From: Veillonella montpellierensis DSM 17217
Lineage (GTDB): Bacteria; Bacillota; Negativicutes; Veillonellales; Veillonellaceae
NCBI RefSeq assembly: GCF_000426745.1
Contig: NZ_AUFY01000002.1
Span: forward strand, 95,837-159,836
Direction of reading: 5' to 3'
Length of the DNA stretch: 64,000 nucleotides
Shown: positions 1 to 64,000 of the stretch, in pieces
How the letters are laid out: every line of letters begins with the position of its first letter
How positions within the stretch are numbered: the stretch's first letter is position 1
The notes under the pieces: model-generated
The model's input: the letters and a program-made list of their open reading frames with translations, nothing else
What the model was told of the DNA's origin: nothing
Databases searched by the model: none
Program-made: the position numbers and the translations under genes

Positions 1-26
1 TTCCAACTTTTACTTTTGTATAATAG

Positions 27-1826
27 TTATACTAATCGTTCTTTTTCTTCTGTCGCTGTTTTAATATGTAATTCCTTCAATTGTTTAGTATCGACAGTAG
101 ATGGTGCTTGGCACATAATATCAGAGGCACTTTGTGTTTTAGGGAATGCAATCACATCGCGAATGGATTGTCGATTAGCCATAAGCATAACGAGTCGATC
201 AAGGCCAAACGCACAACCTGCATGAGGTGGTGCTCCATATTTAAAGGCATCTAACATAAATCCAAATTTAGCTTGACTTTCTTCATCAGTTAAACCGATG
301 GCATTAAATACTTTTTCTTGCACGGTTGATTGATATATACGTTGCGATCCACCGCCAATTTCAACACCGTTTAATACCATATCATACGCAATGGCCTTAA
401 CAGATCCTGGATCTGTAGCAAGTAGTTCAAGATCTTCTTCACGCGGCATAGTAAATGGATGATGCATAGCTACATAGCGTTTTTCATCTTCGTTATATTC
501 AAACATTGGGAAATCTGTAACCCAAGTAAAAGCAAGTTTATTGTCATCAATCATGCCTGTACGTCGAGCCATTTCTAAGCGTAATTCGCCTAATGCACGA
601 GCTACTGTAGCTTTTTTATCAGCAATCATCATAACTAAATCGCCTAATTTAGCTCCAGCCTTATCAGCAATCGCACGAACTGTATCTTCTCCAATAAATT
701 TCATAACTTGAGATTTGATAGTACCATCTTCATTCATACAAGCCCACGCTAATCCTTTAGCACCGTATCGACCTACATAATTGGTTAAATCATCAATTTC
801 TCTTCTAGGAATAGTAGCTTGTCCAGGGACTACAATAGCTTTTACCTGTCCACCGTTATCTACTACGGAACGGAACACTTTAAATTCTGTGTCCTTTACT
901 AAATCGGTTACATCCGTAAAGGCCATATCAAATCGTAAATCCGGTTTATCAGAACCATATTTATCCATAGCTTCATCCCATGTAATGCGTGGCATCGGCA
1001 ATTGAATTTCTTTTCCTAATGTTGTACGGAATACATGTGCTATCATTTGTTCCATCATTTGCAATAGATCTTCTTGTTCCACAAAACTCATTTCAATATC
1101 AAGTTGTGTAAATTCTGGTTGGCGATCTGCACGTAAATCTTCATCACGGAAACAACGAACAATTTGAAAATATTTTTCATAGCCTGCTACCATCAATATT
1201 TGTTTAAAAATTTGTGGTGACTGTGGCAATGCATAGAATGTACCAGGATTAACACGAGATGGTACTAAATAATCACGTGCGCCTTCAGGTGTACTTTTTG
1301 TCAACATTGGTGTTTCGATTTCTAAGAAATCATGTTGATCAAAAAAGTCACGCATTGCTTTTGTTACTTTATGTCTTAGGATTAAATTTCGCTGCATTTC
1401 TGGTCGACGCAAATCAAGATAGCGATATTTTAAGCGAATATTTTCATCTACGTCGATATCATCTTGAATATAAAATGGTGGTGTTTTAGCTACATTCAAT
1501 ACACGCATTTCTTCTACATACATTTCGTATTTACCAGTCGGAATGTTAGGATTGATTGCTTCTTTATCACGTTCAGTTACTGTACCACGTACGCAAAGCA
1601 CATATTCATTACGTACATCTTCTGCTTTATGAAATGATTCTATATTATGATCAGGAGAGGCTACAACTTGTACCATACCCGAGCGATCACGTAAATCTAT
1701 AAAAATCAATCCACCGTGATCTCGACGGCGTTCAACCCAACCACAAAGGACGACTTCTTTTCCTTTATGCGCTTCACCAATTGTGCCACACCCATCTGTA
1801 CGGTGTAAACCTTTCATTGTTTCCAT
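27..1826 (-). CDS. aspS: Aspartyl-tRNA synthetase
   Basis: Charges tRNA-Asp with aspartate in the cytoplasm. The 599-residue protein has the bacterial layout: an N-terminal OB-fold anticodon-binding domain (about residues 1-110), a class II catalytic core with motif 2 (FRDEDLRADRQPEFTQ, about 220), a GAD insertion (about 300-420), and motif 3 (FGLDRLVMLM, about 540). The length is normal for bacterial AspRS. Its start lies 4 bases after the hisS stop, so the two synthetases are probably co-transcribed as the last genes of the recJ run. Whether it also charges tRNA-Asn cannot be told from sequence reading alone. Confidence 0.97.
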   Translation of the reverse strand: METMKGLHRTDGCGTIGEAHKGKEVVLCGWVERRRDHGGLIFIDLRDRSGMVQVVASPDHNIESFHKAEDVRNEYVLCVRGTVTERDKEAINPNIPTGKYEMYVEEMRVLNVAKTPPFYIQDDIDVDENIRLKYRYLDLRRPEMQRNLILRHKVTKAMRDFFDQHDFLEIETPMLTKSTPEGARDYLVPSRVNPGTFYALPQSPQIFKQILMVAGYEKYFQIVRCFRDEDLRADRQPEFTQLDIEMSFVEQEDLLQMMEQMIAHVFRTTLGKEIQLPMPRITWDEAMDKYGSDKPDLRFDMAFTDVTDLVKDTEFKVFRSVVDNGGQVKAIVVPGQATIPRREIDDLTNYVGRYGAKGLAWACMNEDGTIKSQVMKFIGEDTVRAIADKAGAKLGDLVMMIADKKATVARALGELRLEMARRTGMIDDNKLAFTWVTDFPMFEYNEDEKRYVAMHHPFTMPREEDLELLATDPGSVKAIAYDMVLNGVEIGGGSQRIYQSTVQEKVFNAIGLTDEESQAKFGFMLDAFKYGAPPHAGCAFGLDRLVMLMANRQSIRDVIAFPKTQSASDIMCQAPSTVDTKQLKELHIKTATEEKERLV

Positions 1827-1830
1827 TATA

Positions 1831-3105
1831 TTAACATCCTTTCACCATTGAAATGACTCGCATAGCTACCTCTGTTAATGGCACTGTTTCTTGTTCTCCA
1901 GTTTCCATGTAACGAATAATTGCTTCTCGGCGAGCTAATTCATCATCACCCAATATAATAACATATTTTGCATGAATTTTGTTAGCATATTTTAATTGAG
2001 ATTTCATACTTTTGTTTTGTCCATCCATTTCAGCACTACAATAGGCACTGCGAATCACTTGTAGTACTTTGAAGGCTTCAATTTGTGCTCTCTCACCTAA
2101 TGCTACAATAAATACTGATGGATCTATAGTTGTTTCAGGCAATAGATTCTGTTTTTCTAGAGTTAATAGCACTCGTTCCATCCCCATGGCGAATCCTATA
2201 GCAGGAGTAGCTGGTCCGCCTAGTTCTTCAACTAGACCATCATAACGTCCACCACCTGCAATTGCACTTTGTGCACCTAATGGGGCGTATTGAACTTCAA
2301 AAGCAGTTTTCGTATAATAATCTAATCCTCGTACTAAGCGTGGGTTTACATGAAAATCTACATGAGCCGCTGTTAAATATGCTTTTACCTGTTCGAAATG
2401 ATCCTTGCATTCATCACATAAATGTTCATGAATGGCAGGAGCACCTATTGACAATTCTTTGCAAGTTTCCTCTTTGCAGTCAAGAATTCGTAAAGGATTT
2501 TTATATAATCTAGATAAACAATCTGGACATAACTTATCTTTTTTTGATTCAAAAAAGGAGATTAATTTTTTGCGATATTCTGGACGACAGTTAGGACATC
2601 CTACTGAATTTAATTCTACCTGTAAATCTTCTAAGCCAAAATCCTTAAAGAGCTGTAATATCATACAAATAATTTCACTATCTGCTAATGGTGAAGGATT
2701 TCCCAGTAATTCTGCTCCAAATTGATGAAATTGACGATATCGTCCAGCTTGTGGTTTATCATGGCGGAACATAGGTCCTATATAAAACCATTTCGTAATA
2801 TTTTCTTTTCCATATATTTTATTTTCTAAGTAAGCCCGTACAGCTGATGCGGTATTTTCTGGGCGCAATGTATATGTCTGCTCTTTTTTATCACCTGTAG
2901 GAAAACTATACATTTCTTTTGAAACTACATCTGTTGTTTCCCCGATACCTCTCAAAAAAAGAGACGTTTCTTCAAAAATTGGTGTTCGAATTTCATTAAA
3001 TCCATAAGACTTACAAATATTTCTCATACGAGCTTCTATATAATTCCAATTGCCAATTTGTTCTGGCAAAAAATCTTGTGTTCCTCTAGGCTTTTGAATT
3101 GCCAC
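1831..3105 (-). CDS. hisS: Histidyl-tRNA synthetase
   Basis: Class II synthetase that charges tRNA-His. The protein begins AIQKPRGTQDFLP, the usual HisRS start. It carries the HisRS signatures RPENTASAVRAY (motif 2 region, about 80), the histidine A motif LVRGLDYYTKTAFEV (about 260) and GGGRYDGLV (about 290), and ends in an anticodon-binding domain. I use the GTG at 3105: a GGGAGG sequence sits 9 bases upstream of it, while the longer frame (TTG at 3114) would start directly at the Shine-Dalgarno site. With this start it does not overlap hemZ. Confidence 0.96.
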   Translation of the reverse strand: MAIQKPRGTQDFLPEQIGNWNYIEARMRNICKSYGFNEIRTPIFEETSLFLRGIGETTDVVSKEMYSFPTGDKKEQTYTLRPENTASAVRAYLENKIYGKENITKWFYIGPMFRHDKPQAGRYRQFHQFGAELLGNPSPLADSEIICMILQLFKDFGLEDLQVELNSVGCPNCRPEYRKKLISFFESKKDKLCPDCLSRLYKNPLRILDCKEETCKELSIGAPAIHEHLCDECKDHFEQVKAYLTAAHVDFHVNPRLVRGLDYYTKTAFEVQYAPLGAQSAIAGGGRYDGLVEELGGPATPAIGFAMGMERVLLTLEKQNLLPETTIDPSVFIVALGERAQIEAFKVLQVIRSAYCSAEMDGQNKSMKSQLKYANKIHAKYVIILGDDELARREAIIRYMETGEQETVPLTEVAMRVISMVKGC

Positions 3106-3106
3106 T

Positions 3107-4558
3107 TTACACAACCTCCCAAAACTTTTTAGATAAAGATTCTCGTTTATTTAATAATGTACCTAGTGTGCTAATATATACATTCACATCTTTTGGCATA
3201 TGTTGCTTTTGTTGACGATAATCTGGCCCACGCATCCATTTTGACGAACTACCTGGACCTATCGATAAAACAGGTTGCCGTTCTTCCATTATGTGAATAT
3301 TATAAATACATTCTTTATTAGGCAACGTATATCCTATATTTTCCAATTGCCCCGTCATATATTGTTGTCGGTATAAATAATATGGAATATAACCTTCTGC
3401 TTGAAGGCGCTCTTTCGTGTAAGCTACCATTTCCTTAACCAACATTTCACTAGGCATGTCCGTCCTTCCTATACCATTGTATAAAGGACTTCCTTTTTTT
3501 AATGCTAACGTATGAATTGTAACATTTTCAGGGTGTACCTTACAAATATAATCTATATTTTCTATCATATGTTGCATAGTTTGTGTGGGTAAACCGGCAA
3601 TAAAGTCCATATTAATAGAAAATGTAGTATGATTGCGTATATATGTATATAAAGATGTAATCGATGAAACTGTATGTCCACGACCAATTATTTTTAAAAT
3701 AGAATCTTGCAAACTCTGCGGATTAATACTCACACGATTTACACCACATCGTTGCATATCCATGATTTTCCTTTTAGTGATAGAATCCGGTCTTCCTGCT
3801 TCTATAGTATACTCACAATCATTAGTCGCTAGTGATGTAAAAGACTGCAAAATCTCACAAAATGTATCTTCGTCCAAGCTAGTAGGTGTACCACCGCCCA
3901 TATAAAGGGCAGGAATGTCTAATTGATACCTTTCTATCAACGACTTCATATGTTCTATATCATCTATAAAAGATTTTTTAAAATTCTGTATATGCGGATA
4001 ATCTTGAATGAGTCCATAAGGAAAGGAACAATATGTACATCGTGTTTGACAGAAAGGAATACCTCCATATATTGCTACTCGTTTATCATTAGAAGATTCT
4101 TGCTCAATATATGGCCTTTGATAATGTGCTATAGAAGCTAATAAATCTAACTTTTCATCACTAATGAAGAATTCCTCTTTTAACCGTTTATGTGTTTCTT
4201 CTATTGAACATGTATCTAAATATTTATGGTACAACTTAGTAGGTCTAACACCAACTAGAGTCCCCCACTCGCTATGGATATCTAGTCCCTGATATGCTCG
4301 TAAATACAATAATAATGCTTGACCCAATTTACGTCGACCTAATGCAGTGAACTCATCCACGAATACTTTTGTATGCGTAAGATACGTATGCGTATCATCT
4401 AGAATGTCTATTTTTAACGTATATTGATTATTTAGTTCTTCGCCAGTAATAATAACTTGTGGAGATTCTTTATTAGAAAATAGACCAGCAGCACCACAAT
4501 TATGAGCCACTACCGAACCTAGCGGTAGTGGCCCCTCATAATGATATCCATTAAGCAT
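3107..4558 (-). CDS. hemZ: HemZ-type oxygen-independent coproporphyrinogen III oxidase-like radical SAM protein
   Basis: Radical SAM enzyme of the HemN/HemZ family (483 residues), probably acting in anaerobic heme synthesis. The [4Fe-4S]/SAM motif is CQTRCTYC (about residue 175), followed by the family signature ALYMGGGTPTSL (about 220). The N-terminal 160 residues form the extra domain typical of HemZ, and the C-terminus has the SIGPGSSSKW segment seen in this family. The start overlaps the end of the fur-family gene by 8 bases, so the two are translationally linked. Substrate is inferred: HemN-like proteins also include heme chaperones, but the N-terminal domain favours HemZ. Confidence 0.88.
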   Translation of the reverse strand: MLNGYHYEGPLPLGSVVAHNCGAAGLFSNKESPQVIITGEELNNQYTLKIDILDDTHTYLTHTKVFVDEFTALGRRKLGQALLLYLRAYQGLDIHSEWGTLVGVRPTKLYHKYLDTCSIEETHKRLKEEFFISDEKLDLLASIAHYQRPYIEQESSNDKRVAIYGGIPFCQTRCTYCSFPYGLIQDYPHIQNFKKSFIDDIEHMKSLIERYQLDIPALYMGGGTPTSLDEDTFCEILQSFTSLATNDCEYTIEAGRPDSITKRKIMDMQRCGVNRVSINPQSLQDSILKIIGRGHTVSSITSLYTYIRNHTTFSINMDFIAGLPTQTMQHMIENIDYICKVHPENVTIHTLALKKGSPLYNGIGRTDMPSEMLVKEMVAYTKERLQAEGYIPYYLYRQQYMTGQLENIGYTLPNKECIYNIHIMEERQPVLSIGPGSSSKWMRGPDYRQQKQHMPKDVNVYISTLGTLLNKRESLSKKFWEVV

Positions 4559-5042
4559 GACGATGTGTTTGTCTTTCTAACGCTTCTCGCTCTTCTTCAC
4601 TCATTTTTTCTTGGCATTCACTACAGTAGCCATAGACTTTTAACTGATGGTCAATGGTGCGGAAATTTAATTTTTTGGCAATAATAGACTCTAATGTTTC
4701 TAACATATCATCTTCAAATTCTTTTACACACCCACATTTCACACAAATTAAATGATGATGAAAATGTGCAAATTCTTCATCATTTAATTCATAGCGATTA
4801 CGTCCATCTCCAAAATCAAGACGTTTCAATAGATCTAGCTCCGTAAACAAATCAAGAGTACGATAAATAGTAGCAAGTCCAATATCAGGAGCAACCGCTT
4901 TCACTAGTCCGTACACATCTTCTGCACTTAAATGATTTTCCTCTGCGTCAATAAATGCTTGTAAAATAGTTTGCCGTTGCGTAGTCAACTTATATTTTTT
5001 ATCTTTAATACGTTCTTTCAATTTTTCTAATGTGGAATTCAT
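4551..5042 (-). CDS. Fur-family metal-responsive transcriptional regulator
   Basis: Cytoplasmic metal-dependent repressor of the Fur/PerR/Zur superfamily (163 residues). Visible are the winged-helix DNA-binding part (TTQRQTILQAF and IGLATIYRTLDLF, about residues 20-70), the metal-sensing HFHHHLICVKCG segment (about 95) with a first CxxC, and a second CxxC (YGYCSECQ, about 140) for the structural zinc. The start is set at the ATG at 5042, which has GGTGA 5 bases upstream. The longer frame (ATG at 5054) would overlap the preceding gene. A Fur-box-like sequence lies at the head of this gene run (11500-11511), suggesting feedback. Iron versus peroxide or zinc sensing is not decided. Confidence 0.93.
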   Translation of the reverse strand: MNSTLEKLKERIKDKKYKLTTQRQTILQAFIDAEENHLSAEDVYGLVKAVAPDIGLATIYRTLDLFTELDLLKRLDFGDGRNRYELNDEEFAHFHHHLICVKCGCVKEFEDDMLETLESIIAKKLNFRTIDHQLKVYGYCSECQEKMSEEEREALERQTHRHA

Positions 5043-5043
5043 A

Positions 5044-6108
5044 TTAGTCACCATCCTTATAATAATTGTTAAAATACCATAATCTATCTAAAATAATTTG
5101 CAAAATAGCTGTAATTGGTACAGCAACCATCATCCCTATCATACCGTAAAAAGTGCCACCAATAAAAATAGCAGAAATGATAACCAATGGGTGCAACTTT
5201 ATCACATGACCTAATACTTTAGGCATAGTAATTTGTCCATCAATTAGTTGAATCACTAAATATACAATAGCTACTTTCAATGCTAACGAACCACTTACTA
5301 AGGAAGCTAGTATAATTGCTGGCACGGCACTGATAAAAGGTCCGATAATAGGAAGCCACTCGGCTAAAGAAGCTAATAAAGCTAATACAAAAGGATATGG
5401 TAAATTAAATATATACGCCACTATTAGAACGATGACAAACATATTCGTTGCTAATAACAATTGTCCTCGTAAATAACCACCCACTGTACGATGGATTTGA
5501 TTACTAATTTCTCGTATATACGTTGCATTTGGTTCTGGAAAAATACGAATGACTTTTTCTTGTAACTTACGACCATCCTTTAATAAATAAAATGTAATAA
5601 TTGGCACTAATAATAACTCCAGTAATGTTCCTGCCAAAGAAAACACTGCTGACACACCTTGTTGAACTAATTCAACACCATAATTACTTACTTTTGCAAT
5701 CGCCATTGACAGAAGTGTATTCATCTGGGATGGCATAATTTGGTATTCTTCATATAATGGAATCGATTGTATGACTAATACAAATTGTTGCAATAAAAAT
5801 GGTAAATTATAAACTAATCTTGAAAATTCGGTTAAAAAAGGTGTTACTACTAAATTAATACTAATGACGATAAGTAACGCTACTAATAAAAAAGCTGGCA
5901 GAATAGCTAATGTACGAGGAAACGATGTCCACCCAACTTTTTTTCTCATAAAATATTGTAATCCATTCACAATTGGCAATAAAAGTAAAGCCAGCACGAA
6001 TGATACAAGAAATGGTAACACAATAGGACCCAATAGAGCTAATATGCTTATAGCAATGACTAATAATATCAATCGCAACCAATATTGTAATGACTTATTA
6101 TATAGCAA
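5044..6108 (-). CDS. AI-2E family transporter (YdiK/PerM-like membrane protein)
   Basis: Polytopic inner-membrane protein of the AI-2 exporter superfamily (354 residues). Hydrophobic segments lie at about 10-45, 65-90, 150-175, 215-245, 250-290 and 305-340, matching the eight-helix family topology. Family motifs are PIITFYLLKDGRKL (about 170), the LPYPFVLALLASLAEWLPIIGPFI block (about 235-258) and the C-terminal GGTFYGMIGMMVAVPITAI (about 317). Family members export AI-2, other solutes or ions; the substrate here is unknown. It lies 11 bases after the upstream hydrolase gene, in the same run. Confidence 0.9.
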   Translation of the reverse strand: MLYNKSLQYWLRLILLVIAISILALLGPIVLPFLVSFVLALLLLPIVNGLQYFMRKKVGWTSFPRTLAILPAFLLVALLIVISINLVVTPFLTEFSRLVYNLPFLLQQFVLVIQSIPLYEEYQIMPSQMNTLLSMAIAKVSNYGVELVQQGVSAVFSLAGTLLELLLVPIITFYLLKDGRKLQEKVIRIFPEPNATYIREISNQIHRTVGGYLRGQLLLATNMFVIVLIVAYIFNLPYPFVLALLASLAEWLPIIGPFISAVPAIILASLVSGSLALKVAIVYLVIQLIDGQITMPKVLGHVIKLHPLVIISAIFIGGTFYGMIGMMVAVPITAILQIILDRLWYFNNYYKDGD

Positions 6109-6119
6109 TCTATCACCAC

Positions 6120-6746
6120 CTAACCAATAAATGGATTTGATTTTTTCTCATATCCGATAGTGGTCTCTGGGCCATGTCCTGGATAGACAATCGTATCATC
6201 TGGCAGGTTCATTAATTTGGTCTGTATGGATACTATTAAATCATCAAACGATCCATATGGGAAATCAGTACGACCTACAGAATCTCTAAATAAAGTATCC
6301 CCTGCAAATAAAATACCATCCATATAAAAGGAAATGCCTCCAGGTGTATGCCCTGGCGTTTCAATAACCTTTATCGGCACTTGTTCATAAGAAATAGTAT
6401 CTCCTTCTATAACTTCATGTATAGTTCCATGAACTTGTATGTCTAATCCCTGAAAAGCACTTAGATTCAATTCAGAATCTGTAAGAAAGGGTACTTCTTT
6501 TGGATGCATATAAATAGGTATGTTATAGGTATCAACTAACTCTTGAACTGCACCAATATGATCACTATGTCCATGAGTTAATAATATAGCTTGTGGTTCT
6601 AGTTGTCTATGGTTTAATTCAGTAAGTAGTTCTTTTCCCTGTGCACCTGGATCAACAAGGAAGATTTTTTTATTATCCGTATTACCGATGATGTAACAAT
6701 TTGTTTGGTATGCACCTAAGGGAATCTTCAACAATGTAAGTTTCAA
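6120..6746 (-). CDS. Metallo-beta-lactamase-fold hydrolase, glyoxalase II-like
   Basis: Soluble 208-residue hydrolase with the complete binuclear-metal signature: LTHGHSDHIG (about residue 56), a later GHTPGG histidine (about 133), the LFAGDTLFRDSVGR aspartate (about 148) and a final PGHGPETTIG (about 191). This is the YcbL/YqgX type, thought to hydrolyse thioesters such as S-lactoylglutathione-like compounds; the true substrate is not known. The start is the TTG at 6746: AGGAGGT lies 6 bases before it, and the next residues KLTLLKIPLGAYQTN match the usual family N-terminus. The longer frame from 6797 adds an unlikely N-terminal extension. Confidence 0.9.
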   Translation of the reverse strand: MKLTLLKIPLGAYQTNCYIIGNTDNKKIFLVDPGAQGKELLTELNHRQLEPQAILLTHGHSDHIGAVQELVDTYNIPIYMHPKEVPFLTDSELNLSAFQGLDIQVHGTIHEVIEGDTISYEQVPIKVIETPGHTPGGISFYMDGILFAGDTLFRDSVGRTDFPYGSFDDLIVSIQTKLMNLPDDTIVYPGHGPETTIGYEKKSNPFIG

Positions 6747-6774
6747 ATTATCACCTCCTAGATAAAATATGATA

Positions 6775-7224
6775 TTAGAATATTTTTTTACTATCAACTA
6801 AAATTGTCACAGGTCCATCATTAGTTAACTCTACCATCATATGAGATTGAAATGTACCTGTAGCAATAGTAATTCCTAATAATCTACATTGATTTACTAC
6901 ATATTCATACAGTAACTGCGCCTGTTCTGGACTGGCTGCTTCTGTAAAACTCGGTCGCCTTCCATGGCGTACATCACCATATAATGTAAATTGTGACACT
7001 AGTAAGATGTCCCCTTTTTTATCTATGATAGATTCATTCATTTTTCCCATCGCATCCTCAAAAATACGAAGGTGTGAAATTTTATCAACTATATAATTGG
7101 CATCACTTTCAGTATCATCTTTACTAATGCCAAGAAATACAAGCAACCCTTCTTTTACCTTTCCTACTTCTATAGCATCTACCGAAACAGAAGCGCTCGT
7201 AACTCTTTGTACTACAGCTCTCAT
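6775..7224 (-). CDS. dtd: D-aminoacyl-tRNA deacylase
   Basis: Proofreading enzyme that removes D-amino acids (and glycine from tRNA-Ala) from mischarged tRNAs. The 149-residue protein starts MRAVVQRVTSASVSV and contains both cross-subunit active-site motifs of the family: the SQFTLYGD motif (about residue 77) and the C-terminal NDGPVTILVDS (about 135, the usual NxGPVT). The ATG shares one base with the relA/spoT stop codon (TAATG), so it is likely translationally coupled. Gene order relA-dtd is common in Firmicutes. Confidence 0.96.
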   Translation of the reverse strand: MRAVVQRVTSASVSVDAIEVGKVKEGLLVFLGISKDDTESDANYIVDKISHLRIFEDAMGKMNESIIDKKGDILLVSQFTLYGDVRHGRRPSFTEAASPEQAQLLYEYVVNQCRLLGITIATGTFQSHMMVELTNDGPVTILVDSKKIF

Positions 7225-9461
7225 TAAGTACCTCCACTAGCTCTTCGCACTGCATATACATCTCGAATGCGTCTCAGTTTAGTCATAACGAAATCTAATT
7301 GTAATAAATCCTTAATATCAATGACTAAACTAATATTTACGTTTTTAGTATCTTCTTCCACTTTTGCATTAATTGTTACTATATTAATTTTCAATTCTGA
7401 TAAAACTGCCATGATTTCCATCAACATACCATTTCTATCGTAAGCTTGAATTTCAATGCTAACATGAAAGATTTCACTAGTATCTGTATCCCATGAGACT
7501 TCAATCATTCGATCTAGTTCTTCCTTACTATGTCCAATATTCGAGCAATCTGCACGATGAATAGAAATACCTCGACCACGTGTAATATAACCTATAATAT
7601 CATCACCTGGTACTGGATTACAGCACTGAGCCATTCTCACCATTACATCTCGTTCACCTTTTACTAAAATTCCACTAGTATTCTTAGATTTTCTAGGTGC
7701 ATGTGCCCGTAATTTTTCTATAATCGCTTCCGTAGAACGTTTTGATTCTTCTTTTTCGGTATCTCGTTTTAATAATTCCCCTAACTTAACGAGCACTGTA
7801 CTCAGCGGTATACCACCATACCCACAAGCAGCTAGGAGTTCATCTTCTCCACCTACATTAAGCGCATTACAAACTGATTCTATATATTCTTGTTTGTACA
7901 AAGCTTTCCAATCATAATTAAGTCGCTTAGCCTCTTTTTCAAGAGCTTCTAACCCTTTTTCAATATTTTCTTCTTTGTTTTCTCGTTTAAACCAATTTTT
8001 AATTTTATTTTTACTTTCACTAGAGCCTACAATATTTAACCAATCCAAACTTGGCTTTCCGTTTTTAGAAGTAATAATCTCAACAATATCGCCATTCTTT
8101 AATGTGTAATCTAATGGTACGATTTTTCCGTTAATCTTAGCACCCACACATTGATGTCCAACATCGGTATGAACACGATAGGCAAAATCAAGTGGCACTG
8201 ATCCAATTGGTAATTTTACCACATCTCCCTTAGGGGTAAAGACAAACACTTCTCCTGTAAAAGCATCTAGTTTTAATGCATTCACAAGTTCTTTAGGGTT
8301 AGTAGTATCTTGCCATTCTAGAATTTGTCGTAACCATGCTACTTTCTGATCAAAATCTTTATCTCCATTTTTATTGCCTTCTTTATATCGCCAATGGGCT
8401 GCTACCCCGTATTCAGATACGCGATGCATTTCCCACGTGCGGATTTGAATTTCTACAGGATGTCCTAATGAACCAATGACCGTTGTATGTAACGATTGAT
8501 ACATATTTGACTTTGGCATAGCAATATAATCTTTAAAACGATGAGGAAGCGGTTTCCACAAACTATGTGCAATGCCAAGCACTGCATAACACTGTGGAAT
8601 CGTATCTACAATAACGCGAACTGCATATAAGTCATAAATTTGTGATAAATCACGATTATCTTTTTTCATTTTTTTATAGATACTATAAAAATGTTTTGGA
8701 CGACCTTTTACATTAGCAGTAATGCCAGCATCACTTAAGGCTTTACTCAGTTGATTCATAGTATCATTCACAATATCTTCACGGGCTTGTCGTTTTTGTT
8801 GCATTTGTTCAACTAAATCATAGTATTTATCTGGTTCTAAATATCGGAATGATAAATCTTCTAGTTCCCATTTAATATTGAATATACCTAATCTATGAGC
8901 AAGAGGTGCAAAAATTTCCAGTGTTTCTTTAGCAATACGTTTTTGTTTATCACTACGCATGTGCTTTAATGTGCGCATATTATGCAATCTATCAGCTAGC
9001 TTAATGACTACTACACGTACATCTTTTGCCATAGCCAAAATCATCTTTCGATAATTTTCCATTTGTTGCTCTTCTTTAGTATGATACTGAAACTGATTTA
9101 ATTTTGTAACACCATCAACTAAAAACGCCACTTCCTCACCAAATAAAGATTTAATATCCTCAGTTGTATAGGTTGTATCCTCAACCACATCATGTAACAA
9201 AGCTGCAATTAATGTGGTGTCATCAATTTGTAAATGAGCTAAAATAGTCGCTACTGCCAATGGATGCATAATATAGGGTTCCCCAGATGCACGAAATTGT
9301 GTAGCATGTGCCTTGTCTGCCAATTCAAAAGCTCGTATAATTTCCTTGCATTGATCCGCTAGTAAATATGATTTTACCAAGGTCATGAATTTATCTAATT
9401 CTTGTTCTTTATGAAAAGTTTCATTTTCTACTAAAACTTTGCCTTCTTCATTTTCTTTCAT
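7224..9461 (-). CDS. relA: Bifunctional (p)ppGpp synthetase/hydrolase (Rel/SpoT)
   Basis: Long RelA/SpoT homologue (745 residues) controlling the stringent response. Domains in order: HD hydrolase (HDVVEDT, about 90, with intact HD residues), synthetase (the YQSLHTTVIG block, about 320), TGS (about 400-460, VFVFTPKGDVVKLP), a zinc-finger/RIS region with the conserved QCCNPVPGDDIIGYITRGRGISIHR-type segment (about 620), and a C-terminal ACT domain. Both catalytic halves look intact, so synthesis and degradation are both expected. The ATG at 9461 is preferred because AGGAGG precedes it by 6 bases; the first ATG of the frame abuts the Shine-Dalgarno site. It overlaps recJ by 14 bases. Confidence 0.96.
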   Translation of the reverse strand: MKENEEGKVLVENETFHKEQELDKFMTLVKSYLLADQCKEIIRAFELADKAHATQFRASGEPYIMHPLAVATILAHLQIDDTTLIAALLHDVVEDTTYTTEDIKSLFGEEVAFLVDGVTKLNQFQYHTKEEQQMENYRKMILAMAKDVRVVVIKLADRLHNMRTLKHMRSDKQKRIAKETLEIFAPLAHRLGIFNIKWELEDLSFRYLEPDKYYDLVEQMQQKRQAREDIVNDTMNQLSKALSDAGITANVKGRPKHFYSIYKKMKKDNRDLSQIYDLYAVRVIVDTIPQCYAVLGIAHSLWKPLPHRFKDYIAMPKSNMYQSLHTTVIGSLGHPVEIQIRTWEMHRVSEYGVAAHWRYKEGNKNGDKDFDQKVAWLRQILEWQDTTNPKELVNALKLDAFTGEVFVFTPKGDVVKLPIGSVPLDFAYRVHTDVGHQCVGAKINGKIVPLDYTLKNGDIVEIITSKNGKPSLDWLNIVGSSESKNKIKNWFKRENKEENIEKGLEALEKEAKRLNYDWKALYKQEYIESVCNALNVGGEDELLAACGYGGIPLSTVLVKLGELLKRDTEKEESKRSTEAIIEKLRAHAPRKSKNTSGILVKGERDVMVRMAQCCNPVPGDDIIGYITRGRGISIHRADCSNIGHSKEELDRMIEVSWDTDTSEIFHVSIEIQAYDRNGMLMEIMAVLSELKINIVTINAKVEEDTKNVNISLVIDIKDLLQLDFVMTKLRRIRDVYAVRRASGGT

Positions 9462-11463
9462 ATACATCCTCCTGAGAGCTGTATTTCAAAAAGGTTAAAG
9501 ATGTTACTAAGTCCAATTTTCCCTGTGCTTGATACCATTTATACAATAGTATTCCATCTTCTGATGTTTCTTCCTTTAATATACCTAATTCTTTAAAAAC
9601 TTCTAATGCTAATAAACTGGACTTTGCTCTCTGACAAGTACTATATTTATGAACAATTTCCGTTTCTAATACATATTTAGGCACTTCTCCATTTTTACAA
9701 ATATGTCTAACAAATACGTATATATCTCTCAGGCCTTCGACCGTCAATGTAATGGGTTCTGTATGTATCACTTCAATATCTTGTATCATTAATTGAGGTG
9801 TCACATATCCTTGCCATTCATTTTTTTGTAATGAAAACGCCACATTCACAGTATCACCTGGAACAATATATGAGTGATAATAATCGGCATTCCATGCAAT
9901 AGCATCTAACGTTCCATTAGTAGTTTCTAATACAATTTTACAGTGATTTTTTTGTTTACCCATTAGCAATACATCTTTTACAATGGCCTGACTAACAGAA
10001 AATATTGGTGTTCGATTGCCTATACCATATGGTTCTAATGTAGACACTTGGTCAATAATAGACACATCTATATCTTGAATGGGTAGCTCTAAGTCAATAT
10101 CGAGCACTGGGATATAATCAGTTTTCTTTAATACTTTATGACAATACTCGGTTAGACGAGAACGTAATAGGGGAATATTTTCTTCTTTAATGCTAAATCC
10201 TGCCGCCATATTATGTCCGCCAAATTGAATTAATAGATCATCTGCATATTGTAGCGCCTCATATATATTGAAATTATCAATACTACGACAAGAGCCTTTT
10301 CCAATGCCATCATGTACACTAATTACTAACGTTGGTTTATAATATTCTTCAACTAGCCTTGAAGCCACAATACCAATGACTCCTGGATGCCAGCCTTCTC
10401 CTGCTACTACAATCACATAATTTGCCAAAGGCCCTTGATTAACGACATCATCTCGAGCCATATCATGAATAGAGTGTTCTAATTCTTGTCGCTCTAAATT
10501 AGTAAGTTGCAACTCTTCTGCAATCATCAACGCTTTATCAGAATCAGTCTCTATCAACAACTCAACCGCTCTAGTAGCATGTGTAACACGTCCAGCTGCA
10601 TTTAACCGTGGTGCTAAGGAAAACGCGATTTGGCCGGATGTAATTGATTTTCCCGTCAATCCAGCCACATCGATTAATGCCTTAAGTCCTTCATTAGGTA
10701 GCATAGCCATTTTTGTAAGTCCTCGTGCTACATATGCTCTATTTTCTCCAACAAGAGGTACCATGTCAGCAACGGTTCCTAATGCAACGATATCTAAATC
10801 ATCAAAATACCATTCCCCTGTACGCTTTAACCAAATTGCTTGGCATACTTTAAAAGCTACTCCAACACCAGATAAATTTTTATCTGGATAGTCACAATCT
10901 AATTGCTTATGGTTAATAACAGCTGTTGCTCGTGGTACACATTCTGGCACTAAATGGTGATCTGTAATAATTATAGATATCTTATCTCGCACAGCTTCCA
11001 CTATATCATAAGAACTAATACCACAATCAACAGTAATAATTAGCTTAGTCCCTTTGTCAATGATTGTCTCCAAGGCTTCTAAATTAAGTCCATATCCTTC
11101 ACTTTGTCGCTCTGGTATATAATAAGTAACATTGGCGCCCAATTTTTTTAAGAAACGATATAATAGTGAAGTAGCTGTAATACCATCTACATCATAATCA
11201 CCGTAAATTACAATTGGTTCATGATTCGTTAACCTATATTCTATTTCTTCTACCGCGTTTATCATGTCCTTTAAAAGAAATGGATCATAGGGTTCAATGG
11301 AAGGTCCACTTAAAAATTTTTTTGCTTCCTCTAAGTCCGTAATGTTGCGATTCATCATTAACCGAGCCACTACTGATGAAACGCCTAATTCATGTATTAA
11401 ATTATATTCTTTATGGCTATCGCCTTTATTAATACGCCATCGTTTAGTTCTTATATCTTTCAT
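9448..11463 (-). CDS. recJ: Single-stranded-DNA-specific exonuclease RecJ
   Basis: 5'-3' ssDNA exonuclease of recombination and mismatch repair. The 671-residue protein has the DHH phosphoesterase motifs IYGDYDVDGITATSLL (about residue 82), TVDCGISS (about 145) and ITDHHLVP (about 165), and the DHHA1 motif GGHNMAAGFSI (about 405). An OB-fold domain follows, then an extra C-terminal region of about 100 residues as in many Firmicutes RecJ. It is the first gene of the nine-gene run ending with aspS. The upstream spacer contains a TATAAT -10 box and a Fur-box-like sequence. Confidence 0.95.
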   Translation of the reverse strand: MKDIRTKRWRINKGDSHKEYNLIHELGVSSVVARLMMNRNITDLEEAKKFLSGPSIEPYDPFLLKDMINAVEEIEYRLTNHEPIVIYGDYDVDGITATSLLYRFLKKLGANVTYYIPERQSEGYGLNLEALETIIDKGTKLIITVDCGISSYDIVEAVRDKISIIITDHHLVPECVPRATAVINHKQLDCDYPDKNLSGVGVAFKVCQAIWLKRTGEWYFDDLDIVALGTVADMVPLVGENRAYVARGLTKMAMLPNEGLKALIDVAGLTGKSITSGQIAFSLAPRLNAAGRVTHATRAVELLIETDSDKALMIAEELQLTNLERQELEHSIHDMARDDVVNQGPLANYVIVVAGEGWHPGVIGIVASRLVEEYYKPTLVISVHDGIGKGSCRSIDNFNIYEALQYADDLLIQFGGHNMAAGFSIKEENIPLLRSRLTEYCHKVLKKTDYIPVLDIDLELPIQDIDVSIIDQVSTLEPYGIGNRTPIFSVSQAIVKDVLLMGKQKNHCKIVLETTNGTLDAIAWNADYYHSYIVPGDTVNVAFSLQKNEWQGYVTPQLMIQDIEVIHTEPITLTVEGLRDIYVFVRHICKNGEVPKYVLETEIVHKYSTCQRAKSSLLALEVFKELGILKEETSEDGILLYKWYQAQGKLDLVTSLTFLKYSSQEDVYERK

Positions 11464-11499
11464 AGTGCCATCTCAACCATATAGTAATTTCATCAATGT

Positions 11500-11527
11500 A
11501 TTATCATTATCATTTTTATTTATTATA
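11500..11527 (-). promoter_or_regulatory. recJ-run promoter -10 box with Fur-box-like sequence
   Basis: On the minus strand a TATAAT (11522-11527) is followed about ten bases later by GATAATGATAAT (11500-11511). These are the first two hexamers of the classical 19-bp Fur box; the third repeat is poorly conserved. The site would cover the first transcribed bases of a run that encodes a Fur-family protein and HemZ. No convincing -35 hexamer was seen. Regulation by Fur is inference. Confidence 0.45.
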
Positions 11528-12015
11528 CACTATCTTTAGCTAGAATAAAATATATATCTATATAAATTTCAAGAAACTACGGGAAAATATAGGAATTTAA
11601 TAAATAATAACTATTAATAAACTATGATGGTTTAAAATCATTAAATCTCGATATGAAACGCCTATACATAAAAGTAAACTAAATCAAATTTATATGGCAC
11701 TACATTATTATCTGTAATTTTCAGTATTATTATATATTCAATTTTTTATGATATACATTGAATATACGCTACACAAAGAACGGAATTTTCATAAATCGTT
11801 CTATTTCATACATCTATAACATGGTTTATATAGTATATACTATAAAGAAAATCATCATACTATAATCTTACTTAACTTTTATATAATATAGCTTGAACGT
11901 TTTACTATAGATGGGTTAGTTTTTTGTATAAGAAATTATTTTTCTATCCATATAGGGAGTAATTTATTGAGTAAAAAACAATAAAACCACCCTCTTTTCT
12001 AAGGTAGATACTATA
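11528..12015. other. AT-rich spacer with no recognised gene
   Basis: Very AT-rich, no long open frame and no similarity I recognise to a structural RNA. It separates the recJ promoter from the hydG terminator. Short inverted repeats occur, but none is strong enough to call. Confidence 0.6.
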
Positions 12016-12063
12016 AAAATAGAGGAAAGTTGATATTTTACTAAATCAACCTTCCTCTATTTT
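12016..12063 (-). terminator. Rho-independent terminator of hydG
   Basis: Nearly perfect inverted repeat of about 19 bases per arm (12016-12034 and 12045-12063), followed on the minus strand by a T-rich stretch. It lies 43 bases beyond the hydG stop. Confidence 0.85.
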
Positions 12064-12105
12064 ATTAAGGGTACATTTTATTCTAGCCCTTCTAATTAAG
12101 TTTCT

Positions 12106-13527
12106 TTAAAAATTAAAATCTCGTTCACCAGATTCCATTTGTTTTATATATTGCTTTGCTTTATCCTTAATTACTTCATTAGGTATCGCACCTAATTGAT
12201 TATCAATGACAGCTTGTCCAGTAGCTTTAGTTGTGTCACTAGCATAGTCAATTAAATATTCGTTAAGTGTCATTAATGCATTAGGTTGGCAACAGTTAGA
12301 AATCTGACCAGATTTAGCAAGTGCCATAAATCGATCGCCTGTTCGTCCCGAACGATAGCAAGCAGTACAAAAACTTGGTACATACCCTAATTCAAGAAGC
12401 CATTCTACAACTTCATCTAAGGTGCGTCGATCGCTGGTGTCAAATTGTGCTGAATTATCTTCTGGTAACTCCTCTTCTTTATAACCACCCACACTCGTAC
12501 GAGATCCACCACTAATTTGTGAAATTCCTAAGGCTAATCCTTTCGCACGCATCGTAGCACTTTCACGAGTACTCATTATCATACCTGTATATGGAGTTGA
12601 TACACGAATCAATGCCACTATTTTTTCAAAAATATCATCTGGAACAGCATTACTGAAATCATTAACATCAATATCATCAGCTGGACAAATACGAGGAACA
12701 GAAATAGTATGAGGGCCTACTCCATAAACAGCTTCTAAATGTTCTGCATGCATCAATAAACCGACAAAATCATATCGATAGTGTTCTAATCCATATAATA
12801 CGCCAATTCCTACATCATCAATTCCGCCTTGCATAGCTCGATCCATAGCTTCTGTATGATATGCATAATTACTTTTTGGACCATGTGGATGTAACGCTTC
12901 ATAATTTTCTTTATTGTATGTTTCTTGGAATAATGTATACGTACCAATACCAGCTTCATGTAGCTTTTTATAGTCTTCTACTTCACAAGCTGCAATATTA
13001 ACATTAACACGTCGAATTTCGCCATGCTTATTTTTAGTACTGTAAATTGTTTTTATACATTCTAAAATATACTCTAGTGGGTTATTAATAGGGTCTTCTC
13101 CTGCTTCAATAACCACGCGTTTATGTCCCATAGCTGTTAATGCCATAATTTCGTCTTTTACTTGTTGTTGTGTTAATTTTTTTCGACTAATATCACGATT
13201 CTTATCATGATATGGACAATACACACATCCATTTACGCAATAATTTGATAAATACAATGGGGCAAATAAAACGATGCGGTCACCATAAATAGTGTTCTTA
13301 ATTTCTTTAGCTAATGTAAATAATTTATCTTTATATTCTGGTAAAGGACACTCTAATAATACAGCCGCCTCACGATGAGTTAATCCTTTATAAGTCGCTG
13401 CTTTTGCCAAAATTTGATCTAATAGTTCACGATTTTCACAGTTTGCTTTAGCATACGCTAAGGTATCCAGGATTTCTTCATGACTAATAAACTCTTCTGC
13501 CTTAGAAGATTTTACATTGTACATCAT
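12106..13527 (-). CDS. hydG: [FeFe]-hydrogenase H-cluster maturase HydG (radical SAM tyrosine lyase)
   Basis: Cleaves tyrosine to make the CO and CN ligands of the [FeFe]-hydrogenase H-cluster. The 473-residue protein has the radical SAM motif CVNGCVYC (about residue 98-105), the VIEAGEDP block (about 150), and the HydG-specific C-terminal auxiliary cluster ligands CTACYRSGRTGDRFM followed by a later SNCCQP (about 390-420). The length is typical. It stands alone between two long spacers: hydE, hydF and hydrogenase structural genes are not in this window, so its partners must be elsewhere. ThiH is related, but the C-terminal motif supports HydG. Confidence 0.92.
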   Translation of the reverse strand: MMYNVKSSKAEEFISHEEILDTLAYAKANCENRELLDQILAKAATYKGLTHREAAVLLECPLPEYKDKLFTLAKEIKNTIYGDRIVLFAPLYLSNYCVNGCVYCPYHDKNRDISRKKLTQQQVKDEIMALTAMGHKRVVIEAGEDPINNPLEYILECIKTIYSTKNKHGEIRRVNVNIAACEVEDYKKLHEAGIGTYTLFQETYNKENYEALHPHGPKSNYAYHTEAMDRAMQGGIDDVGIGVLYGLEHYRYDFVGLLMHAEHLEAVYGVGPHTISVPRICPADDIDVNDFSNAVPDDIFEKIVALIRVSTPYTGMIMSTRESATMRAKGLALGISQISGGSRTSVGGYKEEELPEDNSAQFDTSDRRTLDEVVEWLLELGYVPSFCTACYRSGRTGDRFMALAKSGQISNCCQPNALMTLNEYLIDYASDTTKATGQAVIDNQLGAIPNEVIKDKAKQYIKQMESGERDFNF

Positions 13528-14315
13528 ACTTACTCCTTTACTACTCTTATTGAGTCCGAAACCTCTTCGGTATATAATAATTTCTTACCTATACTATAAT
13601 ATCCAATATTATCTATATGGATATATTTAGTATAACACTTATTCCTAGTAAAACATACTGAATTTTGTCGACTTTCTATATTAGCTCATATCAAATAGTC
13701 TATATTATTATTAATAAAATGCAAATAATAACATTTTTTCTATAAATTATAAGTATAATAACTCTCAACAATCTATATATTTTATATAAACTATTCTAAA
13801 TGATAAAAAATCTTTCGTATCATTAAACCACCACTCAAAATCAAAAATAAGTGTAATCACGGTAAATATTATAATCAAATTGCCCTGCAGAATAATAATT
13901 TAATTTTTATAACTGTGTTTCTTACTAAATGGTAAACGATGTTAACCCTGCTATTATTACCTTCATTAGCTGAATTATATCATATGACAACTACAAGATT
14001 AGGTCTCAGCATCTATATTATAAATAAATTATGCTCCAGATGGTTATTTTACTCTTTCTTTACATATTATTTTCTGTACTTCTTCTACCAAATACCTATT
14101 CATCGATTGAAGCAATATCAAAACAAGTTACTTATACTATATAGTAGAAACTTTTGCTATCTTGGAAAAATGATCTCTCCTATATAAAAAAGATGCCTTA
14201 TCTATAAAATAGAAAATATTATTGAAATCTATAGTATCATCAAATAATAAAAATATGCTGGCCATGTTCTATGCATCTAGTATGTAAACTTAAATATATT
14301 CATCCATATATAAAA
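13528..14315. other. Long AT-rich intergenic region
   Basis: About 790 bases without an acceptable gene. The part next to hydG should hold its promoter; TATACT- and TATAGT-like sequences occur, but no well-spaced pair was found. An 82-codon frame at 13939-14187 on the plus strand lacks a ribosome-binding site and reads as low-complexity hydrophobic sequence, so it was not accepted. Confidence 0.6.
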
Positions 14316-14381
14316 AAGCTCTTAAAATCCTATCATATATCAACTAAGAGTTTAATATATGATTAAGAATTCTAAGAGCTT
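14316..14381 (-). terminator. Nested-stem terminator of rplU-prp-rpmA
   Basis: Outer stem AAGCTCTTA/TAAGAGCTT (14316-14324 with 14373-14381) encloses a second stem (ATCATATAT/ATATATGAT, 14332-14340 with 14355-14363). On the minus strand it is followed by a T run, 12 bases beyond the rpmA stop. Confidence 0.8.
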
Positions 14382-14392
14382 CTTACTATTGC

Positions 14393-14677
14393 TTACGCTT
14401 CTACTGGGTATACGCTAACCTTACGGTTATAACGACCAGCACGTTCAAATGCTACTTTACCTGGAACTAGAGCAAATAAAGTATCATCACTACCGATACC
14501 AACATTAGTACCAGGATGGAAATGGGTACCACGTTGACGAACGATAATATTACCGCTTTTAACAATAGAACCATCATGACATTTTACGCCAAGACGTTTA
14601 GATTCACTGTCACGGCCGTTACGTGTACTTGATACACCTTTTTTATGTGCAAATAATTGCAAATCAAAAGTAAACAT
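14393..14677 (-). CDS. rpmA: Ribosomal protein bL27 with cleavable N-terminal extension
   Basis: Large-subunit protein whose N-terminus reaches the peptidyl-transferase centre. The 94-residue product begins [10 protein letters not shown] followed by [14 protein letters not shown]. The LQLFA segment is the Firmicutes pre-sequence that the protease Prp removes before the HKKG residues; cleavage is predicted after Ala10. The ATG at 14677 is chosen because AGGAGG sits 8 bases upstream; the longer frame would use a GTG inside that site. The gene lies directly downstream of prp, which encodes the expected processing enzyme. Confidence 0.96.
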
Positions 14678-14689
14678 TACGTTCACCTC

Positions 14690-15004
14690 CTACTTATCAC
14701 TAATTGTTACAAAATCAGAATATTGATTACTGATCTCGGTAAGTCCAAGAATCATTGTTTCTAATATATCCTGACCACTCTGTGTAAGAACACCAGATAA
14801 TATGATATCACATTGTCCTGACGTATTTGTATAGTGTCCTTCTTGCTGTGCAATATCTTGTAACCCCAATATAGCAGTACAAGATAGCACGGATACGGCT
14901 GCACAAACAATATCATAACCAGGATCATCATATTCCGCATGTCCTTCAATCTGACACCTTCTAATAAGCCTATCAGAATTACGAGTAATTATAATAGAAA
15001 TCAT
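14690..15004 (-). CDS. prp: Ribosomal-processing cysteine protease Prp
   Basis: Small (104-residue) cysteine protease that trims the N-terminal extension of L27. The catalytic pair is visible as GHAEY (His22) and DIVCAAVS (Cys34), at the positions known for Staphylococcus aureus Prp. The gene sits in the conserved slot between rplU and rpmA, two bases after the rplU stop, with no clear ribosome-binding site of its own, so translation is probably coupled to rplU. Cleavage of the adjacent rpmA product is inferred from the matching LQLFA site. Confidence 0.95.
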   Translation of the reverse strand: MISIIITRNSDRLIRRCQIEGHAEYDDPGYDIVCAAVSVLSCTAILGLQDIAQQEGHYTNTSGQCDIILSGVLTQSGQDILETMILGLTEISNQYSDFVTISDK

Positions 15005-15006
15005 AA

Positions 15007-15318
15007 TTATGCTTGAATAGATTCAATACGAACTTTAGTGAACGGTTGACGATGACCTTGACGTCGACGATAATTAGATTTAGCTTTATATTTAAATACT
15101 AAAATCTTTTTAGCTTTACCTTGTTCAAGAACTGTACCTGTTACTTTTGCACCGTCCACAAGAGGAGCCCCAACTTTAACATCACCATCATTAACTACAG
15201 TCAATACATCTTCAAAAGTGACAGAATCATTAGCAGTTGCTTCCAATTTTTCGATAGTAATTACATCGCCTTCAGATACACGATATTGTTTACCACCAGT
15301 TTTAATAATTGCGTACAC
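15007..15318 (-). CDS. rplU: Ribosomal protein bL21
   Basis: Large-subunit ribosomal protein of 103 residues beginning [17 protein letters not shown] after the initiator, with the C-terminal [18 protein letters not shown] signature. The start is the GTG at 15318, with AGGAGGT centred about 8 bases upstream; an in-frame GTG at 15327 is part of that Shine-Dalgarno site and was rejected. It is the first gene of rplU-prp-rpmA, preceded by a structured leader and a near-consensus promoter. Confidence 0.97.
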
Positions 15319-15339
15319 GATAAACACCTCCTTGTTTTC

Positions 15340-15410
15340 GAACTCGCTGAATACGGTAGCCTAACCCAAGAGTCAGTCATTTACAACCTCTTCATGCGGC
15401 TACAAAGTTC
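15340..15410 (-). ncRNA. Putative L21-type autoregulatory leader RNA
   Basis: In the rplU 5' untranslated region three nested stems can be drawn on the minus-strand transcript: GAACT/AGTTC at the base, GTAGCC/GGCTAC in the middle, and AAGAG/CTCTT at the top. The position and nested architecture fit a ribosomal-protein leader such as the L21 leader of Firmicutes, in which L21 represses its own operon. I cannot confirm the family without a covariance search. Confidence 0.6.
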
Positions 15411-15437
15411 AGGTAGTACCCAAACTATGACTTATTA

Positions 15438-15466
15438 AGTATATATCAAAAAACCTGTCTTGTCAA
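15438..15466 (-). promoter_or_regulatory. Promoter of rplU-prp-rpmA
   Basis: On the minus strand TTGACA (15461-15466) and TATACT (15438-15443) are separated by exactly 17 bases. This is a near-perfect sigma-70/sigma-A promoter about 120 bases before the rplU start, leaving room for the leader RNA. Confidence 0.85.
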
Positions 15467-15531
15467 AGCTTATATAAAATAAATATGCTATGTATGTATT
15501 AATTTTAGTTAATAAACTAACTATATAAAAA

Positions 15532-15565
15532 TGACTACATCCATTATGTATAGTAGATGTAGTCA
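15532..15565 (-). terminator. Terminator downstream of mntP
   Basis: Perfect 10-bp stem TGACTACATC/GATGTAGTCA with a 14-base loop, followed on the minus strand by TTTTTATA. It lies about 100 bases beyond the mntP stop and just upstream of the rplU promoter. Confidence 0.75.
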
Positions 15566-15595
15566 ATCTATATGTAATATTTTTATATGATTAGC

Positions 15596-15626
15596 GTATA
15601 TGGATAGTATACTACTATCCATATAC
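15596..15626. repeat. Perfect 14-bp inverted repeat between mntP stop and terminator
   Basis: Two perfect 14-base arms (15596-15609 and 15613-15626) flank a 3-base centre. There is no T-run on either side, so it is not a simple terminator. It could be an mRNA 3'-end stabiliser or a protein-binding palindrome; its role is unknown. Confidence 0.7.
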
Positions 15627-15668
15627 ATTGTCCTAGTATTTACTATGGCACTAACTGTCTTCTTATTA

Positions 15669-16229
15669 TCAACTTATATATCCTAAATGTTGAAATAAAA
15701 TTTTTACCCCAATAAGGAGTAAGATGATACCACCAATCATTTCTGCACGACTTTTAAAGAAATTACCTAATAAACGTCCTGCATAAATTCCCACTAAAGA
15801 AATAAAAAATGTAATAATTCCTATAATGGATGAGGCATATACTACATTTACCGACAAAAAGGCGAAGGTAATACCCACTGCCATTGCATCAACGCTAGTC
15901 GCGATTGACAGCATTAGCATTTCGCCCCATCCAGTGGTTACCTCTTGATCTTCTGTGTCATCAAAGGAGTTGCGTATCATAGTAATACCTAGATAACTCA
16001 AGAGAACTAAAATAATCCAGTGATCATATGCTGCTATGGTATCTGCAAATTGTACACCTATTGCCCACCCAATAATAGGCATTAACATCTGAAAAATACC
16101 AAATAGTAAAGGTAATATTACCTTTTTATGTGTTTCTTTTTCAGTCAGCATTAAACCTTTACTAACTGATACACCAAACGCATCCATAGCCAAACCGATA
16201 GCAATTAATATAACTCCTACTAATGACAC
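15669..16229 (-). CDS. mntP: Manganese efflux pump MntP
   Basis: Small inner-membrane exporter of Mn2+ (186 residues) with six predicted helices in two similar halves. Family motifs are IGLAMDAFGVSVSKG (about residue 10) and the matching second-half SIATSVDAMAVGITFAF (about 105), each with the conserved membrane aspartate. I place the start at the GTG at 16229, which has GAGG 9 bases upstream; a GTG at 16244 is also open. It has its own promoter (16284-16312). No manganese riboswitch (yybP-ykoY) fits in the roughly 50-base leader. Confidence 0.9.
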   Translation of the reverse strand: MSLVGVILIAIGLAMDAFGVSVSKGLMLTEKETHKKVILPLLFGIFQMLMPIIGWAIGVQFADTIAAYDHWIILVLLSYLGITMIRNSFDDTEDQEVTTGWGEMLMLSIATSVDAMAVGITFAFLSVNVVYASSIIGIITFFISLVGIYAGRLLGNFFKSRAEMIGGIILLLIGVKILFQHLGYIS

Positions 16230-16283
16230 ATTAAAACGCCTCACTTATATAGGAAGAATTAATATTTTGTGAAAATTCTCTCT

Positions 16284-16312
16284 AGTATACACTATTATTT
16301 CTATAATATCAA
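16284..16312 (-). promoter_or_regulatory. Promoter of mntP
   Basis: Minus strand TTGATA (16307-16312), 17-base spacer, TATACT (16284-16289), ending about 55 bases before the chosen mntP start. Confidence 0.75.
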
Positions 16313-16344
16313 TACTTTTCCTATATATCTATCAATATATACAA

Positions 16345-17772
16345 TTAATGGCCAATCGATAGTAGCGAGTAGGCTTCACGATTCATTGTTTTACTCTTAG
16401 TAATAAAAATCGATTTTTGTAATTCTATGGAAAGTTTTTTACACACTTCTTTTGTAAAGTATATGGCTACATCAGGATGACATTCTATTTCTATATCGCT
16501 TTTTAGGCGTCCCAATTTATACATATCACGTAGTTTTCGTAGAATTTGTAAATATACTGTTTTTCCAGAAAAAATATAACCAGTACCACCACACTGAGGG
16601 CATGTATCAAAAAGAATAGTTTGTAATCCTTGTCGTTTACGCTTACGTGTCATTTCAACAAGTCCTAGCGAACTAATACCGCATACAACAGTTTTCGACT
16701 TATCTTCTTTTGCTAAGCGTGTTAATACTCGCAAAATATCTTTCTTATGTTTCTCTTGTCTCATATCAATAAAATCGCAAACAATAATGCCACCAATATC
16801 ACGCAATCGCAATTGTCGACAGATTTCTTTAGCAGCTTCCGTATTGACTGCAACTGCTAAATCTTCGGCACTTTTAGACTGTCCAACGAAACTACTAGAA
16901 TTAACATCAATCACTGTTAACGCTTCTGTATGATCAATTCGTAAAGTTCCACCTGAAGGCAATGTAACTTCTGTATTCGTCAAACTTTCTATTTGTTCAT
17001 CTACTTGATATGCTTTGTAAATAGGCTCTTTATCCGTATATAGTTGAAGGGTAATATAGTCATCTAATTTAGTTAACGCCAATAATTCTGAAATGCGTTT
17101 AAAACCAACTGGATCATCTACAATAATAGTACTAACATCTGCTGTAACATGTTCACGAAAAATACGATACCAAAAATCAGCATCTGTATATAAACAAGTG
17201 CCACCTTTAGCAATAGAAAATCTATTATGTATGGATTGCCACGTATGCCATAAAAACTCCATATCAGCAGCCACCTCATCCGGAGTAGCTTTAGAGGCTG
17301 CAGTTCTAAGGATTAATCCACACCCTTTGTTCAAGTAAGGTTCTGCAATCACCGCCAATTGCTCACGCATAAGTGGATCTTTGATCTTTTTAGAAATATG
17401 AATACCTTTCGCATATGGTAATAAAACCATAAATCGACCTGCTAAGCTAATATCGCTAGTCACTCTAGCACCTTTGCCAAGCATTTCTTCTTTAACAACT
17501 TGTACTAATAAATGTTGCCCTACAAATAGTTTTTGTAACAGTTGACTTTGTTTACCAGATTGTAAATTTAAATACGCATTATCTGAACGACCTATATCAA
17601 GGAAAGCAGCCTGCATACCAGGTAAGACATTTTTTATAGTTCCTTTAAATATATGATTAGCAATATGTTCTTCATCAGGGCGTTCGACCATATAATCCAC
17701 TAATCGATTTTCTTCATCTACGATTGCCATACAAAGTTCTTCTGGCATAGCTGAAATAACAATTTGTTTCAT
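16345..17772 (-). CDS. rng: Ribonuclease G (RNase E/G family endoribonuclease)
   Basis: Endoribonuclease for rRNA and mRNA processing (475 residues, RNase G size). Order: S1 RNA-binding domain (about 35-120), RNase-H-like and 5'-sensor region, catalytic DNase-I-like subdomain with metal ligands in VIDVNSSSF (about 295) and CDFIDM (about 340), and the zinc-link CPQCGGTG (about 405). The long RNase E C-terminal scaffold is absent. The ATG at 17772 is chosen; the upstream GTG of the frame overlaps the GGAGG ribosome-binding site. It lies after the radical-SAM/DUF2344 pair, a conserved Firmicutes grouping. Confidence 0.94.
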   Translation of the reverse strand: MKQIVISAMPEELCMAIVDEENRLVDYMVERPDEEHIANHIFKGTIKNVLPGMQAAFLDIGRSDNAYLNLQSGKQSQLLQKLFVGQHLLVQVVKEEMLGKGARVTSDISLAGRFMVLLPYAKGIHISKKIKDPLMREQLAVIAEPYLNKGCGLILRTAASKATPDEVAADMEFLWHTWQSIHNRFSIAKGGTCLYTDADFWYRIFREHVTADVSTIIVDDPVGFKRISELLALTKLDDYITLQLYTDKEPIYKAYQVDEQIESLTNTEVTLPSGGTLRIDHTEALTVIDVNSSSFVGQSKSAEDLAVAVNTEAAKEICRQLRLRDIGGIIVCDFIDMRQEKHKKDILRVLTRLAKEDKSKTVVCGISSLGLVEMTRKRKRQGLQTILFDTCPQCGGTGYIFSGKTVYLQILRKLRDMYKLGRLKSDIEIECHPDVAIYFTKEVCKKLSIELQKSIFITKSKTMNREAYSLLSIGH

Positions 17773-17970
17773 ATGGGCCTCCACTTTTATACTTAGATAT
17801 GATGAATACGCTTTCCTTCGCTATTTATAAACAATTACGATATCAATCTCTCTATATAAAACAAGTTACAATGAAAATAAAACTCTATGGCTTGAATTTC
17901 TTACTACTGATGTCATATTCTAAAATGCCTACAATGCCTACTACTAATTATATTAGATCTATAAACACAA

Positions 17971-18666
17971 CTATATTTCTAAAGGTGTATATAAACCATT
18001 TTCATTAGCTATTAAAATATCTTTTCGATGTACCTCATATGCATCAGTAACTGGCCATCCAAATTGCCTCTTTCCGAGCTTCCAAACTTCACTGGGTTTG
18101 ACTGTTCCTTCAGGATAAATTCCTATCCCCATAACAAGTGTAACTGTATGATTATCATGCACCACTGCCGTAATAGGGTCTTTTATAAAATGCTTAATAT
18201 CAATAGTCCGTATCTTTTTAGGTGTTATCTTTTCATAAGCTATTTCATGAGCATCATTAAAGGACTTCAACAATTCATTCCAATCAACCTCTGATGTAAT
18301 CGGTCCTGTAACTTCATAAATAGCATAGTTACAAATAGCCATCATCTTTTTTATGCGTTCATCAGTCATAATTTTCCCTTCTATGACTTCTAGTCCTTTA
18401 GGAGCATTGGTATTAAACCGAGTAATAATATTCTCTAATGAGTCCTCATCAACTGTATCCATATCAACATATTCTCTAGACGCAGTGATTCCCAATGCTA
18501 ACGCTGACGAAAAACTAATTTTCATATGAGGGTTAAAACCTTCAGAGTAGGCCATACGTATGCCTGCTCGACGTATAGTTCGTTCAACCGCTTGAGAAAA
18601 ATCTAAATGAGATAAAAAACGTAATTCTTCACCTTTAGTTAATGCCAAACGTAACTTTTTCAACAC
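17971..18666 (-). CDS. DUF2344 / TIGR03936 radical-SAM-associated protein
   Basis: A 231-residue protein of the DUF2344 family that almost always accompanies the large B12-binding radical SAM protein encoded just upstream. Family hallmarks are the N-terminal LRLALTKGEELRFLSHLDF segment and RMAYSEGFNPHMKISFSSAL (about 40-60). No enzymatic motif is visible and its function is unknown; it may help recruit an RNA or protein substrate. The GTG at 18666 has GGAGG 6-7 bases upstream, while the GTG at 18672 abuts it. The start overlaps the radical SAM gene by about 30 bases. In many genomes the two proteins are fused. Confidence 0.9.
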   Translation of the reverse strand: MLKKLRLALTKGEELRFLSHLDFSQAVERTIRRAGIRMAYSEGFNPHMKISFSSALALGITASREYVDMDTVDEDSLENIITRFNTNAPKGLEVIEGKIMTDERIKKMMAICNYAIYEVTGPITSEVDWNELLKSFNDAHEIAYEKITPKKIRTIDIKHFIKDPITAVVHDNHTVTLVMGIGIYPEGTVKPSEVWKLGKRQFGWPVTDAYEVHRKDILIANENGLYTPLEI

Positions 18667-20518
18667 GTCCACCCTCCTTATAATCGATAATAGCTGTATC
18701 TAATTCAGCACAAACATTACACCCTTTACAAGATGCACGTCGACAATCAGGTGTTAGTGCCGCTTGTATTGCCTGATTCCATTCTCGTTTTAAAAAGCCT
18801 TTACTTACAACGGAATCCAAATGATCCCATGGTAATGGTTCATCAAAAGTGCGTTCTCGTCGTGCATAATAGGCAGGATCTATACCACACTTCTCAAATG
18901 CCGCTAACCAAGTATCGTACTTAAAATATTCTGTCCAGCCATCAAACTTACAGCCCATTTTCCACGCTTCCATTAATACAGCTGATAGCCTTCTATCGCC
19001 CCTAGCAAACACGGCCTCCATGTAACCAGTATAGCCGTCATGATAGTGATAAGAAATATTACGATTATTAATGAGAGATTTTAAATATTGCTGCTTTCTA
19101 TGAATTTCTTCTACTTCCTGTTGCCCATACCATTGATAAGGAGAATGTGTTTTAGGTACAAAAAAAGATACACTAACCGTTACTTTTCCATTTCGCTTAC
19201 CCGTTATCTCCCGGTGCAAATCAAGTACTTTATACGCCAAATCTGCAATCCCTGCTACATCTTCATCAGTTTCTGTCGGTAGTCCCATCATAAAATAAAG
19301 TTTAACTGTATTCCAACCTGACTTAAATGCATTCGTACAAGCTGCTAGTAAATTTTCTTCTATTACACCTTTATTAATGACATCACGCATACGTTGTGTG
19401 CCAGCTTCTGGAGCAAAAGTAAGCCCTGATTTTCTAACTTGCTGAACTTTTTTAGCAATATCAATAGAGAAACTGTCAATTCGTAATGATGGTAAGCTAA
19501 CGCTCACCTGCTTATCCTTAAACTCTTCCATGAGCATATCAACTAATTCTGGTAATTTTGAATAATCGGCAGAACTTAATGACATTAAAGAAATTTCATT
19601 ATAACCTGTATTAGCAATGATTTCTTTAGCAATTTCCACTAATCGTTCTGGTGTTTTTTCACGAACAGGCCGATAAATCATGCCCGCTTGGCAAAACCGA
19701 CATCCCCTTGAACATCCACGAAATAATTCTAGAACGGCTCGATCGTGAACAATATCTAAATAGGGTACAACAGGTTTAGTGGCCACATGTACATGTTCCA
19801 TATCTTCAATAATTCTTTTTTCAATATGATTAGGTGCTTCTGGTGCTAGTATATGTAGACCCGTAAAATCTCCTTGTTCATTATATTGAGGCTCATATAA
19901 GGATGGCACATAAGAACCAGGAATTAATGCAACTTTACGTAAGAAAGCTTCCTTTCCTCCTGGAAAGCCTAATTCTTTTTCTTGTTTATATAAATCAATA
20001 AACTCATTCGTCCATTCTTCTGACTCACCAATAGATGCAATATCAAAGAATTCAGCCAAAGGTTCCAAATTATAAGAACAAGGACCACCAGCAATGATTA
20101 AAGGAAAAGACATATCTCTATCTTTTGCCAATAAAGGTATATTTGCTAAATCCAGCATATTAAGAATATTAGTAAAACTCATTTCATATTGTAATGTAAA
20201 TCCTACTATATCAAATTCCTTAATAGCTGTTCTTGTTTCCAGTGAAAATAAAGGAATACTCCTATTACGCATTTCTGCTTCCATATCATGCCAAGGTGCA
20301 AATACACGTTCTGCACAAGCATCGGTTCGTTCATTAATTAAAGAGTATAAAATTTTAATCCCCAAATGACTCATGGCGACTTCGTATACATCTGGAAAGG
20401 CTAATGCCATGGTTACATCGACTTGGCGATGGTCTTTAACAATACTATTCCATTCACCACCAGTATATCGTGCTGGTTTTTCTACATGTTGTAACCAAGA
20501 TGTATCTAATTCAATCAT
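18635..20518 (-). CDS. TIGR03960-family B12-binding radical SAM protein, function unknown
   Basis: Large radical SAM enzyme (627 residues) with a cobalamin-binding-like N-terminal domain (about 1-190), the cluster motif CSRGCRFCQAGM (about 270), the GGPC motif near 125 and a cysteine-rich C-terminus (CRRASCKGCNVC, about 600) that may bind a second cluster. The product of this conserved family is not established. It is followed directly by its DUF2344 partner and by rng, which hints at a role linked to RNA or the ribosome, but this is inference from gene order only. Confidence 0.9.
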   Translation of the reverse strand: MIELDTSWLQHVEKPARYTGGEWNSIVKDHRQVDVTMALAFPDVYEVAMSHLGIKILYSLINERTDACAERVFAPWHDMEAEMRNRSIPLFSLETRTAIKEFDIVGFTLQYEMSFTNILNMLDLANIPLLAKDRDMSFPLIIAGGPCSYNLEPLAEFFDIASIGESEEWTNEFIDLYKQEKELGFPGGKEAFLRKVALIPGSYVPSLYEPQYNEQGDFTGLHILAPEAPNHIEKRIIEDMEHVHVATKPVVPYLDIVHDRAVLELFRGCSRGCRFCQAGMIYRPVREKTPERLVEIAKEIIANTGYNEISLMSLSSADYSKLPELVDMLMEEFKDKQVSVSLPSLRIDSFSIDIAKKVQQVRKSGLTFAPEAGTQRMRDVINKGVIEENLLAACTNAFKSGWNTVKLYFMMGLPTETDEDVAGIADLAYKVLDLHREITGKRNGKVTVSVSFFVPKTHSPYQWYGQQEVEEIHRKQQYLKSLINNRNISYHYHDGYTGYMEAVFARGDRRLSAVLMEAWKMGCKFDGWTEYFKYDTWLAAFEKCGIDPAYYARRERTFDEPLPWDHLDSVVSKGFLKREWNQAIQAALTPDCRRASCKGCNVCAELDTAIIDYKEGGRVEKVTFGIN

Positions 20519-20616
20519 AATACCTCCATATATTCAAAGTTTTATAGTAACAAAATGAGTATAATACCATGTGATATGTAGTAACTCAATCTTAATCTAT
20601 GTATAAAACAGAAAAA

Positions 20617-20660
20617 CTACTCCTCATATATTTATAGATGCTAATTATACTAAGGAGTAG
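20617..20660 (-). terminator. Terminator of the mre-rodA operon
   Basis: Stem CTACTCCT/AGGAGTAG (20617-20624 and 20653-20660) with a long AT-rich loop, followed on the minus strand by TTTTTCTG. It lies about 80 bases after the rodA stop. Confidence 0.7.
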
Positions 20661-20739
20661 CACTATTTCTAACGCATATCTATCGATCGAGTATAACTTA
20701 ACACTTATAAAGTATATTTTATTTATTTCATCCATTAAC

Positions 20740-21846
20740 CTACTGGAACATAAGTTTTTTACGTTGCATAGCAATATTTAATAAAATTCCTACACTGAAC
20801 ATATTAGTTGTTAATGCACTGACACCATAACTGATGAATGGCAAAGGAATCCCTGTTACAGGCATTATCCCCGTAGTCATGCCTACATTAACTAGTACTT
20901 CAAAGGTAAACATAGAACCTATACCCGTAGCCAATAACATGCCAAAATTGTCATTGGCACTATAAGCAATACGAATCGCTCGATAAATTAATGTAAACAA
21001 TAACAATAAAACTATTACACATCCAATAAACCCTAGTTCTTCACCAATTACGGAAAAAATGAAATCTGTATGATTTTCTGGCAAGAAATTCAATTGACTT
21101 TGGGTTCCTTCAAATAACCCTTTCCCCATAATTAATCCTGAACCAATAGCAATTTTTGATTGAATAATATGATAGCCAGATCCAAATGGATCAATATCTG
21201 GATTTAAAAAGACCAATATACGCTGTTTTTGATAAGGATGTAATAAAAACCAACCAAACGGTGCTGCTATGACAGCAATACCTGCCATAATTTGCACTAA
21301 ACGCATTCTAACACCAGCAATAAATAGCATACCTACCATAATCGCCATATATACTAAGGAAGTTCCTAAATCTGGTTGTTTGAATACTAGTAACATAGGT
21401 ATTCCAATATACACAACTACAGGTAACAAGCTTTTAAATGTCGTAAATGTACCCACCCTATTTTCTAATAATCGAGCCATACAAATAATCATTAATAGTT
21501 TAGAAAATTCAGAAGGCTGAATGGTAATACTTCCTATTTGAATCCATCTTTGAGCGCCTAGAGCAGATGTTCCGACAAACATAACAGCTAATAACATTAG
21601 CAAAGTAATTATGTAGATTGGCTTAGATAATGCTCGAAATCGATGATAATCAAACCATTGCAAGGCAATAACTAATATTACATTAACGAAAAAAAAGACA
21701 AGTTGTTTGGTAACTAGACCTGTAATAGCCAGTCCTTCTTTATTAACATGCGTAGCACTTCCAATGACTGTAACACCAATTCCAACTAATAAAACCGTAC
21801 AAATAACAATTGTCCAGTCCCATTCTCTCCATATTCGTTGCCACAT
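20740..21846 (-). CDS. rodA: Rod-shape-determining peptidoglycan polymerase RodA (SEDS family)
   Basis: Membrane glycosyltransferase that polymerises glycan strands with PBP2 (368 residues, about ten helices). SEDS signatures seen are GAQRWIQIGSITIQPSEFSKLLMI (about 98-121), KQPDLGTSLVYM (about 160) with the catalytic-loop aspartate, FLPENHTDFIFSVIGEELGF (about 250) and the C-terminal GIPLPFISYGVSAL (about 330). It is the last gene of the elongasome operon, downstream of mrdA and the minD-like gene. FtsW is excluded mainly by the mre/mrdA context. Confidence 0.93.
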   Translation of the reverse strand: MWQRIWREWDWTIVICTVLLVGIGVTVIGSATHVNKEGLAITGLVTKQLVFFFVNVILVIALQWFDYHRFRALSKPIYIITLLMLLAVMFVGTSALGAQRWIQIGSITIQPSEFSKLLMIICMARLLENRVGTFTTFKSLLPVVVYIGIPMLLVFKQPDLGTSLVYMAIMVGMLFIAGVRMRLVQIMAGIAVIAAPFGWFLLHPYQKQRILVFLNPDIDPFGSGYHIIQSKIAIGSGLIMGKGLFEGTQSQLNFLPENHTDFIFSVIGEELGFIGCVIVLLLLFTLIYRAIRIAYSANDNFGMLLATGIGSMFTFEVLVNVGMTTGIMPVTGIPLPFISYGVSALTTNMFSVGILLNIAMQRKKLMFQ

Positions 21847-21854
21847 ATAATCTC

Positions 21855-22886
21855 CTATCTTCTACGTACTAAATGAGACCACTTCATAGATTTTTGCCTA
21901 TGTAATAATTGACTAATCGGTGAAAGCATACGATGCATCCATGTACTAGATGTCACTGGATTATCATTCGATTCTCTTTCATCATAGTTTTTTCTATAAC
22001 TATCATCATGAGAATGATGATTAGATGCAGTATTTTCACAATTAATCTGTATGTTTGTATCTTCTTCAGAATTTTCTTCTACTATTGTATCTGTATTTAC
22101 AGGTTCTACCTTTTGTGAATCTATGACACTAGTAAATAAATTATCATATGTATGCGTTAAACGATTCTCATCGATGGCCATACCAGTTTGTGTAAATGTA
22201 ACAAGTGGCTCTAACATTGTGAGAAGCCACTCAGGTGCTAATTCATGTAATCGTCCTTCTTGGGTATACGAAATGATATCCTGATGATAAGGAATAATAG
22301 TAGCTAATTTTTCAACTCCCACAGTTGACATAATCGTATTAATATCTAATTCACTACATACACTTTGCGACATGCCATTAATAACTAAAGCATAATCAAA
22401 TTTTCGTTTTTCATGACATACTTGCATAATGCGTCCTACATTGCGCAACGATACCCAAAATGGTTGAGATACAATGATAACTCGATCCGCAATATCAATA
22501 ATGGTATCACTACCTCGACCAATGCCTGCCGGCGCATCAATTAATATATAATCATATTGTTTCGATAAGCGACGCATCATTTTTCGATAATTTTTTCTCT
22601 TTATATCCTCCCAACGTTTACTTTGACACGCTGGTAAGAAATCTAATCGGTCACGTATTGAAATAACTGCCGCATCCATATATTCTGGATCTGCACAAAC
22701 ATCTGTAAGATCAAATACAACTTCATTTTCTTTGCCCAAAACTAGATCTAGATCACGTAATCCCAAATCACCATCTGTTATTAGCACGTGATGCCCATTT
22801 TGACTTAAAGCTGTCCCTAAACAAGTAGTAAGTGTTGTTTTACCAACACCACCTTTTCCAGATACGAGTGCAATTATCATTCCCAT
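21855..22886 (-). CDS. minD: MinD-like ParA-family ATPase with extended C-terminal tail
   Basis: Cytoplasmic/peripheral-membrane ATPase (343 residues). The deviant Walker A GKGGVGKTT (about residue 11), DGDLGLRDLDLVLG (switch I, about 40) and YDYILIDAPAGIG (Walker B, about 115) identify the MinD branch. MinD is usually near 265 residues. Here the fold is followed by about 80 extra residues: an acidic, Asn/His-rich linker and a basic, amphipathic end (WMHRMLSPISQLLHRQKSMK). The end may replace the usual membrane-targeting helix. No minC or minE is adjacent; it lies between mrdA and rodA. Septum-site selection is therefore likely but not certain. Confidence 0.82.
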   Translation of the reverse strand: MGMIIALVSGKGGVGKTTLTTCLGTALSQNGHHVLITDGDLGLRDLDLVLGKENEVVFDLTDVCADPEYMDAAVISIRDRLDFLPACQSKRWEDIKRKNYRKMMRRLSKQYDYILIDAPAGIGRGSDTIIDIADRVIIVSQPFWVSLRNVGRIMQVCHEKRKFDYALVINGMSQSVCSELDINTIMSTVGVEKLATIIPYHQDIISYTQEGRLHELAPEWLLTMLEPLVTFTQTGMAIDENRLTHTYDNLFTSVIDSQKVEPVNTDTIVEENSEEDTNIQINCENTASNHHSHDDSYRKNYDERESNDNPVTSSTWMHRMLSPISQLLHRQKSMKWSHLVRRR

Positions 22887-22915
22887 ATGACTATCCTTTC
22901 TTAAAAATAATTGAG

Positions 22916-24802
22916 TTATATCGTAGAAGGACCTACCATTACTTTCTGATTGTCACTAGTAGTGCCAAATGATTGTTTCACAGCTTCTTTATCATCTTTG
23001 CTGCGTACATTGAAAAAAGCGTCTAGAATTGCTCGGACAATAGGACCTGCTGAGCCAGCACCAAAGCTTCCTTGTTCTACCAGTGCAACTACTACAATTT
23101 GAGGTTTATCATAAGGTGCATATGCAACAAACCACCCATGATCTTTACCTGCTGCATTTTCGGCTGTCCCCGTCTTACCAGCTACAGAAATAGGAAATCC
23201 TTTAAATATTTCCCCTGCCGTTCCCCCTTCTGCAGTAACATCTCGTAACCCATTACGAACTAAATCCATAACACTTTTAGAAATAGGTAAGGTTCCAATT
23301 TTTTTTGGTCCATAAATTTCTGCTGGTGTTCCATCTGCATTATCTATACGACTCACAACATATGGTTGGTATCGTATTCCACCATTAGCTACTTCTGACA
23401 TTAATACTGCCATCTGAATTGGCGTAACTAGTGTAAAAGATTGTCCTATAGCAGCATCAAATGTTTCTCCTAAATACCAATCTTGATCAAATACTTTGCG
23501 TTTATATTCTGGACTTGCTAAATTACCTGTAGCTTCTCCGTATAATTTTATGCCAGTCTTTTCTCCAAGACCATAATATTTAGCGTATTTATTAAGGTTA
23601 TCTATACCAACTCGATTGCCCATTTCATAAAAGTATACATTGTCAGATTTAGCTAAAGCCGTATTAAAATCAAGCCATCCTAATGCTTCTCCTTCTGCAT
23701 TTCTTTTATCAATGAGCCAATGACGACCACTATCAAAAATTTGCTCGTCCGGTGTTACTTTTTTTAAGTCTAGGGCAGCTGATCCTGTTACTATTTTAAA
23801 TGGTGAACCTGGTGGATATTCTCCAGAAATAACCTTATTATCAAATGGATGCCCTGCATCTGTATTTAACTGTGTCCATTGTTGTGTTGTAATGCCTTGT
23901 GCAAACCAATTTGGATTGAATTCTGGAGAGCTCACCATCGCCAACACGGCACCTGTATTAGGATCAAGAGCCACTACAGCAGCGCCTTTAGCGGGAATAT
24001 GCTGTTGTCGTAATAAGGAAATTTGTTTATGAACTGCTTCTTCTGCGACTTTTTGCAATTTTAAATCAATCGTCAAATGAATATCGTCGCCAGGGATTGT
24101 ATGCTTGCGTCCCACCTCAGCAACAACACGGCCACTGGCATCAACTTCTAGTTGTTTTCCTCCATCAGTACCACGTAGAACAGAGTCATACATTTTTTCT
24201 AATCCAGATCGGCCCAAAATAGTTCCTTGATTAACTAAAGAATCAGGATTATTTTTCTTTATCTCTCCAAGTTCTTCTTCACTAATTTCGCCTACATATC
24301 CAAATAATTGAGAAGCTAATGAATCATAAGGATAATAGCGCAGCGGTTCTACATCAATAGTAACGCCAGGAAATTCATCATGATGTTCTTCAATTTTAGT
24401 AACTACATCCATAGTAATGTCAGTTGCTAAACGAATTGGTTCATATCCGCCTTTATGAGAACTAATTTTTTCCTTTAATATATCTGGTATAGTTTTTAAT
24501 AGACTTGCTAAAGAGATAAGTGTTTTTTCATCGATTTCTTTTCCTGTAGGCATAATGGAGACCGTATATGCAGGACGCGATCCCACAAGAATTTGTCCAT
24601 TTCTATCGTACATAATTCCTCGAGCCGCTGTCATAGAAACCATGCGAAGTCGATTGCCTTCAGCTTTAGATTGGTAATATTCACCCTCAATAATTTGCAA
24701 ATATACGAGGCGCGCAATTAATACTAAAAATACGACAATTACTACATATACAAAGACATCAAAACGGCCTGTCTTATTCTTTTTATATAAACTTTCGAGC
24801 AC
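22916..24802 (-). CDS. mrdA: Penicillin-binding protein 2 (elongation transpeptidase)
   Basis: Class B PBP that cross-links peptidoglycan with RodA (628 residues). One N-terminal membrane helix (about 15-38), the pedestal/dimerisation domain with RGIMYDRNGQILV (about 64), and a transpeptidase domain with SPFK (SxxK, in EYPPGSPFKIVTG), SDN (SxN) and KTGTAEN (KTG). The start is set to the GTG at 24802 with GGAGG 7 bases upstream; the ATG at 24820 overlaps the ribosome-binding site. It follows mreD and precedes minD in the same operon. Confidence 0.94.
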   Translation of the reverse strand: MLESLYKKNKTGRFDVFVYVVIVVFLVLIARLVYLQIIEGEYYQSKAEGNRLRMVSMTAARGIMYDRNGQILVGSRPAYTVSIMPTGKEIDEKTLISLASLLKTIPDILKEKISSHKGGYEPIRLATDITMDVVTKIEEHHDEFPGVTIDVEPLRYYPYDSLASQLFGYVGEISEEELGEIKKNNPDSLVNQGTILGRSGLEKMYDSVLRGTDGGKQLEVDASGRVVAEVGRKHTIPGDDIHLTIDLKLQKVAEEAVHKQISLLRQQHIPAKGAAVVALDPNTGAVLAMVSSPEFNPNWFAQGITTQQWTQLNTDAGHPFDNKVISGEYPPGSPFKIVTGSAALDLKKVTPDEQIFDSGRHWLIDKRNAEGEALGWLDFNTALAKSDNVYFYEMGNRVGIDNLNKYAKYYGLGEKTGIKLYGEATGNLASPEYKRKVFDQDWYLGETFDAAIGQSFTLVTPIQMAVLMSEVANGGIRYQPYVVSRIDNADGTPAEIYGPKKIGTLPISKSVMDLVRNGLRDVTAEGGTAGEIFKGFPISVAGKTGTAENAAGKDHGWFVAYAPYDKPQIVVVALVEQGSFGAGSAGPIVRAILDAFFNVRSKDDKEAVKQSFGTTSDNQKVMVGPSTI

Positions 24803-24820
24803 GCAGATGCCTCCAATCAT

Positions 24821-25312
24821 TTACCAAATATACTTTTCTTTTTCCTGCATACGCCACAATAAATAATGTATAAAAACTGCAAGAATTCCATTAACCCATA
24901 TAGTAGGGAATACAAGATGCCACATGTATGTTCCTATTTCAATATCTGCATGAATAGCATATAATATAGCAATTCGAATCACAGAATCTAGCAATGTTGC
25001 AATAGCTACAGTGATACATGAAATGTACCATTGTTCTTCATAAATATGAACACGAAATACAGTTACTACGTACACAACTAGTAAATATGGAAATATGTGT
25101 AATCCAAAAAAGTTAGAAATAATCGTATCATGAATCACACCTGCTATCGTTGCCATGATTAATCCTATTTTACGACCATGCATAGCTGCAATAAGGACTA
25201 TCCAAACCAAGAATAAGTTTGGTATCCACACTTGATGGATAAGAAACGGAAATAGTTGTGTCTGTATAAGTAAGGTCAACAGTCCTAATAAAATATACGC
25301 AATGAGTCTCAT
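24821..25312 (-). CDS. mreD: Rod-shape-determining protein MreD
   Basis: Small integral membrane protein (163 residues, about five helices) of the elongasome. Sequence conservation is low in this family. The call rests on size, hydrophobic pattern, the N-terminal LIQTQLFPFL and WIPNLFLVWIVLIAA segments seen in MreD proteins, and its position between mreC and mrdA. Its ATG overlaps the mreC stop by 4 bases. Confidence 0.9.
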   Translation of the reverse strand: MRLIAYILLGLLTLLIQTQLFPFLIHQVWIPNLFLVWIVLIAAMHGRKIGLIMATIAGVIHDTIISNFFGLHIFPYLLVVYVVTVFRVHIYEEQWYISCITVAIATLLDSVIRIAILYAIHADIEIGTYMWHLVFPTIWVNGILAVFIHYLLWRMQEKEKYIW

Positions 25313-26226
25313 TGTTTCACAGCTCCTTTAACACCTTCTAATTGATCACGTTGAGTCTGTGGTACAAGTTTAAGCGGTTCTTTAGGACTATTCGGAGCCG
25401 TTACAGAGGAGCGTATAATAACAAATACTTCCTCTATATTTCTAACATTTACATTCGCATCAACAATCGCATTCTTTACGAATCCTTCACTATCTATTTC
25501 TAATTTTTTAATATGTCCTACAGGAAATCCTTTCGGATAGATACCACCATATCCAGATGTAATAAGTGTATCGCCTTCTAATATATCTCCATCTTTAGCA
25601 ATATTAACCATAATAGGTTCTGTCGGATTATTACCATTACCTTTCATTACAGAAGCAATCCTTGATTCTGGCCGTTGCACAATGACACCAATTGATGTAC
25701 GTGGATCGAAAATAGTTTGTACTCTAGATGAATGAGGAAATACATCTGTTACAAATCCTACTACACCACTAGGTACAACCACAGGCATATTGATCGCTAT
25801 TCCCTCTTCTGCTCCACGGTCAATAGTAAATGTATTAGTCCAATTGCCATAATCTTTAGTCACCACTGTAGCAACTACCATATCAAATTCAGGATGAGCT
25901 ACTTCAAAATTTAATAATTGCCTCAATCTAATATTTTCTGCCACTACTTCATTATAATCTACTACCTTTTGCGCCATTGTATCGCGTTCTTGTTCTATAT
26001 CACTGAGCGCGGTCGTATTACCGATAGCATTATCAATAACTTCAATCCCTGTATGTAAATTACGTAAAATCGTAGAGGCTCCATAGGAAAATGGAGTAGT
26101 TATTTGTTCTAAGGTTACTGTTACAAATGGAACATGAGTTCGTTGTTTCCACGCATATCCCAACAGTCCTAAAAGGATGCAAGCAATCGCTATAAAAGTA
26201 ATCAATTTACGTTCAGATGAAAACAT
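25309..26226 (-). CDS. mreC: Rod-shape-determining protein MreC
   Basis: Bitopic scaffold protein (305 residues): a short cytoplasmic start, one membrane helix (about 8-24), a periplasmic coiled coil (about 75-110) and a double beta-barrel domain with the family motifs VVPSGVVGFVTDVFPHSSRV (about 146) and DTLITSGYGGIYPKGFPVG (about 220). It shares one base with the mreB stop (TAATG). It links cytoplasmic MreB to PBP2/RodA. Confidence 0.94.
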   Translation of the reverse strand: MFSSERKLITFIAIACILLGLLGYAWKQRTHVPFVTVTLEQITTPFSYGASTILRNLHTGIEVIDNAIGNTTALSDIEQERDTMAQKVVDYNEVVAENIRLRQLLNFEVAHPEFDMVVATVVTKDYGNWTNTFTIDRGAEEGIAINMPVVVPSGVVGFVTDVFPHSSRVQTIFDPRTSIGVIVQRPESRIASVMKGNGNNPTEPIMVNIAKDGDILEGDTLITSGYGGIYPKGFPVGHIKKLEIDSEGFVKNAIVDANVNVRNIEEVFVIIRSSVTAPNSPKEPLKLVPQTQRDQLEGVKGAVKQ

Positions 26227-27263
26227 TATATTCGCCCCTTTCTATTTTTAGATGCAACAATATAACGTGTCATCATAGAAAATTGTTTAGCCGCAACGCC
26301 AAGCCCCCTTGCAACTGTCAAGGATGGATCATCTGGCACATGTACAGGAATACCAATCTCTTTAGCAATGCATTCTGCTAATCCCGTTAATTGTGCACTT
26401 CCGCCTGTTAAAACCATCCCATTTTCCATAATATCTGCTACTAATTCTGGTGATGTTTGACGAATCACATTTTTTATTTCATTAATAATACGACAAATAG
26501 GCTCTTGCAGTACTTCATAAATTTCATAACTATGGATTACACTACGTTTCATCAATCCATTTGATGTATCTCTACCTAAAAATGTATATTCTAGGTCTTC
26601 TTCTGGCATAAGTGCTGTCGCTAATGTACATTTAATTTCTTCTACCGTATCATCGGCTACCATAACAGAAAAACACTGCTTTATATATTGCAAAATTACC
26701 GCATTAAAATCACCGCCACCACATCGAACAGATCGACTGATGACAGTCCCACCTAATGCTAATATTCCAATATCAACAGTACCTCCGCCAATATCTACAG
26801 CCATACTCCCGTAGGAGTCGAAAATAGGAAGCCCACTACCTAACGCAGCCAATACAGGAGTTTCAAGCAAATATACTTCCCTAGCTCCCGCTTGTATAAC
26901 AGCATCTGTCATAGCTCGTTGCTCCACATCTGTCATTCCACAAGGAATTGACATAAAAACTCTAGAACGTCTCACAGACTTAGAAGCTTTATGGATGAAA
27001 TAATTTAACATAGTATGGGTTACACGATAATCAACAATAAAACCATCTTTTAACGGACGCAACGCATCCAACATATCTGGTGTTCTAAGCAATAAACGCT
27101 CTGCTTCACTTCCTACTGCAATGATTCCTTCTTGTTTTGTATCCGTTGCAACCAATGAGGGCTCTGACACTACTATGCCACGTCCCTCCACATATACATG
27201 GGTATTAATACTTCCCATATCTATACTTAAATTTCTACCTAATGAAGAAAATACTTTACTCAT
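26226..27263 (-). CDS. mreB: MreB-family actin-like protein (divergent)
   Basis: Actin-like cytoskeletal ATPase (345 residues) that guides cell-wall synthesis. Phosphate-1 (SIDMGSINTHVYV, about 13), phosphate-2 (AVDIGGGTVDIGILALGG, about 153) and adenosine (LTGGSAQLTGL, about 286) motifs are present but depart from the usual wording. The normally invariant EEP segment after GAREVYL reads ETP (about 135), so one of two conserved acidic residues is a threonine. The organism is likely a coccus, so the role of a complete mre operon is of interest. Mbl or MreBH paralogue status is not resolved. Confidence 0.9.
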   Translation of the reverse strand: MSKVFSSLGRNLSIDMGSINTHVYVEGRGIVVSEPSLVATDTKQEGIIAVGSEAERLLLRTPDMLDALRPLKDGFIVDYRVTHTMLNYFIHKASKSVRRSRVFMSIPCGMTDVEQRAMTDAVIQAGAREVYLLETPVLAALGSGLPIFDSYGSMAVDIGGGTVDIGILALGGTVISRSVRCGGGDFNAVILQYIKQCFSVMVADDTVEEIKCTLATALMPEEDLEYTFLGRDTSNGLMKRSVIHSYEIYEVLQEPICRIINEIKNVIRQTSPELVADIMENGMVLTGGSAQLTGLAECIAKEIGIPVHVPDDPSLTVARGLGVAAKQFSMMTRYIVASKNRKGRI

Positions 27264-27344
27264 ATGATGTATGTCTCCTTTGTACTATCATCATATCATT
27301 TTATCATATTTTCTAGAAATTTTATAAAAAATTTTCAATTTTGC

Positions 27345-28100
27345 CTAAACATATCCTTTCTCACATAAACTAGTATAGTTTTTATCACCTATAACAATAT
27401 GATCAATAATAGGTATCCCCATGAGTTGTCCTGCATCTCTAAATACTTTTGTCACTCTTATATCGTTCTGACTTGGTGTACTATCGCCCGAGGGATGATT
27501 ATGAAACAATATAATAGAGGCCGCATTATGGGCAATGGCATAGCGAAATACTACTCTCTGTTCTGCTAAACTAGATGTTAGCCCCCCTTTTGATATTTCT
27601 TCAATCGAAATCAATGTATTTTTTGCTGTTAAATACATGGCCATAAAATGTTCTTCACGCCAATGTCTCACTCGTTCCATAACATATAAAGCAACTGTCT
27701 CAGGTGATGTAAAATCCTTGTGTTCTTCTAGCACCTTTGTTTCTACTAGTCGTCTTCCTAATTCAATAGCAGCTCCAATGGTTACTGCTTTGTCTTCCCC
27801 AATCCCCTTTACTTGCATACAATCATCAATCGTAGCACTATTTAACTGTAATCCTCTCATTGAAAGATTTTGTAATAATTCTTTTGCTAAAGAAATCGAT
27901 GATTGTCCTTTACAACCAGTCCGCAATAAAATAGCTAAAATTTCAGCTATATCTAACTTATCACCGCCTAAAGCAATAAATTTTTCTCGTGGTCTTTGAA
28001 ATGTATCCATATGCTTTACACATATATGTTCTCCCGTACTTTCAAATTTAGTCGCATTGCCTATTTGTTTATCCCATAATCCTTGATCAACTATACTCAT
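27345..28100 (-). CDS. radC: RadC family JAB/MPN-domain protein
   Basis: 251-residue protein with N-terminal helix-hairpin-helix-like region (MQVKGIGEDKAVTIGAAIELGRR, in part about 90-108) and a C-terminal JAB metalloprotease-like domain with the zinc motif LFHNHPSGDSTPSQND (about 195-210). The historical DNA-repair role is doubtful and the function remains unclear. Gene order radC-mreB-mreC-mreD is classic in Firmicutes; 81 bases separate it from mreB. Confidence 0.94.
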   Translation of the reverse strand: MSIVDQGLWDKQIGNATKFESTGEHICVKHMDTFQRPREKFIALGGDKLDIAEILAILLRTGCKGQSSISLAKELLQNLSMRGLQLNSATIDDCMQVKGIGEDKAVTIGAAIELGRRLVETKVLEEHKDFTSPETVALYVMERVRHWREEHFMAMYLTAKNTLISIEEISKGGLTSSLAEQRVVFRYAIAHNAASIILFHNHPSGDSTPSQNDIRVTKVFRDAGQLMGIPIIDHIVIGDKNYTSLCEKGYV

Positions 28101-28304
28101 ATACCCTCCATTATATTCTCAATACATATATTCCTTTACCATACACGTTGATTCATATATTCCTACACAGATACTATAAATTTATTACCACTATACTATT
28201 CCCACCACAAGTGCACGCTTCTATAATGATTTATCATAATTTACACTTCCTCCTTTCCATTTATTTGCAGTTTTATTTTTACTTATTTTCCTTATAAAAC
28301 GCAG

Positions 28305-28334
28305 AAAAGCTATGAGCCGTAGCTCATAGCTTTT
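28305..28334 (-). terminator. Terminator of the PH-like gene-maf pair
   Basis: Perfect 13-bp stem (28305-28317 and 28322-28334) with a CGTA loop, 13 bases after the maf stop, with T-rich sequence beyond it on the minus strand. It isolates maf from radC. Confidence 0.8.
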
Positions 28335-28347
28335 GATAAGCATCATC

Positions 28348-28911
28348 TTATCGTAATAATTTTTGTAATTCATCATACACGACTTCAACAGGCAGCCCCA
28401 CTATATTAGTATAGGAGCCATGAATTTCACGTACCCACAAAGCACCAATTCCCTGAATACCATAACTTCCCGCTTTATCAAATGGTTCTCCTGTTTTTAT
28501 ATATGCATTAATTTCATCATCAGATAACTCTTTAAATAATACCCTTGTAATTACATGAAATACACGTTCTACACCATCACATAATAATGCTACCCCAGTA
28601 ATCACCAGGTGCTCTTTTCCCGATAATTGTGCAAGCATCTTCCTAGCGTCTTCAATCGATATAGGTTTCCCTAATACTTGTTCATCAAAAACTACGATTG
28701 TATCTGCTCCTAAAACTAATTGTCGTCCTGATGGTATACCTATAGCCTCCCTCGCCTTTCCTAAGGCTTGACGTTCCACTAATTCCACAGGTGATGTTAG
28801 TAATGTATTATCTTCTTTATAATTACTCTTCACCACAGTATGCTTAATCCCTACTTGAGATAGTAATTCACTACGCCGTGGTGATGTAGAAGCCAAATAT
28901 AAAGTATTCAT
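28348..28911 (-). CDS. maf: Maf-family nucleotide pyrophosphatase
   Basis: House-cleaning nucleoside triphosphate pyrophosphatase (187 residues), probably acting on dTTP/UTP or modified nucleotides. It starts LYLASTSPRRSELLSQVG (family SxRR motif), continues with VLGADTIVVFDEQVLGKP (about 66-83) with the catalytic aspartate, and has the FDKAGSYGIQGIGALWV block (about 145). It lies 19 bases after the PH-like membrane gene, forming a two-gene unit. Confidence 0.94.
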   Translation of the reverse strand: MNTLYLASTSPRRSELLSQVGIKHTVVKSNYKEDNTLLTSPVELVERQALGKAREAIGIPSGRQLVLGADTIVVFDEQVLGKPISIEDARKMLAQLSGKEHLVITGVALLCDGVERVFHVITRVLFKELSDDEINAYIKTGEPFDKAGSYGIQGIGALWVREIHGSYTNIVGLPVEVVYDELQKLLR

Positions 28912-28930
28912 CTATTTTCCTCATAGTTAA

Positions 28931-29536
28931 TTATATATTAGTATCACAACGCATGGAAGATAAGTACTCCTCCACTGTCTCTCCATGTTTTATGGCATCT
29001 TTATGGGCAATAGCATAAAAAACAACCTCTTCTTGTGATACACGGATACGATTAGGTACAAATGTGGACAGCAAATCAAAGAATGCATCTTCTGCTTTAA
29101 TCAATACTCTTGCATGTTGTACATGACGTCCGTCTACTACCGCATAAGCCATAGCATACACAGGACGAGAATCAGCTGTCGAACACTTTCTATATTTATA
29201 ACGAAACCTCAATTGTCCCATAATTTCTTGTCTAAACGCATATACACCATCAATTAATGTATATGGTACTTCAAAATGTTTTTTTCGAAATAATGATTGT
29301 TCTTCAATGATAAATCGATCCTCTGTTAAAATATATCGATAACGGCCCACTGCATTTTTCAACAACACAAATCCAGTAACAATTTCAATAAAATATTCTG
29401 CCACCAATATAATATGTGAAGTAATACTTCTATACGTCGTATATATAATAAATGCAATAACACCTAATATTAAAATTCCTATTAACAATTCTGCACTTTT
29501 TGATCGTTGCGAATCTTCCTGATATATAATCTTCAT
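28931..29536 (-). CDS. Two-helix membrane protein with PH-like domain, unknown function
   Basis: I do not recognise a named family member. The 201-residue protein has two N-terminal hydrophobic helices (about 18-37 and 42-60). After them comes a segment, YRYILTEDRFIIEEQSLF (about 66-83), that resembles the bacterial PH-like domains seen in YdbT/YcxB-type membrane proteins, which begin with a YxxTxxxI pattern. The C-terminus is charged and soluble. Located just upstream of maf and probably co-transcribed, which does not reveal a function. Confidence 0.75.
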   Translation of the reverse strand: MKIIYQEDSQRSKSAELLIGILILGVIAFIIYTTYRSITSHIILVAEYFIEIVTGFVLLKNAVGRYRYILTEDRFIIEEQSLFRKKHFEVPYTLIDGVYAFRQEIMGQLRFRYKYRKCSTADSRPVYAMAYAVVDGRHVQHARVLIKAEDAFFDLLSTFVPNRIRVSQEEVVFYAIAHKDAIKHGETVEEYLSSMRCDTNI

Positions 29537-29804
29537 ATCATACTCCTTTATCTCTATAGTATATATTATATGCGAAACCTAATGGGTGTACAATAGAATA
29601 TGTAGAAAATACAAAGAATATAAAGAGTATAATAAATTCTTATATTCTAACTAATTCCAGTACGAGAATATATCTGTTAGATACAAAAGGTTCATGATTG
29701 ATAAATAAACATGCTATTACTCATATCTTACTAATTATATATTCTTATAGGATATAGAAAATCGTTTCAATCTAATATAACAAGATCAATAAACTTTATA
29801 AAAA

Positions 29805-29837
29805 ACTACCACCAAAATTTTCCCAATTTCGGTGGTA
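29805..29837 (-). terminator. Terminator of ackA
   Basis: Stem of 14 bases (29805-29818 with 29824-29837). The single mismatch on the plus strand becomes a G-U pair in the minus-strand RNA, and TTTTTTAT follows. It lies 26 bases beyond the ackA stop. Confidence 0.85.
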
Positions 29838-29862
29838 GCTCATCATATATTTTTTAACTATT

Positions 29863-31071
29863 TTATTTTTTTACTAAATCTCCTGTAATACGTTGTGTAT
29901 CACGGGCAATCATAATTTCTTCATTAGTAGGGATAACAAAGATTTTTACCTTAGAACCTTCTACGCTTACTTCACGTTCTTCTCCGCGAATATTATTAAG
30001 ATCTTTATCTAAACGAGTTCCTAAATATTCTAAGCCATTACAGATTGCATCACGATTACCAATACCATTTTCGCCAATACCAGCTGTAAATACAATGGCA
30101 TCTACACCGCCCATAACAGCAACATATGCACCGATAACACGACGAACTTTATAATGGAACATATCAAGTGCTAATTGAGCTCTTTTATTTCCTTCTTTAG
30201 CTGCATCTTCTAGTACACGGAAATCATTAGATACGCCAGAAATTCCCAATACGCCAGATTTCTTATTCATCAAAGAGTCGACTTCACTATAAGTCATATC
30301 CCATTTATTCATTAAATAAGGTACAATGGCAGGATCAATATCACCACAACGAGTTCCCATTACTAGGCCAGATAATGGTGTGAAGCCCATAGAAGTATCG
30401 ATAGAGCGTCCGCCTTTAATTGCTGTTACTGATGAACCGTTACCTAAATGACAAGAAATGATGCGCAAATCGCTCATATGTTTTCCCATTAATTCTGCAC
30501 AACGTTGTGCTACATATTTATGAGATGTACCATGGAAGCCATAACGACGAACACCTAATTCAGAGTAGGCTTCATAAGGAAGAGCATATAAAAATGCTTC
30601 TTTTGGCATAGTTTGATGGAATGCAGTATCAAATACAGCTACTTGAGGAACTTTCGGCATAATAGCTTGACAAGCTTCAATACCTTGAATATTTGGTGGA
30701 TTATGAAGTGGTGCAATTTTAGCACATTCCTTTAAAGCTTCCATAACAGCTGGCGTAATCAATACGGAATCAGCAAATTTTTCAGCCCCATGTACAACAC
30801 GATGACCAACTGCATCAATTTCATCCATAGATTTAATAACACCATATTGATCATCTACCAAAATATTTAATAGAATGGTTAACGCTTCTTTGTGATTCAA
30901 GATAGATTCAACACGTTCTACTTTATCAGCATTAGGTCGTTTATGTGTAAAAATTGCATCTTTTGCGCCAATTTTTTCAAACTGTCCTTTTGCTAACACA
31001 CTTTCATTTGTCATATCAAGCAATTGATATTTCAAGGAAGAACTACCGCAATTAACTACTAATACGTTCAT
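29863..31071 (-). CDS. ackA: Acetate kinase
   Basis: Converts acetyl phosphate and ADP to acetate and ATP, the main substrate-level ATP step of acetate-forming fermentation. The 402-residue protein begins [16 protein letters not shown] (phosphate-binding signature) and contains [21 protein letters not shown] (about 225-245) and FTAGIGENG (about 328). The ATG at 31071 has AGAGGG 8 bases upstream and is preferred over the ATG at 31077. No pta is adjacent; a small lipoprotein gene precedes it by 18 bases. Confidence 0.96.
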
Positions 31072-31089
31072 CAACATATCCCTCTTTCT

Positions 31090-31632
31090 TTAATGAGTAA
31101 CCTTAATTTTGTCTGCAATTTCTTTGCTGATACCAGCTCCTACCTCATCATCAGTCTGATATTGGTAGACTATATTCCACAATACCCCTTTATCTAAAAA
31201 GACATATTGTAAAAAACTATACTTAATATTATTCTGTATAAAAGTGGCTGTAACTTTATGAGCTTGTACACCACCTAAATCAATAGTATCTTGAGATACA
31301 TCACCTTGATTACTTTGAAATACACTTACACTTTTATCGGTAATTGTTGATGGATCTGGTAATATTTTAGTAGCAGTAGGATGTTTTGCTTCTATATATA
31401 CTGCTATATGTTCACCTAATCCAGCATAGGAGTCTAGCGGATATCCATCTGGTGACTCTGTTGTATTTTTATTCTTACCTAACTCATAGGGTAATTCCAC
31501 GGTAATTTCAGATTGCCCTGCATGGAACACTTGCTCCCCAAAGCTATAGGAATCCAATATATTATCACTACCACATCCAGCTGATAAGAGGAAAAAAACA
31601 CTTAGAATGCCAATTAATAATAAATTTTTCAA
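31090..31632 (-). CDS. Putative lipoprotein, unknown function
   Basis: 180 residues with a clear lipoprotein signal peptide: a hydrophobic stretch from residue 4, then the lipobox LSAGC with the lipidated cysteine at position 20. The mature part is hydrophilic, with no motif I recognise; a pattern such as QSNQGDVSQDTIDLGGVQAHKVTATF suggests a beta-rich fold like PsbP/DUF-type domains. It would be processed by the LspA encoded at 35048. It is co-directional with and close to ackA. Confidence 0.8.
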   Translation of the reverse strand: MKNLLLIGILSVFFLLSAGCGSDNILDSYSFGEQVFHAGQSEITVELPYELGKNKNTTESPDGYPLDSYAGLGEHIAVYIEAKHPTATKILPDPSTITDKSVSVFQSNQGDVSQDTIDLGGVQAHKVTATFIQNNIKYSFLQYVFLDKGVLWNIVYQYQTDDEVGAGISKEIADKIKVTH

Positions 31633-31788
31633 ATAATCACTCCTCTAAGCACATTAGCTTACGTTTCACATTATATCATAGACACATAAAAATATTCTAC
31701 AAGGAATATGGTATTTAATAAATTTATTGTGTATGCAACGAATATTATACCATATCTTTATCTATTTAGTAGCCACCTAGTCAACTAT

Positions 31789-31806
31789 ATTTTAATATAT
31801 TAAAAT
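31789..31806. repeat. 18-bp perfect AT-only palindrome upstream of tmcAL
   Basis: ATTTTAATATATTAAAAT is a perfect palindrome, 35 bases before the tmcAL start and in the divergent spacer with the lipoprotein gene. It could be a regulator-binding site or simple AT-rich chance. Confidence 0.5.
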
Positions 31807-31840
31807 AATAGTAATCTTTGTTATAGTTTAAGGAGATATT

Positions 31841-33058
31841 ATGGAGACGATTGCTATTATTGCAGAATATAATCCCTTTCATAGAGGTCATGCTTACCAA
31901 ATTCAACAATTAAAAAAGAACTACAAAGACGCTACTATTCTTATCATTATGAGTGGTTCCTTTGTACAACGCGGCCAACCTGCTTTATTTAATAAATTCC
32001 ATAGAACTCGTTGGGCCCTATGTAATGGTGCTGATCTAATATTTGAGTTGTCAACAATTTACACACTTTCCAGTGCTGAGTATTTTGCTACTGGTGCACT
32101 CCGATTAGCCAATGCGTTGGGCGCTCATTATCTTGCTTTTGGTGCCGAAACCAATGAATTAACACGGTTAAAAAAATTATCTAGCCTAATGAACAACGTG
32201 GATATTCAAAGAAATTGTAGAAATTTATTAACTACAGGAGCCTTTTATGGTCATGCATTGCGAAAAAGTATTATAGATTATAACCATGATCTAGGTATAC
32301 TGATGAATGAACCAAATAATCTATTAGCTATTGAGTATTTACGTGCCATAGAAAATAACAATCTAGCATTAAATCCCATTCTCATTCAACGTCAAGGACA
32401 CCATCATTCTTTAAGTTTATCATCTTCATACCCATCTGGTACAGCTCTACGAAAAGCACTTGTTCGTAACCTTGCAGCCAAAACTATTGAGTCCTTAGAA
32501 AAGTATTTTCCTACATCTATATCTAGTGACGTGTCTTCTACCATGAGTAAAGGCCAATACACATCTTTTCAACGCTACGAAGATATGTTATTAACCATGT
32601 TACGAACTCATACCATTAACGATTTAAAAACAATACAGGATATGACAGAGGGTTTAGAGAATAAATTTATAAAAGCCGGCCAAGCATCCTCATGGGATTC
32701 TGCTCTGGGACTCATAAAATCTAAGCGTTATTCCTATGCACGTATTAACAGAATCGCCGCTAATCTTCTACTCCATATTACATGTTCCCTTGCTAGCAAA
32801 AGCAATACAATAGTTCCACCTTATGCACGTTTATTAGGACTTTCTAAAAAAGGAAAAATTTGGTTACGCCATTATAATGGAGAAACACCGATTATAAAGA
32901 AATGGGCGCCTTTTTTTAAACAACTATCTGGTCTGCCCTATGAACTTGCACAATTAGATACACGAGCCACTGATATACAGCAACTTTCAATGAAAAATTC
33001 CCAGTATAGGCAAGGTGGATTAGATTATATAATGTCTCCTATCGTTATAGAACATTAA
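31841..33058 (+). CDS. tmcAL: tRNA(Met) cytidine acetate ligase TmcAL
   Basis: Makes N4-acetylcytidine at the wobble base of elongator tRNA-Met from acetate and ATP, an alternative to TmcA. The 405-residue protein has the nucleotidyltransferase start IAIIAEYNPFHRGHAYQI (HxGH-like) and the SSYPSGTALRKAL block (about 197-210). It is the only complete plus-strand gene accepted here, with a good ribosome-binding site (AAGGAG) 7 bases before the ATG. Its acetate-dependence fits an acetate-producing organism, and ackA is divergent from it. Confidence 0.9.
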   Translation: METIAIIAEYNPFHRGHAYQIQQLKKNYKDATILIIMSGSFVQRGQPALFNKFHRTRWALCNGADLIFELSTIYTLSSAEYFATGALRLANALGAHYLAFGAETNELTRLKKLSSLMNNVDIQRNCRNLLTTGAFYGHALRKSIIDYNHDLGILMNEPNNLLAIEYLRAIENNNLALNPILIQRQGHHHSLSLSSSYPSGTALRKALVRNLAAKTIESLEKYFPTSISSDVSSTMSKGQYTSFQRYEDMLLTMLRTHTINDLKTIQDMTEGLENKFIKAGQASSWDSALGLIKSKRYSYARINRIAANLLLHITCSLASKSNTIVPPYARLLGLSKKGKIWLRHYNGETPIIKKWAPFFKQLSGLPYELAQLDTRATDIQQLSMKNSQYRQGGLDYIMSPIVIEH

Positions 33059-33137
33059 CTACAAACATATACTTTCTTAAAATGATGATTGCAAGTGGCT
33101 ATTTTCAATCATAAAGTATATTATTTCATTGTCTTTT

Positions 33138-33172
33138 AAACTATCATGTAAATTGTATCTACATGATAGTTT
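33138..33172. terminator. Bidirectional terminator between tmcAL and pyrR
   Basis: Perfect 13-bp stem (33138-33150 and 33160-33172) bordered by A/T runs on both sides, between two converging genes, so it can serve both. Confidence 0.85.
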
Positions 33173-33310
33173 TTCTATCTATTATTGATTTCCATATCTA
33201 TTTCTACTATGGTAAAAATCATGAACTACGCCATATTATTCTAAATACAAATTATATGTACTGGTAAAAATAAGACTATATTATATTTTACTTATGTATA
33301 TAAAATTCAA

Positions 33311-33832
33311 CTATGTAGTTAATATGACTGCGTCAGTCCCATCAAATTCTTTAACTTGCACATTAACATTTTCCAAATGAGATGTAGGAATGTTTTTTCC
33401 CACAAAATCGGCTCGAATAGGTAATTCACGATGGCCACGATCTACTAATACAGCTAACTGAATCGCCCTAGGCCTTCCTGCATCCATAAGTGCATTTAAA
33501 GCCGAGCGAATGGTTCGTCCCGTATATAATACATCATCTACTAAAATAACCAATTTACCAGTTGTATCTAGTACAAATGAGACTCCCTCTTTAGGTCTCA
33601 TATCACGATCATCTCGATACATAGCAACATTCATTGATGTACAGTCTAAATGAACACCTTCAATTGATTCAATTTCTTTGCGCAATCGCTCAGCAAGAAA
33701 AATACCTCGTCGCTCAATACCTATTAAAATAGCATTTTCCAGTCCTCGATTGCGTTCTAAAATCTCATGAGCAATGCGTCGAATCGCTCGCGTAATATTT
33801 TGCTCATCCATTAATACACGTTCTTCTTCCAT
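33311..33832 (-). CDS. pyrR: PyrR bifunctional pyr regulator / uracil phosphoribosyltransferase
   Basis: 173-residue protein with the PRPP-binding motif VILVDDVLYTGRTIRSAL (about 103-120). In Firmicutes PyrR binds pyr mRNA and causes attenuation when UMP is high, and also has weak UPRTase activity. No pyrimidine genes or obvious PyrR-binding loop are next to it. It shares a TAATG overlap with rluD, the common rluD-pyrR pairing. Confidence 0.94.
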   Translation of the reverse strand: MEEERVLMDEQNITRAIRRIAHEILERNRGLENAILIGIERRGIFLAERLRKEIESIEGVHLDCTSMNVAMYRDDRDMRPKEGVSFVLDTTGKLVILVDDVLYTGRTIRSALNALMDAGRPRAIQLAVLVDRGHRELPIRADFVGKNIPTSHLENVNVQVKEFDGTDAVILTT

Positions 33833-34767
33833 TAGCTCCCCTTTTTTAATCGATACTGTTTAGCAAACTCAATACAATTTAAAAAATCTTCAGGAATATC
33901 AGCCTCAAAATGCATTTTTTTATTACTAATAGGATGTATGATATCTAGCGTATGAGAATGTAAGGCTTGTCCTTGAATAGGAAAATCCATTTTTCGATAT
34001 CCATAAAATGGATCATTCACTACGGGATGACCGATATAGGCAAAGTGTACTCGAATTTGATGAGTTCGCCCAGTCTCTAAGACACATTCTACTAAAGTAT
34101 GATGTCCGAACCTCTCTAATACAGTGAAATGAGTAATTGCTTCTTTACTATTTTCAAATACAACCGCCATTTTCATACGATCTTTAGGATGCCGTCCGAT
34201 AGGGGCTTTAATAGTTCCTTTTTCTTCCACAATATTGCCTTGCACCAACGCTAAGTATGTTCTCTTAGCGCTGTGTTCTTTCACTTGTTCTGCTAAGCCC
34301 ATATGTGCCATATCATTTTTAGCCGCCATCATAACACCTGATGTATCTTTATCTAGACGATGAACAATTCCCGGACGAATAGCACCATTGATACCAGATA
34401 AATCTTTACAATGAAAAAGCAATGCGTTAACTAAGGTACCAGAGTAATTAGATAATGCAGGATGTACAACCATTCCTCGAGGTTTATTAACAATAACTAT
34501 ATCATGATCTTCATAAATATAATCTAAAGGAATATCTTCTGGTATAATTTCTACACTTTCTGCCTCTGGTATTGAAACAGCAACCACATCGCCTTCTGTA
34601 AGTCGATAATTAGGTTTACGTACTTTTTGATTTACACTGACATGATCTGCTTTAATTAAGTTTTGGATAAAACTACGCGAACCTTCTATGCGACCTATTA
34701 AAAAAATATCTAGCCGAGCCTCTGCTTCCTGAGCATTAACAAGGAATTCTTTACTTTCCATTTTCAA
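33832..34767 (-). CDS. rluD: RluA/RluD-family 23S rRNA or tRNA pseudouridine synthase
   Basis: 311 residues: an N-terminal S4 RNA-binding domain (about 15-75) and a pseudouridine synthase domain with the catalytic motif GIVHRLDKDTSGVMM (about 135). The VNKPRGMVVHPA segment (about 93) is the family motif I. The S4 domain and size fit RluD, but the exact uridines modified cannot be read from sequence. First gene of rluD-pyrR. Confidence 0.9.
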   Translation of the reverse strand: MKMESKEFLVNAQEAEARLDIFLIGRIEGSRSFIQNLIKADHVSVNQKVRKPNYRLTEGDVVAVSIPEAESVEIIPEDIPLDYIYEDHDIVIVNKPRGMVVHPALSNYSGTLVNALLFHCKDLSGINGAIRPGIVHRLDKDTSGVMMAAKNDMAHMGLAEQVKEHSAKRTYLALVQGNIVEEKGTIKAPIGRHPKDRMKMAVVFENSKEAITHFTVLERFGHHTLVECVLETGRTHQIRVHFAYIGHPVVNDPFYGYRKMDFPIQGQALHSHTLDIIHPISNKKMHFEADIPEDFLNCIEFAKQYRLKKGS

Positions 34768-35047
34768 TAACTCCTTAATAATTTATTATTTATACTATAT
34801 AAGACCTATCATCATTCAATCATATTATCCATACCTCATAAAATAGGCTATATTGATATAGATATAACATACTTAGTGATTGTCAGCCTCCTAGAATATT
34901 TATCTATGCATATTATTAATTATACATGTATTATTCACGTCTTATGGTAACTCTATTGATACTAAGAAATTTTCAATTCATTCATACTATAATGCTATAT
35001 AACAACTGATATATAAACATATATATAAGAATATATAGTAATCGTTT

Positions 35048-35476
35048 CTATTTACTCCGTATCATATAATATGCTACTAAAGAGACCCCAATACAAATAG
35101 CAATATCTGCCACATTAAAGATAGGCCAAATCCTAAAATCAAAAAAATCAATCACTGCATTATAATGAAATCGATCCCAACCGTTACCAATAGCACCACT
35201 CATTAACAATGCTGCACCTATCTTTAAATATCTTGGCCCTCTGTGAATAGTATGTCGAAATATGATATATATAACTAATAAAATAAGTACAATGCCTAAA
35301 AAAAATAGTCTTTGATTCTCTAGGATTCCAAAAGCTGCACCCCGATTTAAAATATATGTAATATGGAATACATTTGATAGAAGAGGAATTGAGTCGCCTA
35401 CCATCATATGCGTTCTAACAACATATTTTGTTATTTGATCTATTACTAAACAAACTAATAAAAGTCCATAAAACAA
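35048..35476 (-). CDS. lspA: Lipoprotein signal peptidase II
   Basis: Inner-membrane aspartyl protease that removes signal peptides from prolipoproteins (142 residues, four helices). The family motifs NRGAAFGI (about 47), GAIGNGWDR (about 97) and VIDFFDFRIWPIFNVADIAI (about 107-126), with the two catalytic aspartates, are all present. It stands apart from rluD by a 280-base AT-rich gap, although lspA-rluD order is classical. Confidence 0.95.
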   Translation of the reverse strand: MFYGLLLVCLVIDQITKYVVRTHMMVGDSIPLLSNVFHITYILNRGAAFGILENQRLFFLGIVLILLVIYIIFRHTIHRGPRYLKIGAALLMSGAIGNGWDRFHYNAVIDFFDFRIWPIFNVADIAICIGVSLVAYYMIRSK

Positions 35477-35552
35477 TATAACACCTCACTTCTAATATGC
35501 TACTAATCATATTTATTATACATGACATGTTCTTATAATGTAAAATAATGTA

Positions 35553-35871
35553 TTATCTAAAATCTAATAATACTCTATAATAGTCAACATGTGTGACATA
35601 GACTCCTAACGATGTAGGTAAAACGTACTTTGTTATATATGCCTGAGATATGTAAAATCCAATATTTTCTGCTATGTTATTATATCTATTGGCATACTGC
35701 TGATGCGCCTTTAAAAAAGCATCAAAACTTATAACCTTTCTTCTGTAAAACCAATCTCTATCAACTTTATGATTTTGCGTTCCCCCTGTTACCATGGTGA
35801 AAATTGACGTATCAGCTTATGTTTTATGCCTAAGTTCCATAATACTCTACAAAATAAACAATTCCGTTACA
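35553..35871 (-). pseudogene. Degenerate DDE-type transposase fragment (C-terminal part, frameshifted)
   Basis: Read on the minus strand, one frame gives LGIKHKLIRQFSPW and then a stop. The next frame continues GTQNHKVDRDWFYRRKVISF and AFLKAHQQYANRYNNIAENIGF. Joined, this matches the end of integrase-core transposases (IS3/IS481 type: GIKHKLIRPxTPRHNGKVERSHRxDQ...FYN...RYNN). A degraded CNG stands where the DNG motif is expected, near 35863-35871. The N-terminus and catalytic core are gone, so it is inactive. Family assignment is by eye only. Confidence 0.65.
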
Positions 35872-36080
35872 TCGCCCAATTAGTAAATTCTCATTCATTA
35901 CCTACCTGTACCGGCTCTATTTTAAAATCCATTCGACTTTCTAACTTGATTAAAATTTTCCTTGTATTAATTACACTTTTCCTGTATACAATAGCTAATA
36001 CACGTTATTTAAGTACTTATCGATAACCATATATGGTACTAATTAACACTATTTGTTGTTATAATGAGAGAAAATTAAAA

Positions 36081-36157
36081 GGAATGAGTTCAGTAAATAC
36101 TGAACTCATTCCTAAAATAGCCTAGTAATATCTATCCAATAAAATGAATAGAGATCA
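36081..36157 (-). repeat. Double-hairpin intergenic element, copy 1 (terminator-like)
   Basis: A perfect 15-bp stem (36081-36095 with 36098-36112), followed on the plus strand by a weaker TCTAT/ATAGA hairpin ending near 36157. It closely resembles 38381-38459: both share AATGAG...CTCATT, then TATCT(A/G)TCC, AAAAT and AGATCA at matching places. On the minus strand the strong stem is followed by a T-rich run, so it can terminate minus-strand transcripts. It may be the original ferredoxin terminator, displaced by the element described below. Confidence 0.7.
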
Positions 36158-36227
36158 ACACGTCTCAATCAACTTTTCTTATTTTATTAATAAAATATTA
36201 CATCGTTGCATCGTAACATATCTATAC

Positions 36228-36243
36228 TATTCAGCAGAGATAA
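36228..36243. repeat. Putative att core, left copy
   Basis: TATTCAGCAGAGATAA, identical to 37487-37502. Read on the minus strand it repeats the end of the ferredoxin coding sequence, with TAG in place of TAA as stop. Confidence 0.65.
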
Positions 36244-36291
36244 TTTAAAAACTCTAATTATACGCATGATTACTGCATTCCTTTAATTTTA

Positions 36292-36302
36292 GGTTGAGCA
36301 AC
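36292..36302. repeat. 11-bp direct repeat near left end (possible integrase arm site)
   Basis: GGTTGAGCAAC, repeated at 37387-37397 in the same orientation. Here it is also part of the palindrome GGTTGAGCAACC and lies beside a second palindrome, TGCAAACTTTGCA. Confidence 0.4.
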
Positions 36303-36331
36303 CGTTGCAAACTTTGCAGAGATTTAAATGG

Positions 36332-36565
36332 CTAATCACATTCTGCCGCGTCTTCTGTTACACGATTTAAACCGGATTCTTTTCCATACACCCGTTCCAT
36401 TCCTTGACGTGTTACCAGCCATGTTCCCCCTGACTTTCTGCATTCATCTTCTGTAAAGCGTGGCGGTAGATTCCGTTGTCCTGTACATGCTTTTTTTACA
36501 GTTTCCTGACTAATTTTCCATAATTCACTTGCTTCTTTTGTTGTAAATATATCGTCTATTTTCAT
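36332..36565 (-). CDS. Small helix-turn-helix protein
   Basis: 77 residues. FTTKEASELWKISQETVKKA (about 8-27) reads as a MerR/excisionase-like winged-HTH recognition helix, followed by ECRKSGGTWLVTRQGMERVYG (about 42-62), a pattern common in small HTH proteins of mobile elements. It could be an excisionase, a repressor acting on the palindrome in the upstream promoter, or an antitoxin. Its ATG overlaps the stop of the upstream 48-codon frame (ATGA), so translation is coupled. Last gene of the three-gene cassette. Confidence 0.8.
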   Translation of the reverse strand: MKIDDIFTTKEASELWKISQETVKKACTGQRNLPPRFTEDECRKSGGTWLVTRQGMERVYGKESGLNRVTEDAAECD

Positions 36566-36708
36566 TTCAAAATTCCTCGTCTAAACATCAACCACACTAA
36601 TACTCCGCCTGTAATAAAAGCCTTTGCTGCTTCTTTATCAAAATCTATAAAATATATCGACCAAGCTGTAAGCATTATTAATGCAATATCTATCCATGTT
36701 ACTTTCAT
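36562..36708 (-). CDS. 48-residue putative membrane peptide
   Basis: Begins MKVTWIDIALIMLTAWSIYF and ends VLVWLMFRRGILK. There are two short hydrophobic stretches (about 6-21 and 31-41) around an acidic/basic middle. It has a good ribosome-binding site (AAGGAG, 8 bases upstream) and its stop overlaps the HTH gene start. I recognise no family. Small size and coupling suggest a real product of the cassette, with unknown role. Confidence 0.65.
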   Translation of the reverse strand: MKVTWIDIALIMLTAWSIYFIDFDKEAAKAFITGGVLVWLMFRRGILK

Positions 36709-36772
36709 TTGTTATTCTCCTTTGTTATAATGAAAGTGTTAGGAGAGGTTTCCCTCTCCCTTCACCGCTCTC

Positions 36773-36889
36773 TTATCGTTTTGCTTTTCGACGGCGCTTA
36801 CGATTTGAGGGCTTTTCTTTTGGCTTTCTAACTGCTAGCCATATTGTCACTAGTAAAGTTATTAGCCATTCTATATCTGACTTATCCAT
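36773..36889 (-). CDS. 38-residue membrane peptide with polybasic tail
   Basis: Starts MDKSDIEWLITLLVTIWLAV: an acidic N-terminus and a single hydrophobic helix (about 8-20). It then ends in a strongly basic tail, RKPKEKPSNRKRRRKAKR. A full GGGAGGTGAT ribosome-binding site lies just before the ATG, and the promoter at 36920-36948 is directly upstream. Together these argue that it is translated. Similar compositions occur in phage holin-like and type I toxin peptides, but I cannot assign one. Confidence 0.65.
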   Translation of the reverse strand: MDKSDIEWLITLLVTIWLAVRKPKEKPSNRKRRRKAKR

Positions 36890-36919
36890 TTCTATCACCT
36901 CCCTTCACCTTATGCTTTT

Positions 36920-36948
36920 ATTATATACCGTTTTCGGTATATTATCAA
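36920..36948 (-). promoter_or_regulatory. Consensus promoter with palindromic operator in the spacer
   Basis: Minus strand TTGATA (36943-36948), 17-base spacer, TATAAT (36920-36925). A near-perfect 11+11 palindrome centred on ATACCGTTTTCGGTAT (36926-36939 core; arms 36920-36930 and 36935-36945) fills the spacer and touches both hexamers. A repressor bound here would block RNA polymerase. The HTH protein of the cassette is the obvious candidate. Confidence 0.75.
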
Positions 36949-36979
36949 TATTTTTCTTCCTATTTTTACAAAAAAATAA

Positions 36980-37016
36980 AGCCTATCAACCTAGATATAT
37001 TCTAAGTCGATAGGCT
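36980..37016. terminator. Bidirectional terminator inside the element
   Basis: Stem AGCCTATC/GATAGGCT (36980-36987 and 37009-37016) with an A run before and a T run after. It insulates the cassette promoter from the region to the right. Confidence 0.8.
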
Positions 37017-37105
37017 CTTTTTATATTATATTAATCGTTTTAAATCTTGCGACGAATCGTGTGAAATTCGTTATAAACATAAGTAATTGCTACATTTTAA
37101 TCATG

Positions 37106-37255
37106 CTAATTCTTTACAGCAAGATATATAACCGTTCCACCCAATAAAATATTAAGTAGCTTACTTGTTCTACGGTCTTTGTTCGCTCGCTCCAGTTCTT
37201 TCTTTTGCTCGTTCAAGTATACTTCTGCTTTTATTAATGAGTTTTGCGTTATCAT
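37106..37255 (-). CDS. 49-residue peptide with coiled-coil and C-terminal membrane helix (tentative)
   Basis: Reads MITQNSLIKAEVYLNEQKKE then a charged helix and a hydrophobic end (LLNILLGGTVIYLAVKN). The charged-helix-plus-anchor plan is like small phage or plasmid membrane proteins. No convincing ribosome-binding site was found and the frame stays open upstream, so it may be a truncated 3' end of a longer gene cut by the integrase relic. Confidence 0.4.
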   Translation of the reverse strand: MITQNSLIKAEVYLNEQKKELERANKDRRTSKLLNILLGGTVIYLAVKN

Positions 37256-37259
37256 CAAA

Positions 37260-37412
37260 CGGATCGTTGACCACTCAAGTAAGGATAATATTACGCAAGA
37301 GGTTTACACTCATAAAACTGTACAACAATATATTGATGCGGTTAACAGATTACCCCACGGTGAAGCACTCATAAAGGGTGAGCAACGGTTGAGCAACGCT
37401 GACGAAATGTAG
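37260..37412 (+). pseudogene. Tyrosine recombinase (phage integrase) C-terminal remnant
   Basis: The plus strand reads RIVDHSSKDNITQEVYTHKT followed by QQYIDAVNRLP. This matches the end of tyrosine recombinases (LGHSS...T...YTH), including the catalytic Tyr in VYTHKT and the usual short tail. Everything upstream of the HSS motif (the RHTFAT and other catalytic residues) is missing, so it is inactive. It ends 75 bases from the right att-like repeat, the normal place for an integrase gene. Confidence 0.7.
37387..37397. repeat. 11-bp direct repeat near right end (possible integrase arm site)
   Basis: GGTTGAGCAAC, same as 36292-36302, inside the last codons of the integrase remnant. Confidence 0.4.
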
Positions 37413-37440
37413 TGATTTTTGCCAATTTTGAAAAATAAAA

Positions 37441-37470
37441 AAGCCAGTAAACATAAGAGTTTACTGGCTT
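37441..37470 (-). terminator. Terminator of the ferredoxin gene
   Basis: Perfect stem of at least 12 bp (37441-37452 and 37459-37470), followed on the minus strand by TTTTTTATTTTT, 16 bases beyond the ferredoxin stop. If the element model is right, this terminator came with the element. Confidence 0.88.
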
Positions 37471-37485
37471 TCTACGTTTGCGTTC

Positions 37486-37650
37486 TTATTCAGCAGAGAT
37501 AACAGAGCAAGGACAAACAGATTCGCAAGAACCGCAGTCGATGCAAGTGTCATTAATTTCATATTTTGTTTCGCCTTCATTAATAGCACCTACTGGGCAT
37601 ACAGAAGCACAAGAACCACATTTAATACAACCGTCAGCAATAACTCTCAT
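37486..37650 (-). CDS. 2[4Fe-4S] ferredoxin
   Basis: 54-residue clostridial-type electron carrier. Two cluster motifs, CIKCGSCASVCP (Cys8, 11, 14, 18) and CIDCGSCESVCP (Cys36, 39, 42, 46), are complete; an extra Cys48 follows. A GGAGG ribosome-binding site precedes the ATG by about 7 bases. Likely electron carrier between pyruvate oxidation and hydrogenase or other anaerobic enzymes. The last 16 bases overlap the att-like repeat, so the gene's 3' end appears to be an integration target that was restored after integration. Confidence 0.95.
   Translation of the reverse strand: MRVIADGCIKCGSCASVCPVGAINEGETKYEINDTCIDCGSCESVCPCSVISAE
37487..37502. repeat. Putative att core, right copy (within ferredoxin 3' end)
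   Basis: TATTCAGCAGAGATAA, identical to 36228-36243; on the minus strand it encodes the end of the ferredoxin. Confidence 0.65.
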
Positions 37651-37695
37651 GATAATACCTCCAAATATAGAATATAACTTTTTTTATCATTTAAA

Positions 37696-37709
37696 AAGGC
37701 ACCTGCCTT
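37696..37709 (-). promoter_or_regulatory. Small hairpin with T-run in ferredoxin leader
   Basis: Minus strand AAGGC-AGGT-GCCTT followed by TTT lies between the promoter and the ferredoxin start. It looks like a miniature attenuator, or may simply be a 5' stabilising hairpin. Confidence 0.35.
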
Positions 37710-37722
37710 AACTTATGTTCTC

Positions 37723-37751
37723 ATTATTACATGTTTCTATTGGATTGTCAA
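37723..37751 (-). promoter_or_regulatory. Promoter of the ferredoxin gene
   Basis: Minus strand TTGACA (37746-37751), 17-base spacer, AATAAT (37723-37728), about 73 bases upstream of the start codon. The consensus -35 suggests strong expression. Confidence 0.75.
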
Positions 37752-38380
37752 ACAAAAGGATAATAATTATTTATTAAATTTTAGCAATTATAAATCTATA
37801 AAAAGTCATATATTATAAAGACATTTTACCAAATGATAATATAATTCATTTATAATTCTTTGCTAATTTAATAACAATATGTCTTTTCTAGATATTCTCA
37901 ATTTAATATTTTTTTAGCCCTAATATTAATGATTTTATTATCAATTATATCGGTGCTGTGCTATCCTATCTATATATACTATGTGTCCACCATATAACTA
38001 TTACTCTTTCATGAATAAATTCATTACATAACAAACATCATAGATGTTTATACCTCTATTCATTTTATAGTTAAATCATAAATGTTCCATCAGATGTAAT
38101 GGTATTTTGCTCACCCTTTAAAGTTCACTAAAAAATATAAAATACCGATAGAGCTAGTGATTTCCTAGTTCCATCGGCATTTAAAACAACACGTTTTGTC
38201 CTATAACCATTATTCAAAATATGTTAATACTAAGAAGTATAGAGTCCTACGTGATAGAAACTTCTTGTTCTAAAAATAGTATCTACTATATTATGATATT
38301 TTACTCATATAAGTGTGTTTCAACAAATTAAATAGCTATGTAGATGACTAGAATATGGAATGTAGTAACCTAAAATAAAA
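37752..38380. other. AT-rich spacer with one further hairpin
   Basis: No acceptable gene. A 13-base imperfect stem (38145-38157 with 38165-38177), followed by T-rich sequence on the minus strand, could be a second terminator of the carrier operon or the end of an unrecognised small RNA. Confidence 0.5.
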
Positions 38381-38459
38381 GAAATGAGCTCGGTTACATA
38401 CCGAACTCATTTCTAAATAGTAAATGATACTATCTGTCCGAGAAAATCGATACAGATCA
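38381..38459 (-). repeat. Double-hairpin intergenic element, copy 2 (terminator-like)
   Basis: A 14-bp stem (38381-38394 with 38400-38413), whose one plus-strand mismatch becomes a G-U pair in minus-strand RNA, plus a second ATCTGT/ACAGAT hairpin ending near 38459. It matches copy 1 at 36081. It lies 85 bases after the SLC13 carrier stop and probably ends that transcript. Confidence 0.7.
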
Positions 38460-38543
38460 CTATAATTATAGCTTATATCATTAAACAACATATATTATGA
38501 TACGTATAATCTAATATATTATAACCACTTCTATTATATACTT

Positions 38544-39809
38544 TTAAAAGAAAGGCCATACTATTGGAATAACGATTAAACTTACTACGAAACAAACAAG
38601 TATAAGTGGAACACCCGCTTTTACATAGTCCATAAAAGAATATTGACCTGGTCCTAATACAATAGTATTTGGAGGTGTACCAACTGGTGTACCAAACGCA
38701 CAAGATGCAGCAACAGCGATTGCCATTAATACTGCATGAGGATCAGCACCCATGCCTTTTGCAATAGAAATACCAATTGGTGCTAATAAAGCACAAGATG
38801 CTGTATTAGACATAAACTGAGTTAATAAACAAGACAAAATAAACAATACAGCTGTTGCAAATACAGGATTAGGATCACTACCCATAACACTTAGTACAAC
38901 ATCAGCAATCATTTTCCCTGCTCCTGATTTATCCATTGCAGAGGCAACTGGCATCATACCAGCAAATAAGAAAATAGTAACCCAATCAATCGATGCATAA
39001 GCTTGCTTTTCTTTCATACATCCAACTAGTACACAAAGAATCGCCCCTATAACAGCGGCAATATATAATGGCAATAATTCTGCAGCCATACATATAACTA
39101 CAGCTAATAAAATAATGCCAGATAACCACATTTTTTTAGGATCATTGGACACACATTCAGGATCTACTTCTTGCTCAACTTCTACATCACCAGAAATAAT
39201 TTTATTAGGTAAAAACCGCTTACCAATTGTCATCATAAATAAAATGGTAGCAACAGTTAACGGAATACCAATCCATGCGAATTCAAAGAACCCAAATTTT
39301 GTTAAACCTGCTTCACCTAATGCACCGTTTGCAATAATATTTGGTGGTGTACCAACTAAAGTGATGATACCACCAATACTAGCAGCAAAAGCCATTGGCA
39401 TTAATTGACGACTTGCAGAAATATTAGCAGCTGAACAAATGCCGACTACTACTGGCAATAGAGCAGCTGCAGTACCTGTATTTGATAAAACAGAGGACAT
39501 GAGTGCAGTAACAACCATAACTGCAAACATTAATCTGTTTTCACCAGAACCGGCCTTTGAAACAACAAGTGTACCTATTTTTTGTGCTAATCCAGTATAA
39601 AACATAGCACCGCCAATAACAAACATTCCCGCAAATAATACTACAGTACTATTTGATAATCCCGAAAAAACTTGTTTTGCTGGTATAATACCTAATAAGC
39701 CAAGTGCTATAGCTCCGCCTAATGAAGTAATTGCTAATGGAATAATTTCTGTAACAAATAAAACCGCCATGACAGCTAATACAATTAAAGTCTGTTCTGC
39801 CGAACCCAT
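38544..39809 (-). CDS. SLC13/DASS-family sodium-coupled anion carrier
   Basis: Polytopic membrane transporter (421 residues) with two inverted halves. Each half has the SNT substrate/Na motif: LSNTGTAAALLPVVVG (about 108) and MSNTASCALLAPIGIS (about 335), with the paired GTPPN loops (LVGTPPNIIANG, about 150; GTPVGTPPNTIVLG, about 380). Family members import succinate, citrate, sulfate or similar anions with Na+. Its position after the Na+-pumping decarboxylase operon suggests it could use the Na+ gradient made there for dicarboxylate uptake, but the substrate is not proven. Confidence 0.85.
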   Translation of the reverse strand: MGSAEQTLIVLAVMAVLFVTEIIPLAITSLGGAIALGLLGIIPAKQVFSGLSNSTVVLFAGMFVIGGAMFYTGLAQKIGTLVVSKAGSGENRLMFAVMVVTALMSSVLSNTGTAAALLPVVVGICSAANISASRQLMPMAFAASIGGIITLVGTPPNIIANGALGEAGLTKFGFFEFAWIGIPLTVATILFMMTIGKRFLPNKIISGDVEVEQEVDPECVSNDPKKMWLSGIILLAVVICMAAELLPLYIAAVIGAILCVLVGCMKEKQAYASIDWVTIFLFAGMMPVASAMDKSGAGKMIADVVLSVMGSDPNPVFATAVLFILSCLLTQFMSNTASCALLAPIGISIAKGMGADPHAVLMAIAVAASCAFGTPVGTPPNTIVLGPGQYSFMDYVKAGVPLILVCFVVSLIVIPIVWPFF

Positions 39810-39889
39810 ACATCATCATCTCCTAACCGAGAATAAAGATAGTTTATATGATCCAAACATATAACAAGAGATGGCAAAAAAACTATACG

Positions 39890-40183
39890 TTACAAATAAT
39901 AGCATACTACACTGCAACCTACTAGTATTGCAATGCACATACATAACGTGACTAAGATTCCTTCTTTTGTCTTAGGATACCCAAAGAATAAATGTTCACT
40001 AATGATACCTCTCCTGTTAAAAAAAGAATACTTAGTTCGTCGTTGAAACCATTGGAGCTTACGGGACGATCCAATCGTATAGCCCGCCACAAAAAATATA
40101 AGTAGTGAATATAAAGTGCATATTAGAATTTTAATTTCTACTGATAACAATTCAAGCACCTCTTTATATCTCACATCATGCAT
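39890..40183 (-). CDS. Small two-helix membrane protein, unknown
   Basis: 97 residues with hydrophobic segments at about 15-35 and 75-96 joined by a basic loop (RRTKYSFFNRRG). I do not recognise it. A GAGAGG sequence directly precedes the first ATG, so the real start may be the GTG three codons later (40174). Placed between mmdB and the SLC13 gene in the same direction, it could be an accessory subunit of either, or a dispensable small protein. Confidence 0.5.
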   Translation of the reverse strand: MHDVRYKEVLELLSVEIKILICTLYSLLIFFVAGYTIGSSRKLQWFQRRTKYSFFNRRGIISEHLFFGYPKTKEGILVTLCMCIAILVGCSVVCYYL

Positions 40184-40218
40184 CCTCTCATATATATGAT
40201 TGGACTTTAGATTTCTTT

Positions 40219-40263
40219 ATACTATGTACTCTCTATCAATGAAGAATAGAGAATACATAGTAT
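40219..40263 (-). repeat. Long hairpin directly after mmdB
   Basis: 17-base arms (40219-40235 and 40247-40263) with one plus-strand mismatch that becomes G-U in the minus-strand RNA. It begins 10 bases after the mmdB stop and lacks a T-run, so it is more likely a 3'-end stabiliser or processing site than a simple terminator. Confidence 0.7.
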
Positions 40264-40272
40264 TAACACGAA

Positions 40273-41394
40273 TTAATTAGGCATTATCATAGCAAGCATT
40301 GTACCTGCAGCTACTGCAGTCCCAATTACGCCTGCCACATTAGGTCCCATAGCATGCATCAATAAGAAGTTACTAGGATCAGCTTTAGAACCTACAACCT
40401 GTGATACACGTGCTGCCATCGGAACAGCAGATACACCTGCTGAACCAATAAGTGGATTTGTTTTACCACCATCAAATTTGCACATAATCTTACCAAATAT
40501 TACACCTGCTGCTGTACCGCCGATAAATGCAACTAAGCCTAATACAATAATTTCTAATGTTTTTAAATCAATAAAATGTTCAGCATCCATTGTTAAACCA
40601 GTACCTGTTGCCAAGAATATGGTAACAATGTTGATTAATGCATTTTCAGATGTATCTGCTAAACGTTGTGTAACTCCAGATTCACGAAGTAAATTGCCTA
40701 ACATCAAACATCCTAATAAAGAAGTAATTGGTGGTAATAATAAGGAAATAAATATTGTTGATACAATTGGGAATACAATTTTTTCAAAACGAGTTACTTC
40801 ACGTAATTGTTCCATTTTAATTTTACGTTCTGATTCAGTAGTAAGTAGCTTCATAACTGGTGGCTGAATCAATGGAACAAGAGACATATAAGAGTACGCA
40901 GCTACAGCAATTGCACCCAACAATTCTGGTGCCATTTTAGAGGCTAAATAAATAGATGTAGGTCCATCTGCGCCGCCAATAATACCAATAGCACCTGCTT
41001 GTTGTTCAGTAAATCCTACCAACATAGCGCCAGCTAAAGCTATAAAAACACCAAATTGTGCTGCTGCACCTAACAATAATGTCTTAGGATTAGCAATTAA
41101 TGGACCAAAGTCTGTCATTGCTCCTACACCTAAGAAAATCAAAGGAGGGAATATTTCATATTTAATCCCTTGGCTAATTAAGGCCATAACACCTTCTTCA
41201 AAGCCATTACGTGGTAAGTTAGCTAGTATACAACCAAACGCAATAGGACCTAATAATAGTGGTTCAAATTCTTTAGCAAATGCTAAATAAAGTAAAAGTA
41301 AACCAACAACGATCATTGCGAGGTTACCCCATGTGAATGCGATAAAACCACTGTCATTCCACACAGCGTTTAATGCGACCATAAAAGCATCCAT
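40273..41394 (-). CDS. mmdB: Methylmalonyl-CoA decarboxylase beta subunit (Na+ pump)
   Basis: Membrane subunit (373 residues, about nine to eleven helices) that decarboxylates carboxybiotin and pumps Na+ outward. The family motifs [25 protein letters not shown] (in part, about 133-150), with the key aspartate, and the C-terminal [16 protein letters not shown] (about 317) are clear. It belongs to the OadB/GcdB family; the neighbouring mutase, epimerase and mmd genes identify methylmalonyl-CoA as substrate. Last subunit gene of mmdA-D-E-C-B. Confidence 0.95.
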
Positions 41395-41418
41395 GTACGT
41401 TCCCCCTATTCCGTTATG

Positions 41419-41446
41419 AGCAAGCTAATAGAACTATCAGCTTGCT
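41419..41446 (-). repeat. Intercistronic hairpin between mmdC and mmdB
   Basis: AGCAAGCT/AGCTTGCT arms (41419-41426 and 41439-41446) with an inner ATAG/CTAT stem. No T-run. It probably affects mRNA processing or the ratio of MmdC to MmdB. Confidence 0.6.
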
Positions 41447-41473
41447 ATAACATAACTAATAACTACTTTGAAA

Positions 41474-41857
41474 TTAACCTAAAACGATTAAATCTTCTCC
41501 TGTAGATACAGTCTGATTAGCAGCTACGCGAACATCAGTTACAGTTGCATCATGAGGAGCATAAATTTCATTTTGCATTTTCATAGCTTCTAATACGCAA
41601 AGCACTTCGCCTTTTTTAACTGCTTGACCAACAGTTACTGCTACGGAAAGAATTTTACCTGGCATTGGGCATTTAACAGTTTCAGCACCTGCTGCTACTG
41701 GTGCTGCAGGTTTAGCTGCTGGAGCTGGTGCAGCTTTTGAAGCTGGTGCAGCTGCTGCTTTTGGGGCTGCAGCTGGAGCTGGTGTAGCTGCTGCTTTTAC
41801 TTCATCTACTACTACATCATAAGTTGTACCATTCACAGTTACATTAAATTGTTTCAT
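41474..41857 (-). CDS. mmdC: Methylmalonyl-CoA decarboxylase biotin carrier (gamma) subunit
   Basis: 127-residue biotin carrier: a short N-terminal domain (about 1-22), an Ala/Pro-rich flexible linker (about 25-60) and a biotinyl domain with VLEAMKMQNEI (about 88-98), whose lysine carries biotin. It swings carboxybiotin from MmdA to MmdB. The GGAGG site lies 9 bases before the ATG. The linker is typical of Veillonella and Propionigenium decarboxylases. Confidence 0.96.
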   Translation of the reverse strand: MKQFNVTVNGTTYDVVVDEVKAAATPAPAAAPKAAAAPASKAAPAPAAKPAAPVAAGAETVKCPMPGKILSVAVTVGQAVKKGEVLCVLEAMKMQNEIYAPHDATVTDVRVAANQTVSTGEDLIVLG

Positions 41858-41942
41858 TTCAAATTCCTCCTACTATAGTAAAACATTAGCATATTTATTT
41901 TTAATAGAGTTATCTATTGCTAACATTATAATATTAAATTAA

Positions 41943-42119
41943 TTAACATCCTCTACCCTTTAATCGACCTTCAAAACGCCAGTTTTGGCTAATGATAGGA
42001 CGAACACAGGCAATTTGATCAGCTGTGTATCCCATTGCTGAAATAGCACCTACGATAACAGCCATTACTTCTTCAGTTGGTTGTTTCGTATTAGCTGAAG
42101 TTGTTGAAGCATTACTCAT
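41943..42119 (-). CDS. mmdE: Methylmalonyl-CoA decarboxylase epsilon subunit
   Basis: 58 residues beginning MSNASTTSANTKQPTEEVMA. The remaining part (VIVGAISAMGYTADQIACV, then RPIISQNWRFEGRLKGRGC) is closely similar to the C-terminal 40 residues of the adjacent MmdD. A GGAG ribosome-binding site precedes the ATG. In Veillonella parvula a small epsilon subunit of about 55 residues stabilises the complex; the position between mmdD and mmdC agrees. It is readily missed by gene callers because of its size. Confidence 0.9.
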   Translation of the reverse strand: MSNASTTSANTKQPTEEVMAVIVGAISAMGYTADQIACVRPIISQNWRFEGRLKGRGC

Positions 42120-42145
42120 ACAAATTCTCCTCCTAGAATGTTTAA

Positions 42146-42469
42146 TCAGTTTCTACCACTGAGTCGACCATCCATACGCCATGTTTTACTAATGATGGGT
42201 CGAATAGATGCGATTTGATGTGAAGAATATCCCATCGCAACAACTGCACCTACAATAGCTGCTATTACCTCTTCATCATTGGTCGTAACGGTTGGAGTCG
42301 CTACACTTGATTCAGAAGATGGAGTGGGAGTTGCCACACTAGTTTTTTTTAATTTTTTTTTTGTTGGATCAATCCAATAAACAATTTGCATCAAAATCCC
42401 TAAAGCAATAAGAACAGCAAATACAACTGTCATGTTAATTGCCATGATCAACCAAGGATTTGTAGTCAT
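42146..42469 (-). CDS. mmdD: Methylmalonyl-CoA decarboxylase delta subunit
   Basis: 107 residues: one N-terminal membrane helix (about 7-32), a Lys-rich stop-transfer, a Ser/Thr/Pro linker (about 43-65) and a soluble C-terminal module (VIAAIVGAVVAMGYSSHQI and RPIISKTWRMDGRLSGRN). It is the OadG-like subunit that holds the complex together. The C-terminal module is duplicated as free-standing MmdE. Located between mmdA and mmdE. Confidence 0.92.
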   Translation of the reverse strand: MTTNPWLIMAINMTVVFAVLIALGILMQIVYWIDPTKKKLKKTSVATPTPSSESSVATPTVTTNDEEVIAAIVGAVVAMGYSSHQIASIRPIISKTWRMDGRLSGRN

Positions 42470-42551
42470 ACTAATCTCCCCTTTCTACGTTCACCTACGA
42501 AGTTCTTCCAAGAATCAGATGATAATATAGTTTAACTAATATAATTTATCA

Positions 42552-44081
42552 TTATAAAGGAATATTACCATGTTTTTTAGGTGCCCGAAGCTCGCGTTTG
42601 CTTGCTAACATTGCTAAAGCATTAATAACTGCTGGGCGTGTTTGCTTAGGTTCGATAACTACATCAACAAACCCACGTTCTGCCGCTTTATAAGGAGTTG
42701 CAAATTCTTCAACGTATTTTGCTGTTTTAGCTTCTTTATCTTCATCGCGTTTAAAGATAATATTAGCTGCACCAGCTGGTCCCATTACAGCGATCTCAGA
42801 TGTTGGCCATGCAAATACTTGATCTGCCCCTAAATCTTGAGAACACATTGCTAAGTAAGAACCACCATATGCTTTACGAGTAATAACTGTAACTTTAGGT
42901 ACAGTCGCTTCAGAATAAGCATATAACATTTTAGCACCATGACGAATAATTCCGCCCCATTCTTGATTAGTACCTGGCAAAAATCCTGGTACATCAACAA
43001 AGTTTACAATTGGAATATTAAAGGCATCACAGAAACGAATGAATCGAGAAGATTTACAAGATGCATTAATGTCAAGGCAACCTGCCATTACACGTGGTTG
43101 GTTTGCAATAATACCTACAGTTTGTCCATCAAAACGAGCAAAGCAAGTGATGATATTTTTTGCAAAATGAGGTTGTACATCATAGTATTCGCCATTATCA
43201 ACTGTTTTTTCAATAACTTCATACATATCATATGGCATGTTAGAGTTATCAGGCAACAATGTATTTAACGATTCTTCTTCACGAGATGGATCATCACCAG
43301 TATCAACAATAGGAGCATCTTCCATATTATTGCTTGGTAAAAATGCTAATAAATAACGAATTTGGTTAATGCAATCGTCTTCATCTTCAGCTGCAAAATG
43401 GGCTACACCAGACACGCTATTATGTGCCATTGCACCGCCTAATGCTTCAGCTGTTACTTCTTCTGCAGTTACTGATTTAATAACCGCTGGTCCTGTAATG
43501 AACATTTGAGAAGTATTTTTTACCATATAGATAAAATCAGTTAATGCTGGAGAGTATACGGCGCCGCCTGCACAAGGCCCCATAATAACTGAAATTTGAG
43601 GAATAACGCCAGAAGCATTCGTATTTTCAAAGAAGATTTTACCATACCCAGCTAGAGCATCTACAGCTTCTTGAATACGTGCTCCACCAGAATCATTAAT
43701 GCCAACTAATGGTGCACCCATTTTCATTGCTAAGCGTTGTACTTTAACGATTTTAGCAGCATGCATTTCACCAAGAGAACCACCTTCAACAGTGAAATCT
43801 TGTGCAAATGCATATACTAGACGGCCATTCACTGTACCATAACCAGTGATAACCCCTTCACCAGGAAGTTCTTTCTTTTCTTGACCAAAATTTACGCAAC
43901 GATGTTTAACAAATTGATCTAATTCCACGAATGAATTATCATCAAAAAGTTTAGCTAAACGTTCACGAGCAGTCATTTTACCTTGGGAATGCTGCTTTGC
44001 AATACGTTTTTCACCGCCACCAGCTTTAACAGCAGTAAGTTTTTCATGCAATAAATCAATTTTTTCTTGAACAGTTGGCAT
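42552..44081 (-). CDS. mmdA: Methylmalonyl-CoA decarboxylase alpha subunit (carboxyltransferase)
   Basis: Transfers the carboxyl group from (S)-methylmalonyl-CoA to biotin on MmdC. The 509-residue protein is an acyl-CoA carboxyltransferase with two crotonase-like halves: GINDSGGARIQEAVDALAGYG (in part, about 125-142) with the first oxyanion-hole glycines, MGPCAGGAVYSPALTDF (about 165), and the second-half KAYGGSYLAMCSQDLGAD (about 405). Length and sequence fit MmdA/PccB. It is followed by the small mmd subunits and preceded by the epimerase gene. Confidence 0.96.
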   Translation of the reverse strand: MPTVQEKIDLLHEKLTAVKAGGGEKRIAKQHSQGKMTARERLAKLFDDNSFVELDQFVKHRCVNFGQEKKELPGEGVITGYGTVNGRLVYAFAQDFTVEGGSLGEMHAAKIVKVQRLAMKMGAPLVGINDSGGARIQEAVDALAGYGKIFFENTNASGVIPQISVIMGPCAGGAVYSPALTDFIYMVKNTSQMFITGPAVIKSVTAEEVTAEALGGAMAHNSVSGVAHFAAEDEDDCINQIRYLLAFLPSNNMEDAPIVDTGDDPSREEESLNTLLPDNSNMPYDMYEVIEKTVDNGEYYDVQPHFAKNIITCFARFDGQTVGIIANQPRVMAGCLDINASCKSSRFIRFCDAFNIPIVNFVDVPGFLPGTNQEWGGIIRHGAKMLYAYSEATVPKVTVITRKAYGGSYLAMCSQDLGADQVFAWPTSEIAVMGPAGAANIIFKRDEDKEAKTAKYVEEFATPYKAAERGFVDVVIEPKQTRPAVINALAMLASKRELRAPKKHGNIPL

Positions 44082-44117
44082 GATTACACCTCCATATAAA
44101 TATGATATATTTCTATT

Positions 44118-44540
44118 TTATTTCATACGTTGGCAAAGTTCAAGTAATACACCACCAGTTGCTTTGGGATGAACGAATGCGATAGAAGATCCACCAGCAC
44201 CATAGCGAGGTTTTTGATCAATCATACGAATTCCTTTTGCTGTTAAATCAGCAATAGCTGCTTCAATATTATCTACACGAAGCGCAACATGTTGGATGCC
44301 ATCACGACCGCCATTTTTTTCAATGAATTTTCCAATAGGGCCATCTGGAGTAGTTGTTTCCAAAAACTCTAATTCAGCATCACCACATGGGAAAAAACTA
44401 ACTTTCACTTTTTGTTCTTCAACAATTTCATCTTCTGGTAAATGTTGAATTCCCAATGCATTTTTATAAAATTCTTTTGTTGCTGCTAAATCATTAACGC
44501 CAATACCAATGTGGTCTACTTGTAATACTTTAAAAGCCAT
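44118..44540 (-). CDS. mce: Methylmalonyl-CoA epimerase
   Basis: Interconverts (R)- and (S)-methylmalonyl-CoA, linking the mutase product to the decarboxylase substrate. The 140-residue protein of the vicinal-oxygen-chelate fold starts FKVLQVDHIGIGVNDLAAT, with metal ligands in VDHIG (His), the central GIQHVALRVDN (about 85) and the C-terminal VLLELCQ glutamate. Typical length. It lies between meaB and mmdA. Confidence 0.95.
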   Translation of the reverse strand: MAFKVLQVDHIGIGVNDLAATKEFYKNALGIQHLPEDEIVEEQKVKVSFFPCGDAELEFLETTTPDGPIGKFIEKNGGRDGIQHVALRVDNIEAAIADLTAKGIRMIDQKPRYGAGGSSIAFVHPKATGGVLLELCQRMK

Positions 44541-44603
44541 GTCAATTCTCTCCTTTATAACTTTTATAAGTGGCTATAATATAAATGTTAATGTAGTCGC
44601 CGT

Positions 44604-45542
44604 CTACTTTAACACTTTAACCATAACATCGTTGACAACTGTATATGGATCGTTTTTACGATTATGTACATCATCAACTTGGCTATTAAATTCATCGCTA
44701 TTAACAATTTTTTCTGCTACATAGCGACCAATTTGCTCATTAATCATTGCAACGATTTCGTTTCTAGTTCGCTCAGCTCGACGTTCTATTAGCTCACCAG
44801 AGTCTTCTAAAAATTCAAAATGCTCATCTAATGATTCACAAAGTTCATCAACGCCGATATCTTTACTTGCAATAGTTCGCTTAATTGGTGGACGCCATTT
44901 TACATCGCGTTCATCTAAATCAAGCATCATCTCAATTTCTACGTTCAAGCGGTCACAGCCATCTCTATCAGCTTTATTAATTGCAAATACATCGCCTATT
45001 TCAAGAATACCTGCTTTAATCGCTTGAATGTCATCACCAAGACCAGGAACCAATACAACCAAAGTGGTATCTGCATTCTTGACAATGTCCACTTCTGATT
45101 GTCCAACGCCAACAGTTTCTATAATAATTAGGTCCATTCCAAATGCATCCATAAGTTTTACAACATCAGATGTTTTTTTGGATAAACCACCTAAACTACC
45201 ACGAGTCCCCATACTACGAATAAACACATTTTCATTAAGTGTTAAATCATTCATACGTATGCGATCCCCTAGAATAGCCCCTCCAGAAAATGGGCTAGTT
45301 GGATCCACAGCGACAATACCTATACGCTTGCCTTGTGCTAAATATTGTTTAACGACTTTGTCTGTCAAAGTGGACTTTCCTGCACCAGGAGCACCTGTAA
45401 TTCCTAAAATACGTGCATTACCAGTCTTAGGATAAATAGCTTGCATGATTTCTACTGCGTTATCATACTCGCTTTCCACAGCTGTAATTGCTCGAGCTAG
45501 GGCCAATCTAGAACCACTTAATAGTTCTTTCACCAGATCCAT
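44604..45542 (-). CDS. meaB: MeaB/ArgK-type G3E GTPase, mutase chaperone
   Basis: P-loop GTPase (312 residues) that protects and loads adenosylcobalamin into methylmalonyl-CoA mutase. Motifs: Walker A GAPGAGKST (about 49), VAVDPTSPFSGGAILGDRIR (about 77-96), ETVGVGQSEVD (about 142) and the guanine-specificity NKAD (about 188). The C-terminal helix mediates dimerisation. It is located between the mutase and epimerase genes, as expected. Confidence 0.95.
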   Translation of the reverse strand: MDLVKELLSGSRLALARAITAVESEYDNAVEIMQAIYPKTGNARILGITGAPGAGKSTLTDKVVKQYLAQGKRIGIVAVDPTSPFSGGAILGDRIRMNDLTLNENVFIRSMGTRGSLGGLSKKTSDVVKLMDAFGMDLIIIETVGVGQSEVDIVKNADTTLVVLVPGLGDDIQAIKAGILEIGDVFAINKADRDGCDRLNVEIEMMLDLDERDVKWRPPIKRTIASKDIGVDELCESLDEHFEFLEDSGELIERRAERTRNEIVAMINEQIGRYVAEKIVNSDEFNSQVDDVHNRKNDPYTVVNDVMVKVLK

Positions 45543-45613
45543 GGTAACACCACCTTACTGTTATTTAGGTAAAGGCCCAAGGAAATCTGTCACTTGAGCC
45601 TTTATTCTACTAA

Positions 45614-46009
45614 TTATTTTACATTTTCGTTAATAAATTTAACGATGTCACCAGTTGGTGTGCCTGGTGTAAAGATTGCTGCTACCCCAGCTTTTTTTAA
45701 TCCTGGTATATCACTATCAGGAATAACGCCACCACCAATTACTAAAACATCATCCATGCCTTTTTCTTTTAACATTTCAACAATTTTAGGGAACAATGTG
45801 TTGTGTGCTCCAGAAAGAAGACTTAATGCTACTACATTAACATCTTCAGATAAAGCGGCTTCAACAATTTGTTCTGGTGTTTGACGAAGACCTGTATAAA
45901 TTACTTCAAAACCAGCATCGCGAAGTGCGCGTGCTACTACTTTTGCACCACGGTCATGACCATCAAGACCTGGTTTTGCTACTATTACTCTGATACGTTT
46001 TTCTGCCAT
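45614..46009 (-). CDS. Methylmalonyl-CoA mutase cobalamin-binding subunit
   Basis: 131-residue B12-binding domain with the base-off motif [20 protein letters not shown] (DxHxxG, about 15-28), the LSLLSGAH segment (about 72) and [11 protein letters not shown] (about 95). In animals and many bacteria this domain is fused to the catalytic chain; here it is a separate subunit, the archaeal-type arrangement. It follows the large subunit gene by 30 bases. Confidence 0.95.
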
Positions 46010-46039
46010 GATAAATTACCTCCAAACTAAGCTTTTAAA

Positions 46040-47686
46040 TTATAATGTGGAATGAGCTTGGTATTCACCGAATACACCACGCAATACATTACAAATTTCA
46101 CCCAATGTAGCGTAAGTACGAACTGCATCAAGGATTAACGGCATCAAGTTAACATTTTCATCTTCAGCGCCGACTTTTAACGCTGCCAATGCTTTGTCAA
46201 CTGCCGCCTGATCACGACGAGCGCGAACTTCTTGAGTTTTCTTAGCTTGTTTTACGCCAACAGATGCATCAATTTTCAACAAACCTTCAACTGGTGGTTC
46301 TTCAACTTGGAATTTGTTGACACCAACAATTGTGCGTAATCCAGATTCAACTTCCATTTGCCATTTATAGGCGGATTCTTGAATTTCTTTTTGGATATAG
46401 CCTTTTTCAATTGCTACAACAGCGCCACCCATTTCATCGATTTTCTTAATATAATCCATAGCTTCATCATAGATAGCATTAGTCATAGCTTCTACATAGT
46501 AGGAACCACCTAATGGGTCAACTACATCAGCCAAACCAGATTCATAAGCAACAATTTGTTGTGTTCTAAGTGCAACTTGTACAGATGCTTCAGTTGGCAA
46601 AGCCAAAGCTTCATCACGGGAGTTAGTATGTAAGGACTGTGTTCCACCCATAACAGCTGCAGCAGTTTGAAGTGCTACACGAACAATATTATTATCAACT
46701 TGTTGTGCAGTTAACATAGAACCAGCTGTTTGAGTATGTACACGTAACATCATGGATTTTGGTTTTTTAGCACCAAAACGTTCTTTCATGATAGTTGCCC
46801 ATAAACGACGAGATGCACGGAATTTTGCAACTTCTTCAAGTACATTATTATGTGCATTCCAGAAGAAGGATAAACGACCTGCAAACGCATCTACGTCTAA
46901 GCCAGCTTTTAATGCAGCTTCTACATACGCAATACCATCAGCAATGGTAAATGCAATTTCTTGTGCTGCTGTAGAACCAGCTTCACGAATATGGTAACCA
47001 GAAATTGAAATTGTATTCCATTTTGGTACATACTGAGAACAATATTCGAAGATGTTAGTAATTAAACGCATGGAAGGTTTTGGTGGGAAAATATAGGTAC
47101 CACGAGCTGCATATTCTTTCAAAATATCATTTTGAATAGTACCACGTAACTCTGTGGAAGGAACACCTTGTTTTTCACCAACAGCAATGTACATTGCCAA
47201 TAATACAGATGCAGGTGCATTAATTGTCATAGATGTAGAAACTTTACCAAGATCAATACCATCAAACAATATTTCCATATCTGCTAAAGAGTCAATAGCT
47301 ACACCAACTTTACCAACTTCGCCTTCTGCCATAGCATCATCAGAGTCATAACCGATTTGTGTAGGCAAGTCAAACGCACAAGATAATCCTGTTGCACCTG
47401 ATTCAATCAAATAGCGATAACGTTTGTTGGATTCTTCTGCAGTAGAGAACCCTGCATACATACGCATTGTCCATAAACGGCCACGATACATAGTAGGTTG
47501 AACACCACGAGTATAAGGAAATTCACCTGGTACGTTCAAGTCTCTTTCGTAATCGAAACCTTCAATATCTAAAGGAGTATATAGTTTATTGTGTTTTAAA
47601 TTCTTTCTTTCAGGTGTTTTTTCATACGATTTTGCACATGCTGCTTCATATGCTTCCAAGCGGGCTTTTAAATTTTCATTAGCCAT
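46040..47686 (-). CDS. Methylmalonyl-CoA mutase catalytic subunit
   Basis: Isomerises succinyl-CoA and (R)-methylmalonyl-CoA by an adenosylcobalamin radical mechanism. The 548-residue TIM-barrel subunit has [20 protein letters not shown] (about 64-83), where the tyrosine corresponds to the mutase-specific active-site Tyr, and [21 protein letters not shown] (about 180-200) with the CoA-binding Arg. These separate it from isobutyryl-CoA mutases, although I did not align it. The B12 domain is encoded separately. The start is ambiguous: ATG 47686 (MANENLK) fits the protein, while ATG 47698 and 47695 lie against the AGGAGG site. Confidence 0.93.
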
Positions 47687-47713
47687 AATTCTCATCATCC
47701 TCCTAAAGTAAAA

Positions 47714-49222
47714 CTACTTTTTAATTTTCATTGTTCCAGTTTCAGTGAAACGTTTATGCCAAGAAAGAGCTTCATCTAGCAACATAGGTGTGTGGGCGTG
47801 TTTAGTTGCAACGATAGCTCGTTCTAGGTAATCTTCTAACATTGGCTTGTAATCAGGATGTGCACAATTTTTAATAATTGTACGTGCACGTTCAATTGGA
47901 CTCATGCCACGAACGTCTGCAATCCCTTGTTCTGTACAAAATACTAATACATCATGTTCAGTATGATCAATATGAGAACACATTGGAACAATTGAACTAA
48001 TGTCACCATTTTTAGCGACAGAATTAGTACAGAAAATAGAGATATATGCATTTCTTGCGAAATCTCCAGATCCGCCAATACCATTCATCATTTTACTACC
48101 CATGATATGTGTGGAGTTTACATTACCAGTAATATCAAATTCAATAGCCGTATTCATGGCAATAACGCCTAACCGTCTTGCAAGGCCAGGATTGTTAGAA
48201 ATTTCTTGTGGGCGTAAAATGATTTTTTTACGATATTCATCGATATTTGCATAAAAACGTTTTAATCCATCTGGAGATGGACTCAATGCAGTACCGGAAC
48301 AAACATTAACCTTTCCTGCATCAATAAGATCAAACATACCGTCTTGAATTACTTCAGTATAAATGGAAAGATCTTTAAATGGTCCTTGTGCTAAACCACT
48401 AATAACAGCATTAGCAACTGAACCTACACCAGATTGTAATGGAAGAAGATTTTCTGGTAAGCGACCTTGTTTAATTTCATTCTTGAAGAACTCAATTAAA
48501 TGGCCACTCATTTTTTTCGCATCATCATCAATTGGTGCCAATGGGCGAGTTGTATCTGGAATATCACAAGGTACAATCGCTACAATCTTACTAGGATCAC
48601 AAGGAATTGCATCTGTACCAATGCGATCTCCAGCAGTTACCAATGGGATTGGTTGACGATGAGGTGGATCAAGTGGTTCATAAATGTCGTGCATACCAAC
48701 TAAAGTAAGTGGTTGGCTTACATTAACTTCTACGATTACCTTTTTAGCTTGACTCACAAATGTAGGTGAGTTACCTACTGAAGTCGTAGGAACAATGCTT
48801 CCATCTTCATTAATGCAGGCTGCTTCAACAATAGCTACATCACAGTCGCCATAAAATCCATAACGAATTTGTTGGGCTACATGACTTAAATGCATATCAC
48901 TATAACGAACTTGTTCGTTATTCAATGCATTGCGCATATCCTTATTCGTTTGATATGGAAAACGACGATGAATGCCATTTACACGTGCTAATGCACCATC
49001 AGCTTCATCACCAACAGAAGCACCAGTCCATAAATCAATTTGAAATGGATCTGATTCCATACGTTTTGCCAATGCTAAAGGAACTGCTTTTGCATATCCA
49101 GATGGGGTAAAGCCAGAAATGCCTACTTTATCACCTGGATTAATCAGCTTAGCTGCTTCTTCAGCAGTGACAATTTTTCCTTGAAGAGAACTCCCCTTCA
49201 CACGGTCTAGGATGTTAATCAT
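47714..49222 (-). CDS. Succinyl-CoA:acetate/propionate CoA-transferase
   Basis: 502-residue class I CoA-transferase of the acetyl-CoA hydrolase/Cat1 type. It likely moves CoA from propionyl-CoA (or acetyl-CoA) to succinate, closing the cycle that feeds the mutase. The catalytic glutamate sits in IYTEVIQDGMFD (about 285), and GGSGDFARNAYIS (about 380) and EQGIADVRGMSP (about 425) are family blocks. The start at ATG 49222 has AAAGGAG 9 bases upstream. It is the first gene of the propionate cluster; donor and acceptor specificity is inferred from context. Confidence 0.9.
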   Translation of the reverse strand: MINILDRVKGSSLQGKIVTAEEAAKLINPGDKVGISGFTPSGYAKAVPLALAKRMESDPFQIDLWTGASVGDEADGALARVNGIHRRFPYQTNKDMRNALNNEQVRYSDMHLSHVAQQIRYGFYGDCDVAIVEAACINEDGSIVPTTSVGNSPTFVSQAKKVIVEVNVSQPLTLVGMHDIYEPLDPPHRQPIPLVTAGDRIGTDAIPCDPSKIVAIVPCDIPDTTRPLAPIDDDAKKMSGHLIEFFKNEIKQGRLPENLLPLQSGVGSVANAVISGLAQGPFKDLSIYTEVIQDGMFDLIDAGKVNVCSGTALSPSPDGLKRFYANIDEYRKKIILRPQEISNNPGLARRLGVIAMNTAIEFDITGNVNSTHIMGSKMMNGIGGSGDFARNAYISIFCTNSVAKNGDISSIVPMCSHIDHTEHDVLVFCTEQGIADVRGMSPIERARTIIKNCAHPDYKPMLEDYLERAIVATKHAHTPMLLDEALSWHKRFTETGTMKIKK

Positions 49223-49318
49223 CACTATCATCTCCTTTAGTTATGAATAGTTTGAACAACCGTCAATCCTTATTCTTTGTTCATCCCTACCAGTATATAA
49301 TTTGAGAATTCCTCTTAG

Positions 49319-49364
49319 TTATAGCTGTTTGATTATCAATAATAGATTTTCATTACAGCTATAA
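49319..49364 (-). promoter_or_regulatory. Inverted repeat upstream of the propionate cluster
   Basis: Perfect 10-base arms TTATAGCTGT (49319-49328) and ACAGCTATAA (49355-49364) lie 97-142 bases before the CoA-transferase start. They could be half-sites for a regulator or a leader hairpin. I found no convincing promoter pair near them. Confidence 0.5.
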
Positions 49365-49499
49365 TCTTTCTCAATGAATATTACTAGCATTTCGAATTGA
49401 ATTCTGATGAATTAATTCTTTGAACGATTACATCTTATGCTTTTCAAAAAGTATTGTCAACCAATATGCATAATATGTATTTAACTAGAAATAGAAATA

Positions 49500-49528
49500 G
49501 ACCATTATGCTTTTTTTGCATAATGGTC
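49500..49528 (-). terminator. Terminator downstream of the ligase-like gene
   Basis: Perfect 11-bp stem (49500-49510 and 49518-49528) around a 7-T loop; the minus strand continues with T-rich sequence. It separates the valS operon from the propionate cluster. Confidence 0.65.
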
Positions 49529-49601
49529 ATGACTAATATATAACTATTTGTTAATTTGATATAACTGTTGGTTATTTTTCAATATACCATTCTCTAGTAT
49601 C

Positions 49602-50912
49602 TTAGCATTTATATGGAGATTTATTATCATTTTTGTTTTTATACTCTATCACACAGGCACAAAGTCCTAATGTTTGCCAAAATACAATAGAAATCTGATG
49701 ACTATACAATTCATAATCAGATAACCCACTGATTAGAACACCAACTATTATAGCTCCTAGCATCCATTTAACACTATCATATATAATACTATAACTATCA
49801 CTCCTAATGCATTCGCTTCTATAAGATGAAGTATGGTATTTCTCTTTTTTTCGGTACATCGACCAAAGATGCGTGCCTAGGATTAACATAAAGAATACCA
49901 TCCCCAGTATACCTGCTTCCGCAGATATATTAAGAATCATATTATGTGCATGATACATTAGAACTTCAGAATCCTGTATAAAATAATTGTACGATGGATA
50001 TTCTAGCTGGAATGTATTCCATCCCACTCCCCAAAGAGGATGGTCTGCAATCATATATGTTGTACTATCCCACAAGGCCCAACGCAGTGCAACAGATGTA
50101 TCATTACCTGAAAATAATGACCATAAACGGCTCCCTACTTCACCATGATAAAAATACAACACAATAGGTATAAGCAATAATGTCCATAATAGTTTGCGAT
50201 TCACTATTATTCCCCAAAAAAGTATAATACAAGCAAAACTAATCCAAATACCTCGAGAGTAAGTTAGTATCATAGAAATCAGAAGAACAACACCTAGTAT
50301 TCCTATATAGATGAGCTTTTTCCATTTTTTAAGTTGGATAAATTTTAATACGAAACTACCAATAGCACTTAAAATTATTAATAAATAGGCGCCATATAGA
50401 TTAGGATTCATTAATGTTGAATACATTCTTCTCATTAAATTTGGAAATTTATCAGCATCAACCCATGTATGCATCTGAATTTCTGTAATAAAAATATATT
50501 GATATATACCTATTAAAGCAACAATCAAAGAACTGACTAACATCGCATATATATAATATTTCCACTGTGTAGGTGTTTTTAAGTAGAAACGCATCAAGAA
50601 GTACACAATTGCACATTCACCAATCTGATACAAACAACTAGCTACAGAAAATAACCTATTAGAAGATAAAAGAGATGATAAGAAAGTCCAACATACAAAA
50701 AGTAGTACAGATAGAAATAAACTATCAAAATGAATATCATATATTTTATGAAATCTAAAGTGATTATACAAAGCCATGCAAGTTGTAATAAAAATAGCTA
50801 CATCACCTAATATAGGATGCAATGGAACAGCAATAGCTATAATATAAAGCATATTACGAATATATACGTCAAAACGTGATGTAAAAGATCCCTGTTGTAT
50901 CATATTCATCAT
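49602..50912 (-). CDS. O-antigen ligase / Wzy-like polytopic membrane protein
   Basis: 436 residues with about eleven or twelve hydrophobic segments and one large periplasmic loop in the second half. The loop begins near residue 275 and contains HPLWGVGWNTFQLEYP, and then YHAHNMILNISAEAGILGM (about 320), the HxHN pattern conserved in the Wzy_C/WaaL family. Such enzymes transfer or polymerise surface glycans on undecaprenyl diphosphate. In a diderm Negativicute an LPS role is plausible; the exact reaction is unknown. ATG 50912 has GAGGAG 6 bases before it; the longer TTG frame overlaps folC. Confidence 0.82.
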   Translation of the reverse strand: MMNMIQQGSFTSRFDVYIRNMLYIIAIAVPLHPILGDVAIFITTCMALYNHFRFHKIYDIHFDSLFLSVLLFVCWTFLSSLLSSNRLFSVASCLYQIGECAIVYFLMRFYLKTPTQWKYYIYAMLVSSLIVALIGIYQYIFITEIQMHTWVDADKFPNLMRRMYSTLMNPNLYGAYLLIILSAIGSFVLKFIQLKKWKKLIYIGILGVVLLISMILTYSRGIWISFACIILFWGIIVNRKLLWTLLLIPIVLYFYHGEVGSRLWSLFSGNDTSVALRWALWDSTTYMIADHPLWGVGWNTFQLEYPSYNYFIQDSEVLMYHAHNMILNISAEAGILGMVFFMLILGTHLWSMYRKKEKYHTSSYRSECIRSDSYSIIYDSVKWMLGAIIVGVLISGLSDYELYSHQISIVFWQTLGLCACVIEYKNKNDNKSPYKC

Positions 50913-50922
50913 AAAATACTCC

Positions 50923-52233
50923 TCAGCCAATAGCTTTCTGTCTAAGCCATCGCCGTACTTCCCCTAAAATATACAAAGATCCACATATAGCAACAATATC
51001 ACCTGTATTAGTTTCTCTTATCGCTTCTTCTAGTGCACTAGATACTGAACTAATAGGGGTGGCATTATCACCAATTCGATTGGCTAAATCTTTTGGGTTT
51101 TCACTGCGTTCTAATTGTGATTGTGCTGCAACAGTAAATACACGGTCGCCCTCTTTAACTACTTGACTAATAATTTGCGGGATTTCTTTGTCTTTCATAA
51201 TTGCCATAATTAATGTTTTAGGTTTATTTTGAAACAATTCTTTATATGTCATTTCAAATGCTTCTGAGCCTGCTGCATTATGTGCACCATCTAAAATAAA
51301 TGTTCTACCATCTACTGAAAGTATTTCAAATCTACCAGGCCATTCAGTTCTTGCAAAACCTTCACGCATTGTTTCCTCACTAATTTTGCGCTCTTTAGTC
51401 ATAAGCAAGCGCACTGCCATCAACGCACATGACAAATTCACTGCTTGATGAATACCGCATAATTTAGTAAACAACATTGCTGGATTGCCGCCTTCATCAG
51501 AAATAGTAACCATTTGCCCCTTAGTGTCTCCCACAGTAATCGCGCTGCGACTATCAATGGTAAATGCCTTATTATATACATACAAAGGTGCATGTTTCTC
51601 TTGAGCAGTCTTTTCAATGATATCTAATGCTGGTGATTGTGCCGCTGTTACAACTGGCACTCCAGCTTTAATAATGCCAGCCTTATGCTTAGCAATTTCT
51701 TCTACAGTTGTTCCACAATATGCAGTATGATCAATCGTCACATTAGTAATGACAGACACTTCTGGGAGTACTACATTAGTTGAATCTAATAATCCACCAA
51801 GACCTACTTCGATAACAGCATATTCTACTGTTTGCATTTTAAAATATAAAAATGCTGTGGCTGTCAATAATTCAAATTGTGTAGGATATTCCATGCCTTT
51901 CTTCGTTAGCGTATCCACCACATCACGTACATTATCCAATGCATCAGCAAATGCCTCTTCGCTAATCATAGTATCATTAATCATAATACGTTCTGTATAG
52001 GACTCTAAATGAGGGGATGTAAATCTACCAACTTTTAGACCACTCATAAACAAAGCATAAGAAATGTAGGCAGCTGTAGATCCCTTTCCATTAGTTCCTG
52101 TGACATGAATAATTTTATATGCTCTTTCTGGATTGTCTAATGCATCTAATATAGATTGAATACGTGTTAAACCTGGCTTTATACCAAAGGTTGACGTACT
52201 TTCTAAATAGGATATCGCTTCTTCATATGTCAT
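50923..52233 (-). CDS. folC: Folylpolyglutamate synthase / dihydrofolate synthase
   Basis: Mur-ligase-family enzyme (436 residues) that adds glutamates to folates, and may also make dihydrofolate. It has the ATP-binding loop VTGTNGKGSTAAYI (about 42-55), the FTSPHLESYTERI block (about 72), IEVGLGGLLDSTN (about 140) and FILDGAHNAAGSEAFE (about 308). ATG 52233 is better spaced (9 bases) from GAGGT than ATG 52239. It lies between valS and the ligase-like gene and should share the T-box control. Confidence 0.94.
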   Translation of the reverse strand: MTYEEAISYLESTSTFGIKPGLTRIQSILDALDNPERAYKIIHVTGTNGKGSTAAYISYALFMSGLKVGRFTSPHLESYTERIMINDTMISEEAFADALDNVRDVVDTLTKKGMEYPTQFELLTATAFLYFKMQTVEYAVIEVGLGGLLDSTNVVLPEVSVITNVTIDHTAYCGTTVEEIAKHKAGIIKAGVPVVTAAQSPALDIIEKTAQEKHAPLYVYNKAFTIDSRSAITVGDTKGQMVTISDEGGNPAMLFTKLCGIHQAVNLSCALMAVRLLMTKERKISEETMREGFARTEWPGRFEILSVDGRTFILDGAHNAAGSEAFEMTYKELFQNKPKTLIMAIMKDKEIPQIISQVVKEGDRVFTVAAQSQLERSENPKDLANRIGDNATPISSVSSALEEAIRETNTGDIVAICGSLYILGEVRRWLRQKAIG

Positions 52234-52245
52234 AATCATCTACCT

Positions 52246-54900
52246 CTATAAAGTTTCTAGAAATGCTTCACGTTCTAACAAAGCTTGTTCTTTTTGCTTG
52301 TATTCATCTAGTTTCAAGCGTTCTCCTTCAATAACAGTTTTTGGTGCCTTAGATAAAAAGCCTTCATTATTAAGTTTTTTCTCTAACCTCATAATTTCTT
52401 TTTTCACAGATTCTTTATCTTTCACAATGCGAGATTTTTCTTTATCTGCATCAATTAAATCTTTTAACAATAAATATGCTTCTAATCCATTCACAACTGT
52501 TACAGTCGCATTTTCAGGTTTTACTGCATCTTTATCTAATATAGTGACTTTTTCTGCCCATGCTAATGTAATAAAATAATCATCATGCTCTGTAATGGTT
52601 TTACGCAAGCTTTCATCAGTAATAGCTATAATTACTTCACTTCGTTTTCCCATTGGTACATTCATTTCAGCACGCATATTTCGTATGCCTTTGATAGCAT
52701 CCATAACTATTTCCATCGTTTTGGCTGCCTCTATATTTTCATTAAAATGTAGTGCCGTAGGCCATTTTGCAATAACAATACTTTCACCTTCATGTGGCAA
52801 ATGTTGCCAAATATGTTCTGTTACAAATGGCATAAATGGATGCAATAGTTCCAACATATGACGTAAAATAGTTACAAGCAAATATTGAACTGTTTGACGA
52901 TCTCTACCTCCTTGTTTGTTATATAAACGTGGTTTAGCTAACTCGATATACCAATCACAATACGTATTCCATATAAAGTCATATACTGTGCTAGCCGCCT
53001 CACCTAACTCGAACTTATCCAAATTAGATGTAATATTAGTAACAGCTTCATTATACTTTTCAATTATCCACTTATCAGCTAATGTTAAATCTTCATCATT
53101 AGGAGTAAACTGTTCATCAAAGTCATCTAGATTCATCAAAACAAACTTAGAAGCGTTCCATATTTTATTTGCAAAATTTCTATTTGCTTCCACACGTTCC
53201 ATATAAAATCTCATGTCATTTCCTGGTGTATTTCCAGTAACGAGTGTGAAACGTAATGCATCTGCACCATATTCAGAAATAACATCAAGTGGATTAATCC
53301 CATTACCCAAGGATTTACTCATTTTACGGCCTTGACTATCGCGTACTAACCCATGAATAAATACATGTTTAAATGGAATATCTTTTTTAAATTCCAATCC
53401 TTGAAAAATCATGCGTGCGACCCAGAAGAAAATTATGTCATATCCGGTAACAAGCACGCTTGTTGGATACCATTGTTTTAATTCAGCAGTTTCTTCAGGC
53501 CATCCCATAGTAGCAAATGGCCATAAAGCAGAACTAAACCATGTATCTAATACATCTGGATCTTGGTGAATATGAATACTACCACATTTTGGACAAACAT
53601 CAATATCATCTCTAGAAACAATAGTTTCACCACAGTCATCACAATACCATGCAGGAATACGATGTCCCCACCATAATTGGCGCGAAATACACCAATCTCG
53701 AATCGATTCTAGCCAATTTGTGTATGTTTTAGTAAATCGTTCTGGAACAAACTCAATATGTTTGTCTGTCACAACCTTAAGAGCTGGTTCGGCTAATGAT
53801 TTCATGGCCACAAACCATTGTTTTGTTGTTAATGGTTCTACCGTTGTATGACAGCGAGAGCAATGTCCGACACTATGATTATGATCTTCAATAGTGGCTA
53901 ATAGTCCCATATTAGTTAATTCGTCCACAACTGCTATACGGGCTTTCTCACGAGATAAGCCACTAAATTGACCTGCCTTATCATTCATAGAACCATCTAA
54001 ATTCATAACAATGATTGATTCTAAAGAATGACGTTGTCCCATTTCAAAATCGTTAGGATCATGAGCTGGTGTGATTTTTACACACCCTGTACCAAATGAA
54101 GAATCTACATAATCATCTGCAATAACAGGTATTTCACGATTAACAAATGGCAATAATAATTTTTTACCAATCAAATCTTTATATCTATCATCTTCTGGAT
54201 TAACTGCGACAGCCACATCACCGAACATAGTTTCTGGTCGTGTTGTAGCTACTGTTACAAAGCGATTGCTTTCTCCAATAACTGGATATTTTATATACCA
54301 TAGATGCCCTGATTCATCTTCATGTTCTACCTCTACATCAGATAGTGCAGTATGACAACGAGGGCACCAATTCGTAATACGTTCGCCTTGATAAATTAAC
54401 CCTTTTTCATAAAGTTGACAAAATACTTCACGAACAGCTTTTGAACAATGCTCATCCATTGTAAATCTCTCACGACTCCAGTCACAAGATGCACCTAATG
54501 ATCGTATCTGTTTAACAATAGTATCTCCATATTCTTCTTTCCACTGCCATACACGTTCAATAAATTTTTCTCGGCCTAAATCATAACGTGTTTTTCCTTC
54601 TTCTTTTGCTAGCATTTCTTCAACTTTAATTTGCGTCGCAATACCAGCATGATCTGTACCTGGCATCCATAAAACATTATAGCCTTGCATACGTTTAAAT
54701 CGAATTAAAATATCTTGCAATGTATTATCTAACGCATGCCCCATATGCAACATGCCTGTAACATTAGGAGGTGGCAAAACAATACTAAATGGTTTTTTTT
54801 CTGTATCTACTTCCTCATGAAAATATCCTTTTCTTTCCCATTCTTCATATAGTTTGCTTTCAATTTCTTCAGGGTTATAGGTTGTTAAATTTTGATACAT
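52246..54900 (-). CDS. valS: Valyl-tRNA synthetase
   Basis: Class Ia synthetase (884 residues) with HIGH as [11 protein letters not shown] (about 51), a CP1 editing domain (about 190-400), KMSKS in [11 protein letters not shown] (about 525) and a C-terminal coiled-coil arm (about 815-884) typical of ValRS. A cysteine-rich pair of zinc-ribbon motifs (CDDCGETI...CPKCGS, about 420-440) is visible. Expression is governed by a T-box leader upstream, and folC follows after 12 bases. Confidence 0.97.
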
Positions 54901-55031
54901 GGTTATACTACTCCTATCATCACTACATATATAATTACGAGTACACCTTTTACGATGCTAGTTAAAATCATTCACAGACAATCATTGCTCTTTTGTGGCT
55001 ATCATGGTTAGCACTAATCTATCATACTATT

Positions 55032-55400
55032 TTTATAAAAAAAGCCCTCTCGCCCATTAGGACGAAAGAGCTCTACTTCCGCGATACCACCTATATTATT
55101 ATAAATAACACCATAAACAATAGTAGATATGTTAACACATACTAATCCTCGTCATACAATATCAATACTATTCAGCGTATAGTTATAATCACTTTATACT
55201 CTATAACGGAGAGTTCCGAAAATAATTACGCATTATCATCAGTACACATCTATACATATTTCATAGGTATAAATGACAATACAATAACTTCACTATTTTA
55301 ACTCCAAGGCTACCCTAATCATTCTATTTATCACATTTCAGCACATTGTGACTCTCTGTAAAATATTCTGATTATTTTTCCTTATCAAAGTCTTTACTAT
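55032..55400 (-). promoter_or_regulatory. T-box riboswitch controlling valS-folC
   Basis: The valS leader carries the T-box core GGTGGTATCGCGG (minus strand, 55079-55091), just before a terminator stem (55042-55073) with a long T-run. Upstream are stem-I features AGAGAGTCAC and GCTGAAATGTGA (about 55335-55360). This is the standard tRNA-sensing antitermination layout. A valine specifier is expected; GTT at about 55286-55288 (in GAAGTTATT) or a nearby GTC could serve, but I could not fold stem I reliably. Confidence 0.9.
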
Positions 55401-55456
55401 CTGCATATTAACCATATTAATAATAACAAAGAAATAAATTTATTGTCAATAAATCT

Positions 55457-56329
55457 CTATTTTTTCATTATTTTACCTACAATGAATACACTAACCTCAT
55501 ATAACAAAATCATAGGAATTGCAATCATGGTTTGAGAAAACATATCCGGTGTTGGTGATATAACTGCACCAATAATAAAAGCCATAAGAATAAATAGTTT
55601 TCGTTTACTTTTTAAGAAACGAGAACTAACTAAGCCTAAATGTGCTAGTAGCATGACAATTAAGGGAAGCTCAAAGATGACACCAAAGGGCAATATAAAA
55701 GCAATAACAAAATCAATATATTGTCCAATAGAAAAAAGAGGTAACAACTCATCAGTAGAAAATCCAATAAAAAATTTAACTGCCGCTGGCAATACTAAAA
55801 AATAAGAAAATACAATTCCTAAACAAAATAAAATAAGTGCAATTGGAATATATAAATTAGTAATTTTCTTTTCGCCCTTTGTCAGTGCTGGGACGATAAA
55901 CGCCCAAATTTCATACAGTAAAACAGGCATCGCAATAAATATACCTCCAACCAATGAAACCTTTAAATATGTAAAAAAAGCTTCAGTAGGTTTCATATAA
56001 TACAACTTGCCTGCAGGTGCTGTTAAAATAGCGATCAAAGTATCCACATAGTAATATGATATGGCCGCACCAATAATAATAGCAATGACCATAACAATTA
56101 AACGTCGTCGTAATTCGGTTAAATGTCCTACTAATGACATATCTCCAGCTTCATTCATAATTTTTTCTTCAATATCAGTATATATTGGCTCTGATGAAGA
56201 ATTAGTAGTTTTATTTTTCAACTGTTCTTCTTTAATGGTTGCTAATCTTTTTTTATAGTCTAATACGCTATTAATGGAAGGCTTTTTTGGGGGATACTCA
56301 AATTGGTGTATATCAAATGATTTCATCAT
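55457..56329 (-). CDS. tatC: Twin-arginine translocase subunit TatC with N-terminal extension
   Basis: Six-helix core of the Tat protein-export system (290 residues). The TatC core begins at about residue 65 with MSLVGHLTELRRRLI, and continues with GGIFIAMPVLLYEIWAFIVPAL (in part, about 133-150) and PFGVIFELPLIVMLL (about 213). About 60 polar residues (KPSINSVLDYKKRLATIKEE and more) precede the usual start, which is longer than most TatC. No tatA or tatB is adjacent. The ATG shares one base with the upstream stop; the next codon is also ATG and equally possible. Confidence 0.92.
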   Translation of the reverse strand: MMKSFDIHQFEYPPKKPSINSVLDYKKRLATIKEEQLKNKTTNSSSEPIYTDIEEKIMNEAGDMSLVGHLTELRRRLIVMVIAIIIGAAISYYYVDTLIAILTAPAGKLYYMKPTEAFFTYLKVSLVGGIFIAMPVLLYEIWAFIVPALTKGEKKITNLYIPIALILFCLGIVFSYFLVLPAAVKFFIGFSTDELLPLFSIGQYIDFVIAFILPFGVIFELPLIVMLLAHLGLVSSRFLKSKRKLFILMAFIIGAVISPTPDMFSQTMIAIPMILLYEVSVFIVGKIMKK

Positions 56330-57297
56330 TACACCTTTCTTGTAGCTAAGGCATCAACAGCTTGATACAAAAAAGTTTTACCAGAAAAATCAGGCAATTC
56401 CTTTAATGCATGAACAGCCATATTGGTATACTGTTTTTCTACAACTAACGTATTATCAATTCCTCCATGATTAATGACGTATTGGATTAAATCACGTTCA
56501 TTTCCATCGTGAATATTACAGATAGTTTTATGTAAAAAATCATAAGTATCCTCATTAACAATACTTAATAATGGATACGTTAACAATCCTTCTCGTAAAT
56601 CTTTCCCCACTGGTTTTCCTGTGGTAGCTTCTGTTTCTCTATAATCCATAATATCATCAGTAATTTGAAACGCCATTCCTAATGCATGACCATATTTCTT
56701 CAATACTGCTGTATGCTTAGCACTCCACTTGCCAAGGATGGCCCCCAATTCCATACAGCCCTCTATAAAATCAGCCGTCTTCTTTTGAGTTTTTGCCATA
56801 TATCTATCAATACCTTGATCTAGACGATACACATCCTCCATTTGCATAAACTCACCTTCCACCAAGCAAGTTATAATGTGTGCAAATATCTTTAAGTATT
56901 CCATATTAGACATACGAGATACAATTTCAAATGCTTTAGCAAACAAATAATCTCCACTTAAAATAGCAACCTTATTTCCTTTTTTGCAATGAATTGTAGT
57001 TTCTCCACGACGTATGTCTGCTTGGTCTAGCACATCATCATGAATTAATGTGGCCAAATGCAACATTTCAACAGCTGCGGCAATCTGAATTCGTTCTGTT
57101 TCATCAGACTGTCCTGCACAAGCAATTAGCAAACACAATTGTGCTCGTAATCGTTTGCCTCCTGCACTAGATAATGGCGCAATTAATCGATTAAAGTCTT
57201 CAGAGCCAGTTGTCAATTCCTTTTCTAAAAATGATTCAACACGAATCAAATCAAACGCAACCGACTCTAGCAATTCCTCTTGTTGTGATTCACTCAT
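56329..57297 (-). CDS. Trans-polyprenyl diphosphate synthase (heptaprenyl/octaprenyl type)
   Basis: Elongates isoprenoid diphosphates to make quinone side chains (322 residues). First aspartate-rich motif LIHDDVLDQADIRRG (about 88) and second QITDDIMDY (about 216) are both intact, as are the GGKRLRAQL (about 47) and KGNKVAILSGDYLFAKAFE (about 108) blocks. The long chain-length type (as in menaquinone synthesis) is likely from the small residues before the first motif, but product length is not certain. Its start overlaps the engB stop by 4 bases. Confidence 0.92.
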   Translation of the reverse strand: MSESQQEELLESVAFDLIRVESFLEKELTTGSEDFNRLIAPLSSAGGKRLRAQLCLLIACAGQSDETERIQIAAAVEMLHLATLIHDDVLDQADIRRGETTIHCKKGNKVAILSGDYLFAKAFEIVSRMSNMEYLKIFAHIITCLVEGEFMQMEDVYRLDQGIDRYMAKTQKKTADFIEGCMELGAILGKWSAKHTAVLKKYGHALGMAFQITDDIMDYRETEATTGKPVGKDLREGLLTYPLLSIVNEDTYDFLHKTICNIHDGNERDLIQYVINHGGIDNTLVVEKQYTNMAVHALKELPDFSGKTFLYQAVDALATRKV

Positions 57298-57995
57298 TCT
57301 TTATCTCCTAAAAGTACTGTATTAATTCGTTGTTGCAATAGTTCGCGCCCACTATGTTTCAATGAACTATATAGAATCGGTGGATTTGTTGTTGGAAAAC
57401 ATTCCTTAATAATTGATATATTTTTTGAACGTTCTTTGTTGTTAAGTTTATCTGACTTAGTAACTACAATTTGTAACGGAACATTCATATCTTGTAACCA
57501 CTGAAATGCCTCTTGATCAATCGGCAAATTAGGATGTCTTCCATCGATTAACAAACATAATAACATTAATCGTTCAGAATGTAGTATGTAATCCGCTATA
57601 AAAGAGCTCCACATATTTCGATTCGTCTTATCAGTTTTTGCATATCCATAGCCAGGTAAATCTACTAAAAACCAATGATATCTACGCTCTTCCTCTTCAG
57701 AAATAATTTCTTTGGACTCTACGTCAAAAAAATTAATAGTTCTCGTCTTACCTGGCGATCCACTAACAAGAGCTAATCCTCGATGATTACACAAAGAATT
57801 AATCAATGAAGACTTACCTACATTCGACCTTCCTAAAAAGGCGATTTCTATAGTATCACCTTCAGGATATTGGTTTTCTCTTACCGCAGATGCAATATAC
57901 TTAGCAGCAATAATCCTTGGCCCGTTTTCATATGTTTTCCTTACATAATTAGTTTTTTTTTGCCATATTTTAGTGTTCTTTTTTCTTTTCATCAC
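57294..57995 (-). CDS. engB: Ribosome-biogenesis GTPase YsxC/EngB
   Basis: Essential GTPase for 50S subunit assembly (233 residues). G1 is AFLGRSNVGKSSLINSL (about 52-68), G2/G3 are PGKTRTINFF (about 80) and LVDLPGYGYAK (about 111), G4 is VVTKSDK (about 177) and G5 is SSLKHSG. A basic N-terminal tail of about 25 residues precedes the domain. The ATG overlaps the lon stop by 4 bases; lon-engB order is conserved in Firmicutes. Confidence 0.95.
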   Translation of the reverse strand: MMKRKKNTKIWQKKTNYVRKTYENGPRIIAAKYIASAVRENQYPEGDTIEIAFLGRSNVGKSSLINSLCNHRGLALVSGSPGKTRTINFFDVESKEIISEEEERRYHWFLVDLPGYGYAKTDKTNRNMWSSFIADYILHSERLMLLCLLIDGRHPNLPIDQEAFQWLQDMNVPLQIVVTKSDKLNNKERSKNISIIKECFPTTNPPILYSSLKHSGRELLQQRINTVLLGDKE

Positions 57996-60307
57996 TTTAA
58001 CAATGCCTTTGCCAATACATCTTCCATTGTTTTAACAGGGGTAATCGTCAAACCATTCTTTACAGAATCTGGTAGTTCATCTATATCTTTTGTATTATTA
58101 TAAGGAATTAAAACTTCTTTTACGCCATATGCCAATGCAGCCAATAGTTTTTCTTTTAATCCACCAATAGGTAATACACGTCCACGTAATGTGATTTCAC
58201 CAGTCATCGCAATATCAGATCGTACTTTTCTTCCTGTCAAAGCTGATATCATCGCTAATGTCATCGTAATACCTGCTGAAGGTCCATCTTTAGGTGTAGC
58301 CCCTTCTGGTAAATGAACGTGAATATCTGTAGTTTTATAAAAATTTTCTTTAATTCCCAAATTTTTAGCATTATGACGAATATAACTCATAGCAGCTTGA
58401 CCTGATTCTTGCATAACTTTTCCCAAGCTACCTGTCAAACTTAACTTACCATTACCAGCCATAGTAGAGGCTTCACAAGGTAGTACAACACCACCTACTG
58501 ATGTCCAGGCTAGCCCGCATACTAATCCTACTTGTGCTTCCTTTTCACGTTTTTCTTCTAAATAAATAGGTGCTCCTAAATATGTGTGTAAGTTTTTAAC
58601 TGTTACTTTTGGTGTAACTGACTCATCGGCTTCAACCAATTTGTAGGCTATTTTGCGACATACTTTTGCGATTGCTTTTTCTAATCGCCGTACACCAGCT
58701 TCACGAATATAGTCACTAATAATTTTCTTCAATACTGCATCCGAAATTTTAACTTTATACGATTCTAATCCATTTGCTTTAATTTGTTTTGGTACTAAAT
58801 ACCGCTTAGCAATTTGCAACTTTTCTTCATCTGTATAACTGGATAATTGGATTACTTCCATGCGGTCCATTAAAGGTTGTGGAATATTGGTTCCAACATT
58901 AGCCGTAGTAATCCAAAATACATCAGAAAAATCAAAAGGAATTTCAATAAAATGATCACTAAATGTTTTATTTTGCTCTGGATCTAACACTTCTAATAAA
59001 GCAGATGAAGGATCTCCCTTATAATCAGATGCTAATTTATCAATCTCATCAAGTAAAAACACTGGATTTTTAGTACCAGCGTGTTTAATTCCTTGAATCA
59101 TGCGCCCTGGTAAAGCGCCGATATATGTGCGTCGATGTCCACGAATTTCAGCTTCATCTCTAACGCCGCCTAATGAGGCTCTAACAAATTTGCGATTTAA
59201 AGCTTCCGCAATAGAGGCTGCTAATGATGTTTTGCCGACACCTGGTGGACCTACTAAGCAGAGAATAGATCCGCCTTGTCCACCATTTAATTTACGGACC
59301 GCTAAAAATTCTAGAATTCGTTTTTTAATACGCTCCAATCCAAAATGATTTTCATTTAATATCTGTTCTGCTTTTTTAATATCTAACGAATCTTTCGAGT
59401 AATTTTTCCACGGTAATGAAAGAACCCAGTCAAGATAATTTTTTAAAATATTAGCTTCCGGCATCATAGATGGCATACGACTGTAACGAGAGATTTCTTT
59501 ATCAATTCGATCATGAATATCTGTATCTAAATTTAATTTATTTAATTCTTGTCGTAACTCTTCTGCTTCTGCGTCAGGATCCCCTTTGTCACCTAACTCA
59601 TCATGAATAACACGAATTTTTTCACGTAGGAAATATTCTTTTTGTGCTTTTTCCATTTGTTGACGCACACGATTATTAATAGAATTTTCTAAATCATTAA
59701 TTTGCAATTCTATATTTAAAATACCAACGACTTTATTTAACCGACTGCTTACAGATAGTTCATCTAATAATTCTTGATGTTGTTTCTTACCTATTGGCAA
59801 TAAAAAAGAAACTTGATCTGCCAAATTAGATGGATCTGTTAAATTCAAAATATTAGTAGCCACATCCTCTGCAATCGTTTTAGAGTCATCGGCCCAGAGA
59901 GCAAATTTTGATTGCACCAATCGTCGATATGCTTCCAATTCAATATCATCGCCCATAAGAGAATCAACTTGATGGTATGCAACCTCATAATAGGGGTCCA
60001 TGGAAGTAATATTATCAACATGAATACGTGAAAGACCTTCTACGAGAATACGAAGTACTCCACCTGGTAATCTAAGCATTTGTTTGATTTTTACTATAAC
60101 ACCCATAGATGCTAAATCAGATAATACAGGATTCTCAATCGAATCATCTTTTTGTGATGTTACCGCTAATATGCGATCATTCGCCATAGCTTGTTCTACG
60201 GCTCTTATTGATTTATCTCTTCCAATATCAAGATGGATCACTAAACTTGGATACACTACCAAACCTCTTAGTGGAACTAATGGTATCACAGTATCAATAG
60301 AATTCAT
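57992..60307 (-). CDS. lon: ATP-dependent Lon protease
   Basis: Cytoplasmic quality-control protease (771 residues, LonA type). N-terminal substrate domain (about 1-200), coiled coil, AAA+ module with Walker A GPPGVGKTSLAASIA (about 350) and Walker B PVFLLDEIDKL (about 415), and a protease domain with the Ser-Lys dyad in PKDGPSAGITM (about 675) and GGLKEKLLAAL (about 718). Preceded by a terminator that ends clpX and followed by engB. Confidence 0.97.
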   Translation of the reverse strand: MNSIDTVIPLVPLRGLVVYPSLVIHLDIGRDKSIRAVEQAMANDRILAVTSQKDDSIENPVLSDLASMGVIVKIKQMLRLPGGVLRILVEGLSRIHVDNITSMDPYYEVAYHQVDSLMGDDIELEAYRRLVQSKFALWADDSKTIAEDVATNILNLTDPSNLADQVSFLLPIGKKQHQELLDELSVSSRLNKVVGILNIELQINDLENSINNRVRQQMEKAQKEYFLREKIRVIHDELGDKGDPDAEAEELRQELNKLNLDTDIHDRIDKEISRYSRMPSMMPEANILKNYLDWVLSLPWKNYSKDSLDIKKAEQILNENHFGLERIKKRILEFLAVRKLNGGQGGSILCLVGPPGVGKTSLAASIAEALNRKFVRASLGGVRDEAEIRGHRRTYIGALPGRMIQGIKHAGTKNPVFLLDEIDKLASDYKGDPSSALLEVLDPEQNKTFSDHFIEIPFDFSDVFWITTANVGTNIPQPLMDRMEVIQLSSYTDEEKLQIAKRYLVPKQIKANGLESYKVKISDAVLKKIISDYIREAGVRRLEKAIAKVCRKIAYKLVEADESVTPKVTVKNLHTYLGAPIYLEEKREKEAQVGLVCGLAWTSVGGVVLPCEASTMAGNGKLSLTGSLGKVMQESGQAAMSYIRHNAKNLGIKENFYKTTDIHVHLPEGATPKDGPSAGITMTLAMISALTGRKVRSDIAMTGEITLRGRVLPIGGLKEKLLAALAYGVKEVLIPYNNTKDIDELPDSVKNGLTITPVKTMEDVLAKALLK

Positions 60308-60335
60308 AAACCCTCCTTTTCCTACCTATTAATAA

Positions 60336-60372
60336 AAGAAACCCATTCCAATAATCGAAATGAGTTTCTTTA
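60336..60372 (-). terminator. Terminator between clpX and lon
   Basis: Stem AAAGAAAC...GTTTCTTT (60336-60343 and 60365-60372, extended by partly paired inner bases) lies 33 bases after the clpX stop. It ends in an A/T-rich flank on both sides, so some read-through to lon is possible. Confidence 0.6.
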
Positions 60373-60404
60373 CCTATTCTTTCAAGTTATATACTTGGTC
60401 CGAC

Positions 60405-61631
60405 TCATTTTTTGAGTATTGGTTCACTTAGACCTTTTACAGAATCTCTAGTAATGATACACTCCTTAATAGTGTTATCAGATGGAGCTTCATACATAAC
60501 ATGTTTCATTACTTTTTCAATAATTGCACGTAAACCACGGGCACCTGTATTACGTTTTAATGCTTCGTCCGCAATTTCTTCTAATGCCTCTCGTTCGAAG
60601 GTAAGTTTAACACCATCTAACGATAACATTTTTTCATATTGCTTAGTCAAGGCATTCTTTGGTTCTGTTAAAATACTTATCAAAGCATCTCTATCCAATG
60701 AATCAAGCGTTACCATAACAGGCAAACGACCAATAAACTCTGGTATTAAGCCAAATTTCTGTAAATCTTCTGGCACAACTTGTTTCAAAATTTCAGAAAT
60801 ATTTTTTTCTTCTTTCTTTTTCACATCAGCACCAAAGCCTAATGTTTTAACGGCTGTCCGTTTCGATATTACTTTATCCATACCATCAAACGCACCACCA
60901 CAAATGAATAAAATATTAGTTGTGTCAATCTGTATTAATTCCTGATTAGGATGCTTTCGTCCACCTTGTGGTGGTACAGATGCTACAGAGCCTTCTAAAA
61001 TCTTTAATAATGCTTGTTGCACACCCTCACCAGAAACATCACGCGTAATCGATGGATTTTCAGATTTACGAGCAATTTTATCAATTTCATCGATATAAAT
61101 AATGCCACGCTCTGCCCGATCAATATCATAATCTGCTGCTTGTATTAGTTTTAACAAGATATTTTCTACATCTTCACCTACATAGCCAGCTTCTGTTAAA
61201 CTCGTTGCATCGGCAATAGCAAAGGGAACTTCTAACATCTTAGCAATCGTTTGTGCTAATAATGTTTTACCACTCCCAGTGGGGCCAATAAATAAAACAT
61301 TCGATTTTTGTAGTTCTACATCATCTACCATATTATCAGTTTGCAACCGTTTATAGTGATTATAAATAGCCACTGACAAAGAAATTTTTGCCTCATCTTG
61401 ACCAATTACATATTGATCAAGATATTCTTTTATATCTTTTGGTTTAGGTAACTTTTTTAGATCCAATTCGTTATGTTCTTGTTCTTCTAATTCCACATCA
61501 ACGATATGTTGGCATACTTCTATACATTCATCACAAATAAATACGTTCGGTCCTGTTACTAATTTGCGAACTTCCTCGCTAGTACGTCCACAAAAACTGC
61601 AACGTCTAACTTCTTTCTCGTCTTTTTTCAA
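60405..61631 (-). CDS. clpX: ClpX ATPase subunit of the ClpXP protease
   Basis: AAA+ unfoldase (408 residues). N-terminal zinc-binding domain [11 protein letters not shown]...CDECIEVC (about 11-40), Walker [16 protein letters not shown] (about 115), Walker [11 protein letters not shown] (about 178) and the pore/IGF-loop region needed for ClpP docking. ClpP is encoded 11 bases upstream, so the two subunits are co-expressed. Confidence 0.97.
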
Positions 61632-61642
61632 GAGCTCCTCCG

Positions 61643-62236
61643 TTATTCTTTAGCTACACCAGGACGCGTTAGTACATTATCAACCAATCCATAAGAAACA
61701 GCCGTTGCCGCATCCATAAAATTATCTCGTTCTGTATCATGTTTAATAACATCCATTGGCTGTCCTGTGTGTAATACTAATATCCCATTCAACTCTTCTT
61801 TCATGCGAAGAATTTCACGAGTATGAATTTCAATATCTGTCGCCTGACCTTGAACACCACCTAATGGTTGATGAATCATGATACGGGCATGGGGAAGTGC
61901 ATAACGTTTTCCTTTAGCACCAGCCGTTAACAAAATGGCTGCCATGCTAGCTGCGGAACCAACACAAATAGTAGATACGTCAGGCTTAATATACTGCATC
62001 GTATCATAAATAGCCATTCCAGCTGTAACTACACCGCCAGGGCTATTAATATACAAATGTATATCTTTATCAGGATCTTCTGCTTCTAAAAACAACAATT
62101 GAGCAATAATACTGTTTGCCATTGTATCATTAACTTCACCACTTAAAAAGATGATTCTATCCTTTAATAGACGGGAATAAATATCATAGGACCGTTCTCC
62201 ACGTCCACTTTGTTCTACTACAATAGGCACATACAT
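61643..62236 (-). CDS. clpP: ClpP serine protease
   Basis: Proteolytic subunit (197 residues). It has the catalytic Ser in [12 protein letters not shown] (about 97), His in [16 protein letters not shown] (about 122), and Asp in [10 protein letters not shown] (about 171). Typical length, with a short propeptide. It lies 31 bases after tig and directly before clpX, the conserved tig-clpP-clpX order. Confidence 0.97.
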
Positions 62237-62267
62237 AACTACACCTCAATCAATATCTATCAGATTA

Positions 62268-63566
62268 TTATTTAGTCGCACCTTCAGCATTATCTACAAT
62301 AAACCGTGCTGCTTTTTTGCGCGCTACTGAACCAACTAACATAGATACACGGCCTTCTTTAGTAATAATGTCCCACACTTCTTTTGGATCTGCGCCGAAA
62401 TTCTGTGCCATAGTAAAAATTTCACGATTCATATCATCAGGAGTCACTTCAATATTTTCAGTTTTCGCAACTGCATCTAATACTAAATCTGTACGAACAT
62501 TTTTTGCTGCAGTGTCAGCATATTCTTTTCTTAATTCATCAACGGTCTTGTTAGAGAATTTCAAATAATCATCGAGTTTTAATCCTCGACCTTCCATGTT
62601 CATGGCTAATTCTTGAATCATTTGATCGATTCGTTGTTCTATCATAACTTCTGGAATTTCCACAGTTGCATTTTCAACAGCTTGTTTAATTAATTCAGCA
62701 TTATATGCGTCAATAGCACGGTGTTCTGCATCTTCTTCCATTTTTTTACGAAGATCCGCTTTTAAATCAGCTATAGTTTCATACGAGGAAGCTTCTTTAG
62801 CAAATTCATCATTTAATTCTGGTAACTCTTTACGTTTAATATCATGTACATGACATTCAAATTGAGCTTCTTTGCCAGCTAATTCTTTAACAAAATATTC
62901 TTCTGGGAAAGTCACTTTAACAGTTACATCATCACCAGCTTTAGCTCCAATCAATTGTTCTTCAAAGCCAGGGATGAAGTTGCCAGATCCAATTTGTAAT
63001 GGATATGATTTTCCTTCACCACCATCAAATGGTTTGCCATCAACAGTACCAGCAAAATCAATGACTGCAAAGTCACCTTGTTCAAGTGTTGCACCCGCTT
63101 CTGCCACTACCATTTTAGCCTGTTGTTCTGCAATATTTTTCAACTGTTCTTGAATTTGTTCGTCCGTAACAGTAGCATCTTGTTTAGTCGCTTTTAATGC
63201 TTTATAATCACCTAATGTTACTTCTGGTTGTTTTGTCAAAGTAGCTTTAAAAACTAAATCTTTACCTTCTTCAAATGTGATTCTTTCAATTTCTGGATCT
63301 GTAACAGGAATGATATCATTTTCTTTAAGAGCCTGGTTATAACTTGTTCCCGCTAATAATTCAAATGCTTCTTCCATGATAGCTTCTTTACCGAAGTTCA
63401 TTTCCAAAATACGGCGAGGTGCTTTACCTTTACGGAAACCAGGAATATTAGCTTGAGATGCAATACGTTGACATGCTTGTTTAATACCTTTTGCCACTTC
63501 TGTAGCAGGCACTTCAATTGTTATTTCTACCTTATGTTGGTCAACAGAATTTACAGTTGCTTTCAT
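62268..63566 (-). CDS. tig: Trigger factor (ribosome-associated chaperone)
   Basis: Peptidyl-prolyl isomerase and nascent-chain chaperone (432 residues). The ribosome-binding loop GFRKGKAPRRILE (about 42-54), the FKBP domain (QGDFAVIDFAGTVDGKPFDGG in part, about 150-165), and the long helical C-terminal arms are recognisable. A GGAGG site precedes the ATG by about 9 bases. It has its own promoter and heads tig-clpP-clpX. Confidence 0.96.
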   Translation of the reverse strand: MKATVNSVDQHKVEITIEVPATEVAKGIKQACQRIASQANIPGFRKGKAPRRILEMNFGKEAIMEEAFELLAGTSYNQALKENDIIPVTDPEIERITFEEGKDLVFKATLTKQPEVTLGDYKALKATKQDATVTDEQIQEQLKNIAEQQAKMVVAEAGATLEQGDFAVIDFAGTVDGKPFDGGEGKSYPLQIGSGNFIPGFEEQLIGAKAGDDVTVKVTFPEEYFVKELAGKEAQFECHVHDIKRKELPELNDEFAKEASSYETIADLKADLRKKMEEDAEHRAIDAYNAELIKQAVENATVEIPEVMIEQRIDQMIQELAMNMEGRGLKLDDYLKFSNKTVDELRKEYADTAAKNVRTDLVLDAVAKTENIEVTPDDMNREIFTMAQNFGADPKEVWDIITKEGRVSMLVGSVARKKAARFIVDNAEGATK

Positions 63567-63629
63567 TTAAAATATGTCCTCCTTGAAGGGCGTAGTGCCC
63601 AAATCTCTCTAGTATATTATGCATTACTC

Positions 63630-63658
63630 ATCATATCATAAAAGGAATATGATTGCAA
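63630..63658 (-). promoter_or_regulatory. Promoter of tig-clpP-clpX
   Basis: Minus strand TTGCAA (63653-63658), 17-base spacer, TATGAT (63630-63635), about 64 bases before the tig start. No CIRCE or CtsR-like site was seen. Confidence 0.65.
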
Positions 63659-63678
63659 ATTTTCAAACCTATAATCAT

Positions 63679-63817
63679 AACCACCCGTAGAACGGGTGGT
63701 TTGCTCTGACCCTATAAGGGTCTTTCTCTAGTGGTAGCCCTCTAAAGAGGGCATTGAATGATCTGACAACCACTCTATTACCACTGGCTGCCCCCTACTC
63801 GGGGGCTTTTCTTTTGC
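63679..63817 (-). mobile_element. Hairpin-rich end of an IS200/IS605-family element
   Basis: Four short perfect stems in a row: AACCACCCGT/ACGGGTGGTT (63679-63701), GACCC/GGGTC (63708-63722), GCCCTCT/AGAGGGC (63737-63752) and GCCCCC/GGGGGC (63789-63805). Longer inverted AGTGGTA/TACCACT pairing links 63729-63785. This is the subterminal secondary structure recognised by HUH transposases as single-stranded DNA. It lies just after the tnpA stop and marks the right end of the element; the exact cleavage site is not determined. Confidence 0.8.
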
Positions 63818-64000
63818 CTATTTTACTGGCTCACCCGTAAACGGGTCGGTATACTCTTTAAAGTTTAATGTATCTTGTGCTATATCTTCTTGTAGTTGAT
63901 TGCGAATATACTCTTTTATTGCTCCTTCATATCGTCCTACCGTATCCACATAATATCCTCTACACCAGAAATGTCTATTTCCATACTTATATTTTAAATT
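63818..64000 (-). CDS. tnpA: IS200/IS605-family transposase TnpA, 3' part (runs off the window)
   Basis: The last 60 codons of a Y1 HUH single-strand transposase. It reads KYGNRHFWCRGYYVDTVGR, followed by YEGAIKEYIRNQ and ending EYTDPFTGEPVK. The tyrosine of the GYYVDTVG segment is the nucleophile position of the family. The 5' part, including the HUH motif, lies beyond base 64000, so activity cannot be judged. The reading frame visible here is intact. Confidence 0.88.
   Translation of the reverse strand, partial: NLKYKYGNRHFWCRGYYVDTVGRYEGAIKEYIRNQLQEDIAQDTLNFKEYTDPFTGEPVK

What the first reader, a model, noticed from the sequence alone, without database searches (positions are those of the whole stretch)
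36228..37502. Ferredoxin 3' end used as integration site by a 1.27 kb remnant element
Seen directly: a perfect 16-bp direct repeat brackets the unit, and one copy is the last codons of an intact ferredoxin gene. A tyrosine-recombinase C-terminus (HSS...YTHK) sits 75 bases from that copy. An 11-bp direct repeat lies near each end. Known: tyrosine integrases commonly target gene 3' ends (usually tRNA genes) and restore the coding end. Inference: a protein-coding ferredoxin gene served as attB, and the element has since shrunk to a regulator-plus-peptide cassette.
Basis: partly seen in the sequence, partly recalled or inferred. Interest (0 to 1): 0.72.

Follow-up and report, generated by a model that had tools for sequence, protein, structure and literature searches.

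The report
Collapsed prophage scar in ferredoxin gene
Beside an intact ferredoxin gene in a Veillonella-family bacterium lies a 1.26-kb stretch in which pieces of the two ends of a 28-kb bacterial virus meet at a shared 10-letter repeat, so such a virus likely inserted into the gene's last codons and later likely lost nearly all of itself in one deletion.

Summary
A perfect 16-bp repeat (36228-36243, 37487-37502) brackets 1,259 bp; one copy is the last codons of an intact ferredoxin gene. (1) Relatives are empty: ferredoxin to lspA is 107-143 bp in 11 of 11 same-genus genomes with the gene, 2,009 bp here. (2) Arm-type integrase repeats GGTTGAGCAAC lie inside both ends (three sites, none elsewhere in 64 kb); an apparently intact 36-kb prophage in a relative has them at nearly the same spacing (core-to-arm gaps 48/90 bp, here 48/89). 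(3) Viral contig IMGVR_UViG_2602041677_000003 (28,294 bp) carries a whole integrase matching 163 of 164 bp of the remnant; its other end matches 36773-37258 (84%, with one 56-bp gap). (4) The two matches overlap by exactly 10 bp, TTATCATCAA, at the join, so a short-repeat deletion of about 28 kb is likely. The residue keeps both att ends, an HTH_59 (excisionase-like) gene, two small hydrophobic-peptide genes and a terminator. Integrase-tail remnants at the ferredoxin end in three sister-genus genomes suggest the site was used in at least two lineages. A decayed prophage with a ferredoxin attB: ordinary in kind, unusually well resolved.

The parts
37486..37650 (-). Intact 54-aa 2[4Fe-4S] ferredoxin gene; its 3' end is the inferred integration site
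   Evidence: joining the two flanks keeps the same 54-aa frame
37487..37502 (.). att core, integrase side (16-bp direct repeat, ferredoxin copy)
36228..36243 (.). att core, far side (16-bp direct repeat)
37438..37473 (.). Terminator-like hairpin between integrase and ferredoxin, phage-type (CCAGTAAAC..GTTTACTGG)
   Evidence: the exact stem pattern occurs in 3 of 28 family genomes: here, beside the G013 prophage integrase, and at the ferredoxin end of G004
37376..37397 (+). Two tandem arm-type repeats (GGGTGAGCAAC, GGTTGAGCAAC) inside the integrase coding end
   Evidence: same place in the G021 prophage
36292..36302 (+). Arm-type repeat GGTTGAGCAAC at the far end
   Evidence: 48 bp from the core here and in G021
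37249..37412 (+). Integrase remnant: about the last 53 codons of a tyrosine recombinase of about 363 aa
   Evidence: 163 of 164 bp identical to the whole gene in IMGVR_UViG_2602041677_000003
37249..37258 (.). Join: 10-bp TTATCATCAA, present at both inferred break points of the relative (421-430 and 28131-28140)
37106..37258 (-). Cut-off C-terminal tail (about 50 aa) of a 154-164-aa coiled-coil protein encoded beside the phage endolysin
   Evidence: endolysin neighbour scanned in G021
36978..37018 (-). Terminator-like hairpin, aligned in five other HTH_59 loci
36920..36948 (-). Promoter-like site TTGATA-17-TATAAT with palindrome ATACCGTTTTCGGTAT in the spacer
   Evidence: consensus match only; the region has no more promoter-like sites than shuffles
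36773..36889 (-). Small gene, 38-aa peptide with a hydrophobic stretch and basic tail, ribosome-site-like leader
   Evidence: my reading; unchanged in the viral contig; no Pfam hit
36562..36708 (-). Small gene, 48-aa hydrophobic peptide
   Evidence: no Pfam hit
36332..36565 (-). HTH_59 protein, 77 aa, excisionase-like
   Evidence: PF20038 4e-33; phrog_2655 excisionase 1e-17; a relative in Geobacillus virus E2 is annotated excisionase in one record and putative regulatory protein in another

Best explanation
The 1.26-kb unit holds pieces of the two ends of a tyrosine-integrase phage joined at a 10-bp repeat, and it most likely arose when such a phage inserted into the last codons of the ferredoxin gene and then lost about 28 kb between those repeats. 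Step 1 (inferred): a phage like IMGVR_UViG_2602041677_000003 recombined its attP with the 16-bp end of the ferredoxin gene; the phage-borne copy of those codons, a stop codon and a phage terminator replaced the original gene end, so the protein stayed the same. Step 2 (inferred from the exact join): slippage or short-homology recombination between two copies of TTATCATCAA, one in the integrase gene and one in the coiled-coil gene beside the endolysin, removed everything between. Step 3 (predicted): without an integrase the residue is fixed; its HTH_59 and small hydrophobic-peptide genes may still be expressed from their own promoter-like site.
For: Empty sites in relatives. A 16-bp repeat beyond chance. 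Arm-type repeats at both ends with the spacing of an apparently intact prophage in G021, 35,972 bp core to core, whose scanned proteins are integrase, terminase, portal, capsid, head protease, tail fibre and endolysin. A whole integrase identical to the remnant in 163 of 164 bp, and the opposite end of the same contig matching 36773-37258 at 84% with one 56-bp gap; the two matches share only TTATCATCAA. Integrase-tail remnants at the ferredoxin end in Veillonella sp. VA137, VA139 and 3310: 88/109, 88/108 and 97/127 bp identical to the G021 integrase end, the frame ...KKVEQRLSNRIETA* read in VA137.
Against: No genome was found with a full phage at a ferredoxin end; the two contigs nearest to the remnant are trimmed at the integrase stop, so their site is unseen. 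The contig is not the exact parent: from about 37043 to 37258 it differs more (the 56-bp gap and scattered changes) than before that, and it ends before the 48-aa peptide and HTH_59 genes, so 36228-36772 has no match in it. The G021, G016 and G013 prophage stretches gave no HTH_59 match. lspA lies 752 bp beyond the far core, against 107-224 bp from ferredoxin in 25 relatives.
Confidence: 0.93

Rival explanations
1. The residue is not dead: both att ends with arm sites plus an excisionase-like gene make it a mini-prophage that a related phage could excise or carry in trans.
For: Both att cores, three arm sites and an intact HTH_59 frame survive. Phage contigs with the fitting integrase exist.
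Against: One integrase-tail match and one such terminator in the host genome; its three integrases over the Pfam cut-off did not match the tail query. The integrase is cut off. No second copy was seen.
Confidence: 0.08
2. The unit joins ends of two different prophages that had lain side by side at the ferredoxin site, rather than one prophage with a deleted middle.
For: Mosaic similarity: 36773-37042 has 3 differences in 270 bp to the G062 contig by my count of the alignment, while 37107-37253 is 91% identical over 147 bp to another copy in the host's own genome, C5.
Against: One contig supplies both break points with the same 10-bp repeat; mosaicism is usual among phages (general knowledge).
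Confidence: 0.08
3. A small satellite or insertion cassette that never was a full phage.
For: Small size and clean ends.
Against: Two genes are cut at the same point, both whole in a 28-kb phage contig.
Confidence: 0.02
4. The 16-bp repeat is chance and the region is a lineage-specific intergenic stretch.
For: AT-rich region; two three-mismatch copies of the core lie elsewhere in the window, and 4 of 100 shuffles had as many matches.
Against: 0 of 500 shuffles held more than 12 bp of the core; the att geometry matches a prophage in G021.
Confidence: 0.005

Closest known systems
HK97-type prophage at G021:C7 (its integrase is 100% identical to that of IMGVR_UViG_2868219145_000001)
   Same: Integrase family, arm repeats GGTTGAGCAAC near both ends, core-to-arm gaps 48 and 90 bp, hairpin between integrase and core
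   Different: 35,972 bp core to core, apparently intact, 15-bp core ATAACCACTGTATAG outside any ferredoxin gene, no HTH_59 match
IMGVR_UViG_2602041677_000003 (28,294-bp viral contig, G062)
   Same: Integrase end 163/164 bp; promoter-like site, 38-aa peptide and coiled-coil protein at the other end; both inferred break points
   Different: Phage-type frames between the ends (17.3 of 28.3 kb read; most not scanned); trimmed contig, host site not visible
Streptococcal ICEs at 3' ends of housekeeping genes (PMC4701971, abstract and passages seen)
   Same: Tyrosine integrase at a protein-gene 3' end; 30 of 73 such elements are there
   Different: Conjugative elements; targets named include rplL, rpsI, lysS, rpmG, guaA; the word ferredoxin does not occur in the main text
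Geobacillus virus E2
   Same: HTH_59 relative (40% over 70 residues) near one end of the record, annotated excisionase in NC_009552.3
   Different: Whole phage of another host; annotated putative regulatory protein in DQ453159.1

Membership tests
Cryptic (decayed) prophage | att direct repeats at both ends | tested here: met
Cryptic (decayed) prophage | Phage genes present but broken, whole in a relative | tested here: met
Cryptic (decayed) prophage | Structural genes | tested here: not met
   None among the frames scanned in 36228-37502; expected after the deletion, since the G021 relative has them
Tyrosine-integrase element at a protein-gene 3' end | Repeat overlaps the gene end and leaves the frame whole | tested here: met
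   Occupied and joined empty site give the same 54 aa
Tyrosine-integrase element at a protein-gene 3' end | Unoccupied site in relatives | tested here: met
   11 of 11 same-genus genomes with the gene; G001 and G005 gave only weak ferredoxin matches
Tyrosine-integrase element at a protein-gene 3' end | Integrase recombines at this core | not testable with these tools
   Needs experiment; no full phage at this site found
Phage satellite / mobilizable element | Own intact integrase and a replication or relaxase module | tested here: not met
   Only the integrase tail remains; no such family among the scanned frames
Excisionase (for the HTH_59 protein) | Sequence relation to named excisionases | tested here: met
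   no NCBIfam match
Excisionase (for the HTH_59 protein) | Needed for excision and present in relatives of the phage | tested here: inconclusive
   No match in the held stretches of the G021, G016 and G013 prophages; present at prophage right ends in G004; function not testable

The most novel reading that the evidence does not exclude
The ferredoxin 3' end is a standing attB for a Veillonellaceae phage family, and what survives a phage's collapse is not random: an end module with its own promoter, operator-like palindrome, small membrane peptides and HTH_59 protein is kept between live att ends and guards the cell against, or rides along with, the next phage of that family.
Probability: 0.08. 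Interest if true: 0.55.

Novelty: new member of a known kind. Interest (0 to 1): 0.36.

Why it matters
It is a case where a prophage's decay can be read to the base: both att ends and the 10-bp repeat at the join are identified against a phage contig that holds both genes whole. It also adds a ferredoxin gene to the protein-gene 3' ends likely used as phage attachment sites, with traces in two genera, and suggests that the phage brings its own terminator for the gene it enters.

Tried and rejected
Operator as a regulon: the palindrome ATACCGNNNNCGGTAT was sought genus-wide; 3 of 14 genomes have one, and 3 of 14 have a control hit, so no regulon is claimed. DNA-uptake-like use of the terminator stem: AGTAAAC occurs 9 times on both strands of the 64 kb, no dense repeat and no control run. 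Rfam: one match, far below its gathering score. An att-plus-terminator pattern in viral contigs gave 5 stretches, none with a ferredoxin, integrase or HTH_59 match. The pattern core-arm-arm gave 0 viral stretches and 3 named genomes. Far cores of the G016 and G013 prophages were not found in about 38 kb (longest exact matches 11 and 12 bp). A first look at the join with the host's C5 copy and G021 gave only an approximate break, replaced. In one search the G024 row is an artefact of a short contig matching itself. In the integrase survey 3 of 19 loci gave no integrase frame by my search pattern and were dropped; of the 16 left, 0 have a tRNA in the flank, 2 end beside rpsR and 1 beside a yebC-like gene (gene names by my reading). 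In one search six sister-genus ferredoxin loci have no lspA within the held flank and are not counted as empty sites; two of the 25 counted loci are second ferredoxin loci of G019 and G023. PHROGs gave no match for the G021 coiled-coil protein and a weak one for the C5 copy. Literature: 'ferredoxin gene'+'integrase'+'attB' 0 papers; 'ferredoxin'+'integration site'+'tyrosine recombinase'+'prophage' 4 papers, listing only, none about a ferredoxin attB by title; Veillonella prophage searches gave listings only; two other searches gave 0 papers, and searches gave listings, of which one paper was opened for passages.

Full report
What is there. The window lies at G000:C2:95837-159836 of an unnamed 1.87-Mb genome; a sister genus of the same family holds records named Veillonella. 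It has an exact 16-bp repeat at 36228-36243 and 37487-37502. The second copy is the last four codons and first two stop bases of a 54-aa 2[4Fe-4S] ferredoxin on the minus strand. In 500 dinucleotide shuffles of the neighbouring 2 kb no piece of the core longer than 12 bp appeared. Inside the repeat lie, from the ferredoxin side: a terminator-like hairpin (37438-37473), the end of a tyrosine-recombinase gene (to 37412), a cut-off reading frame of about 50 aa (37106-37258), a second hairpin, a promoter-like site, two small genes for hydrophobic peptides, and a 77-aa HTH_59 protein (36332-36565) that also matches a PHROG excisionase family.

Relatives without it. In one search, 25 of 31 relative ferredoxin loci have lspA 107-224 bp after the ferredoxin gene on the same strand (lspA start extrapolated from the alignment; two of the 25 are second loci in sister-genus genomes G019 and G023). 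The other 6, the sister-genus (g2) loci, have no lspA within the held flank. Among same-genus genomes the gene was found in 11 of 13 (G001 and G005 gave only weak matches), and 11 of 11 have lspA at 107-143 bp. In the window lspA starts 2,009 bp away. Joining the two chromosomal flanks at the core keeps the same 54-aa frame with a stop codon.

Integrase architecture. The 11-bp sequence GGTTGAGCAAC occurs at 36292 and 37387, with a one-mismatch copy at 37376, and nowhere else in 64 kb within one mismatch. This is the layout of arm-type integrase sites (general knowledge of the lambda-type integrases). A relative, G021, has an apparently intact prophage whose 15-bp cores lie 35,972 bp apart and whose ends carry the same repeats: the far core-to-arm gap is 48 bp in both, the integrase arm-to-core gap 90 bp there and 89 bp here. 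Its scanned proteins are integrase, terminase, portal, capsid, head protease, tail fibre and endolysin. Seven other integrases of the family share 39-54% identity with the G021 one. Of 16 family integrases examined with their flanks (3 of 19 dropped for lack of a frame), none has a tRNA gene in the flank and 2 end beside the 3' end of rpsR, which also ends in Ala-Glu-stop (gene named by my reading).

The phage relative and the join. A scan of viral contigs with the integrase alignment gave 56 loci. One, IMGVR_UViG_2602041677_000003 (28,294 bp), ends in an integrase identical to the remnant in 163 of 164 bp; a second, IMGVR_UViG_2898788943_000002, matches the same 164 bp at 90%. The other end of the first contig matches 36773-37258 of the window at 84%, with one 56-bp gap: the 38-aa peptide gene, promoter-like site, hairpin and the coiled-coil protein that in G021 lies beside a scanned endolysin. 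In the window that protein and the integrase are both cut at the same place. The two matches share exactly TTATCATCAA, found in the contig at 421-430 and 28131-28140; two further copies lie at 3173 and 27684 of the stretches read. A single deletion of about 28 kb between these 10-bp copies is the simplest reading; it is inferred, not observed. The contig is a close relative and not the exact parent, and it is trimmed, so 36228-36772 has no counterpart in it and its host site is unseen.

Other traces at the same gene end. Three genomes of the sister genus (Veillonella sp. VA137, VA139 and 3310 by the records) carry at the same ferredoxin end, at the same distances of 89 and 100 bp, the two arm repeats (one of them with a mismatch in VA137). 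Their DNA there is 88 of 109, 88 of 108 and 97 of 127 bp identical to the G021 integrase end, and in VA137 the frame reads ...KKVEQRLSNRIETA. Beyond it lies a RhuM-like gene (name from recall), not an integrase. The exact stem pattern CCAGTAAAC..GTTTACTGG occurs in 3 of 28 family genomes: in the window, beside the G013 prophage integrase, and at the otherwise empty ferredoxin end of G004, which may be an older scar or a chance resemblance.

How it works, and what is inferred. Shown: repeats, intact gene, empty sites, arm geometry, pieces of both ends in one phage contig, the 10-bp overlap. Inferred: that the phage recombined at the ferredoxin end, that its own terminator now serves the gene, and that slippage or short-homology recombination made the deletion. 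Predicted and untested: expression of the surviving genes and loss of mobility.

Compared with what is known. Tyrosine-integrase elements at 3' ends of housekeeping genes are well described; in streptococcal ICEs 30 of 73 are there (PMC4701971, passages seen). Decayed prophages are common (general knowledge). No paper in the library held 'ferredoxin gene', 'integrase' and 'attB' together. The case is therefore a new member of a known kind, with an unusual target gene and an unusually exact record of the collapse.

Limits. No full prophage was seen at a ferredoxin gene; the genome collections hold one genome per species; about 600 bp between the far core and lspA remain unexplained; HTH_59 was not found in three of the comparison prophages.

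Noticed in passing
G000:C5:4661-4846, C13:38854-39039, C5:117083-117274, C2:19872-20054: Four further HTH_59 genes in the same genome, one with a stop inside; some stand alone between housekeeping genes by my reading of the frames, as if prophage right ends were left behind repeatedly.
   Followed up: partly
window 35477-36227: About 750 bp between the far core and lspA, with an 80-aa frame (35553-35795) without relatives in the fetched loci; 25 relative loci have 107-224 bp between ferredoxin and lspA.
   Followed up: partly
window 36920-36948: Palindrome ATACCGTTTTCGGTAT sits between -35 and -10 of a promoter-like site; the G004:C1 HTH_59 locus has ATACCGAATTTGGTAT in the same place.
   Followed up: partly
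window 37486-37650: The ferredoxin has Cys where the 21 relatives printed have Val, next to a cluster-binding Cys-Pro and just outside the 16-bp core.
   Followed up: no
L167 (G016:C5) and L174 (G024:C34): Integrases of the same family end 114-123 bp from the rpsR stop codon, suggesting rpsR as another attB; no far core was found for G016.
   Followed up: partly
L002 (G019:C5) and L009 (G023:C29): Two sister-genus genomes hold a second ferredoxin-lspA locus of the window-genus type: contamination or transfer.
   Followed up: no
L057, L058, L061: A RhuM-like gene (name from recall) follows the integrase-tail remnant at the ferredoxin end in three sister-genus genomes.
   Followed up: no
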